Shown here piece by piece: positions 1 through 36,299 of a stretch of 36,299 nt of DNA (its first letter is position 1; each line of letters opens with the position of its first letter). Both the position numbers and the translations under genes were made by a program. The notes beneath the pieces were generated by a model. It ran no database searches, was not told the origin of the DNA, and saw nothing but the letters and a program-made list of their open reading frames with translations. Source of the DNA: a virus. Location of the stretch: IMG/VR virus record IMGVR_UViG_3300042562_001032, positions 1 through 36,299 of that record. One strand, 5' to 3'.

Positions 1-84
1 TTTGGCTTGTCGTTCCAGCGGGTTGTGCGACAGGAGTCACTACGGCTGGCAGGACTAATGCCGCTCGCAACTCCGCAATCTCTT
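1..84. repeat. Terminal direct repeat (circular overlap), left copy
   Basis: These 84 bases are identical to 36216-36299. The simplest reading is that the sequence is a circle, either a genuinely circular or circularly permuted phage genome or the overlap left by an assembler. An open minus-strand reading frame passes through the overlap in register, which supports true circularity. The overlap ends ten bases into the first unit of a 54-bp tandem repeat, so the repeat copy number at this join is less certain than the rest. Confidence 0.9.
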
Positions 85-853
85 TCCGTTCAGCCTCCAA
101 CTTAGCTTTTTCAGCCTCCTGTTGAGCTGCAATCTCTTTCCGTTCAGCCTCCAACTTAGCTTTTTCAGCCTCCTGTTGAGCTGCAATCTCTTTCCGTTCA
201 GCCTCCAACTTAGCTTTTTCAGCCGCATTTTTGGCTGCGATTTCTTTTTGTCTCTCGGCTTCAGCAATTCGAGCAATTGCCGCCTCCCGAGCGTCTTCGA
301 GCGACTTAAGTATAATGGCTGATCTGATTTCGGCTTGTTGGCCAAACTCTTCCCAATGACAATTCATCAGCGTGTTTAGCTGGGCGATCTTGGCATCAAG
401 TTCAGAGGGCGTGTCGAGGATAAACGCGGAAATCCCGCTTAGGCGAAGGAGCCTAGCTTGATGTGCAGCCTTGCGTGCCTCGTCAGCCGCTTCCCACTCA
501 TCAAGCGGTTTGCGAATAGAATCGCGCAGTTCATCCAAAGTGTCGCGAATATACTTGCGTTCTGCATCCACCGCTGCCGCCTGTTGCTTGATCTCCGCGA
601 CCAATTGTTTACCCAGACCGTCAAGATATGTTTTCGAGCGAGCCACCTTGTAAGCGGTTCCGGCTATCGACGTTCTACCCTTCAAAGTACTTACATCGTG
701 CTCCACTGAGTGGGCTTGACAGCCGATGTCGTCTAGGATCGCATTGATCTTGTGACGATTCGAATAGAATTCGACCGGATTTATCATTCCAGGCACCACG
801 AGCATCGTGCTCGCCTGTGGTATCGCCTCTGCTACTGCTGATTCAGTGTTCAA
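1..853 (-). CDS. Phage coiled-coil protein, 5' part; gene continues across the cut to 36112
   Basis: The frame opens at a TTG (851-853) preceded by GAAAGG about 8 bases upstream. It reads without a stop to position 1 and continues on the other side of the circle to the TGA at 36112, giving 318 aa. Residues 50-130 (LKGRTSIAGTAYKVARSK, then a long charged helix) resemble uncharacterised phage proteins with the same AYKVARSKT block that sit in early or recombination regions. Residues 205-260 are a pure coiled coil made of near-identical 18-residue units (AEKAKLEAERKEIAAQQE) encoded by the 54-bp repeat. No catalytic motif is visible. The gene lies just downstream of the SSB terminator and its stop overlaps the next start (ATGA). 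A structural or DNA-metabolism accessory role is possible but not shown. Confidence 0.75.
   Translation of the reverse strand, partial: MNTESAVAEAIPQASTMLVVPGMINPVEFYSNRHKINAILDDIGCQAHSVEHDVSTLKGRTSIAGTAYKVARSKTYLDGLGKQLVAEIKQQAAAVDAERKYIRDTLDELRDSIRKPLDEWEAADEARKAAHQARLLRLSGISAFILDTPSELDAKIAQLNTLMNCHWEEFGQQAEIRSAIILKSLEDAREAAIARIAEAERQKEIAAKNAAEKAKLEAERKEIAAQQEAEKAKLEAERKEIAAQQEAEKAKLEAERKEIAELRAALVLPAVVTPVAQPAGTTSQ
75..224. repeat. 54-bp exact tandem repeat, about 2.8 copies, inside the coiled-coil gene
   Basis: Units begin at 75, 129 and 183 with a period of exactly 54 bases and no visible differences between copies; the last is cut short at about 224. Fifty-four is a multiple of three, so each unit adds 18 residues of coiled coil without changing frame. 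Perfect identity suggests recent duplication by slippage or recombination. Copy number may vary between isolates and is hard to assemble because the contig end lies here. Confidence 0.9.
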
Positions 854-884
854 CTTACTTACCTTTCAAATATAGTGGTGTGGT

Positions 885-921
885 GAAAAATCCCAGGCTG
901 GCTGCGTATGACCAGCCTGGG
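885..921 (-). terminator. Rho-independent terminator after the SSB operon
   Basis: On the minus strand a perfect 10-bp stem, CCCAGGCTGG pairing with CCAGCCTGGG, encloses a 10-base loop and is followed directly by ATTTTTC. It begins 16 bases after the stop codon of the SSB gene, so it closes the operon that starts at the promoter at 2693-2721. The coiled-coil gene beyond it must rely on readthrough or a weak local promoter; a TATATT lies at about 870 without a good -35. Confidence 0.88.
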
Positions 922-936
922 CAACCGTCCGTGGGG

Positions 937-1674
937 TCAGAATGGGATATCGCCGGTGCCATCGTCTGACTGGTCAACCGCGTGGCCGTTGTTGCGAGTG
1001 GCATCAAAATGAGTTCGCATGATCCGATCGGAATCAGTTTCAACGGGTGTCGCGATTCCGCCTGGGCGAACCTGCATTCTGCCCCGTAGGTGGGCAGCAA
1101 CTTCGATCGTCGCTGGCATGTCGCAAACCGGATTAAATCCTGATGTGCCGCCGAAACTTTCGCCGTCAGCGAGTTTCATAAATGCGACCAGGTACAGTGA
1201 CACGCCGAAATTCTTAGTCACCCTGTAAGTCGCCGGTGTCACCAGCAGTTGACCGATGCACCCGCCGTAAATTGCGTTGTGATCCGTAATTGGTCTACCG
1301 TTGCGGTCAATCACGTTTGGCGGGAATGCCGAACCGGTGCTGGCGGATATCACCCAACAGCCAGCCTCAGGGTGATTGGTTTTAAGCACCCCTTCTTTAT
1401 CGAGCAACTTGTCCCCATCTTTGATAGCACAGTTCGAGTGGGTGGACAGTTTGCGATACGATGGGCCGAAAGCCTTTTCGCTGATGGATTGCATTTCAGC
1501 GGCCAGCTCTTCAAACATGTCCACTTTGGGCACCAAGATGGTGGCCTGGTAAAACAGTTTGTTGTTTTTGTACTCGTTCACCCGTGGTTCAAACAGGTGT
1601 GGATAGCTCAGAACCCCTTGTGGAGTCCATGTTTTCTTGCCGTAAATTGATTCGGTTTTGGTTGCAGTGCTCAT
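937..1674 (-). CDS. Phage single-stranded DNA-binding protein (DUF2815-like)
   Basis: A 245-aa protein starting MSTATKTESIYGKKTW at 1674. The longer frame upstream (from 1740) looks like untranslated leader. The N-terminal pattern, a modified-protein-like stretch with YPHLFEPR and a YQATILVPK beta strand, followed by the long OB-fold-like body, matches the DUF2815 family of phage SSBs. The last residues, DQSDDGTGDIPF, form the acidic tip ending in a hydrophobic Phe that SSB proteins use to recruit replication partners. It is the last gene of the origin-proximal operon and is followed by a strong terminator. It should coat single strands during replication or recombination and would work with the primase-helicase at 3210-5615. 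Confidence 0.8.
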   Translation of the reverse strand: MSTATKTESIYGKKTWTPQGVLSYPHLFEPRVNEYKNNKLFYQATILVPKVDMFEELAAEMQSISEKAFGPSYRKLSTHSNCAIKDGDKLLDKEGVLKTNHPEAGCWVISASTGSAFPPNVIDRNGRPITDHNAIYGGCIGQLLVTPATYRVTKNFGVSLYLVAFMKLADGESFGGTSGFNPVCDMPATIEVAAHLRGRMQVRPGGIATPVETDSDRIMRTHFDATRNNGHAVDQSDDGTGDIPF

Positions 1675-1767
1675 TGTTTGGATCCGTTTGTGTCGTTTGT
1701 GATCTGTTTGGAACGGTTGAAAACACGCCACGGCCAGCAAGCGAACGGCTGGCCGTGGCTCGCGGTG

Positions 1768-2103
1768 CTACACCAATGACGGTGTTTGGTTGGCGATTGC
1801 TTGTTTGCACAGGGCAATCGCGTGATTAATAATGTGCTCGGGCACGCCCTTCAGTTCCTCCTGAATGAATCCTTCGGATTCGAGGTCATCAAGCCTGCCT
1901 TCGAGCCATTCGACGTTCCGGCCAGCAGACGCTGTCTTAATCAGTGTCTGGACCCAGTGGCAGTTGACGCGGCATCGACCGTGTTGATCAGTCTTAGCCT
2001 TCGCACGTTTTTCGATCTCATCTTCAAGATGTATAAACCTGCCGATTCGGCTGTTCAATTCATCAAGTACCGTGTTTGTGTCGTCGATTAATTCACTGCT
2101 CAC
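1768..2103 (-). CDS. Hypothetical protein, 111 aa, mostly helical
   Basis: MSSELIDDTNTVLDELNS followed by charged helical sequence. I recognise no family. A Cys/His pair (GRCRVNCHW, residues about 42-50) could bind metal but is not a standard zinc motif. The start overlaps the upstream stop by four bases (ATGA type), so it is translationally coupled within the operon that ends with SSB. A replication-accessory role is inferred from position only. Confidence 0.65.
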   Translation of the reverse strand: MSSELIDDTNTVLDELNSRIGRFIHLEDEIEKRAKAKTDQHGRCRVNCHWVQTLIKTASAGRNVEWLEGRLDDLESEGFIQEELKGVPEHIINHAIALCKQAIANQTPSLV

Positions 2104-2315
2104 TTGGCACCCCCTAGCAATTCTTCAGCGGAGTCCACTTCAGACCGCAACACGCCAATATCACAGGCGGTCATTGCCTCGCCATCGGCTAGCGAGAGCG
2201 GGATGTGTGCCGCCCAAGTCAGCGTGGTGAGCTGGTTCTTCAAGCGGATGATTTCTTCGGTTTGTCGGATCACTAGACGGCTTGTCCGGTCGTCAAGATA
2301 GTTAAGAACGGTCAT
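2100..2315 (-). CDS. Hypothetical protein, 71 aa
   Basis: A small protein beginning MTVLNYLDDRTSRLVIRQ and rich in Leu, Glu and Arg, with a probable amphipathic helix in its first 35 residues. No family recognised. Both ends overlap neighbours through four-base start-stop overlaps, the strongest evidence that it is translated. Confidence 0.6.
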   Translation of the reverse strand: MTVLNYLDDRTSRLVIRQTEEIIRLKNQLTTLTWAAHIPLSLADGEAMTACDIGVLRSEVDSAEELLGGAK

Positions 2316-2617
2316 CGTGTCACCTCCGTCAACCGACTGCGGAGCCGAGCGATGGTCACAGCAGCGTGCGACAGATTGGCCGTGTGATCATCGTCCAATA
2401 AGGCCGATTCGATGGTGTTGAGCAACCGTTGTTCAGATTGAAAAGCGGTGTCGAGCAGTCGAGCGTCTTGCTCTTCCTCACGCTGGCGGGACGATTCAAA
2501 ACGCTGTTGCAGTTCGTTGGCCATACGCTCCCTCTCGATCCATTGGCCGTCGTAATCACGCAGGCCAGCCGCCAGGCTGGCTTGGTGGTCTAGGTCTTGG
2601 TCTAAGATGCTGTTCAT
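2312..2617 (-). CDS. Hypothetical coiled-coil protein, 101 aa, first gene of the SSB operon
   Basis: MNSILDQDLDHQASLAAG followed by a long Glu/Gln/Arg-rich helix (ERMANELQQRFESSRQ and onward), predicted by eye to be coiled coil. No family recognised. It is the first gene after the promoter at 2693-2721, and its 3' end overlaps the next gene by four bases. Translation signals upstream of the ATG are modest (GGAG lies in the preceding 20 bases). Confidence 0.6.
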   Translation of the reverse strand: MNSILDQDLDHQASLAAGLRDYDGQWIERERMANELQQRFESSRQREEEQDARLLDTAFQSEQRLLNTIESALLDDDHTANLSHAAVTIARLRSRLTEVTR

Positions 2618-2692
2618 TGCGTGCTCCGCGAAGAGTGTTACTTACTGGGCTGTTTTACTTACTGGCTTCAGGCTTCTTCCCCTGATGTAATC

Positions 2693-2721
2693 AATATATC
2701 AATCTATCTATCTATAGTCAA
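2693..2721 (-). promoter_or_regulatory. Sigma70-type promoter for the SSB operon
   Basis: On the minus strand, TTGACT (2716-2721) and TATATT (2693-2698) are separated by exactly 17 bases, close to consensus. The spacer is a run of TAGA repeats. Transcription would start near 2686 and read the genes from 2617 down to 937, ending at the terminator at 885-921. Confidence 0.75.
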
Positions 2722-2775
2722 CGTCTATTCCAAGATTTCTTGAAATATTTTTTGATAGCTACATGCGATACCATA

Positions 2776-2874
2776 CAAGGTAGGGGTGCAAGGTAGGGGT
2801 TCGATCCGTCCGATTATCGTGTAACTTCCTATGTGGTAAAGGAATTAAAAAACAAGGTAGGGGTAGGTAGGGGT
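2776..2874 (+). repeat. Iteron array, plus orientation, four copies
   Basis: CAAGGTAGGGGT occurs at 2776-2787, 2789-2800 and 2853-2864, and GTAGGTAGGGGT at 2863-2874. The first two are 13 bases apart, head to tail. The core AGGTAGGG matches the E. coli FtsK orienting sequence GGGNAGGG at seven of eight positions (first base differs). These copies point toward the GT tract. Confidence 0.85.
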
Positions 2875-2906
2875 ATGGAAAAAGTTCACTCACGGATGTG
2901 TGCGTA

Positions 2907-2957
<51 letters not shown>

Positions 2958-2969
2958 AGATGACAATAT

Positions 2970-3067
2970 ACCCCTACCTTTTTATAATACCCCTAGTAAA
3001 TAAGTATAAAACCCCTACCTTTACCCCTACCTTTTCCTAACTACACCCCTACCACGACCCCTACCTG
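2970..3067 (-). repeat. Iteron array, minus orientation, five or six copies
   Basis: Reverse complements of the AAGGTAGGGGT iteron appear at 2970-2980, 3011-3021, 3023-3033, 3045-3053 (last bases altered) and 3057-3066, with a partial copy at 2989-2996. They face the plus-oriented copies across the GT tract. AT-rich sequence between 2981 and 3012 could be the unwinding element. Confidence 0.8.
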
Positions 3068-3074
3068 AAGTGCG

Positions 3075-3091
3075 AAGTTAGCCGCTAACTT
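3075..3091 (+). terminator. Small hairpin with T run, weak terminator candidate
   Basis: AAGTTAG pairs with CTAACTT around a CCG loop and is followed on the plus strand by TTTAC, giving a run of five T. It would act on transcripts running right through the origin. The stem is short and A/T-rich, so function is uncertain. Confidence 0.35.
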
Positions 3092-3100
3092 TTTACAGGT

Positions 3101-3148
3101 GTCGTATTAATTAATACGACAAACGTCGTATTAATTAATACGACAAAC
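3101..3148. repeat. Tandem pair of perfect 20-bp palindromes
   Basis: GTCGTATTAATTAATACGAC is a perfect palindrome present at 3101-3120 and again at 3125-3144. Each is followed by AAAC, so the repeat unit is 24 bases, and a further GTC follows at 3149. Two operators two helical turns apart would place bound dimers on nearly the same DNA face. They are likely binding sites for a small dimeric DNA-binding protein; a candidate is the ribbon-helix-helix protein at 5769-5960. Confidence 0.85.
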
Positions 3149-3155
3149 GTCAACG

Positions 3156-3180
3156 AAAAAACACGGGTTTTACCGTGTTT
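3156..3180 (-). terminator. Rho-independent terminator of the primase-helicase gene
   Basis: On the minus strand AAACACGG pairs with CCGTGTTT around a six-base loop and runs into a stretch of six T. It begins about 30 bases after the stop at 3210, separating the primase-helicase transcript from the origin and the SSB operon. Confidence 0.8.
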
Positions 3181-3209
3181 CGATGGCCCGATCAACGGTT
3201 TTGGTGGAC

Positions 3210-5615
3210 TCAAAAAGGCGACCCGGCAGGGATCACGATCCCATCGGCCTCGTACTGGTGATCAGATTCGTCTTTAATCCGAAGGCCAATGTACCAAGTG
3301 ACGTTCTGGAGCCTCCGTGATGCCGCCTTAAGTTGCTCAACACGCTTTGTGAATAGTGGTATCGCCTTGTTCGATGCCAGCACTACCGCACCGTTCGCCA
3401 CTGCCCACTTCTTATACAGCTCGTAGACCTGACTGGCTCGGATGCGGTCGGCGTCAGCATACCCAGGCTTCGGTTGTGTGGTCAGGTTCTCTGAGAAGAA
3501 CTCCCCAAGCCAATCGCTCGATTCCTGCACATCCTTTCCAGCGGCCTTGATCTTATCAGGAATGGCCAGCCCGATCGCTTGGTGCTGCCTGTAGCCCTCA
3601 AGCAACCAGTTCAGGATGCCGCTTGATTCCTCTTGATGCAATACTTTCTCGTACTCAGGCTGTCGTTGCTCCTCTGGAATGGTGACGGTCCACGGGACAA
3701 ACGCCAGCCTACGCCAGATGCCTGAATCCTGACCGACGATTGACGGCATGTGATTGGCAGCGATCGCGAATTTGTGGGTCGGGTTGAACGACCAAAAGTT
3801 TTCGTTCATTCGCCTGGCTGTGATGGAGCCATCGCCCAGGATCATTTTAATTTTGGATTCGTCCAGGGCGTCAGATATGTCGGTTTCAGATGCCAGGGCG
3901 AAACGGGCACCGTAAAGAGTGACCAGTTCCGCTGGGTGTCTATCGCCCTTGGTTTTGGCAATAAAGCCGCGTGGCATTTTCGCGAAGTAAGTGCCCATCA
4001 TCAGGCCAACGGACTCAAGGATGGTCGATTTACCGTTCGCACCGTCACCATAATTGACCACCGATTCGGCCAGGGTGCGACCACACAAAACAGTACCGAG
4101 CCAGCGTTGCAAAAATAGCCGAATCTCAGGATCCGGTTGAACCTGTTCCAGTGTCGCGATGAATTTCGGACAGATTGCAGATGGGACGAATTCCACGTCG
4201 GCCTGTTTGGTGGACATGAACGCGGGGTCGTGCTCGAGCAGCTGCCCGCCGACGAGGTCCAAAACACCGTTCTTGAGGTTCAGATAATCAACCTGGGCGT
4301 CAAACTGATCAGGATAAGCCATGACCCGTTTATCAGACATCGCGATTGAAGCGGCTGATTTGATCTTGGCCATCGAGCCAAGATAAGAATCGTCACCGCT
4401 CGCAAATTCCTTGAATAGTTCATGGTGCAGGCACTGGGACTGAACCCAGACACCTTTGTCGCCGTCCCATGACGCCCATGTTTTCCATGATTCAATATAG
4501 CGGAATCTTTCGCCAAACGCGGCGATAACCATTTCGGCGAATTTCAAGTCGGTATAGCCTTCCTTTGGCAAAGCTGAATCGGAATTGAGTGACGTGAGCT
4601 TTACCTTTTTACGGGTTTTTGTGGCCACTCCACCTTCCTCTGATTCTACATGTTCCCTCCAAAGTGGTGCCGTAACGCCCCTATCCCAAGCCCAACGGAA
4701 CGTTTCAGACAATACGTAATCTGAGACTTCCGGTTTTGCCTCACGGTGGGCACTGGCAAGACTTTGATAGATGGTCTCCTCCATTCCCATCAAGTTCATG
4801 CCAGCTGCAAGACCGGCCATCAGTCGGCAGGTTTTGCGATACATCCCATGCCGTTCGCCTTCTCTTGCATTCGTGTTTCGTTTCGCGTGGTAGGCCAGTT
4901 CGTTCCGAAACCAGCCCTCATCATCCTGTGACGCTGGACTTGCGGATCGTGATTTTGCGACCACGGTTCGTGCCGGCGCTGCGGTTCGTGGTGTGACCAG
5001 CTCTAATATCGCCATCTCCACTGATTCCGGCATGTCGGCTGGTTCCTGCTCCATAGCAACGGCTTTACCCTCAGAAGGTGGGCAAGCGACTTGCATTTGG
5101 GCTTTGTTACCCGTAAAAAACTCCACCTGTCCGCCGGATGGTAGCGGGATTTCCTGCTTGCCAGAATCCACCCAAGCAGCCTGAATCTTTGGAGTCGTCT
5201 TAAACCAGACATGGCATCCGGCTTGCGTCCTGATGGTCAGGGTGTTTGGCCAATCCTCGCCACCTAATAAGACAGACGCTGCTTCTTTCCACGCCCTGCC
5301 CAATGTCCTCCGGTCCTTATCTGGCGGGTCGATATCGAGAACCACATACCCATCTGCCTGGCAACCAAGACCAACGATCTTTCCCGACTTGATCATTCGA
5401 CCTAGTCTGGCTCGCCGTTCTTCAATCGTGATCAGGCCCCAATTGTCGCCTTGGGGGATCTTGACCTTGTGCGTCTTCCTGTCCAAACCAATCGGGACAG
5501 GTCTTAACCTGAGTGCGACCATCGCGTCAAAAACGCGAAACCAGTCGGTTGTCTTGCAGGCGTCAAAATATTCTTGCCAGACTTCGGAGACGGCGGATTT
5601 ATTCTGGTCTTGCAT
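3210..5615 (-). CDS. Primase-helicase (prim-pol domain plus P4/D5-like SF3 helicase)
   Basis: 801 aa. The N-terminal third looks like a bifunctional primase-polymerase domain: VVLDIDPPD gives the paired acidic residues D94 and D96, and GCHVWF supplies a conserved His at about 135. The C-terminal half is a phage/plasmid P4-family helicase: Walker A GDGANGKST at 523-531, Walker B region ALASETD near 577, sensor HKFAIAANHMP near 621 and arginine-finger region GIWRR near 635, followed by a winged-helix-like tail. It should prime and unwind DNA to start phage replication. The ATG at 5615 lies inside the end of the coupled 57-aa gene. A terminator and the origin candidate lie immediately downstream. 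Confidence 0.93.
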   Translation of the reverse strand: MQDQNKSAVSEVWQEYFDACKTTDWFRVFDAMVALRLRPVPIGLDRKTHKVKIPQGDNWGLITIEERRARLGRMIKSGKIVGLGCQADGYVVLDIDPPDKDRRTLGRAWKEAASVLLGGEDWPNTLTIRTQAGCHVWFKTTPKIQAAWVDSGKQEIPLPSGGQVEFFTGNKAQMQVACPPSEGKAVAMEQEPADMPESVEMAILELVTPRTAAPARTVVAKSRSASPASQDDEGWFRNELAYHAKRNTNAREGERHGMYRKTCRLMAGLAAGMNLMGMEETIYQSLASAHREAKPEVSDYVLSETFRWAWDRGVTAPLWREHVESEEGGVATKTRKKVKLTSLNSDSALPKEGYTDLKFAEMVIAAFGERFRYIESWKTWASWDGDKGVWVQSQCLHHELFKEFASGDDSYLGSMAKIKSAASIAMSDKRVMAYPDQFDAQVDYLNLKNGVLDLVGGQLLEHDPAFMSTKQADVEFVPSAICPKFIATLEQVQPDPEIRLFLQRWLGTVLCGRTLAESVVNYGDGANGKSTILESVGLMMGTYFAKMPRGFIAKTKGDRHPAELVTLYGARFALASETDISDALDESKIKMILGDGSITARRMNENFWSFNPTHKFAIAANHMPSIVGQDSGIWRRLAFVPWTVTIPEEQRQPEYEKVLHQEESSGILNWLLEGYRQHQAIGLAIPDKIKAAGKDVQESSDWLGEFFSENLTTQPKPGYADADRIRASQVYELYKKWAVANGAVVLASNKAIPLFTKRVEQLKAASRRLQNVTWYIGLRIKDESDHQYEADGIVIPAGSPF

Positions 5616-5772
5616 CGTAGTTTTTCACGCGACCCTTCTTCTCCTCATTTTCCAACCACTGAATTGCTTCCCGTTCCTCCGCATCGTGCGGGTCAACGTA
5701 ACCCGCTTCAGGCTCCTCCAAGACACCTTGAACAACCCCGATTGGTTGCTCCCACACTAGCCCCCGTTTCAA
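5599..5772 (-). CDS. Small coupled protein, 57 aa, TTG start
   Basis: Between the ribbon-helix-helix gene and the primase there is a 57-codon frame reading (M)KRGLVWEQPIGVVQG, ending in a very acidic then basic tail (EEREAIQWLENEEKKGR). Its TTG overlaps the upstream TGA (TTGA) and is preceded by AGGGG at good spacing; its 3' end overlaps the primase start by 17 bases. This arrangement makes translation likely. No family recognised. Confidence 0.6.
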   Translation of the reverse strand: MKRGLVWEQPIGVVQGVLEEPEAGYVDPHDAEEREAIQWLENEEKKGRVKNYDARPE

Positions 5773-5960
5773 CTCGCAGCCCCTACCACATCAACACGGT
5801 TCGCCGTAATCTCGGTTTCCTCGCCATTTTTCACCATCTCGTTTTTGACCAGCTCGTTTAGGATGCCTGACATGCTCGTTCGGCTTGTGTGGGAGTGATC
5901 CCGTATCCACTCATAAACCGACTTGTCCACATTAATCATCATCCGATGCTTTGTTACCAC
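5769..5960 (-). CDS. Ribbon-helix-helix DNA-binding regulator, 63 aa
   Basis: HRMMINVDKSVYEWIRDHSHTSRTSMSGILNELVKNEM has the Arc/CopG-type layout: a short beta strand carrying the DNA-contact residues (MMINVD) and two helices with a turn between. The likely start is GTG at 5960 with AGGGG upstream. It has its own promoter (6001-6029) divergent from the lysogeny-arm promoter, and palindromes lie nearby (6075-6102) and in the origin (3101-3144). It is a good candidate for the autoregulated switch repressor and heads the primase operon. Confidence 0.75.
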   Translation of the reverse strand: MVTKHRMMINVDKSVYEWIRDHSHTSRTSMSGILNELVKNEMVKNGEETEITANRVDVVGAAS

Positions 5961-6000
5961 TTTTGTCCCCTTTGTAGTCTAGTAACCAACCAACGAAAGT

Positions 6001-6029
6001 AATATAGCAATATATCTTTCTGTAATCAA
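6001..6029 (-). promoter_or_regulatory. Promoter for the RHH-primase operon
   Basis: On the minus strand TTGATT (6024-6029) and TATATT (6001-6006) are 17 bases apart. It drives leftward transcription of the RHH regulator, the 57-aa gene and the primase-helicase. Confidence 0.7.
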
Positions 6030-6043
6030 GATAAATTTGAGAA

Positions 6044-6072
6044 TTGACTTTTCTTGCCAGATGTCTTACTAT
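6044..6072 (+). promoter_or_regulatory. Rightward promoter of the lysogeny arm
   Basis: TTGACT (6044-6049) and TACTAT (6067-6072) with 17 bases between them. The predicted start point (about 6079) falls inside the palindrome at 6075-6102, so a protein bound there would block initiation or clearance. It probably drives the 91-aa gene and possibly the integrase. Confidence 0.72.
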
Positions 6073-6074
6073 GG

Positions 6075-6102
6075 ATATGTGGATAGATATCTTTCCACAT
6101 AT
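6075..6102. promoter_or_regulatory. Near-perfect 28-bp palindromic operator
   Basis: Outer arms ATATGTGGA (6075-6083) and TCCACATAT (6094-6102) flank an inner palindrome AGATATCT (6085-6092) with the same centre; only one base pair (6084/6093) breaks the symmetry. It overlaps the start point of the rightward promoter and precedes the Shine-Dalgarno sequence of the 91-aa gene. It is almost certainly the operator of the lysis-lysogeny switch, bound by the RHH protein or by the 91-aa product. Confidence 0.8.
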
Positions 6103-6117
6103 ATAGGAGTAAGATCA

Positions 6118-6393
6118 GTGATCACGAAAAATAAACCGATTGAGGCTAAAACAGCCGAGGTTGGCGTCATGTTCAGAGCACCGCAGGAACTTCGGGGAGC
6201 AGTCAGAAAGATTTCGGCATGGGCCGAGATGGCTGATTTCCGCATCAACGGCAAGGTGCCGCTAGAAAAAGACATCTGGGCTTGGATGGCGGCATCTCTG
6301 TATGCCTCCGGCGAATCCAACTGGCCCGAAATGCTAAAGAACGCATCGGACTCGTTTAAGTCGATTTCGCGAAAAACGTCATCGTCTAACTAA
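6118..6393 (+). CDS. Hypothetical protein, 91 aa, first gene of the rightward arm
   Basis: The GTG at 6118 is chosen because TAGGAGT lies at proper spacing; longer frames start inside the promoter and operator. The protein reads MITKNKPIEAKTAEVGVM, then FRAPQELRGAVRKISAWAEM and a helical C-terminus. The FRAPQELRGAVRKI segment is reminiscent of a basic DNA-binding helix but fits no family I can name. Its position under an operator-controlled promoter, beside attP and the integrase, suggests a role in the switch or as an excision factor. Confidence 0.65.
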   Translation: MITKNKPIEAKTAEVGVMFRAPQELRGAVRKISAWAEMADFRINGKVPLEKDIWAWMAASLYASGESNWPEMLKNASDSFKSISRKTSSSN

Positions 6394-6477
6394 CCCGTCC
6401 TCCCCCTTTAAACTCGCAATCCGTTGGTGACACATGGGTTACACTTTGAGAAGATCTGAATCGACGACCTTGCAAAT

Positions 6478-6519
6478 CTCCGGAGCAAAAGGTCGCATGT
6501 TCGAATCATGCCGGGTGTA
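6478..6519 (+). other. attP: Phage attachment site (attP) core: 3' half of a tRNA-Arg(CCG) gene
   Basis: The segment reads as a tRNA from the anticodon loop onward: loop CTCCGGA (anticodon CCG, with U33), anticodon stem strand GCAAA, variable AGGTC, T stem GCATG, T loop TTCGAAT, T stem CATGC, acceptor strand CGGGTGT and discriminator A. The 5' half is absent (no ACACCCG acceptor strand and no TTTGC upstream), so it is not an intact tRNA gene. Temperate phages carry such half-genes so that integration rebuilds the host tRNA. The integrase gene begins 105 bases downstream. Confidence 0.82.
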
Positions 6520-6623
6520 TTGCGGTAAGTCTTTAGGATTAAGGCTTTTAAGACAAGACGTTAAGTGTTCGAACTCTCCGGAATACTTAGACACATATGT
6601 TGAGAATTTTCTTCGGCGGCGAC

Positions 6624-7712
6624 ATGGCACGCCCACCTAACCCTATACCAAAGTACACTTTGCATAGTTCTGGTCGCGCCAGAATCTATTTCAACACCGT
6701 GTACAAGTATCTGCCAGGGGCGTACAACTCGCCCGAATCGCGCCAGGCGTTCTACGAATTTTGCGAGGTCATCCACGCAACCGGCGATTGGCCTGTCGAG
6801 GTCGTGCCCGAAAAGCCACTGACCGTGATGGAATTAGGCATCAGGTATTTGGCCTTCTGCGTCGGCTACTACGGCCAAAACAAAAATGGTCGAACCGAGG
6901 CGGTGAATCTGCGATATGCGGTCGATTCGCTGACTGATCTATATGGAAGTCGGCTCGCTGGCGAGTTCGGGCCACCACAACTTAAGGCGGTTCGCAAGTC
7001 ACTCATCAAAAAAGGACACGTGCGGAGGTCAGTCAACAAGCGAGCCACCCAGATAATCGCGTGCTTCAAATGGGCGGTTGAGGAAGGGCTGGTGGAACCG
7101 GACGTGTGGCAGCGGCTGGCGGCAGTCAAGCCGATCGCACCTGGGCGAGAAGGCGCTATCGACAATCCAGCCGTGGAACCAGTCACTTCCAGTCAGTACG
7201 AACTGGTCCTGCCCTACCTTCCTGCGGGCGTGAAGATTGCGATTCAGGTGCAGCGTCTTACCGGTATGCGGTCCAAGGAACTGCTGTCTATGACTCCGCA
7301 GGATTGCGACATGTCACGCGATCACTGGATCTATCGTTTAGAAAAGCACAAAACTGAAAAGCACATCGGCGTGGCATTCGTGCTGATTCCGGCGCCGGCT
7401 GTCGAGTTGTTGCAGGCCCACATGCCCAAGACATTTTGTGACCGATGGTTCCCGTGGAGCGTGGGACATCAACAAAAAAGTGTCGCCCGTGCGTGCCTGT
7501 CCGCTGGTGTACCACATTGGTACCCACATCAATTACGCCACAATCTGGCAACCGAGATCAACGAAAAATTAAATATCGAGGCGGCTCAAAAGGTGCTCCG
7601 TCACACCGATCCACGCATGACGCGCAGGTACTCTAAAGAGACTGTGGAAGGGCTTTTAAGCGTTGCAGACCAACTCTATCCCGATGGTAAGATGGGGGGG
7701 GGGGGGGGGTAG
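6624..7712 (+). CDS. int: Tyrosine site-specific integrase
   Basis: 362 aa from MARPPNPIPKYTLH at 6624. The N-terminal DNA-binding part (about 65-170) has the SAM-like core-binding pattern ending in FKWAVEEGLV. The catalytic domain shows R216 (RLTGMRSKEL), a Lys in KHKTEKH, H302-x-x-R305 (HQLRHNLATE), H327 (LRHTDPR) and nucleophile Y336 (TRRYSKE). The overall pattern is that of integrases common in planctomycetes. It recombines attP at 6478-6519 with a host tRNA-Arg(CCG) gene. The last codons are a run of 16 G encoding five Gly before TAG, so length changes there would alter only the tail. Confidence 0.93.
   Translation: MARPPNPIPKYTLHSSGRARIYFNTVYKYLPGAYNSPESRQAFYEFCEVIHATGDWPVEVVPEKPLTVMELGIRYLAFCVGYYGQNKNGRTEAVNLRYAVDSLTDLYGSRLAGEFGPPQLKAVRKSLIKKGHVRRSVNKRATQIIACFKWAVEEGLVEPDVWQRLAAVKPIAPGREGAIDNPAVEPVTSSQYELVLPYLPAGVKIAIQVQRLTGMRSKELLSMTPQDCDMSRDHWIYRLEKHKTEKHIGVAFVLIPAPAVELLQAHMPKTFCDRWFPWSVGHQQKSVARACLSAGVPHWYPHQLRHNLATEINEKLNIEAAQKVLRHTDPRMTRRYSKETVEGLLSVADQLYPDGKMGGGGG
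7694..7709 (+). repeat. G16 homopolymer at the integrase 3' end
   Basis: Sixteen consecutive G follow GAT and precede TAG. With one more or one fewer G the frame would run a few codons further (VEIN or RDKLSPTG before the next stop), so the catalytic Tyr is unaffected. Such tracts slip readily and are error-prone in sequencing; the true length needs raw-read support. Confidence 0.85.
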
Positions 7713-7740
7713 AGATAAACTGAGTCCAACTGGCTAATTG

Positions 7741-7763
7741 CTCGCCGTCACGATGACGGCGAG
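7741..7763 (+). terminator. Hairpin downstream of the integrase
   Basis: CTCGCCGTCA and TGACGGCGAG form a perfect 10-bp stem with a CGA loop. It is followed by ATCATTTGAGG, without a proper T run, so it may be a weak terminator, an mRNA 3'-end stabiliser, or a protein-binding dyad. Confidence 0.5.
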
Positions 7764-7789
7764 ATCATTTGAGGATGTAAGGAGTCGAG

Positions 7790-8098
7790 ATGGGGAAGAA
7801 ATTACACCGCGAAGATTCGAAGAATCTGCCCGTCGGTCAAAAGTTGGGTTGTCAACTTTCGCCCGATGCTTCGGCACTTCTAGGAGCGCTTGAATACACG
7901 CTCAGTTGCGGATCCGGTCAGATTGTCACCCGATCCATCGTGGCGCTGATCGACGCGCTCCCACGCTCGCAGGCGGATGGCATCGTCGCGATGATGCGAC
8001 TTCGCGGGGCTAGTTTGTCGAGGCTGAAACGGTCGATTCAGGCGGTTGAAAATGTGGCTGAAACGGTGGTCGATGGTGGGGCAGGGGAGGTGTCGTGA
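7790..8098 (+). CDS. Hypothetical protein, 102 aa
   Basis: Starts MGKKLHREDSKNLPVGQK with AAGGAG upstream at good spacing. The centre (QLSPDASALLGALEYTL, then VTRSIVALIDALPRSQADG) is helical and has a general resemblance to small antitoxin-like or ribbon-helix-helix proteins, but I cannot assign a family. It is the first gene beyond the integrase hairpin. Confidence 0.6.
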   Translation: MGKKLHREDSKNLPVGQKLGCQLSPDASALLGALEYTLSCGSGQIVTRSIVALIDALPRSQADGIVAMMRLRGASLSRLKRSIQAVENVAETVVDGGAGEVS

Positions 8099-8113
8099 AA
8101 ATTATTTTGAGAA

Positions 8114-8153
8114 TATCACATAAATAGTCTTGACTATGATACAGAGTGTGATA
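8114..8153 (+). promoter_or_regulatory. Promoter/operator candidate with nested dyads
   Basis: TTGACT (8130-8135) could be a -35, with TAATCT at 16-base or GATAAT at 14-base spacing as a weak -10. It is embedded in symmetry: ATAGTC-TT-GACTAT (8124-8137) and the wider pair TATCACA (8114-8120) / TGTGATA (8147-8153). It lies upstream of the gene at 8207. A regulated promoter is likely, but the exact -10 is unclear. Confidence 0.4.
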
Positions 8154-8206
8154 ATCTATAGGTGTAAGGACGAGAAACGCAACGAACTCAAACGAAAGTA
8201 AGTAAC

Positions 8207-8425
8207 ATGATCGCAACAATGACCCGCCCCGGCAAGCTGTCCCGCAAGTACCGTAACACACTGACAACCGATGGTCGTGCCGCTTTGATGGCTCACTTGA
8301 CACACGGTCGCCTGGCACTTGCCGGACGTCTTGAATACAACTCAAAACTGGCGGACCGGACATCAATCCTCCGCAAGCTCAATGCGTCCTGCGTGATCCG
8401 TCTCGTCCTAAATCGTTGCGCCTAA
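8207..8425 (+). CDS. Hypothetical basic protein, 72 aa
   Basis: MIATMTRPGKLSRKYRNT followed by arginine-rich helical sequence. It has many Arg and Lys and few acidic residues, so nucleic-acid binding is plausible. The ribosome site (GAAAGTAAG) is modest. No family recognised. It lies directly downstream of the dyad-rich promoter candidate. Confidence 0.5.
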   Translation: MIATMTRPGKLSRKYRNTLTTDGRAALMAHLTHGRLALAGRLEYNSKLADRTSILRKLNASCVIRLVLNRCA

Positions 8426-8493
8426 CACCATCCGGCCCTTCTGCGGAGGGGCAAGTTTACGAGTTTGAATCACACCTAACAGGAGTCAGTAAG

Positions 8494-8988
8494 ATGATCG
8501 CAATCAAATCAGCCGCTGAAATCGCCGAAATCGTAGCCAAGATCGAAACCGAGCTGGATCGCCTAGGCTGGAAGGGTACAGGCGTTGAGCCTTGTGCATT
8601 CGACGTCGAGGCCACCGATTCGCTGCCCAATGGCTGGGTCAGTCTGGCGTGTAACAGCGGCTCGGTCTATGGCGAGGCTGGACTGGTCCTTGCCGCGATC
8701 GAAAACGAGTATGGCTATGGCGAGTTTGCCGAGTGCTTTGGGACTTTTGACTTCACGGACCGGGCACCCAGCAGCAGCCGCGACTGGCCAGCCGACCTGA
8801 TCGAGTTCGAGCAACTCGAAGACGGCACCGCTAACGACAACCCGATCACACTGGTAACTGTTGGCACTAACGCCGGGCTTCGGTACGCGGTGGGTCCACA
8901 CGGCGTGTCAGAGTGTGCCCTGGGTAACTGGATGGGCAGCGGCGAAGAACTTGCGGAGAGCCGCGAATCCGCTTTAACCTCAGTCTAA
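8494..8988 (+). CDS. Hypothetical acidic protein, 164 aa
   Basis: The start at 8494 (MIAIKSAAEIAEIVAK) has CAGGAGT nine bases upstream; the 26 extra codons before it look non-coding. The protein is strongly acidic with a central region rich in Gly, Tyr and Phe (ENEYGYGEFAECFGTFDF). I recognise no family. Acidic small proteins in accessory arms are often DNA mimics or anti-defence factors, but nothing here proves that. Confidence 0.62.
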   Translation: MIAIKSAAEIAEIVAKIETELDRLGWKGTGVEPCAFDVEATDSLPNGWVSLACNSGSVYGEAGLVLAAIENEYGYGEFAECFGTFDFTDRAPSSSRDWPADLIEFEQLEDGTANDNPITLVTVGTNAGLRYAVGPHGVSECALGNWMGSGEELAESRESALTSV

Positions 8989-9015
8989 TCACCACCACTA
9001 ACCGGAGCCGGAACG

Positions 9016-9381
9016 ATGAACGGTACGATTGAACTTCGTAAAAACAACGACGAGCTTTATATTTTGTGGATTAGCCCACAGCTTTCGCACCCGCCTCGAA
9101 GCCCAGAAGTGGTCAGTGTAGATACTTGCACGCCCGAACTCTTACAGGATTTTCACGCCGATACACTTGTGAGGATGCGTGGATGGTTTGATTTCCCTCG
9201 GCACTCAGAAGACTTATTTGAAGCAGATGATGATGATCAGGTATCTTGCGGAAATGCAAATGATTACGGTCGTCTTCTGGCTACACGTCAGGCTAATAAT
9301 GATCTATTAATCAATGACCAAGCTGGATATGCGGACCTATTAACAAGCTACAAGATTAGGGAGGATCTGGAAACAATATGA
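9016..9381 (+). CDS. Hypothetical protein, 121 aa
   Basis: MNGTIELRKNNDELYILW begins with beta-like sequence and continues into a charged middle with a D/E cluster (LFEADDDDQV). A CCGGAGCCGGAACG leader supplies the ribosome site. Its TGA overlaps the ATG of the next gene (ATGA), so the two are coupled. No family recognised. A somewhat lower G+C than neighbouring genes hints at separate acquisition. Confidence 0.6.
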   Translation: MNGTIELRKNNDELYILWISPQLSHPPRSPEVVSVDTCTPELLQDFHADTLVRMRGWFDFPRHSEDLFEADDDDQVSCGNANDYGRLLATRQANNDLLINDQAGYADLLTSYKIREDLETI

Positions 9382-9596
9382 CTGACCCCGTCAAACGCGG
9401 CCCCGGCAGGCCCCGTGTCGAGAAGATGCAGCGTCAACCCCGCGTGTACAAGCTGACCGAGGCGGCGGGTCTTGCTGAGCGGTTCGCTTTTAGCCTGTCG
9501 CCGCAGCTGCGGGCAAAGATCCGCAGAGTCGCTGCGGCTCGCGGAATCAGGGAGGCGGAAGTGGTGCGGGGGTGGTGTGAGGATGCGCCGGAGTGA
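9378..9596 (+). CDS. Small AT-hook / ribbon-helix-helix-like DNA-binding protein, 72 aa
   Basis: Residues 7-13 (RGPGRPR) are a textbook AT-hook core that would lie in the minor groove of A/T-rich DNA. Residues 36-66 (FAFSLSPQLRAKIRRVAAARG then REAEVV) fit a ribbon-helix-helix: a short strand followed by two helices. Coupled to the 121-aa gene upstream. Likely a regulator of the accessory arm. Confidence 0.6.
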   Translation: MTDPVKRGPGRPRVEKMQRQPRVYKLTEAAGLAERFAFSLSPQLRAKIRRVAAARGIREAEVVRGWCEDAPE

Positions 9597-9641
9597 TTCG
9601 CTCCGGTGGCCGGTTAGTAACTCTAATTAGTGGAGCCGGGA

Positions 9642-9839
9642 ATGAAGATTGTTGCTTGGCTATTGTTGGTGATCATCTGCCTGATGTTGTCGGCCACGGG
9701 ATTCGGGATCTTGTTGGCGATTCCGATATTCTTTTTTGGCACAATCACGCTGATGGCGTCCGGCGTGAGCGTGCCGCCCAAGATGGGGTGGTTACTCATC
9801 TTTGGGTTTATCGGATCGGTCGTCTACTACTTCGGTTGA
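9642..9839 (+). CDS. Small membrane protein, 65 aa
   Basis: MKIVAWLLLVIICLMLSATG starts at 9642 after GGAGCCGGGA. Three hydrophobic stretches are visible, roughly residues 3-18, 20-36 and 47-63, with few charges. It could be a holin-like or exclusion (anti-superinfection) membrane protein expressed from the lysogeny arm. No family recognised. Confidence 0.55.
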   Translation: MKIVAWLLLVIICLMLSATGFGILLAIPIFFFGTITLMASGVSVPPKMGWLLIFGFIGSVVYYFG

Positions 9840-9842
9840 TTG

Positions 9843-9851
9843 TGATATAAT
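9843..9851 (+). promoter_or_regulatory. Extended -10 promoter of the candidate small RNA
   Basis: TGATATAAT contains a perfect -10 (TATAAT, 9846-9851) with the extended TGn motif. A poor -35 (TCTACT) lies 17 bases upstream, which extended -10 promoters tolerate. The predicted start is near 9858. Confidence 0.55.
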
Positions 9852-9857
9852 GTCCCC

Positions 9858-10009
9858 ACACACAACCGGCGAAGGCCGGAGCGGAATTGTTGGTTGGTAT
9901 GTTCACTGGCTGGCAGGACCGCAACCACGGAGCGTTCGGATCGGGGATGTCGTATTTAAGAAGTTAGAACCCGCTATTCCCTAGAAGGTTGAGCGGGTTT
10001 TATTTTTTA
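9858..10009 (+). ncRNA. Candidate small regulatory RNA, about 150 nt
   Basis: A transcript from the extended -10 promoter would run to the terminator at 9968-10009. Near its 5' end CCGGC-GAAG-GCCGG (9866-9879) forms a stable tetraloop hairpin. A 44-codon frame passes through but its ATG (9850) lies before the predicted transcript start, and no later ATG has a ribosome site. It could act on the late mRNAs whose 3' end it faces, or be a prophage-encoded sRNA. Direct evidence of expression is lacking. Confidence 0.4.
9968..10009 (+). terminator. Rho-independent terminator between converging units
   Basis: AACCCGCT (9968-9975) pairs with AGCGGGTT (9992-9999), followed by TTATTTTTTAT. Strong in the plus direction. 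The minus-strand side has only a poor T run (TCTAACTTCTT), so it is at best a weak terminator for the late operon ending at 10007. Confidence 0.8.
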
Positions 10010-11764
10010 TAGCGAAATATAAGTCCCGTGCGAGACTGTGCCACCGGACCAGTAAGCGGTTAAAACGACACGGTATTTCGTGCCTGAAACATCGGTGTCG
10101 TAAGTGTGCGAAGGCGTGAGCGTGCTGATGCCGGTGCTGGTGCTGCCATCACCCCAGTCGATTGTGTAGGTCGATCCGGCGGGAATCGGCGCTGTCCAAA
10201 ATATCTGAAAACTGACGGCTCGAAATTTCGTCCCCGTCACCGATTTGATTGCCAGATAAACTTTTGGCAGCGGTGAATCAGTAGTTGCTCCGAACGGCAT
10301 CCCCACCAGCGAGGCTGTGAAGTTGTCTGTCACGACATCGCTGGCGTTGATTTTCGTGAATCCAATTGTGTTGGAGTAACTTTCGGTGCACGGAAAGCCC
10401 GACACATCGTGGCCGCCCCAGAACTGGGTGCCGATAACCTGATCCCCGTAGTGATACGTGACGTGCAGGTAGGCAATCTTGTTCACGGTTTGGGCGAACG
10501 AAAACACGAATCCGGCGTTGTGGGCGTAATCTGGTGGGATATAAAACGGTGGCCCTGATGGGCCGGTGTGAACAGTGTTTCGCTGTGTCGCTTGCACTTC
10601 CACCACCTCGTCCGGTGGTGTCCAGGCTGAACCGGCCAGCAACACTTTATAGGGATCCGCCTGGGCGGTTGATGTGCCTCCACCAGCCGATGTGTACCAG
10701 ACCTTGGCACGGGCACGCAACCCGAAACGGTCAGGTGCTCCGAGATGTGATTCGCACCACTCTCCGAAGTGCCTATGATGGAAGCCGGTGAACTCAATTT
10801 TGTTGTTGTAAACGAACACACCGCCCACAGTGCTTCCCTGTTCGGTGTAGTCGCCTAGGGGAGTGGTTCCGTCAAAGGCGAACGGACTGCCGTTCATTTT
10901 CCAGACCATCGTCATACCGCCGGGGAAAATGCCGGAATTAAAGCTGTCGGACTGCTTCATGACGTGGTCGGCCATGTGTGCAAGCCAGCCTAATGGCCTG
11001 ATCCGGATCGCCCTTAGACCATCGAAAACAATGTAGTTATCTGTCCCTGATTTGATGCTGGTGTTGGCCTCCGAAGTATCAGGCACCAGCGAGCCGGATG
11101 TGGCCCAATTGGGGATAGATTGGGTCGTGCCTTTCAGCCTGGCCTTACAAGCCGATTGCAGTTCAAATTGCATCTGGCAATTATTCGATGCGTTGACATC
11201 ACCGTAAAGATAAGTCATTCGGATCGGCCCAGGCGATGACATAATCACTGGATAATTAGGCTGTCCCGGCAGGACATCAGGGTCTCTTGTGCCGTAAAGA
11301 TACCCACCAAATGTGGTCGTGCCTTGGAATAAATAATTGATTCCCTTGAAATCTAAACCATTCGTGGGCGGCGTTGGACCGTTTGACCAGTAATCCACAA
11401 GGTTAAGCCATGACGAGCGGTTGGTGATATCTCGCTCATCATTGGCGGTGTTATTTACGCGAACCTGTCCGGTCGATGCAGCGGCCTGAAAATACCATCC
11501 AGAAGCCCCGCGGAACTGCCTGAGCGTGCCTGTGGAGTCGGTGAATTGCGACATTCGGAAGTCTTGAATATTCTCGATTGACGGCTTATCCGTCACTGAC
11601 GAATTAACAGTCCCGATAGTCGAATCAAGGTAGCCGTATTCAAAGATCCCGTGAAATGCAAACAGACCGCACGGCCAGCCGGGATCGACTGGAGCGGTGC
11701 ATAAATTCCTTAAAAAAAAAGCGGTTGCCCCGTCGATTGATCGCGTTTGGCTTGATAGACCCAT
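10007..11764 (-). CDS. Tail fibre/tip protein with C-terminal PKD-like domain (probable -1 frameshift partner)
   Basis: The frame runs 585 codons from an ATG at 11764, but this ATG lacks a ribosome site and lies inside the preceding 101-aa gene. The body is beta-rich with many Gly, Thr, Tyr and Trp, as in receptor-binding or tail-tip proteins. The C-terminal 55 residues (YTIDWGDGSTSTGISTLTPS, then HTYDTDVSGTKYRVVLTA) have the WGDG and TY signature of a PKD/Ig-like domain, commonly involved in surface or carbohydrate contact. Translation probably enters by a -1 shift at the T9 run (11712-11720), giving a 669-aa fusion. It is the last late gene. Confidence 0.75.
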   Translation of the reverse strand: MGLSSQTRSIDGATAFFLRNLCTAPVDPGWPCGLFAFHGIFEYGYLDSTIGTVNSSVTDKPSIENIQDFRMSQFTDSTGTLRQFRGASGWYFQAAASTGQVRVNNTANDERDITNRSSWLNLVDYWSNGPTPPTNGLDFKGINYLFQGTTTFGGYLYGTRDPDVLPGQPNYPVIMSSPGPIRMTYLYGDVNASNNCQMQFELQSACKARLKGTTQSIPNWATSGSLVPDTSEANTSIKSGTDNYIVFDGLRAIRIRPLGWLAHMADHVMKQSDSFNSGIFPGGMTMVWKMNGSPFAFDGTTPLGDYTEQGSTVGGVFVYNNKIEFTGFHHRHFGEWCESHLGAPDRFGLRARAKVWYTSAGGGTSTAQADPYKVLLAGSAWTPPDEVVEVQATQRNTVHTGPSGPPFYIPPDYAHNAGFVFSFAQTVNKIAYLHVTYHYGDQVIGTQFWGGHDVSGFPCTESYSNTIGFTKINASDVVTDNFTASLVGMPFGATTDSPLPKVYLAIKSVTGTKFRAVSFQIFWTAPIPAGSTYTIDWGDGSTSTGISTLTPSHTYDTDVSGTKYRVVLTAYWSGGTVSHGTYISL

Positions 11765-12015
11765 CCGATGGTGGCGTCTTGATTGTTCATCTCGAACGCA
11801 GGATCATAACCCGGCCCGCCGCCTTGTGTGCTGGCCTGATAGCTGCCATCTGTGGCCCGCGTGACCATCGTCCATGTGTACTGACTGACACCGGCGACGA
11901 CCGTTTTTGCGGATATTTTGATTAAAAAGACACCATCGCTGATCTGTTGAAGCGTCAGTCCGTTTGGAGTGACACAAGCCCGCATCCCTGAGACATTGAG
12001 TGATTTGCGATTCAT
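11710..12015 (-). CDS. Tail protein N-terminal module, 101 aa, ends at a slippery T9
   Basis: MNRKSLNVSGMRACVTPN followed by beta-rich sequence (TWTMVTRATDGSYQAST) and ending QPLFF before TAA. The final codons CTT TTT TTT TAA form U-UUU-UUU followed at once by a stop. A one-base backward slip continues as LRNLCTAPVD in the large fibre frame. So the 101-aa product may exist alone, as the N-terminus of the 669-aa fusion, or only as the fusion if the homopolymer length is wrong. Confidence 0.65.
   Translation of the reverse strand: MNRKSLNVSGMRACVTPNGLTLQQISDGVFLIKISAKTVVAGVSQYTWTMVTRATDGSYQASTQGGGPGYDPAFEMNNQDATIGWVYQAKRDQSTGQPLFF
11712..11720 (-). promoter_or_regulatory. Slippery T9 homopolymer at the fibre frame junction
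   Basis: Nine A on the plus strand (nine T/U in the mRNA) span the junction. In frame zero it reads CTT TTT TTT TAA; shifted by -1 it reads CTT TTT TTT TTA AGG. It could allow ribosomal frameshifting or polymerase slippage. A sequencing error of one base would also explain the split. Confidence 0.6.
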
Positions 12016-12017
12016 GT

Positions 12018-12527
12018 TTATGTGGTCGGCGGTGCCGATCCTCCTGTGACGATGGCCATTTGTGCGGTTGTGGGGATGCCGACCAAAGTGTAATCAAATG
12101 CAATCTTTGTGACATCATTAACATCGGCACTGATTTTCGCGCTCGAGAAATAGCCAAAACCAGCGTAGTAAACCGACCCGATCAGCAGTTTGAAATAGTA
12201 CCGGCTGGAGGTAAACGACTTGGTTGCACCTGTGATGGTCGGCACCACGGACGATGGCTGGATATAGCCTTCTACGGAGCCTGAAATGGTGGTGCATTCG
12301 CTCCAGCCATCGACGAATCCGTTGAACGCTGTCGTTGGTGCGGTTGCAACGGGCGTGTTTTGCTCGATTGAAATCGTACCGTTCAATATCGAAGTGAGTG
12401 TGGTCGGGATCGTCCCGTTGGCAGGGTCAAGTGCGTATCCGAACCACTGATAGGAGACACGCTGGCCGGCAAGGTTGCGAAGCCCTGCGCCGGTGAATAC
12501 GGTTGATGTGTAGACTATACCAGGCAT
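12018..12527 (-). CDS. Hypothetical tail protein, 169 aa
   Basis: MPGIVYTSTVFTGAGLRNLAGQ followed by beta-rich, Thr/Ser/Gly-rich sequence and several aromatic pairs (SYQWFGYAL, YYFKLLIGSVYYAG). The composition fits a virion surface or tail-tip component. It lies between the 400-aa tail protein and the fibre genes and shares their orientation and tight spacing. No family recognised. Confidence 0.65.
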   Translation of the reverse strand: MPGIVYTSTVFTGAGLRNLAGQRVSYQWFGYALDPANGTIPTTLTSILNGTISIEQNTPVATAPTTAFNGFVDGWSECTTISGSVEGYIQPSSVVPTITGATKSFTSSRYYFKLLIGSVYYAGFGYFSSAKISADVNDVTKIAFDYTLVGIPTTAQMAIVTGGSAPPTT

Positions 12528-12536
12528 CGCGTCACC

Positions 12537-13739
12537 TCAAGTGTAAGGCCAAACGGCAGGCGTGGCCCATGTTGCGGCAGGATCGAAACCGTAATAAAAC
12601 AGAGTTGAAACCGCCGATGTCCAGAAGTCAGCGTACTGATAGACGCGATTTAAATACGAGTCGTAGTTATTTGTTAGCGTCAGGTTGGGGTACAAGCCAG
12701 CCGGTTGACCGGGTGCGTACGAACCGTTGCTGGTCGCTGTGGGCGGGCGATATGTGGCCCAACCGTAACTCGTTTGCTTCCACGTCACGTTGGAACTAGT
12801 GCTGGATATGGCTGATGGGGTGATCGGGATTAAATTCCAGTCCCGATCTTTGGCCGTAAAATGGTGAGTGATTTTATAGCCCATGATTCCTAGTGGAGAG
12901 ATAGCCGATTCAACATCAGAACCCTCATACAACAGTGATCCGGCAGGCCACTGGACCGTGTCGTGTAAGTTGATCTTTCCACGCAACGATCGCATTAAGG
13001 AGAGGTTGACGCGGTTTGATGCAACCCACGGATATTCGATTGTGATCGAGTCTTTTGGCTCGATTAATGTTTGACCCTTTGAGAGCGGGTAGAGTTGCAG
13101 ATATGACCACGTTGCATTTGCCCAGGTTGTCGTGTTGGTTGGTGTGCAGGCTGTGATGACGGATATCCCGGTCTTGCCGGGCGTGTCAAGTGGCCAGGTG
13201 GAACTTGTGATATTGCCACTCTGGGAACGTGTGTCTTGGATCGTGTAGCCTGTCCGGTCTGCTCCCATCTCCTGAAATTCACCGGTGCCGTTCACCGAAA
13301 CATAGGCACAATTGATGCCGAAACAATTTGTTGGTTTCAGCATCCACTCGACATCGACGATACAATTCCCTGCGTTTTCAATGATGTTTTTTGCTGTCGA
13401 ATTGCCTGTCCATAAGCCATCGTTGGAGTTGCCAGTCAAGGTGTCCATCGAGTAGGCGTTGAAATCGTTGAGCGGTTTGATCGTCATTCGCTGGGCGGTT
13501 AAACCAGCAACTAGAGAATGCTCGATTTGCTCTTTATAAACGTACGCTGGCGATGGTGTCCCGATCGTCGCGTTTGCTGCGGCCAGAAACCGCCCTGCGG
13601 GGTCGATCAGGTTGCGTGCCTGTGTGAGTGTCAGTGTGCTGTAAGGGGCACGCCAGCGGCCTGAATAGGTCAGCGTGTTGGCCTCACCGCTGTACCCAAA
13701 GCCGTCCGTGTGCGGAATCCAGTTCTCGAAAATCATCAC
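12537..13739 (-). CDS. Putative tail tip/baseplate protein, 400 aa
   Basis: MMIFENWIPHTDGFGYSG starts with four-base overlap of the tape-measure stop. Position directly after the tape measure is where siphophages encode distal tail and tail-associated proteins. The sequence is rich in Tyr, Trp, Thr and Asn with no low-complexity repeats. I cannot see a peptidase or glycosidase motif. Role inferred from gene order. Confidence 0.65.
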   Translation of the reverse strand: MMIFENWIPHTDGFGYSGEANTLTYSGRWRAPYSTLTLTQARNLIDPAGRFLAAANATIGTPSPAYVYKEQIEHSLVAGLTAQRMTIKPLNDFNAYSMDTLTGNSNDGLWTGNSTAKNIIENAGNCIVDVEWMLKPTNCFGINCAYVSVNGTGEFQEMGADRTGYTIQDTRSQSGNITSSTWPLDTPGKTGISVITACTPTNTTTWANATWSYLQLYPLSKGQTLIEPKDSITIEYPWVASNRVNLSLMRSLRGKINLHDTVQWPAGSLLYEGSDVESAISPLGIMGYKITHHFTAKDRDWNLIPITPSAISSTSSNVTWKQTSYGWATYRPPTATSNGSYAPGQPAGLYPNLTLTNNYDSYLNRVYQYADFWTSAVSTLFYYGFDPAATWATPAVWPYT

Positions 13740-15148
13740 AAGATTCCGCCTCCGGTTTTAGGTGTTGCAAGTGTGGCTTTATTGGTGACCGGTGCTGCTC
13801 CGGTGTCCTTTGGTGCGGTGTTGGTTGCAATTTGTTGCAGCACGCCCAATTGTTTATCAGGCTTTTGAGCGAACACGCCAGACAGGAGCGAATTGAAAGC
13901 GGAGGAACTGGCTTTCATGCTGGTGGCGGCGGGTGCGTTCATGCCGAGGGCACCGGCACCGCTCAAAGACGGTGTGGAGGCGGTGAACTTATCCTTCAGG
14001 TCGCCCACCTGAGCGTCGAACGATGCCTTCGATGCTGCGATGCGTTCTGACGCAGCTGCGTTTTCATCGTAAATCGCTTGCTTGGCACCGCCCATGTCCT
14101 GTTTGGCGACCAGACCGAGACTTAACTTGTTTGCAACGGTGGTGAGCGTCTCCCAGATGGTCAGTAGGGCAAGTGCGATGCTGTTGGTGATCAGTGTCCA
14201 CGTGTCGGCAGGATTAGCCAAAAACGCGGCCACTTGTGCGGCGTAACCTGACACGGTGGTGAGAGCGTTGGTCAGTGCGTTGACGATCGGTCCGATGAGT
14301 GCATCAGCGGCAAGAGCGATGTACGAAAACGCGGTGTAGATGTTTTCGCCCAGCTTTTTGAACGCACCACCTTCAGCCACCTTCATAATCGTGTCCATGA
14401 ATCGGCCACGGAAATACTGAAACGCTTGCCCCACAATCAATAAATCCTGACCCACCCGAGTCGATGCGGCGGTGGTCTTGGTGTCGGATGCCCGCCCAAG
14501 GTTGGCGAAACCGTATTTGGTCCGTTCAAAATCGCCTTCAGATCGCTTGGTTTTGGCCATAAATTTACTGATCACATATTCTGAACGGGTTTTCCCGCTG
14601 GCTTGCTGGTCCTCTGCGCTCGCGTCCACACCGTACTTGCGAAGGATCTGGAATTCTCCGGCCATCGCGGACGCCAGATTTTCACGGATCATCTTCGGGT
14701 CGGCATTGTCCTGGGATGCTAGATCACCCACCCTGACTTCGAGTTGCTCGGCAAGGTTTTGGGCCATCTGCTTACCGACGCCCTGATTTGTCAGTTGGTT
14801 GACACTTGCGAGATAGCTTTCAAGGATTTCGGCCTGTGATCCAAGCCCCTTTGATTCCAAAGCGGCCGAAAACTTCTTGGCTTGATCGGCAGAATTACCC
14901 AACAGAACGTCTGTTTTGGAGAGCGTTTCATTGAGTGTGCTGGCGTTGCTGATGCTGTCGCCGATGCCGTTGGCGACCATCGAAAACGCACCGCCGATAC
15001 CTTTGGCGAGGATGGTCCCAAGTGCGACCGATCCGACCTGTTTGGCGAATCCACCGATCGCGGAAAACGCCTTCGATAGCCCCGATGTCAGGCCGGAAAG
15101 GTTGGTCCCGATCCGGACATAGAGTTGAGAGACTTCATTACCCGCCAT
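13736..15148 (-). CDS. Tape measure protein
   Basis: 470 aa. The start MAGNEVSQLYVRIGTNLSGL is typical of tape measures that open with a phage-related minor tail domain. Long helices with Ala, Gly, Lys and Gln dominate, and a hydrophobic segment occurs at about 270-330 (IALAADALIGPIVNALTNAL, ITNSIALALLTIWETL). It follows the frameshifting chaperone gene, the diagnostic order in siphophages. It sets tail length; at roughly 1.5 angstrom per residue the tail should be short, near 70 nm. The ATG overlaps the end of the chaperone extension. Confidence 0.88.
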   Translation of the reverse strand: MAGNEVSQLYVRIGTNLSGLTSGLSKAFSAIGGFAKQVGSVALGTILAKGIGGAFSMVANGIGDSISNASTLNETLSKTDVLLGNSADQAKKFSAALESKGLGSQAEILESYLASVNQLTNQGVGKQMAQNLAEQLEVRVGDLASQDNADPKMIRENLASAMAGEFQILRKYGVDASAEDQQASGKTRSEYVISKFMAKTKRSEGDFERTKYGFANLGRASDTKTTAASTRVGQDLLIVGQAFQYFRGRFMDTIMKVAEGGAFKKLGENIYTAFSYIALAADALIGPIVNALTNALTTVSGYAAQVAAFLANPADTWTLITNSIALALLTIWETLTTVANKLSLGLVAKQDMGGAKQAIYDENAAASERIAASKASFDAQVGDLKDKFTASTPSLSGAGALGMNAPAATSMKASSSAFNSLLSGVFAQKPDKQLGVLQQIATNTAPKDTGAAPVTNKATLATPKTGGGIL

Positions 15149-15796
15149 GATGGTAGATCCTTTCCAGCGAACGGGTGATAGACATGAGCGTGTCAGGTTG
15201 CAACAGGCCCGGTGGGTCCGAATCTTCGGTGACCAGGGCGATGGCTTGCAAAGGTGTCAGTTCCAACACGTCCCGATAAGACAGATGGCATTCAATCACG
15301 ATGTGGCGAATCAGTTTGTGCCAGTTGACCGGGTCGCCTGATCCGCCGGAGTCGGGTTTGGATCACCCGGTCTCTTGCCGGTCCAAGCGTAGGTCGCAAG
15401 ATCAGCGAACCGCATCGGGTCCATCACGTCCACGATGGCCGCGGCTTGTGCTGACGAGGTGTCCGGCTGAAACTTCCGCAACATCTCCGCAACCACGGCC
15501 ACCTGCAGATCAATCGAGCGGAGGATTAGCGCCACGCCGTCTTCGGAGTCGATTGCGGGTGGAAAGTAGGCTCGCTGGCGAATCGCAACCTTGAAGATCT
15601 CAGCGACCACGGCTGGAGCTTGACCACGGCTGGCGATGTTGGCCAGATCCATCGGATCGTCGGCCACTTTCCGCACCGTGGCTTGGATCCGTGACCGGCC
15701 ACCAATTGTGAGCGGGGACAATTTAAAAATTGCCCCGCTGGATTCGACTTCAATGAAGTCATCACCAAGTTCGTTTAAATGAAATACGGCTGGCAT
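15138..15796 (-). CDS. Tail assembly chaperone long form, 219 aa, made by -1 frameshift
   Basis: A frameshift at the slippery heptamer at 15353-15359 would join residues 1-148 of the short chaperone to 71 residues in the -1 frame, starting DSGGSGDPVNWHKLIRHIV and ending YHHGG at a TAA (15138-15140) overlapping the tape-measure start. An in-frame stop just upstream in the -1 frame (GGG TGA TCC) limits the shift to a short window containing the heptamer. This is the G/GT arrangement known from lambda and most long-tailed phages. The extension binds the tape measure in the lambda model. Confidence 0.85.
15311..15796 (-). CDS. Tail assembly chaperone short form (gpG-like), 161 aa
   Basis: MPAVFHLNELGDDFIEVESS followed by helical sequence. 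Its place between tail tube and tape measure and its 3' slippery sequence identify it as the G-like chaperone even without sequence similarity I can name. The zero-frame product ends STGTN at 15311. It should coat the tape measure and recruit tail-tube subunits during assembly and is absent from virions in known systems. Confidence 0.82.
   Translation of the reverse strand: MPAVFHLNELGDDFIEVESSGAIFKLSPLTIGGRSRIQATVRKVADDPMDLANIASRGQAPAVVAEIFKVAIRQRAYFPPAIDSEDGVALILRSIDLQVAVVAEMLRKFQPDTSSAQAAAIVDVMDPMRFADLATYAWTGKRPGDPNPTPADQATRSTGTN
15353..15359 (-). promoter_or_regulatory. Canonical -1 frameshift heptamer A AAC CCG
   Basis: In the zero frame the mRNA reads CCA AAC CCG ACT. AAC to AAA and CCG to CCC re-pairing fits the X XXY YYZ rule exactly. 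The -1 frame then stays open to the tape-measure start. Confidence 0.82.
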
Positions 15797-15805
15797 GATC
15801 AGTCC

Positions 15806-16252
15806 TTAATTGGCGACGAGTGTGCAATTTTCGGTGGTCAAATCGCCGTGATTTTGGAGGCTGAAATCCATATTCAGGATGTCGTTCGGATCGAGCGAAG
15901 TGGCGTACTTGGTGATCATGAACGTGCCGATAATCGACAGACTTCCAGATGTAACATTGGCAGTCAGGAAATCGCCCCGCTTGAATGTCCATGTGGTGCC
16001 GTTTGAAAACGGTGCCGTCAGGTTGGATTGACTGACATAGCAGGAGAGTTCCATTGTGGTTTTGGAGTTGCCATAAGCCACCAGCGTACCGTTCTGGTTT
16101 GTGGGTGCCTCTGCGACTTCGATTTCGCCGTCGATGGAGCCGGACTTGATTACCAGTGGGACGTTGCCAGTGCTATTGGCGACAAGGTTCTGCGTGATTG
16201 GCGAGATGATCACGGTTCCATTCCGAAATGTCTGCGGATTGCCTTTTGGCAT
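15806..16252 (-). CDS. Putative major tail (tube) protein, 148 aa
   Basis: MPKGNPQTFRNGTVIISP followed by regular beta strands, rich in Thr, Asn, Ser and Val. Size and position (after tail completion genes, before the chaperones) are those of siphophage tail-tube proteins. I see no clear family motif. Confidence 0.7.
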   Translation of the reverse strand: MPKGNPQTFRNGTVIISPITQNLVANSTGNVPLVIKSGSIDGEIEVAEAPTNQNGTLVAYGNSKTTMELSCYVSQSNLTAPFSNGTTWTFKRGDFLTANVTSGSLSIIGTFMITKYATSLDPNDILNMDFSLQNHGDLTTENCTLVAN

Positions 16253-16272
16253 GGCTTAAAGCCCTTTCAGAA

Positions 16273-16647
16273 TCAGGAGGGGGTAACGAGGAAGTCGATA
16301 CTGAATTCAAACGCCCAGATATTGATTTGGCCCGTTGCAAATGGAGTTGCAAACTGTTCTGGCTCGCTCGTGATATTAATCAGGCCGGGGCAGGTGAAAC
16401 CGGTCATCATGGTGATGGCTGCGAAACCGTTGGTGTAGGCTGAAACAGCGTCGATATCGAGTATCGAAAACTTGTATTTGTACGTGTCCATGTAAAATGG
16501 AGCGTTTGCATAATCGCGTGCGAACCCAGCTGGTGTGACCACGGCCACCGGTGGGGTGTCCGTGTCGGGTGCATATTCCAGCCACAAATTAGGGAGCGAG
16601 CCTTTGTTGGCGGTCCAGTAGGTCTGGATCAACTGTGGGAGGTTCAC
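16273..16647 (-). CDS. Putative tail terminator protein, 124 aa
   Basis: MNLPQLIQTYWTANKGSLP then a mixed alpha/beta sequence. Gene order (head closure, tail completion, terminator, tube) and size match lambda gpU-like terminators, which cap the growing tail. The start overlaps the upstream stop (ATGA). Assignment rests mainly on position. Confidence 0.6.
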   Translation of the reverse strand: MNLPQLIQTYWTANKGSLPNLWLEYAPDTDTPPVAVVTPAGFARDYANAPFYMDTYKYKFSILDIDAVSAYTNGFAAITMMTGFTCPGLINITSEPEQFATPFATGQINIWAFEFSIDFLVTPS

Positions 16648-17012
16648 GCGGGCACCGCCAGACTAGGCTTGCGGCGGATAACTTCCACTTCGGTGTGGTG
16701 ATTAGCGAGCGATGGCAACCGGACTGAGTCCACCTGGGCGGTGAAATCTAGCCCCGTGTCAGACTGGATCCGCAGCCAAAAGTTTTGTTCAATCGGTTGT
16801 ATTTGGACGCCTGGCAGATAGACCGTGTATCGGCCTAGGGTCTGCTCGAAATTGCCCTTTTGGACATATCTGAATGTGGACTTCTGATCGACCCGACATC
16901 GACATGCAATCACCTTGACGAGGGCTTGTGTGGGCTGCCCCATCGCTCCCTTGGTGTTGGTCTCTTTATAGATCGTTGCGGTTGCATTTAGCAGGTTGGC
17001 AGGAAGACTCAT
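16644..17012 (-). CDS. Putative head-tail joining (head closure/stopper) protein, 122 aa
   Basis: MSLPANLLNATATIYKET, then beta strands such as CRCRVDQKSTFRYVQKG and FWLRIQSDTG. The N-terminal TATIYK pattern and 110-125 aa size resemble phage head-tail joining proteins of the SPP1 gp16 / HK97 gp7 type. Four-base overlaps tie it to both neighbours. Confidence 0.62.
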   Translation of the reverse strand: MSLPANLLNATATIYKETNTKGAMGQPTQALVKVIACRCRVDQKSTFRYVQKGNFEQTLGRYTVYLPGVQIQPIEQNFWLRIQSDTGLDFTAQVDSVRLPSLANHHTEVEVIRRKPSLAVPA

Positions 17013-17413
17013 TTTGTGCCTGCTTTCTTGAGTGCGTCGCGGATTTTCTGTTGCATGATCGGTAACGCCCTTTGGAACGCGGGTCCAAGGAACGGGCGTG
17101 CGGGCAAGCCTGACTCTGGATCGCCAAACTCGTGAACGCGACCGTATTTCATCATGTCCCGTGGCCCGACTTTGGACGATAAGCCGTCAGGTGCAATTTC
17201 AAACCCGATTGAATTTCTCAGGTATCCGGTTTGCTTGTGCGGTGGCGTGCCTGGTGCTGATGGTTCGCCGGGGAATGATCCTGCCACCGACAATATTTCT
17301 TTTGTGAACTCGTCCATTTTGAATGTGCAACGCTGGATAGCCTTGACCATCGCAACATGGACGTTGCGAGAATATTTATTACCACGCCATTTGACAGTGA
17401 TATTTGTGGCCAT
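17009..17413 (-). CDS. HK97 gp10-like tail completion protein, 134 aa
   Basis: The sequence HKQTGYLRNSI, then VGPRDMMKYGRVHEFG and ARPFLGPAFQRALPIMQQKI matches the HK97 gp10 family core (Y...HEFG followed by ARPF[LM]). These proteins join head and tail. Overlaps the next gene by four bases. Confidence 0.82.
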   Translation of the reverse strand: MATNITVKWRGNKYSRNVHVAMVKAIQRCTFKMDEFTKEILSVAGSFPGEPSAPGTPPHKQTGYLRNSIGFEIAPDGLSSKVGPRDMMKYGRVHEFGDPESGLPARPFLGPAFQRALPIMQQKIRDALKKAGTK

Positions 17414-17417
17414 TTTT

Positions 17418-17972
17418 TTAACCCGCCGCCATGATGCGATAAGGCTGAATCAGCGTCGAAAGGAAGGGCGGTAACCCCTTCATAAACGCCGTGTTGAGCA
17501 CATAGCTATAGTCGCCAATGGACTCGCTGGAAGCGACCGATGATTTCGATTGCATATCCAACATCCAGCACATAAACGCACCTATGAGCATGTCCTGCAC
17601 CGTCTGGTCAAGCCCATCGCTGGTGTATGTGACCACAATATTTGATATGCCCGGTGTCCAGCCTGAAAGCTGATTCTGGAATCCTTGATATTGTCGCGAT
17701 AACCGACCATCGGAATCGAATTTCAATCCGGCGATGTCAGCGGAATTGCCGCTGATTACGACTGATATCAATGCGGTGACGGGCGAACAATTGAGCCACA
17801 AGATTGTCTGATTTTCACCCTTGAACGATTGTATTTTGGTTCCGGCGGAAATCTCGCGGCCAAGTGATTGCACCAAGAACGATTCGGCGGCCATTGCAAG
17901 AGCCTGCATAGGCCCCGGCGCAAGAGCGGCGAGTTGTGGATACAGGTTGGTGACCGATGGCGAGATTGGCAC
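17418..17972 (-). CDS. Putative head-tail connector (adaptor) protein
   Basis: The open frame extends to 18005, but those first codons lie inside a 10-bp hairpin. A GTG at 17972 (VPISPSVTNLYPQLAALAPG) with AAGAG upstream is a reasonable start, giving 184 aa. Its place after the capsid gene and its helical C-terminal half (LDQTVQDMLIGAFMCWML) fit HK97 gp6-like connectors. The exact start is uncertain. Confidence 0.6.
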   Translation of the reverse strand: MPISPSVTNLYPQLAALAPGPMQALAMAAESFLVQSLGREISAGTKIQSFKGENQTILWLNCSPVTALISVVISGNSADIAGLKFDSDGRLSRQYQGFQNQLSGWTPGISNIVVTYTSDGLDQTVQDMLIGAFMCWMLDMQSKSSVASSESIGDYSYVLNTAFMKGLPPFLSTLIQPYRIMAAG

Positions 17973-17994
17973 GGTGATATCTCTTGAAATAGAT

Positions 17995-18025
17995 CCCGCC
18001 TGCACGGGGAAGACATGCAGGCGGG
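17995..18025 (-). terminator. Strong hairpin just after the capsid gene
   Basis: CCCGCCTGCA and TGCAGGCGGG form a perfect 10-bp G/C-rich stem around an 11-base loop, about 30 bases after the capsid stop. No T run follows. It probably protects the capsid mRNA 3' end or attenuates downstream transcription, which would raise capsid relative to connector levels. Confidence 0.6.
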
Positions 18026-18057
18026 ACGGGGCGGCGGAGAACTAAGCAACTAATAAA

Positions 18058-19530
18058 TCAGATGCCCTTGAGGGCACGGATTGCGTTGGGCATGACAACA
18101 CGACCACCACGACGAGCGCGAAGAACGAATTCGTACGCGCCGTTTTTGTAGGCTGGCTGGTCGTTAACTTTGATGGTCGGGCTAACCCGATCCAGCATGT
18201 AATAGGCGGATTTGAAATCGCCGAAGTAGATAAAGTTGGTTGCAGCGGCGTTTGATGGGACGTTTTCGCTGATGATGATCGGGCGACCCAGAAGCGACCC
18301 ATTCAGCCAGGTTGATCCACCGCCAGGCGTGTCGCCGATGAAACCGTAGTTCGGCATGAACAAAGGTCGTTGCGAGCCATCGACCAGTGCAGCAAGCGAG
18401 GCAAGCGTGGCAGATGACATCAACCACGATCCGGCGGCCCGGAACTGCTGAGGACATCCATAAAACACATTGATCAGATCCACATACTTGACCACGGCGG
18501 TTGTCGTGGCTGCGATCTGGATCGCTGTCTGAATACCGGACTCTTGAAGACCCCACGGCTGGCTGGAACCGGTGCCGGTGACCAGCTTTTTATCTGTTTC
18601 CCACGACAAACTCTTTTGGAAGATATCGGGGATCAGCGTCGAAAGACCGTAGGCGTTGTCTTCGAGTAAAGAAATCGAAAACGTGCCGTAGGCCCAGACT
18701 TCGTTGACATTAATCGTCACATTTTCAATCGCGAGATTGGCCGATTGATCGGTCGGGCTGGAAGGCGTTTCAGTGCCCCACTCAACGGTGACAGGCGAGG
18801 CCACCTGAAATGGCACGAGCGTTGAGCCGCCAGCGGTGGTGGTCGATTTTACGCGTGGAAAACGCGTTTCGTAGGCGGTGGTCGGGATCGTGCGGACCGC
18901 GTCTTGCAACATCCCTGCCGTGGGCGGGTTCATAATCAGTTCCGACCACTGGATCGGGACCAATGCACCACCGATACCGGCGTTGCCGATCGTACCCTGT
19001 TCCGTGAAGGCTTTTCGGAGGATTTCACCGGAGCCGAAAACATCACGTCCACCGGACCGCATGTACTTCAGGACTTCGCGTTTGTAAGCCGGTGTACAAG
19101 CCTTTTCGATGGTGTCAATCGAGTAACCATCGGCAAGATAAGCCTCAATCGTTGCGCCTTTTGGCTCGATTTCGGGCTGGTAAGCCTTGTTTGCAAGATT
19201 CACTTTGTACCCACCAGCGACCATGCCAGGCTGCGCCGTGTAGCCAGCTGGAGTGCCCTTGACATCGTAGGCCGATGCGGGTCGATTGGTGGCAGGAACT
19301 TGTGTCTCCCATGCGTTATGGGCGGTGACGCTGGCTTGCAACTGGGTGCGGGAGGCGTCGATGTCCTGTGACTTGGTGATAGCGGCACGGTTCGCAACTA
19401 GTCGCGACTGTACCGATGTCATTTCAGCCGCTTCTTCGGCGGTGTAATTGGTTTTGGCGAGGAGTTCCGAAGCACGTGCCGAGAGGCTGGTGGCTTCGGA
19501 TTGTAGTGCAGCGATCTCGGAATTAAGCAT
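18058..19530 (-). CDS. Major capsid protein, HK97 fold
   Basis: 490 aa. Residues 1-75 (MLNSEIAALQSEATSLSARA and onward) are a coiled-coil delta/scaffold domain normally cut off by the prohead protease. The rest follows the HK97 pattern: GGALVPIQWSELIM, EWGTETPSSPTDQ, the E-loop and P-domain helix, GRPIIISENVPS and FIYFGDFKSAYYMLDR near the C-terminus. It assembles the icosahedral shell. Unusually, its protease (26123-26953) is 6.6 kb away rather than next door. Hairpins lie just before and after the gene. Confidence 0.93.
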   Translation of the reverse strand: MLNSEIAALQSEATSLSARASELLAKTNYTAEEAAEMTSVQSRLVANRAAITKSQDIDASRTQLQASVTAHNAWETQVPATNRPASAYDVKGTPAGYTAQPGMVAGGYKVNLANKAYQPEIEPKGATIEAYLADGYSIDTIEKACTPAYKREVLKYMRSGGRDVFGSGEILRKAFTEQGTIGNAGIGGALVPIQWSELIMNPPTAGMLQDAVRTIPTTAYETRFPRVKSTTTAGGSTLVPFQVASPVTVEWGTETPSSPTDQSANLAIENVTINVNEVWAYGTFSISLLEDNAYGLSTLIPDIFQKSLSWETDKKLVTGTGSSQPWGLQESGIQTAIQIAATTTAVVKYVDLINVFYGCPQQFRAAGSWLMSSATLASLAALVDGSQRPLFMPNYGFIGDTPGGGSTWLNGSLLGRPIIISENVPSNAAATNFIYFGDFKSAYYMLDRVSPTIKVNDQPAYKNGAYEFVLRARRGGRVVMPNAIRALKGI

Positions 19531-19563
19531 GGTCGGTATACCTTTTCGCCGGGCTAAGTTAAG

Positions 19564-19591
19564 TCTGCGGCCTGCCCGTAAGAGCCGCAGA
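19564..19591 (-). promoter_or_regulatory. Leader hairpin upstream of the capsid gene
   Basis: TCTGCGGC pairs with GCCGCAGA around a 12-base loop in the 93-base gap before the capsid start. No T run follows, so it is more likely a 5' mRNA stabiliser or processing signal than a terminator. Confidence 0.5.
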
Positions 19592-19606
19592 TAATCATGT
19601 AACTAC

Positions 19607-19634
19607 ATTATCACTTAATCTGGTCACAACGCAA
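19607..19634 (-). promoter_or_regulatory. Candidate internal promoter for the capsid gene
   Basis: On the minus strand TTGCGT (19629-19634) and GATAAT (19607-19612) are 16 bases apart. The -10 is good, the -35 mediocre. A separate start here would boost capsid mRNA. Confidence 0.35.
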
Positions 19635-20421
19635 GTGCAGGTGCCGTGTCAGGCGTGATCGTTGCAATAGCAGAGACACTGTAGGCATCAAAGCCCCAGC
19701 CTTCGATGTTTTTTTCGCATAGCCACGCACGTCCATTCTGACCCCATCGCGTGCCCCAACTATTCTGCCACCGGATCAACCATTGCCCATCGCTGGCCCG
19801 CTTCATCCCTAGTCCGCCCATCACAGCGTGATTGTGCGAGCCTGAGCGGTTCGATGGGCAACCGTTCGCGTCGAGTGCGTTGAAACCGGAATTGACTGGA
19901 ACGCTGAAATTGAACGGTCGCCTGAGTTGAGTTGCAATACACAGATCCTGCCAAGTCAAAAGCGTGGTACCGATTTCAATCTTGAACCGTTTGCAATCGT
20001 TGCGTGCCTGTTGCTTGACTGACGATGGGTTGATCGTGCCGAATGGAACCAGTGAATTCTCGCAAGTGCCTGACCTTTCAAGTAGTTGGAGTGCCTCTGC
20101 AATGCTTGATCCGGTATCCCAACCACGGCACAGGTCGGCATAAATCAGCCAGGGTGATAGGTCGATATGAGGTTGACCGGCAATCCAGCGAGCCACTTCC
20201 AGCGATGTGGCTGCGGCGTGACCGTTGCACGCGCCAAACTGGCCTTGATCTTTGATCTTGATTGGGAAGTTTGGTGATGTAGTCAGGTCGAATTCCACCC
20301 ATTCGCTTGGCAGGATGGCCGGGAGTGGCTGCGAGCCGAGTTTGAGACTGATCGACGGTGGGCGGTTGCCCATGCCCCGCCAATCGTTCCCGAAACACGG
20401 GAATAGTTCGGGGACGCTCAT
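19624..20421 (-). CDS. Papain-like (C1A) cysteine peptidase
   Basis: 265 aa from MSVPELFPCF at 20421, chosen because GGAGG lies 7 bases upstream and the ATG overlaps the previous stop. IKDQGQFGACNGHAAA places oxyanion Gln59 six residues before nucleophile Cys65 exactly as in papain; NHAVMGGLG gives His198, and RWQNSWGTRWG gives Asn220. No signal peptide or long propeptide is visible. The gene follows a secreted thioredoxin-like protein and precedes the capsid. No recognisable endolysin is present, so it may act in host-envelope breakdown or entry; capsid processing is less likely since an HK97 protease exists. Confidence 0.85.
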   Translation of the reverse strand: MSVPELFPCFGNDWRGMGNRPPSISLKLGSQPLPAILPSEWVEFDLTTSPNFPIKIKDQGQFGACNGHAAATSLEVARWIAGQPHIDLSPWLIYADLCRGWDTGSSIAEALQLLERSGTCENSLVPFGTINPSSVKQQARNDCKRFKIEIGTTLLTWQDLCIATQLRRPFNFSVPVNSGFNALDANGCPSNRSGSHNHAVMGGLGMKRASDGQWLIRWQNSWGTRWGQNGRAWLCEKNIEGWGFDAYSVSAIATITPDTAPALAL

Positions 20422-20930
20422 TTGATCGCCTCCAGTATCGCCATGATATCGGCAAGATTGGCGGGTCGAATCGTCTTGACCAGTTTGCCGTTTGCGTCCT
20501 GCAATATCACGCAAGGCGTGCCGGTGGATTGTAGCGACGCACGAAATCCAAGCGTGTCAACGTCCGATTCGGTGGAGAGATAGGATCGGTAGTTTATCGC
20601 CTTGCGTTCGACTTCTGTTCTGAGAGCGGAATCGGTCCGCCATGCCGCTTGATCGGGGTTGTCTGTGTCAACGATCACACTCAGCCACTTGACGCCCGTG
20701 AGCGTGTCAGGGATCGGTATCGGGATCGGTCGTGGTTGTGGTCGCGGCTCGTCACCGGATCGCAGAATCAACACTGACCCGGACTGTTTGCCGACTAGAA
20801 ACGTGTTGCCGCCATCGACAAAGATCCATGACGACTCGGACATGGCGGGAAGGCTTGTCGCCTGCCCCGTGTCTGCCATGACTGGCATGGCGGATAGCGA
20901 TATCAGCAGCGAGATGAACGGTTTGAGCAT
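20418..20930 (-). CDS. Secreted protein with thioredoxin-like C-terminus, 170 aa
   Basis: MLKPFISLLISLSAMPVMADTG is a clear signal peptide, probably cut after VMA. A Pro/Arg spacer (PRPQPRPIPIPIP) follows. The C-terminal stretch TGTPCVILQDANGKLVKTIR resembles the cis-Pro strand and following beta strand of thioredoxin folds, but no CxxC pair is seen, so redox activity is doubtful. AGGA precedes the ATG at 20930; the longer frame adds only six codons. It is coupled to the papain-like peptidase and may be exported to the periplasm at lysis. Confidence 0.6.
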   Translation of the reverse strand: MLKPFISLLISLSAMPVMADTGQATSLPAMSESSWIFVDGGNTFLVGKQSGSVLILRSGDEPRPQPRPIPIPIPDTLTGVKWLSVIVDTDNPDQAAWRTDSALRTEVERKAINYRSYLSTESDVDTLGFRASLQSTGTPCVILQDANGKLVKTIRPANLADIMAILEAIK

Positions 20931-20958
20931 GATTCCTGCCAATATCAAGAGGGTTAGT

Positions 20959-21117
20959 TTATAGACCCAACCGACTTTTTAAGGCGGTCAATAACTCAAG
21001 GTGAGCCGCCTTTCTGATTTGAGCCTTTTCGTCTTCGGACCGCATAGCGGCTTCTGCGAGTTTAGCGTTCGCGGCTGAAACCACTTGATCTATTGCTGCG
21101 AGGATTTCAGGGTCCAT
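20959..21117 (-). CDS. Small helical protein, 52 aa
   Basis: MDPEILAAIDQVVSAANAKL followed by AEAAMRSEDEKAQIRKAA and ending SRLGL. AAGGGGG lies at good spacing upstream and the gene sits two bases beyond its neighbour. An amphipathic, Ala-rich helix throughout. No family recognised. Confidence 0.55.
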   Translation of the reverse strand: MDPEILAAIDQVVSAANAKLAEAAMRSEDEKAQIRKAAHLELLTALKSRLGL

Positions 21118-21119
21118 TT

Positions 21120-21371
21120 TTATTCCCCCTTGTAAACGGCGTGCATTTGTGACTTCTGCCCGTCAATCAATTCTCCGAGATCATCTGTGGAGATCGTGCC
21201 TGGCTCGCCAGAATCGAGCGTGTCAGCTATCTGGCGCAGCAGTGCTGGTAACACTGACTGGATCAATGGCACGGCTATCAGCTTGATGATCGGCCAAAGG
21301 AGAACGAATGGGATCACGGGGAACCCCATTTTATTTCGCTCATCGGTTGATGTGGTTGGTGTCATTTGCAT
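21120..21371 (-). CDS. Membrane protein, up to 83 aa
   Basis: One hydrophobic stretch (PVIPFVLLWPIIKLIAVPLI) followed by an acidic soluble tail. The start may be 21371, or 21365 where ATGA overlaps the previous stop, or 21329. Part of a run of small membrane genes that probably forms the lysis cassette. Confidence 0.55.
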   Translation of the reverse strand: MQMTPTTSTDERNKMGFPVIPFVLLWPIIKLIAVPLIQSVLPALLRQIADTLDSGEPGTISTDDLGELIDGQKSQMHAVYKGE

Positions 21372-21586
21372 TTCCCGCCGCAGCAGGTTGTGATGGGGCG
21401 GTATCGCCAGTGTTTTGGCATCTGCCAGTCATAAGTCTTTTTTGTCGTGTCGTAATAAGCCAGCCAAAGCGGTCGGCAGTTTACAACAGTCACGGTGGTG
21501 GCAACTACCGAGGAATCCTTAGTAGTTGGTGGACACTGACCGTTCTGGCACGCTTGAGCGGTCACGAAAAAGAGTTCTGCGAGCAT
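21362..21586 (-). CDS. Small Cys-rich exported protein, 74 aa
   Basis: MLAELFFVTAQACQNGQC has a short hydrophobic start and an AQA-C junction that could be a signal cleavage site; it is not a standard lipobox. The tail ends with TTCCGGKCK, giving two pairs of Cys. It could be a spanin-like or other envelope protein. No family recognised. Confidence 0.5.
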   Translation of the reverse strand: MLAELFFVTAQACQNGQCPPTTKDSSVVATTVTVVNCRPLWLAYYDTTKKTYDWQMPKHWRYRPITTCCGGKCK

Positions 21587-21617
21587 GGTGTGAACCTTGA
21601 TTTAAAGGGATAATGAG

Positions 21618-21647
21618 GATGTTCCCGAAACAGATTTCGGGAACATC
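21618..21647 (-). terminator. Perfect 13-bp intercistronic hairpin
   Basis: GATGTTCCCGAAA pairs with TTTCGGGAACATC around a CAGA loop, directly after the 109-aa membrane gene. The following sequence CTCATTATCCC lacks a T run, so it may be an mRNA stabiliser or attenuator dividing the cassette. Confidence 0.6.
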
Positions 21648-21653
21648 ACGAAG

Positions 21654-21983
21654 TCAGGGCGTGTCGTCTGCGTCCGAAATGTTTTCGGATTTGTATCGCT
21701 CATGACTGAACTTGTCATGGCCGATCTGTTTTAATTTGAACTCCATCTGGAGTTTCTCGCGTTTCAAAGCAATCGTGTCGCCACGGTGCTTGATGAGGGC
21801 TTTAACCTGTATCCAGCCAACATAGCCAGCGATGACGCCGGGGATGGCCGATATTATCACGTGCATGGTCGTAACCTCCGGTGGTGCAACAGCCTCAGCG
21901 AGGCTGTAACCGGAATATACGAACCAAAACGGGATCGCGATAACAGTTCCATCCCAGATACTTGTTGTCGGCGCCGGTTGCAT
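21654..21983 (-). CDS. Membrane protein with possible dual start, 109 or 70 aa (holin/spanin-like)
   Basis: The long form has two hydrophobic segments (TVIAIPFWFVYSGYSLAEAV and VIISAIPGVIAGYVGWIQV); the short form, from an ATG at 21866 with a perfect GGAGG eight bases upstream, has only the second. A basic, charged coiled tail follows (KREKLQMEFKLKQIGHDKFS). Two starts that differ by one membrane segment are typical of holin/antiholin pairs. No family recognised. Confidence 0.55.
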   Translation of the reverse strand: MQPAPTTSIWDGTVIAIPFWFVYSGYSLAEAVAPPEVTTMHVIISAIPGVIAGYVGWIQVKALIKHRGDTIALKREKLQMEFKLKQIGHDKFSHERYKSENISDADDTP

Positions 21984-21989
21984 TGGTGA

Positions 21990-22211
21990 TTAGCTCAACG
22001 AGGGTGGGAGTTTATCGCCTGAAGCGAGGTAACGTGCAATTTGAGCAATTGCAAATGTGATTGCAATTCCAAGAGGTGCGAGCGAGTCCACAATTCGGGG
22101 CAGGTCCGTCTGGATCACACCCACGGCTGTGATGGCTCCAGTGATGATCGCCGTCAAAATCGTCGAACGTGCTTGGTCGTAGTTGACTTGACCCAAAACG
22201 TCTTTAATCAC
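21990..22211 (-). CDS. Holin-like membrane protein, 73 aa
   Basis: Starts at GTG 22211 (MIKDVLGQVNYDQARSTIL) with AAAGGTGA upstream. Two hydrophobic helices, about residues 17-35 and 43-63, separated by a short polar turn containing DLPR, and a short polar tail. This is the layout of class II holins. It overlaps or abuts the nuclease gene. Confidence 0.6.
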   Translation of the reverse strand: MIKDVLGQVNYDQARSTILTAIITGAITAVGVIQTDLPRIVDSLAPLGIAITFAIAQIARYLASGDKLPPSLS

Positions 22212-22212
22212 G

Positions 22213-22674
22213 TTATTCACCTTTCGTTTGCGGTTTCTTCTTGCGAAACTCCCAAGGTGGTTGCACATTGGGATCTGACCACAAGCCCCGTCTGGCTGTC
22301 TTGGCTTGTGCCTGAGCGGATTGTAATTGCGTGTCGTGCTTGGCGTACTGCTCGTACCAGTGGGCCATGCCAGTTTCGACCATCGTCAGACTGGCATCTT
22401 TACCACCGATTTCAACTCTCGCCAGCAGTCGCCCGTAACGGTCTTTTTTGCCCGGTTTGATGGTGACGGTTTGGCCGAACACCAAGCCCGACATGGCTTG
22501 TTTACTGGCCTGTCCGAACGGTTGTTTCAATTCTGGCGAGTCGATGCCGTCCAGCCTGATCTTAATTGTTTCGTCGGTTCGCACGGTGATCGTGTCACCA
22601 TCGTAAACGGCTACCACCTTGGCTTCAAAGGGTGGGGCGAACGTGAGCAGGAGCGTGGCGAGTAGGGTGATCAT
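22213..22674 (-). CDS. Secreted thermonuclease (SNase family)
   Basis: 153 aa from MITLLATLLLTFAPPFEA, a short signal peptide. The mature part begins KVVAVYDGDTITVR. Active-site residues of staphylococcal nuclease are all present: D25 and D27 (DGDT), R40, D45, E48 (IDSPE) and R82 (DRYGR). Length is normal for the family. The start overlaps the previous stop by four bases. Exported nuclease in a lysis cassette could cut host or competitor DNA or reduce viscosity on release. Confidence 0.88.
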   Translation of the reverse strand: MITLLATLLLTFAPPFEAKVVAVYDGDTITVRTDETIKIRLDGIDSPELKQPFGQASKQAMSGLVFGQTVTIKPGKKDRYGRLLARVEIGGKDASLTMVETGMAHWYEQYAKHDTQLQSAQAQAKTARRGLWSDPNVQPPWEFRKKKPQTKGE

Positions 22675-23090
22675 GTGGCGTTCCCGTTTGGTGGTGCTGG
22701 TGTGTCTGTCCACAATTCCAATCCACAAGCCGAGATGAACGCATCAAAGCCGGGATCTGGACTGCCTGGCACCGTGATTGGTGCGTTTCCATCAACGATG
22801 ATTCCGTCCGGAAATGCAATCGTGATCGGTTCGCCGTTGCTATCAACTCCGATATCGGCTTGAAATCCAATCGCCAGAAACCACGCCAGAGCCTGATTTA
22901 GACATGTTCGGTTGATTTCATTCGGGGACTGATAATAGAGTCCACCGTTTGAACCCCACCATTCATCGCCAGTTGCAACTTCTTTTAGCCGGATTGACGC
23001 CTCTGAGAGATTGCCTGACAAGCAGTCGGCGAAGGTTTGGCGATTGGCTGGCAGGACGGCGAAATAGATGCGAAGGGGGATTTGAGTCAT
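22671..23090 (-). CDS. Hypothetical protein, 139 aa
   Basis: MTQIPLRIYFAVLPANRQTF starts at 23090 overlapping the stop of the lectin-like gene. The middle (GDEWWGSNGGLYYQSPNEIN) is aromatic and Asn-rich. No family recognised. Perhaps a fibre chaperone or accessory, judging from position. Confidence 0.55.
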   Translation of the reverse strand: MTQIPLRIYFAVLPANRQTFADCLSGNLSEASIRLKEVATGDEWWGSNGGLYYQSPNEINRTCLNQALAWFLAIGFQADIGVDSNGEPITIAFPDGIIVDGNAPITVPGSPDPGFDAFISACGLELWTDTPAPPNGNAT

Positions 23091-24625
23091 GGTGTCCCCC
23101 ACTTGGCTGACAGATAAGATTTGACGCTGGCGAGTTGAGTTGCATTTAGACCGCTAAGATAAACGAGCGTCTCGGCGATAGATCCACCGATAAAAGTAGC
23201 AGATGCGCCTTCTGCCCATCCTACGGATGCGTTGACCGTTGGATTACCAGGCCTGACAGTAGACACCTGCGTTGAACCCACTTGAACGCCGTCGACGTAA
23301 ATTAAGTGATTATTACCGCTTCGAGCGACTGTGATTTGATAAGTCTGGCCTACCGTTGGAGTCCATGTAACTTTGACGGTAGCAGCAACGATAGTGGCAG
23401 CGGACCCGGTGCCAGCGTTGGCTAGGTCAACCCCACCGTTGTAATGCAAACCAATAAATCCGGACCCAACGATGCCGTTGCTTCCGTAACCAATCGTCCA
23501 CTTCGGTACGACACCTGGCCCGTTGTCATGGCTAATCAGGATGCCACCCGTGACCGACGAGACCTTGTGGATAAAACTAATCGTGAAATTCCCCGAATAC
23601 ACCAAGCCCCAGCCAATCGTATTCGACACTGCAAAAAATTGCGTTGCCCCGTTAAAACTCATCGCCCCCAGCCCATTAAGTCCGTTGATTGGCGTTCGCC
23701 AAGTCGGTCGATTGGTGCCGGTTTGCAATGCGTGCCGATTATTGCCGCTCAAATCTCTCCAGCCGCCGATTGGCCCATTGTCGGTTGTGGCTGCCGTGGT
23801 CAGTGCGTTGTCGGTGTACAGCGTGTCGCTGCGGCTGGCGTCGAGCCAGAGGGCTGCGCCGGTGACTGGGAGTGTCCCATAAGATCCTAGATTGTATCTC
23901 GCGATGGCGTAATTTTCGACCTGTGTGATTTCCGCATCCGACAAGGCCCGATTGTACACCAGAATCTCCGAGATATCGCAATCGGAATCGTGTCCGGTAT
24001 TTTGCATCCCTTTTCCAGCGACGCAGTAGCCTTGATTACCAGATACCGAAAATGCTGCGTTAATTAAGGTTGTCTGTTCTCGTCTGAAGGTTATCGTTCC
24101 GCTGTTTTGTCGCCAGACTATTGTTATTGGCTTGGAAACAGGCTGTTCGCCATAGAACGACGAAGCACTTGCCCAGCCGTGGATACCTCGCGTTGAAATC
24201 GCTTTTGGCAAGTAATAAGGCCACGTGTTGGAGTTGTAACTTGCAATCGGAGCGTCATCGGTGGCGAATAGATTGTCGCCGTAAGTTACATCGCCGGTGG
24301 CATTTGTTTTAGCAATGACAAACACGGTTCGATTGGCCGATCCAAACACGCTCGAAAGCGATGTGGAAGCCAGTACCTTGCCGGATGAAAACCTGACCAC
24401 TGGCTGGCCGTTGAAGTCGTAAGATGACGCGATGTAGATCGGTTGCCGGCCTGCTGTCGATTGAACCATGTTGACACCAGATACGGCATCGGTCCAAGAT
24501 GTCACGAAACTGCCAGACAGCCCCGAGGCTGCACCTGAAGCCGAATAGCGATGCGTTAATCCAGAGATCGAGGCTGGATCAAAGACGACTGCACCAGACT
24601 GTTGAAATGCGAACGGCATTAACAT
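23087..24625 (-). CDS. LamG/concanavalin-like lectin domain fibre protein, 512 aa
   Basis: Two related beta-sandwich halves can be seen. Each contains phrases typical of LamG-like lectins: GQPVVRFSSGK, RTVFVIAKT, ISEILVYNRALSDAEI in the first; GLGAMSFNGATQFFAVSN, GNFTISFIHKV, NHLIYVDGVQVGSTQV and IAETLVYLSGLNATQLASV in the second. ALWLDASRSDTLYT opens the second repeat. Such domains bind sugars; this is likely a receptor-binding or adhesive appendage protein. It abuts the fibre gene upstream. Confidence 0.75.
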   Translation of the reverse strand: MLMPFAFQQSGAVVFDPASISGLTHRYSASGAASGLSGSFVTSWTDAVSGVNMVQSTAGRQPIYIASSYDFNGQPVVRFSSGKVLASTSLSSVFGSANRTVFVIAKTNATGDVTYGDNLFATDDAPIASYNSNTWPYYLPKAISTRGIHGWASASSFYGEQPVSKPITIVWRQNSGTITFRREQTTLINAAFSVSGNQGYCVAGKGMQNTGHDSDCDISEILVYNRALSDAEITQVENYAIARYNLGSYGTLPVTGAALWLDASRSDTLYTDNALTTAATTDNGPIGGWRDLSGNNRHALQTGTNRPTWRTPINGLNGLGAMSFNGATQFFAVSNTIGWGLVYSGNFTISFIHKVSSVTGGILISHDNGPGVVPKWTIGYGSNGIVGSGFIGLHYNGGVDLANAGTGSAATIVAATVKVTWTPTVGQTYQITVARSGNNHLIYVDGVQVGSTQVSTVRPGNPTVNASVGWAEGASATFIGGSIAETLVYLSGLNATQLASVKSYLSAKWGTP

Positions 24626-25755
24626 TAGGCAAAGCCCTTCAGGGCCGTGCCAAACAAGGTTGTGCCATCATAAATCAGCGACACGATATCAATCGCATTA
24701 GCCGCCGTCGAAAGCACCGGAGCAGCACCCGCCGACCACTTGATCGTGGGCCATGTCATCAGCCTTGATCCGGTTGCATCTTGTTTGACTATCAGATTAT
24801 ATGTCCCACCCGCTGTCAGTCCTGATATCGTTAGAGAGCATGCACCGGTGAGCGTGATCGTTGCAACTTTGAGGTAATCCGCAGCCCATGTGACGCTTGC
24901 TGCGTAGGTCAGGGTGGTACTTGAAACACCCAAACGAGCGTTTGCAAGCGTGCCGCTGTTGAGTTGTTCGGCTGCAATTGACTTGTTTGTCAGCGTCTGC
25001 GTACCCGTCAGCGTGGCAACAACCGCCGAATCAATTGCAATTGACGGGGTGGTCGTGCCTGTGACCGTGATCCCCGTCCCGCCCGTCACCGATGTGACCC
25101 CACCACCGCCGCCTGAGACGGCCACCGTGCTAGCCGACGTGATCCGACCTTGTGCGTCCACCGTGATGACTGGCACTAACGTGGACGATCCGTAAACACC
25201 AGCCGTTACAGCCGTGTTTGCAAGCGACAGCGTGCGACTTAACGCCAGCGAGCCGCCGCCCGTCAATCCTGTGCCGTTTGAGATCGTTGTAGATTGGAGA
25301 GCGTAAGTCGTTGCCGCTGTGCTGATCGTCAGATAGGTTGATGCTGCCGTGGTAGCAAGTAGACCGTCGGTGATATTATAACCGCCCAAAGTGCTTGGTT
25401 TGCCCGTGATATTGGCAAAGCTGAAATTGGCCGATGGCAGGTAAGTTGTCGCTGCATTAGCGGTCGTCAGATAGACACCCAGATTAGGCGTGCCAGTCAG
25501 GTCGCTATAAAGTCCACTGGTAGCCACGGTTGCAAATGTTGGTTTGCTGGTGATATTCGCCCAGGGCAAATTCGCCGTGCCGTTAGCCGAAAGCACGCCG
25601 TTGCCGGTGACTGATAGCCCGGTTCCGACGATCACGCCGCCGATCGTGGTGGTCGTCGCGGGCGTGGACACACCACCGAGCGTGGTAAAGCTATTTGACG
25701 CCCGTATCATGAGCGTGTTGCCAGCCGATTTGCGGATGATAATTGATTGTGCCAT
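24625..25755 (-). CDS. Tail fibre protein with Thr/Ala/Gly-rich repeats, 376 aa
   Basis: MAQSIIIRKSAGNTLMIR followed by repeated low-complexity strands (TTANAATTYLPSANFS, ANITGKPS), and the conserved fibre phrase YGSSTLVPVITVDAQGRITS. The C-terminal block (LKVATITLTGACSLTISGL and onward) matches fibre C-terminal beta domains. It probably forms a trimeric side or head fibre. It starts the cassette that splits protease from capsid. Confidence 0.78.
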   Translation of the reverse strand: MAQSIIIRKSAGNTLMIRASNSFTTLGGVSTPATTTTIGGVIVGTGLSVTGNGVLSANGTANLPWANITSKPTFATVATSGLYSDLTGTPNLGVYLTTANAATTYLPSANFSFANITGKPSTLGGYNITDGLLATTAASTYLTISTAATTYALQSTTISNGTGLTGGGSLALSRTLSLANTAVTAGVYGSSTLVPVITVDAQGRITSASTVAVSGGGGGVTSVTGGTGITVTGTTTPSIAIDSAVVATLTGTQTLTNKSIAAEQLNSGTLANARLGVSSTTLTYAASVTWAADYLKVATITLTGACSLTISGLTAGGTYNLIVKQDATGSRLMTWPTIKWSAGAAPVLSTAANAIDIVSLIYDGTTLFGTALKGFA

Positions 25756-25756
25756 G

Positions 25757-26119
25757 TCAGTCCGTTACCCCCGGCAAGACCACGGCACCGCCCTGAAATT
25801 CACGGTCAATCAAGCCTGTGGGCGATATCAATTTTAGGTCGTACAGGTAGTTTCCAGCAGTCAGATTGCTGGTGAATGCCGCATTCATCGTAGCCGTTGC
25901 CAGTCCACCGACCAGAGATGTGATCGAAATGCCGCCGGATGGGGTTGTCAGATTGGCGACAAGAGTTCCGTTGTTTGCGGTGTAATCGGTCTTGATCTTC
26001 ATTTTCAGCGAGCATCCGGTCAGGTTCGTGGCCGTGCCGTTCGCCTCCTGAAATATCAAATACAAATTCCAGTCAGCACCCTGTTCGATGTCAACGATCT
26101 GATATGATCCTGCGGCCAT
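25757..26119 (-). CDS. Hypothetical virion protein, 120 aa, beta-sandwich-like
   Basis: MAAGSYQIVDIEQGADWNLY and later NYLYDLKLISPTGLIDREFQ and GGAVVLPGVTD. The last strand pattern (YDL....G......G.V.V.P.VT) is seen in short phage fibre-attachment or BppU N-terminal-like proteins. Likely a fibre anchor or decoration protein. Confidence 0.6.
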   Translation of the reverse strand: MAAGSYQIVDIEQGADWNLYLIFQEANGTATNLTGCSLKMKIKTDYTANNGTLVANLTTPSGGISITSLVGGLATATMNAAFTSNLTAGNYLYDLKLISPTGLIDREFQGGAVVLPGVTD

Positions 26120-26122
26120 GAT

Positions 26123-26953
26123 TCACACCATTTCCATCAAGAGTGCCAGCCGTTGCGCCTCAATCACGCCCACCTCGTGCGACTTCTTTTCCGGAACATC
26201 TTCCACTTCTTCTTCAGCCTCTTCGGTTGCATCCATCGGTGATTGACTGACCAGATTCAGGAGGTTTTCAATCTCTTCGGTGACACTCGCCAAGACCTCC
26301 AACATCGCCTTTAGTTTCAACTCGTTTTTACCAGACAACACGCGACCGGCTTTCAGGTCGGTCCCGACCATCTGGCGTGCCGACTGTAGGGCACGATTGA
26401 CAAAGTTCTTGAATGCTGGTGGGCAAGCGTCCCAGCTTTTAAATGCCATAATTCTGGCGTTGCTATTGGCGGGAACTGTCACGGGCGAAACCTCCAGTAA
26501 ATTAGCCTTTTCGATCAATCGAATTGTCTTGGCGTTCTTTAGCCGTCTCAAGTCGGCCTCGTCAGGAGCGTATCCAGCCTTGTCCCAGATCGCTTTCAAC
26601 TCGGTCGGTGTAACATTGGACACCTTAAGCGGTTCCATGCCCACAGAGAGCATCTTGATGACGCCGTCACTGATCAGCGTCCGCATCTCTTTCGCAGCTG
26701 CGATGTCGCTGAATTTCGCTTTGACAAATAGCCCTTTGGAATCCTCCCAAGCGTCTGTATATTTACCCAATGGTGCTGACCAATTGTGCATTGATCCGCC
26801 AATGAAGTTGTCAGACAAGAACGTTTTCAGGCAGTCCTGATAACACCCTGGCATAACCACATCACCAGCCCGGTCAAGGCTGTAAAAGGTGCTGGCGTAG
26901 CCTTCAAAACCGCCTTGACTGGCCTTGACGGTGATCTCGGTAGTTTTGAGCAT
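26123..26953 (-). CDS. HK97-family prohead protease
   Basis: 276 aa from MLKTTEITVKASQGGFEG, with GAGG upstream of the ATG at 26953. GYASTFYSLDRAGDVVMPG is the family N-terminus. The catalytic residues are visible: H56 (MHNW), S103 (KMLSVGM) and E154 (LLEVSPVTVPAN). It should trim the capsid delta domain. The C-terminal 100 residues, ending in an acidic ATEEAEEEVEDVPEK stretch, are probably a scaffold-like tail. Confidence 0.9.
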   Translation of the reverse strand: MLKTTEITVKASQGGFEGYASTFYSLDRAGDVVMPGCYQDCLKTFLSDNFIGGSMHNWSAPLGKYTDAWEDSKGLFVKAKFSDIAAAKEMRTLISDGVIKMLSVGMEPLKVSNVTPTELKAIWDKAGYAPDEADLRRLKNAKTIRLIEKANLLEVSPVTVPANSNARIMAFKSWDACPPAFKNFVNRALQSARQMVGTDLKAGRVLSGKNELKLKAMLEVLASVTEEIENLLNLVSQSPMDATEEAEEEVEDVPEKKSHEVGVIEAQRLALLMEMV

Positions 26954-27002
26954 GGCGGCGGCCTCAGTGGGGTAAGTAATCAATTACGGTTCAAGTGTAT
27001 CA

Positions 27003-27854
27003 CTAATCGGCGATCGTGTCATCCCATTTAGTCGGTTGCTCGTCGTCGATCACTGCCGACACGCTACAGCGGCAGCCGGGGTGCAGTGGAGGACACTGGA
27101 TGGTGGCGTAATAATCCTCGGACGCTTGCCCCGTTGCAAACGGTTGACCCTTTTTGACGAGTCTTGGACGCCCGTTGATGGTCCCGACCCGGTGGCACTG
27201 TTCGCAGGCGTCTGAGGACAACATCCAGCGATATCCGGCCACCGTGTCCATGTCCTCGGTTCCAGCCAGAAAGCCATAATTCTGGCCACGCGATGATTCG
27301 GTGATGGCAATCCGGCGAGCTTTCCAGCGTGCCATTTCGCCGAAATATTTGGCCAGGCGATCGGTCTTGTCTTTGAGGGTATCGCCTGCCTTTTGACCTT
27401 CGAGCAGATCCTGCTGCATTTGCTTGATGAGCCGCTGAGCCTCGTCTGCGGTGCTGGCTTGGATGTCATCAATCGTGGACATGGCGAGCCGGATTTCGTG
27501 CCGCTTGATCTGATCATAGACCGAGACATTGCGGATATCCCAGTCGGCCACATCCTGCTGACCTAGCCTGACTCGTGCTTTCCGTGCCGACGCATCGAAG
27601 ATACCCAAGATGTTTACGACGAACTGTTTAAGCAGCGGATCAGCGATGTCGTGCGTGATGTGGACACGCATCGGGTTGGACATCTGCTTCCGGTCGTAAC
27701 CTGATGCGGTCTCAAACTTGATCCGGTAGATCGGCTCCAGTCGCCACCAAACCGTGGCGAGCAATTTGGAGACCGACTGGAATATTCGCTCCTCGTCTTT
27801 TACCTTGACCGGATCAGGCTTCAGACTCAGCATTCTGGATTTGCTTTTGGCCAT
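27003..27854 (-). CDS. Mu gpF-like head morphogenesis (minor capsid) protein, 283 aa
   Basis: Start at 27854 (MAKSKSRMLSLKPDPVKV) with AGGAGG eight bases upstream, overlapping the portal gene by 41 bases. The second half shows the Mu F-like signature: ARRIAITESSRGQNYG, DACEQCHRVGTI and PPLHPGCRCSV, whose Cys/His residues probably bind zinc. These proteins sit at the portal and help build the head. Confidence 0.88.
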   Translation of the reverse strand: MAKSKSRMLSLKPDPVKVKDEERIFQSVSKLLATVWWRLEPIYRIKFETASGYDRKQMSNPMRVHITHDIADPLLKQFVVNILGIFDASARKARVRLGQQDVADWDIRNVSVYDQIKRHEIRLAMSTIDDIQASTADEAQRLIKQMQQDLLEGQKAGDTLKDKTDRLAKYFGEMARWKARRIAITESSRGQNYGFLAGTEDMDTVAGYRWMLSSDACEQCHRVGTINGRPRLVKKGQPFATGQASEDYYATIQCPPLHPGCRCSVSAVIDDEQPTKWDDTIAD

Positions 27855-29097
27855 CAAATGCGCCTCCTGCTGGTGAGTTGTCCGTGAAATAATTGTCACC
27901 ATCTTCGGTCGGTTCCAAGGCGACGATCCGACGCCCTTCGTTTCGCGTGATCAGCCCGGTCTTGTACAGGTTCACGGCACGATCGGCCTGAGCCTTTTGA
28001 TCCTCGGCCAGTGCTTCGACGTTGGCGTAATCCCATTTGAGTTGCAACCGACCGGACGGGTCGTAAATGCTCAAAAGTCGTTCGTTCAGCGTCTGCCGGA
28101 TCAACTCTTGAAACGGCACGATTGAGTTGATCCAGGCGGCCCGTTGTGCCTCACGATAATTGCTGTAAGTCTTGCCCGGGTCAGGAAGTCCCAGAAGCAT
28201 GGGAGACAGGCCCATTGCCGATGTGATGCGTGCGACCGCGTGCATGTCCACATCCGTGAGCATCATGTCGCGTGGCATGGTTCCGAGGCTGGAGACGTTC
28301 ACCGGACTCGAGAAAACAAGCGGCTTGCCTTGGCTGTCCATGCCGATGCTGTCCATGATCGTCGTGCGAAGTTGGTCCCGTTGCTTTTCCTGAATCACGG
28401 ATTCGCCGGTGGGAGTGACGACGATATTCGTCACGCCAGCGTTCTTCAAAATCGCCCCGGTGTAGCCGGAAAGCATGTTCACGAGAGCGATTTCACGACA
28501 ACACGCCAACAGTGGAGTGTAGCCAAGCCGGTCGTTCCACGAGTCGATTCCACGCTTGAACACGATCATTTGATCGGGCGTAAAGACTTCGATTCGGCCC
28601 GTTCCAGCAGGCAGATATTTCCACTGGTTCAGCCATCGGCTGCCATCGGTGGGGAAGTCCGGTGCCATCTGTCTGGCGTCCATCCAGTACAGCTCACCGA
28701 CACTGCCCGCGTTGGTGTTGGCGATGTAACCGAACGCCGTGCCACTGGTCATCAAGTCGGTTACGATCGCACTGATCAGAGCGTGGCCGGAGTAGATCGG
28801 GTTAGGGCATTTGAGGATGTCCAAAACGGGGTGGCCTTCCAGTTCCACTTCCTCGCCAAACTTGGTTTTGATATAGAGTTTCAAGGGTACGCTGGTGATA
28901 TTGCGGGTGATCCAGTCCAGCCCCAGTGCGACTACTGGATTCTGTCGGAAATCACCGGCCTCAGAGATCCAGTCGAATCGTGCCGATGGGATCTGCCTGG
29001 CACGTTGTGCGTAGACCGATCCACCACCACCACGCCCTGAGAAGAGCGTTTTGACGCCGTTTGTGAGGCCGCTGATCATCTGTCCAAAGTAGTTCAC
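27814..29097 (-). CDS. Portal protein, HK97 family
   Basis: 427 aa. NPVVALGLDWITRNITSVPL, HPVLDILKCPNP and the Gly/Tyr-rich wing (TDLMTSGTAFGYIA) are typical. ILKNAGVTNIVVTP, MLLGLPDPGKTYSNYREAQR and the stem/tunnel region complete the family pattern. It forms the dodecameric ring through which DNA is packaged and to which the tail attaches. Confidence 0.92.
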   Translation of the reverse strand: MNYFGQMISGLTNGVKTLFSGRGGGGSVYAQRARQIPSARFDWISEAGDFRQNPVVALGLDWITRNITSVPLKLYIKTKFGEEVELEGHPVLDILKCPNPIYSGHALISAIVTDLMTSGTAFGYIANTNAGSVGELYWMDARQMAPDFPTDGSRWLNQWKYLPAGTGRIEVFTPDQMIVFKRGIDSWNDRLGYTPLLACCREIALVNMLSGYTGAILKNAGVTNIVVTPTGESVIQEKQRDQLRTTIMDSIGMDSQGKPLVFSSPVNVSSLGTMPRDMMLTDVDMHAVARITSAMGLSPMLLGLPDPGKTYSNYREAQRAAWINSIVPFQELIRQTLNERLLSIYDPSGRLQLKWDYANVEALAEDQKAQADRAVNLYKTGLITRNEGRRIVALEPTEDGDNYFTDNSPAGGAFDGQKQIQNAESEA

Positions 29098-29156
29098 GGT
29101 GGTGCTCCTAAGCCGGAATCAAGTAATTATCAGCCCATATCTTAACTCTTTTTGGA

Positions 29157-30320
29157 TTAGAGCGATACGCCCACTTTCCTGAATAGGTAATTGAAGGCCA
29201 GCGAAAGCCCATCCACCTGGTCGTCCACCTGATCTTTTTCGCCGTTGAAGTCAGCGATCTCATCGAGAAATGCGGTGATCCAGTTGCCCTTGACCATCAC
29301 GATCCCGCCGCGAGCCGCTTCCTTGGCCGATGGTAACGCTCGCTGATACTTGCCGCCGGTGTGACTCTCTTCGACCACGTGGTAATCAGACAAAGCAAGT
29401 CGTGTGTATTGGTTGATTCGCTTGCCCGCCGATCCCGGTTCGCGTTCGAGAATAATCGAGACATCCTGCCCGTCGGTCTCGGCTGTCTGCTGCTGGATCT
29501 TGTCCAGCTCGTCAGGTCCCCACTGGCCACGGATCACGGAATCGACAAAATACTTGCCGTCGATTTTGTGCATCCGCAAGCCCACCGAATGATCGCCGCC
29601 ACCACTGGTGGCTGCGGTGTCCCATGATCGGACTGATAATCGTTCACCGTCTGGCAGCTGCTCCACCGACTGGAACCAGTGCCGTTTGTAGAGAGTCCCG
29701 CCCGGTTCAACGAACTCGCCACCAAGTTCTTGCCGTTGCCAGTCCGCGGAGCCGATTGACGAGACGGACGAAACGAAGTCGTCGGGGTTGAACAAGTTGC
29801 TTGCCGATGTCGCTGTGGTGACGGAAACGTGAGCCTTTTTGACGAGATCGTAAAGCCAATGACGCGTCCCCCTGGGCGTGCTGGTCATCCACGCTTGACC
29901 GGGTGATTGCCTTAAGCGACCGATCGCGATAAGCCATGTTTCCTCGTCCATCATCGCTGACTCGTCCATCCAGACCCACCCCAAGTTAGGACCACGGAGC
30001 CGGTCGGGGTTGTCAGCCGATCGCCAGTAAATCGTCCGGTTGCCTTTGAGCACCATTTCATAATCGGATTTGTTGAACGATTCGATCAATCCCGCAGGTC
30101 TTGCAATCTCTAAAAATGCCCTGAGTGATGCGGTTCGCAACATGGGGAATGTTGGAGCCAATACCATGCCGGTGCTGTTGGATGGCATGGTGAGCACCTT
30201 TAACGCACCTGCAAAAGTTTTGCCGCTGCCGATGCCGCCGACAAAGGCCGTGAACTTCGATTCGTCAGCCCAAAATTGCTTCTGTGGGTCAGTCGCCTGA
30301 AGTAATGTTTTTTTCGCCAT
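29157..30320 (-). CDS. terL: Terminase large subunit (ATPase-nuclease)
   Basis: 387 aa. Walker A GGIGSGKT at 28-35, Walker B WVWMDES with D119-E120, and coupling motif STPRGTRHW near 146. The nuclease part has D233 (RSWDTAATS), E291/E293 (IILEREPGSAGK) and D369 (DQVDGLSLAF). Compact for a TerL but all motifs are present. It overlaps the small-subunit candidate by 32 bases. Confidence 0.93.
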   Translation of the reverse strand: MAKKTLLQATDPQKQFWADESKFTAFVGGIGSGKTFAGALKVLTMPSNSTGMVLAPTFPMLRTASLRAFLEIARPAGLIESFNKSDYEMVLKGNRTIYWRSADNPDRLRGPNLGWVWMDESAMMDEETWLIAIGRLRQSPGQAWMTSTPRGTRHWLYDLVKKAHVSVTTATSASNLFNPDDFVSSVSSIGSADWQRQELGGEFVEPGGTLYKRHWFQSVEQLPDGERLSVRSWDTAATSGGGDHSVGLRMHKIDGKYFVDSVIRGQWGPDELDKIQQQTAETDGQDVSIILEREPGSAGKRINQYTRLALSDYHVVEESHTGGKYQRALPSAKEAARGGIVMVKGNWITAFLDEIADFNGEKDQVDDQVDGLSLAFNYLFRKVGVSL

Positions 30321-30618
30321 CGGTGACTTCCGGTTTGGGTAACTCGACTAGGATGCCGTAATCGTCGGTGCTGATTTGTTCAACCGAAATGGGATTTGCC
30401 AGCTTGCCCTCGACACGGTCATAAATTGCTGACCAGAAACGAAAGTCGCCTTTCAAGGCGTTCTGGATCGCGACCGTAATAAAGCCTTCCACTAAATCTG
30501 GCCGGGTGTCCAAGCGTCTCTCAAGCACGTCCGTAAAGCGTTTCTTAGGCCGCCCACCGGGGTTGCCAGATACGCCTTTAGCCCATCGTGTGTGTTCGGG
30601 TGGTGGTGGTGTTGGCAT
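30289..30618 (-). CDS. DUF5681 protein, probable terminase small subunit, 109 aa
   Basis: RWAKGVSGNPGGRPKKRFTD at residues 11-30 is the DUF5681 signature (KG.SGNP.GRPK), which often lies next to TerL. The rest is helical (DLVEGFITVAIQNALKGD). It probably recognises phage DNA for packaging. The basic GRPKKR tract suits DNA contact. Confidence 0.75.
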   Translation of the reverse strand: MPTPPPPEHTRWAKGVSGNPGGRPKKRFTDVLERRLDTRPDLVEGFITVAIQNALKGDFRFWSAIYDRVEGKLANPISVEQISTDDYGILVELPKPEVTDGEKNITSGD

Positions 30619-30627
30619 AGCGTGTTA

Positions 30628-31776
30628 TTAGCCTATTCTCAGGTGAGGTTCTCGAACGGCTACCATCCCTGTCAGATTCTCCCACCGTTTGACGATCACG
30701 TCACAATATTGGGGGCTGATTTCCATGCCGTAGCACTTGCGGTTGAGTTGTTGGGCGGCAAGCAATGTAGTTCCCGACCCAAGGAACAAATCTAGTATCA
30801 GCCCCTCTGCGAAATCTTTAATCACCGCCGCCAGTAACTTGATTGGCTTTTGTGTCGGATGTTCTCGCCTTGCGTTGTGTCCGTCTGCGTTGACCACTCC
30901 GCCGTGCATTACTCGATAAATCTTGTCGAATCCTGATGATTTACTTGACCATGCTAATTCAAACGGAGAGCCTATCATTTTGTCCGCATTTTCATTAACT
31001 CTCTTGTCCCACACTATCCACCGTCCGCGATGTGGTAGCTGATGTGGGTAACAATTTGCACCAAACGAAACGACCACATCATAAGATGACAGGATCGGTA
31101 AAAGATCTAATTGACCGGTGTCGTTTTGTATCCCCTCCCATTTGAGCGTTGATGCGTTCGACCCTTGCCAGTCAATCCCATAAGGTGGATCGGTTATCAG
31201 GCAGCCAGCTTTCACACCATCCATCAAACGTGCCACATCCGCCGCCTTCGTCGAGTCGCCACAAAGCACCCGGTGTTCACCAAGAATCCACAGATCGCCA
31301 GCCCTGGTGATCGGGTCAACGGGTGGTTCCGGAATCTCATCTTCAACGATCTCTTTATCCGCCCCAAGCAACTCGCTCCCCAACCCCTCCACCAACGCAT
31401 CAATCTCGCCATCAGTATACCCCGCCGCCGTGGTATCGAACTCCTCCGATTGCAACGCCCGCAAGGTCTCAGCCAGCGCCGTGGTATCCCACTCGGCCAG
31501 TTCTGCCGTCCGGTTGTCAGCGATAGCGTAAGCGGTGGCAGCCGATCCAGTGAGCGACGATTCGACCACCTTGATATCGCTCCACCCTAGTTTGACTGCG
31601 GCCATGTAGCGACCGTTGCCCGATAGGATGATGCCCTTGGAGTCGATCACAATCGGGTGTTGCTGCCCAAACTTGCGTAGGCTGGCAACGATCGCGTCAA
31701 TGTTCCGCTCCCCGTGCTTTCGCAGGTTCGCAGGGTCTTGAGATATCGAACCGATGGCAACTGTCTTGATCTTCAT
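30628..31776 (-). CDS. ParB-N domain / DNA methyltransferase fusion, 382 aa
   Basis: Start at 31776 (MKIKTVAIGSISQDPANLRK) with ACGGAG upstream. Residues 1-95 are a ParB/sulfiredoxin-like domain (LRKFGQQHPIVID, SGNGRYMAAVKLG). Then an N6-adenine/N4-cytosine methyltransferase: DPPY at 196-199, HPTQKP at 306-311 and the SAM-binding DLFLGSGTT at 329-337. DPPY before the SAM motif indicates the beta class. No partner nuclease is present, so it is an orphan, likely protecting phage DNA from host restriction or marking it for packaging. Confidence 0.9.
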   Translation of the reverse strand: MKIKTVAIGSISQDPANLRKHGERNIDAIVASLRKFGQQHPIVIDSKGIILSGNGRYMAAVKLGWSDIKVVESSLTGSAATAYAIADNRTAELAEWDTTALAETLRALQSEEFDTTAAGYTDGEIDALVEGLGSELLGADKEIVEDEIPEPPVDPITRAGDLWILGEHRVLCGDSTKAADVARLMDGVKAGCLITDPPYGIDWQGSNASTLKWEGIQNDTGQLDLLPILSSYDVVVSFGANCYPHQLPHRGRWIVWDKRVNENADKMIGSPFELAWSSKSSGFDKIYRVMHGGVVNADGHNARREHPTQKPIKLLAAVIKDFAEGLILDLFLGSGTTLLAAQQLNRKCYGMEISPQYCDVIVKRWENLTGMVAVREPHLRIG

Positions 31777-31829
31777 GCGTGTCTCCGTAAGTAACCAACG
31801 CAACTATCTTACCACCGATCACACCGAAA

Positions 31830-32327
31830 TCACACACCACCTGCCACGGCCACGCGTGACATCATGAACTCGTGATACTTGGCAATCGCGAACGCCGATC
31901 GTTTGTCCGTTGCTCCCCTGAGCAGGTAGAGTGGATCACCCTTTTTACCGGACGGCCCGTAGATTGACTCTAAGCCAGCTCTCAGTGTCGCGTCAGTGAG
32001 TTTACCACCGGCGGTGATCCATTGACCGTAATCACGCCGAGTGTAGACGGTGAGCGGTATTTGCTCGTACTCGGCTGTAACTTTCACCATGCCGATAAAC
32101 TGGCTGGTAGCATCCGATGACTTCCCGAATTGATAAGAAATAAAATCTTCAATCGCAATCTCGCAGTGCCTAGCCCATCCGGATCGCAACGTTCGGCGAA
32201 GTTCGTCGTTACAGATTTTGTCAGCCGACATGATATTTGGCAATTTGATATTGGCCGTGCCAACGATCGGTCCGATAATGCAGATTCCAGAATGCGTGCT
32301 GCCGGGGTCGATGCCGATGATTGTCAT
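31830..32327 (-). CDS. RuvC-like Holliday-junction resolvase, 165 aa
   Basis: Start at 32327 (MTIIGIDPGSTHSGICI), overlapping the previous stop by four bases. D7 in IGIDPGS, E60 in IAIEDF, and acidic residues D112 and D141 (ATDKRSAFAIAKY) give the RNase H-like active site of RuvC enzymes. It would resolve branched replication and recombination intermediates before packaging. Confidence 0.83.
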   Translation of the reverse strand: MTIIGIDPGSTHSGICIIGPIVGTANIKLPNIMSADKICNDELRRTLRSGWARHCEIAIEDFISYQFGKSSDATSQFIGMVKVTAEYEQIPLTVYTRRDYGQWITAGGKLTDATLRAGLESIYGPSGKKGDPLYLLRGATDKRSAFAIAKYHEFMMSRVAVAGGV

Positions 32328-32620
32328 GCGTCTGACTCCTCTACTCGACTGATTTCCCAATCGAGATATTGCCGTGCCTTTTTGAGATCCTGCAACTCGC
32401 ACCCTTTGTACGGTGCCCGTATGACATATTTGAGGATGTTGCCACGATAAAAAGTCTCGTAAGCGCAAATCTCGATTGGTTCGATGCCGCTCGGATGGCT
32501 GGTGTAATGTTTCGGGTGTTTGATCGGGTCGTGTTGCGATTTCGCCTCTCGCATTCGTTCAAGATGGTCGTCAATCTCAGCCCCAAACGCTGACGAGAGT
32601 GCTTGCAAGTGTGGTGTCAT
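32324..32620 (-). CDS. DUF3310 protein, 98 aa
   Basis: HPKHYTSHPSGIEPIEICAY, then YRGNILKYVIRAPYKG and LQDLKKARQYLDWEI is the DUF3310 pattern found in many phages and often labelled nucleotide kinase-like without proof. Coupled by four-base overlaps on both sides. Confidence 0.85.
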   Translation of the reverse strand: MTPHLQALSSAFGAEIDDHLERMREAKSQHDPIKHPKHYTSHPSGIEPIEICAYETFYRGNILKYVIRAPYKGCELQDLKKARQYLDWEISRVEESDA

Positions 32621-32868
32621 GCTATCGGCCTCCAGTGTGTGACAATCCAGTCCTGTGGTTCCAGCTCAGCCTTGTCGAAGACTATGCATTGCTTGTCCGT
32701 GTCCCAATACGGTTCGACAACTTTCGACCAGCACCAGTCGCTATATTTTTCCGGCTCCGCATCACGGGTGGCCAGGAACTCAAAACCTTCGGTAGTCCTG
32801 ATCACGATCAATTGGAAAGGCGGCGGCAGTTTATCGGGCGAGCCGTCCAGGGTGATCCATGCGTGCAT
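32617..32868 (-). CDS. DUF551-like protein, 83 aa
   Basis: WITLDGSPDKLPPPFQLIVI at the start and WIVTHWRPIA at the end fit DUF551 (W....PP....VL....VTHW.PL). Unknown function. It appears to be a divergent paralogue of the next gene upstream. Confidence 0.7.
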   Translation of the reverse strand: MHAWITLDGSPDKLPPPFQLIVIRTTEGFEFLATRDAEPEKYSDWCWSKVVEPYWDTDKQCIVFDKAELEPQDWIVTHWRPIA

Positions 32869-33179
32869 TAAATCAGCCTCCAGTGTGTGGGTGAACTAGC
32901 TTTCGGCGAACCGCTGATTTGAAAAGTCTGGACCGGCTTGTCCCAGCGCATGTTCGCGGATTCGACCCAAACGGGCTCCCATTTATTGTTGACAGTACGC
33001 AGCCCGAACCACTCATTACCCGTATACTTGCGGATAATCACGACCGTGCAAACTTCAGGCAGTGTGGCCGGATCGTCAGTAATTTCGATCCACACCGGCG
33101 TCATCAGGTTGTAAACGGCCAGTGCCGCAGCCTTGGCCTCGCCATGCTCTAGGCTGGCGATAAAATCATGCGGTGTCAT
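32868..33179 (-). CDS. DUF551-like protein, 103 aa
   Basis: Same architecture as its neighbour: WIEITDDPATLPEVCTVVII near residue 30 and THWRLI at the C-terminus, with 28 extra helical residues at the N-terminus. Two adjacent copies suggest local duplication. Confidence 0.65.
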   Translation of the reverse strand: MTPHDFIASLEHGEAKAAALAVYNLMTPVWIEITDDPATLPEVCTVVIIRKYTGNEWFGLRTVNNKWEPVWVESANMRWDKPVQTFQISGSPKASSPTHWRLI

Positions 33180-33358
33180 TTGTTGGCTCCTTCCAGAGCA
33201 TGCGTGACCTCGTTAGCTTGAATCTTGATGATCATGGCAAGTAGTAGAGTCGTGGGAATCGTGATGCGTTCCCGTTTGTTTTCCAGTTGCATAGTTGCAA
33301 TACGTTTCCAATCGCCAACGACTTGCGGCGTTAGTAGTTCTTTCTCAAGCGGTGTCAT
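33176..33358 (-). CDS. Hypothetical protein, 60 aa
   Basis: MTPLEKELLTPQVVGDWKRI starts at 33358, where ATG overlaps the TGA of the 39-aa gene. A hydrophobic stretch (TIPTTLLLAMIIKI, residues 34-47) may associate with membranes. A longer frame (to 33580) exists but has no good start until here. No family recognised. Confidence 0.55.
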   Translation of the reverse strand: MTPLEKELLTPQVVGDWKRIATMQLENKRERITIPTTLLLAMIIKIQANEVTHALEGANK

Positions 33359-33474
33359 CTTCCTCGCCTCCACTCTTGCCATGTGTCCATCGATTCGGAA
33401 TAGCAGCACCTTGCCACGATTAGCAGCATCAGGCCCGTAAATGGCAGCAAGAGCATCTCGAATATTCCAGTCAT
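33355..33474 (-). CDS. Tiny membrane peptide, 39 aa
   Basis: MTGIFEMLLLPFTGLMLLIV followed by ARCCYSESMDTWQEWRRGR. One hydrophobic helix then a charged tail. ATGA overlaps at both ends (33471-33474 and 33355-33358) place it in a continuous coupled chain. Alternatively this stretch belongs to the 134-codon frame at 33176-33580, but that lacks a start. Confidence 0.45.
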   Translation of the reverse strand: MTGIFEMLLLPFTGLMLLIVARCCYSESMDTWQEWRRGR

Positions 33475-33713
33475 GCTGTGCATCGGATCGATGCCTCCTG
33501 TAACGGTGAAAAGTCTGCCAATTGCGGATCAAGATGGCACATCCACTTGAGATCGCGTGCGAACTGCAATAGGTCGGCATCGTTCGGCTTGTCTAAAACA
33601 AACCACGCCAGATTGCCGCGGCGGGTGAAAAGTATTTCGGTCCGTTGTGAGCGGGGGTCCAGATAGGCTGAAAAACGCTCGTAGCCGATCCTTTTGTCGA
33701 GTACCGTTTGCAA
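33471..33713 (-). CDS. Hypothetical protein, 80 aa, TTG start
   Basis: (M)QTVLDKRIGYERFSAYLDPR starts at TTG 33713 with GAGGGA five bases upstream. The open frame reads on upstream as NPLISLFALENDRHFRGETL without an ATG, so the start may be earlier at a rare codon. Alpha/beta composition, no family recognised. Confidence 0.5.
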   Translation of the reverse strand: MQTVLDKRIGYERFSAYLDPRSQRTEILFTRRGNLAWFVLDKPNDADLLQFARDLKWMCHLDPQLADFSPLQEASIRCTA

Positions 33714-33781
33714 CGCTTCCCTCAGCGCAACAAGCGTCTCACCGCGAAAGTGTCGATCATTTTCCAGCGCAAAAAGGCTGA

Positions 33782-34186
33782 TTAATGGATTGTCGATAGT
33801 ATTTTGTCCCTCACATCTAGTTCGAGTGTGTCCACCGCGTCTGGGTCGTTCAGGACCGCGTCCTCACCGTATCTCGCAATCGCAGCCGCGTCATATGCCG
33901 CCGCCGCTTCCTTGGCTGTGTAGTAGCCGTACCGATGATTCCCGTTGCCGACATGGACGGCGAAGGATCGGTGCGACCTGCAATAACTGATGCCGATCGT
34001 CCCGCCGCTTCTGATCTTGTGCTGCTGGTGATGCTCAATGATCGTCCCTAGCCGCCTGATCAGTTCACCGCTGCCTGGCACCTCGGCATCAAGGTCGCGA
34101 TCGTCTGGGAAGTTGCTGTCAGGGTTCTCCCGTTTGTGCTGACAAACGATCGCGATACGTTGGTTCGTCGCGCTGGTGAGGGTCAT
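33782..34186 (-). CDS. AP2-like DNA-binding domain protein, 134 aa
   Basis: GYYTAKEAAAAYDAAAIARYG followed by EDAVLN near residue 90-115 is the helix of AP2 domains (T..EAA.AYD.AAI...G..A.LN), preceded by strands ending in FAVHVGNGNHRYG. In phages this domain usually accompanies HNH homing endonucleases; here no HNH is seen. Likely a sequence-specific DNA-binding protein. Confidence 0.72.
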   Translation of the reverse strand: MTLTSATNQRIAIVCQHKRENPDSNFPDDRDLDAEVPGSGELIRRLGTIIEHHQQHKIRSGGTIGISYCRSHRSFAVHVGNGNHRYGYYTAKEAAAAYDAAAIARYGEDAVLNDPDAVDTLELDVRDKILSTIH

Positions 34187-34215
34187 GATTGCCTTAGATT
34201 GTTGCGGGTGATCAG

Positions 34216-35313
34216 TCAGTGGCTAGAAGCTGTCCGCTCGCTGACAATGTCTGCAAGCTGGCTTTTTATTGAACTGACAGTCGAGGCGTCGGAAACTATC
34301 TTGGTAGCCGAGTCGTACTTTGGATTGAATACTTTGCCTGCTTTTGCAAACAACTCAATCTTACCTTCGGATGAAGTTGCGCTTAATCGTCCCGCGAAAA
34401 TTGCGCTCTCAAAAGCGTACATCATTGGCGTATAACCCTGGGTTTCGTGGTTTGCTAGGTCTCGAAGTTTTTTCAGCATTGTTGTCGCGTGCTTTGGCAT
34501 TAATGCCATTTGCAATACTAGAGCGGCCCTGACTGTCGTACTTGTCACGATCTTGACTTTTTTAATTTTCTGAGAAAACAACGCATCCATCTCTCCCCGA
34601 AAGAGATTCACAAAGTCTTTGACGTAACTCTCGGTATGAAATCTTTTTTCGGCCTCGTGAATCCTAAGAAGTAAATGGGCAATTGATACGTGCTGCAATC
34701 TTTCTTCGAGAGAGTCCGCAGTGGACCTTTTTGAGTGCTTGTCAACAATTTCGAAAACCTTGTCATCGAGGCCCTCAGAGACCATCACTTGAATCGTGCA
34801 CCCAGACTTAATAACCGCAAGAAGTCGGTGCTGAAGGTCAAGCCCGCGACCTGACTTGGAGAAAGCGATACCTTGGTGGGCCAAAAGCCACTCACCTTCC
34901 TGCATTTGCTTGGCATATCTCTGAACCACATCTGGCCTGATCGTCCTGTTTTTGTAATTGGCCGCAAGTAAGGCTCTGGCCTCGTCAGGGCCAATTTCAA
35001 GAATCCGTGTGCGAATTTGGGTTTCCACAACGCGAGGCCGAATCCCGGCATTCAGCAGAAGGTCATCGACAACCGATTCAGGGTTGTCAAAAATCAGGCG
35101 TGACCCTGCCTCAGCCCGAATCAACTGTGAAGTGATCGGAGCTGCGAAACCATTGTCTCGCAACTGATCCATGATCCTGGCAGCTCGGCCGTAGCCGATC
35201 CTGTATCGCCTTTGCAGGTACGATGTCGAAAGCCCTCTGAGTTTAAGAGTCTGGATGGACTCCTCGTAAATCGCCTTATCGGTGAACTGTAGTACAGATG
35301 AAATGACGCTCAT
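34216..35313 (-). CDS. FtsK-gamma winged helix fused to a DGQHR/ParB-like domain, 365 aa
   Basis: Residues 12-58 (AIYEESIQTLKLRGLSTSYL, QRRYRIGYGRAARIMDQLRD, NGF) match the FtsK gamma domain, the winged helix that reads KOPS on chromosomes. Residues 118-205 (NYKNRTIRPDVVQRYAKQMQ, GEWLLAHQGIAFSK, GLDLQHRLLAV, and FEIVDKHSKRSTADSL) match phage proteins with a DGQHR-like core, here DLQHR. There is no FtsK motor domain. It may bind the KOPS-like iterons at 2776-3067 to regulate replication, segregation or transcription. Confidence 0.8.
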   Translation of the reverse strand: MSVISSVLQFTDKAIYEESIQTLKLRGLSTSYLQRRYRIGYGRAARIMDQLRDNGFAAPITSQLIRAEAGSRLIFDNPESVVDDLLLNAGIRPRVVETQIRTRILEIGPDEARALLAANYKNRTIRPDVVQRYAKQMQEGEWLLAHQGIAFSKSGRGLDLQHRLLAVIKSGCTIQVMVSEGLDDKVFEIVDKHSKRSTADSLEERLQHVSIAHLLLRIHEAEKRFHTESYVKDFVNLFRGEMDALFSQKIKKVKIVTSTTVRAALVLQMALMPKHATTMLKKLRDLANHETQGYTPMMYAFESAIFAGRLSATSSEGKIELFAKAGKVFNPKYDSATKIVSDASTVSSIKSQLADIVSERTASSH

Positions 35314-35330
35314 TGTTGAACCTTGCCTTG

Positions 35331-35516
35331 TTACTTAGTTACCGCAATCCTCTGCTTCCGCTCCCACACTTCCCGCCGATCGACAATGACCGCCGGTGGA
35401 GCCGTGAAGCCTAACTTGACCGCACCGTCCCGAGCCTCAGCCACGACGACCGTGACCATGTATCCGTTGATTGTGATGATGATCTCTTCGTTGACGGATC
35501 TTTTCAGGACTAGCAT
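35331..35516 (-). CDS. csrA: CsrA family RNA-binding translational regulator, 61 aa
   Basis: MLVLKRSVNEEIIITINGYM, then VTVVVAEARDGAVKLGFTAP and PAVIVDRREVWERKQR is CsrA throughout: L4 of beta 1, the G-F-x-A-P-P-x-V core and R47 (equivalent to E. coli R44) for RNA contact. Start at 35516 with GGAGG eight bases upstream; longer frames would add unrelated residues. The motif AUGGAGG overlaps its own ribosome site and a GCCGGTGG hairpin lies just upstream, which suggests self-control. It could redirect host mRNA translation during infection or lysogeny. Confidence 0.88.
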   Translation of the reverse strand: MLVLKRSVNEEIIITINGYMVTVVVAEARDGAVKLGFTAPPAVIVDRREVWERKQRIAVTK

Positions 35517-35541
35517 CGTTGCAACCTCCATGTTGAGTGAG

Positions 35542-35566
35542 TGCCGGTGGTGTATGAAGCCACCGG
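35542..35566 (-). promoter_or_regulatory. Hairpin in the csrA leader
   Basis: GCCGGTGG and CCACCGGC form a perfect 8-bp stem with a nine-base loop, 26 bases before the csrA ATG. Together with the GGAGG site it may form a CsrA-responsive leader; this is inferred. Confidence 0.5.
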
Positions 35567-35691
35567 CGCGAGTGTGATTGGTCAACTCCCCTTTAGCCCA
35601 AGTGATCTTGCCCGGCTGGTGCCGGAGAAACAGGATCGGAATCAACTAATCAGGAGTCAGTCAGCACTGGTTATCGGCCAGCCTGACAAGC

Positions 35692-35754
35692 CGCTGGTGG
35701 GAATCGAACCCACCCGGGGAAATAGACCCCCTTGACCCACTGACGGCGGCTAAC
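35692..35754 (-). tRNA. tRNA-like element, D-arm-deficient, possible CUA anticodon
   Basis: On the minus strand AGCCGC pairs with GCGGCT at the ends of a 63-base segment. It contains a perfect T arm (GGTGGG, loop TTCGATT, CCCACC) and an AGGGG-GTCTATT-TCCCC arm whose loop has U33 and reads CUA at 34-36 (one G-U pair, one mismatch). The D region (TCAGTGGGTCA) is too short to pair and the variable loop has two bases. No CCA is encoded. It could be a decayed or minimal suppressor-type tRNA, or a tRNA mimic recognised by a processing enzyme. Confidence 0.4.
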
Positions 35755-35764
35755 GGGACTGATC

Positions 35765-36115
35765 TTATGTCAGTTGCTCAGGGTGGGCTGTCCAGTGCCG
35801 ACCTGCCTGGGACTCTTCCACCAAAAACTCGTTCCCATCCTTGTCAGAACCGAGCGAAACGATGCGGTCGTAAGGGTGGTGGTTCATTGCCGCTACGATC
35901 GCAGCTGGGTCAGCGTCAGGATCGGCAGCCAGGTTGCGAGCCAGTGCCCGTTCGGTTTCCTTTCGTGCATAGTCGATGGCGAACTTGTACTTGCCAGCAC
36001 GTTCGGGCATCATGCTGATCAGGGTGATTTCGGCCAGGTTGAATCTCAATTCGCGTGCGGCCAGAAATGTTTCGGCGGCGGTAAACAGTGGTGCCGTCAT
36101 TGTTGCGGTGGTCAT
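35765..36115 (-). CDS. Hypothetical protein, 116 aa
   Basis: MTTATMTAPLFTAAETFLAA followed by helical sequence (GKYKFAIDYARKETERALAR) and a beta-rich tail. The ATG overlaps the stop of the coiled-coil gene by four bases. No family recognised. The region below it, down to csrA, carries only the tRNA-like element and the csrA leader. Confidence 0.6.
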   Translation of the reverse strand: MTTATMTAPLFTAAETFLAARELRFNLAEITLISMMPERAGKYKFAIDYARKETERALARNLAADPDADPAAIVAAMNHHPYDRIVSLGSDKDGNEFLVEESQAGRHWTAHPEQLT

Positions 36116-36299
36116 GATTGCACCTCAAGGTGAGCAATGTAATCAGTGACATCACTATGCATCCCGTAGGCAATCCAAGACTGAATTGTCCTTTTCGCTC
36201 CTGCCCACTGATCAATTTGGCTTGTCGTTCCAGCGGGTTGTGCGACAGGAGTCACTACGGCTGGCAGGACTAATGCCGCTCGCAACTCCGCAATCTCTT
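36112..36299 (-). CDS. Phage coiled-coil protein, 3' part (continues from 1-853)
   Basis: The frame enters from the circular join and ends with IDQWAGAKRTIQSWIAYGMH and EVQS at the TGA (36112-36114). The portion 36216-36299 duplicates 1-84. The terminal segment looks like a small helical domain after the coiled coil. Confidence 0.75.
   Translation of the reverse strand, partial: EIAELRAALVLPAVVTPVAQPAGTTSQIDQWAGAKRTIQSWIAYGMHSDVTDYIAHLEVQS
36216..36299. repeat. Terminal direct repeat (circular overlap), right copy
   Basis: Identical over all 84 bases to 1-84; see the left copy. Removing it leaves a unique circle of 36,215 bp. Confidence 0.9.

Follow-up and report, generated by a model that had tools for sequence, protein, structure and literature searches.

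A C1A cysteine peptidase paired with a secreted thioredoxin-like protein in phages, and its possible role at the host envelope

The peptidase, its secreted partner and the surrounding genes

The stretch of viral DNA analysed here, hereafter the window, is 36,299 nucleotides long (IMG/VR record IMGVR_UViG_3300042562_001032, positions 1 to 36,299). It encodes a cysteine peptidase of the C1A family, whose gene has the same strand and order as the late structural genes. As the initial annotation had it, a signal-peptide gene lies just upstream, the major capsid gene downstream (HK97-type; PF05065, E=1e-39), and a separate HK97-type prohead protease is present. Upstream of the peptidase stands a cassette of genes, adjoined on its own upstream side by LamG and tail fibre genes. 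The window also contains an integrase gene; tRNA and Rfam scans of it returned nothing. The features are as follows.

19531..19623, minus strand: intergenic region between peptidase and capsid genes, a head-module exchange junction with GATAATG and the inverted repeat CTGCGGC..GCCGCAG
19624..20421, minus strand: C1A (papain/xylellain-type) cysteine peptidase, 265 aa, with an ATG start, no signal peptide and no I29 propeptide
20418..20948, minus strand: obligate partner, secreted and thioredoxin-like; likely start ATG at 20930, stop overlapping the peptidase start (ATGA)
21120..21371, minus strand: small protein that has a single, strongly hydrophobic segment and resembles a holin in shape only; no Pfam or PHROG match
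21362..21586, minus strand: small Cys-containing protein with a QNGQCP motif, overlapping the next gene; below the membrane/signal threshold, possibly secreted
21654..21983, minus strand: small membrane protein whose C-terminal part is charged and helical
21990..22268, minus strand: small membrane protein that has two hydrophobic segments and resembles a class II holin in shape only
22213..22728, minus strand: staphylococcal-nuclease-like protein (PF00565, E=3.7e-25) with a signal-peptide-like N-terminus
26123..26983, minus strand: prohead protease S78, the head-maturation enzyme (PF04586, E=3.2e-18)

The peptidase matches the Pfam profile PF00112 (Peptidase_C1) with E=2.2e-8 and 34.9 bits, above the gathering score of 20.7, and PHROG 16701 'peptidase' with E=8.5e-7. 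Its AlphaFold2 model, built from 33 homologues (pLDDT 88.9, pTM 0.88), is closest in the PDB to xylellain of Xylella fastidiosa (3OIS; Foldseek E=1.4e-13), followed by cathepsin H, falcipain and bromelain. Xylellain is also the best sequence match among solved proteins, at an identity of only ~20-22%. The papain-like C1A identity proposed at the outset is thereby confirmed, and so is the complete Gln/Cys/His/Asn active site: Q59, C65, H198 and N220 follow the papain order, as in xylellain and other short bacterial C1A peptidases. With the exception of N220, which is Gly in one locus (L024) and conserved in the other 80 of 81 homologues, these residues are invariant in all 81.

Compared with close relatives, the gene is under purifying selection (Nei-Gojobori omega ~0.07, range 0.06-0.14), with an omega as low as that of the capsid gene. 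The E-values, the omega and more than 100 homologues rule out a chance ORF. We conclude that the gene encodes a true C1A papain-family peptidase of the xylellain type, its proteolytic activity being a prediction from sequence. The initial annotation also described the enzyme as lacking a propeptide; this holds for the I29 domain, to which a profile search gave no match, but the protein does carry a variable N-terminal arm of ~45 residues, with no hydrophobic segment. The arm might serve as a gate to the active site. The paper on the xylellain structure reportedly speaks, in its title, of an 'intriguing activation mechanism'.

Unlike xylellain, the phage enzyme is paired with a secreted protein and embedded in a membrane-rich cassette. 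Its start codon overlaps the stop of the partner gene, with GGAGG 8 nt before the ATG. The partner consists of an N-terminal signal peptide, a small beta part, a Pro-rich stalk and a C-terminal, putatively thioredoxin-like domain devoid of CxxC. This domain is modelled at pLDDT >90; its nearest PDB structures are thioredoxins and DsbD/ResA-like proteins, at a Foldseek E of only 0.007. No redox CxxC is conserved in 20 aligned partners, so the protein is not a usual thiol-disulphide oxidoreductase.

By tblastn, both genes are present in 161 loci (a redundant set). Wherever both sides are present, the partner lies directly upstream of the peptidase or is split from it by inserted cargo only, and loci with the partner alone end at a contig edge or in a cargo gene. 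According to mechanical ORF calls, 65 of 80 loci have the thioredoxin-like gene just before the peptidase, and most others have a cargo gene there. The cargo includes different DNA methyltransferases and a PAPS-reductase-like gene, and the junction is an insertion hot spot in L005-L007, L009, L012, L016, L037-L039, L053, L089, L119 and L169. The peptidase and the secreted protein upstream form an obligate pair, often translationally coupled, a partnership that goes beyond the initial annotation.

Membrane or signal segments occur in five of seven cassette proteins against three of 36 elsewhere in the window (Fisher p=0.001, by a crude hydropathy criterion and with a grouping picked after looking). 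Among the cassette genes, Pfam and PHROGs gave no significant match to a known holin or spanin, the best PHROG holin having E=0.034. The staphylococcal-nuclease-like gene (window 22213-22728) recurs in the cassettes of many relatives; it would be a periplasmic nuclease in a phage exit or exclusion module.

Between the peptidase and capsid genes, GATAATG is kept in all nine aligned sequences (the window, L003-L005, L019, L020, L023, L040 and L085), and most of the nine also have the GC-rich inverted repeat. A standard scan called no sigma-70-type promoter before the capsid gene. Judged by these motifs, the junction is possibly a late promoter or a processing site.

Exchange of head modules and distant homologues

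A scan of viral contigs for the peptidase gave 25 loci at first; an alignment-based search confirmed 100, of which 80 were kept. Downstream of the peptidase, the capsid gene follows directly in 15 of these 80 and a MuF-S78-capsid order in 46, while other head types comprise a scaffold with a P22-type coat (8 loci) and c32-c37 (7 loci). Pfam detects the P22 coat (PF11651, E=2e-6) and an SPP1-type portal in relatives. When loci were anchored on the capsid instead, the peptidase was kept in 16 of 16, and no other enzyme was found to displace it at its position.

Between the window and the L012 group, the peptidase is 94% and the partner 90% identical, beside 39% for the terminase large subunit (TerL), 29% for S78 and 27% for the capsid. 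More generally, the peptidase and cassette are 94-97% identical between phages with TerL at ~40% and capsid at ~27% identity, and the cassette is exchanged together with the neighbouring tail fibre and LamG genes. High identity of the pair beside divergent TerL, S78 and capsid indicates that the block is exchanged between phages as a unit. Such exchange would fit a role at the host interface and not one in head assembly.

A protein search of named phages found a homologue, 29% identical, in the 595-kb phage LR756511. The gene upstream of it, and overlapping it, encodes a secreted protein with a Pro-rich stalk, whose C-terminal domain matches the partner profile (hhalign probability 95.6%). A like arrangement occurs in further jumbo and small phages (L197, L198, L201, L202, L205, L207-L209, L247 and L255). 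A partner HMM made from the close group only, searched in the full ORF sets of 13 distant loci, gave nine matches (E 4e-14 to 5e-6), LR756511 among them, each the gene directly before the peptidase, and matched no other ORF. In single-pair comparisons L208 and L205 score weakly (hhalign probability 48% and 14%, respectively), so their assignment rests on layout. Altogether, the pair is kept down to ~27-30% identity, from 36-kb HK97-coat and P22-coat phages up to jumbo phages of 340-595 kb. In the small phages it closes a cassette of membrane and secretion genes that lies beside the tail fibres.

At L207:3717-5621, on a 98.7-kb viral contig, the peptidase ORF is interrupted exactly at its catalytic Cys, which directly follows an intein (PF14890, E=5.8e-10; signatures of Hint and LAGLIDADG) in the order DQGSESS, intein, CTGQ. 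In three jumbo-phage loci, the peptidase is followed by an amphipathic helical protein and then by two secreted CxxCH proteins (L197:6792-10063, L198:6784-10192, L028:6696-9730); the former matches SapB_2 weakly and with no domain support, the latter have weak haem-protein matches.

Absence of known endolysins and a proposed role in host exit

That no glycosidase or amidase is recognisable in the window, as first noted, is confirmed for every scanned ORF of the window and for the relatives, and profile searches detected no endolysin domain in the window or its near-complete relatives. Among 133 ORF products plus 10 large ones from the window and eight relatives, Pfam identified no endolysin family. 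Searches in all six frames were negative for Amidase_2 (22 records and 11 distant ones), for Phage_lysozyme and SLT (20 records) and for NLPC_P60 and M15_4 (21 records). The single M23-family match, of 202-215 aa, came from LR756511 and lies well away from the pair. As the searched records may be incomplete, these negatives, though strong, are not absolute; and as many phages carry unrecognised endolysins, a missing match is weak evidence. The peptidase matches no known endolysin family and is therefore not filed as a known endolysin; it may work like one.

We propose that the peptidase is a holin-dependent, endolysin-like envelope protease that acts with its secreted partner in a host-exit cassette, and put the probability of this reading at roughly 0.5. 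An envelope-acting enzyme is favoured by the active site, the lack of a detected endolysin, the cassette rich in membrane and secreted proteins, and the independence from the head module. In the course of events that we infer, from late timing and holin action through contact of the pair and a protein substrate to lysis, the peptidase, lacking a signal peptide, would accumulate in the cytoplasm late in infection. It would gain access to the periplasm once the inner membrane had been made permeable by at least one of the small membrane proteins encoded upstream, and would there meet the partner, exported earlier by its own signal peptide and standing on its Pro-rich stalk with the thioredoxin-like head. 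The two would cut proteins that hold the envelope together, whether linked to the wall or outer membrane or forming an S-layer-like coat, and would thereby take the place of an endolysin.

In favour of this proposal are the C1A fold with intact catalytic residues and an omega of ~0.07, the linkage to the partner, the membrane-rich cassette kept with four kinds of head module, the lack of an endolysin family in the window or the relatives searched, and the L207 intein sitting exactly at the catalytic Cys. A precedent for a C1A enzyme beside a lysin comes from the unrelated Thermoanaerobacterium phage THSA-485A, where a peptidase 29% identical to ours directly follows a GH25 lysozyme gene; there, however, it accompanies a conventional lysin in a phage of a Firmicute host, and nothing in the locus matches the partner HMM. 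Against the proposal, no cassette gene matches holin or spanin profiles, downstream of the jumbo pair come amphipathic proteins and secreted, haem-protein-like ones with CxxCH, none of them an obvious holin, and LR756511 has its M23-family protein elsewhere. Moreover, we know of no C1A enzyme that cuts peptidoglycan.

In overall design, the locus resembles holin-endolysin(-spanin) cassettes, with a soluble hydrolase lacking a signal placed after small membrane or secreted proteins in a late region. It differs from them in that the hydrolase is a C1A endopeptidase and not a muralytic enzyme, holin or spanin have no profile match, and no known lysis component corresponds to the thioredoxin-like partner. 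Cysteine peptidases do serve as lysis enzymes for unusual walls in the methanogen phages psiM2 and psiM100, whose PeiP and PeiW, cited in PMC12596118, are pseudomurein endoisopeptidases; these belong to a different peptidase family, C71, and the phages have archaeal hosts.

Alternatively, the enzyme could remodel the cell surface during infection or lysogeny, in superinfection exclusion or host-surface shaving, and have no part in exit. A secreted partner and a secreted nuclease in one cassette, the integrase in the window and the position of the jumbo pair among other secreted proteins would all suit such a role. Yet the peptidase, having no signal peptide, would need a route across the membrane, and its near-universal presence and strong purifying selection in the phage group are more like those of an essential gene than of a moron. 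We regard this as unlikely, though it is the alternative that fares best.

A little less probable still is a virion-associated entry enzyme, in which peptidase and partner would be carried on the tail or packaged, and would break down surface proteins as infection begins. The cassette does adjoin tail fibre and LamG-domain genes, which move with it when it is exchanged. However, the signal peptide would take the partner out of the cytoplasm, where virions assemble; one peptidase is common to phages with quite different heads; and neither member of the pair is fused to tail proteins.

If the C1A fold were adapted to the stem or cross-bridge peptides of peptidoglycan, the exit role would be right and the cutting of proteins wrong. 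Members of the C1A family are L-peptide endopeptidases, fold and sequence place our enzyme in this family with xylellain and cathepsins, and the NLPC_P60 profile had no match in 21 records. We consider such a peptidoglycan endolysin improbable, even though lysins commonly belong to other papain-fold families, CHAP and NlpC/P60 (PMC10318531), and peptidoglycan is present in planctomycetes (PMC4432640).

Maturation of the head or tail, finally, which the adjoining capsid gene in the window might bring to mind, is very improbable, since S78 is present and the peptidase is thus neither the sole protease nor tied to one head type, its cassette being swapped among at least four unrelated kinds of head module, P22-type coats included, and since a secreted partner makes no sense for assembly. 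The presence of S78 and the four kinds of downstream module led us to reject the enzyme as a head maturation protease.

A broader version of the exit proposal, to which we give less than even odds, is that C1A endopeptidase and stalked thioredoxin-like partner form a widespread system that replaces the endolysin and lyses cells by envelope proteolysis. The hosts of the HK97-type, P22-type and jumbo phages using it would then probably have a special, protein-dependent envelope. Among known bacteriophages with double-stranded DNA, the exit enzymes, to our knowledge, target peptidoglycan. If true, the proposal would extend the lysis enzymes by a new class and suggest hosts that depend on protein for an intact envelope; the pair would be a simple genetic marker for such phages in metagenomes, and as a two-gene system it would be directly testable in the laboratory. 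Even with a role in entry or remodelling, an obligate pair of secreted partner and peptidase common to 36-kb and 595-kb phages would call for explanation.

Xylellain-type C1A enzymes in tailed phages have been reported before: the relevant parts of PMC10380794, a papain-family survey, describe their independent acquisition by Myoviridae and Siphoviridae, and in those parts no function is assigned to them. The main text of a 2025 census of the lytic proteins of prokaryotic viruses makes no mention of papain or cysteine enzymes (PMC12596118). Within the literature covered, mostly papers outside subscription journals, we found no description of the thioredoxin-like/C1A pair and its cassette.

Clues to the host

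A bacterial host is indicated by the sequences: relatives encode CsrA and sigma-70 domains, and the window an FtsK-gamma domain. Profile scans of genome contigs with the peptidase and with TerL found no prophage or relative, and similarity to plasmids and phages gave only distant, taxonomically scattered matches. The weak haem-protein matches beside the jumbo pair are compatible with a planctomycete host and do not prove one.

The initial annotation had proposed a protein-degrading lysis or entry enzyme suited to the protein-rich envelopes of planctomycetes. Its envelope-acting enzyme remains the favoured reading, and capsid maturation has become unlikely; the protein-wall rationale needs care, because planctomycetes possess peptidoglycan (PMC4432640, PMC4432595).

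Encoded at L005:520-1083, and also in L004, L011, L012 and L017, is a secreted protein whose VPEP-type C-terminus looks like a PEP-CTERM sorting signal. Its score falls below the NCBIfam cut-off (L005, L017), and we did not retain it as a host marker; the signal, if real, would imply a host with an exosortase.

The FtsK-gamma (KOPS-reading) domain (E=1e-12) belongs to a 365-aa protein at 34216-35313 of the window, the uncharacterised C-terminal part of which is akin to plasmid proteins of varied bacteria. The nearest named near-full-length matches of the terminase large subunit (29157-30320) are those of the methanogen phages psiM2 and psiM100, at ~29%.
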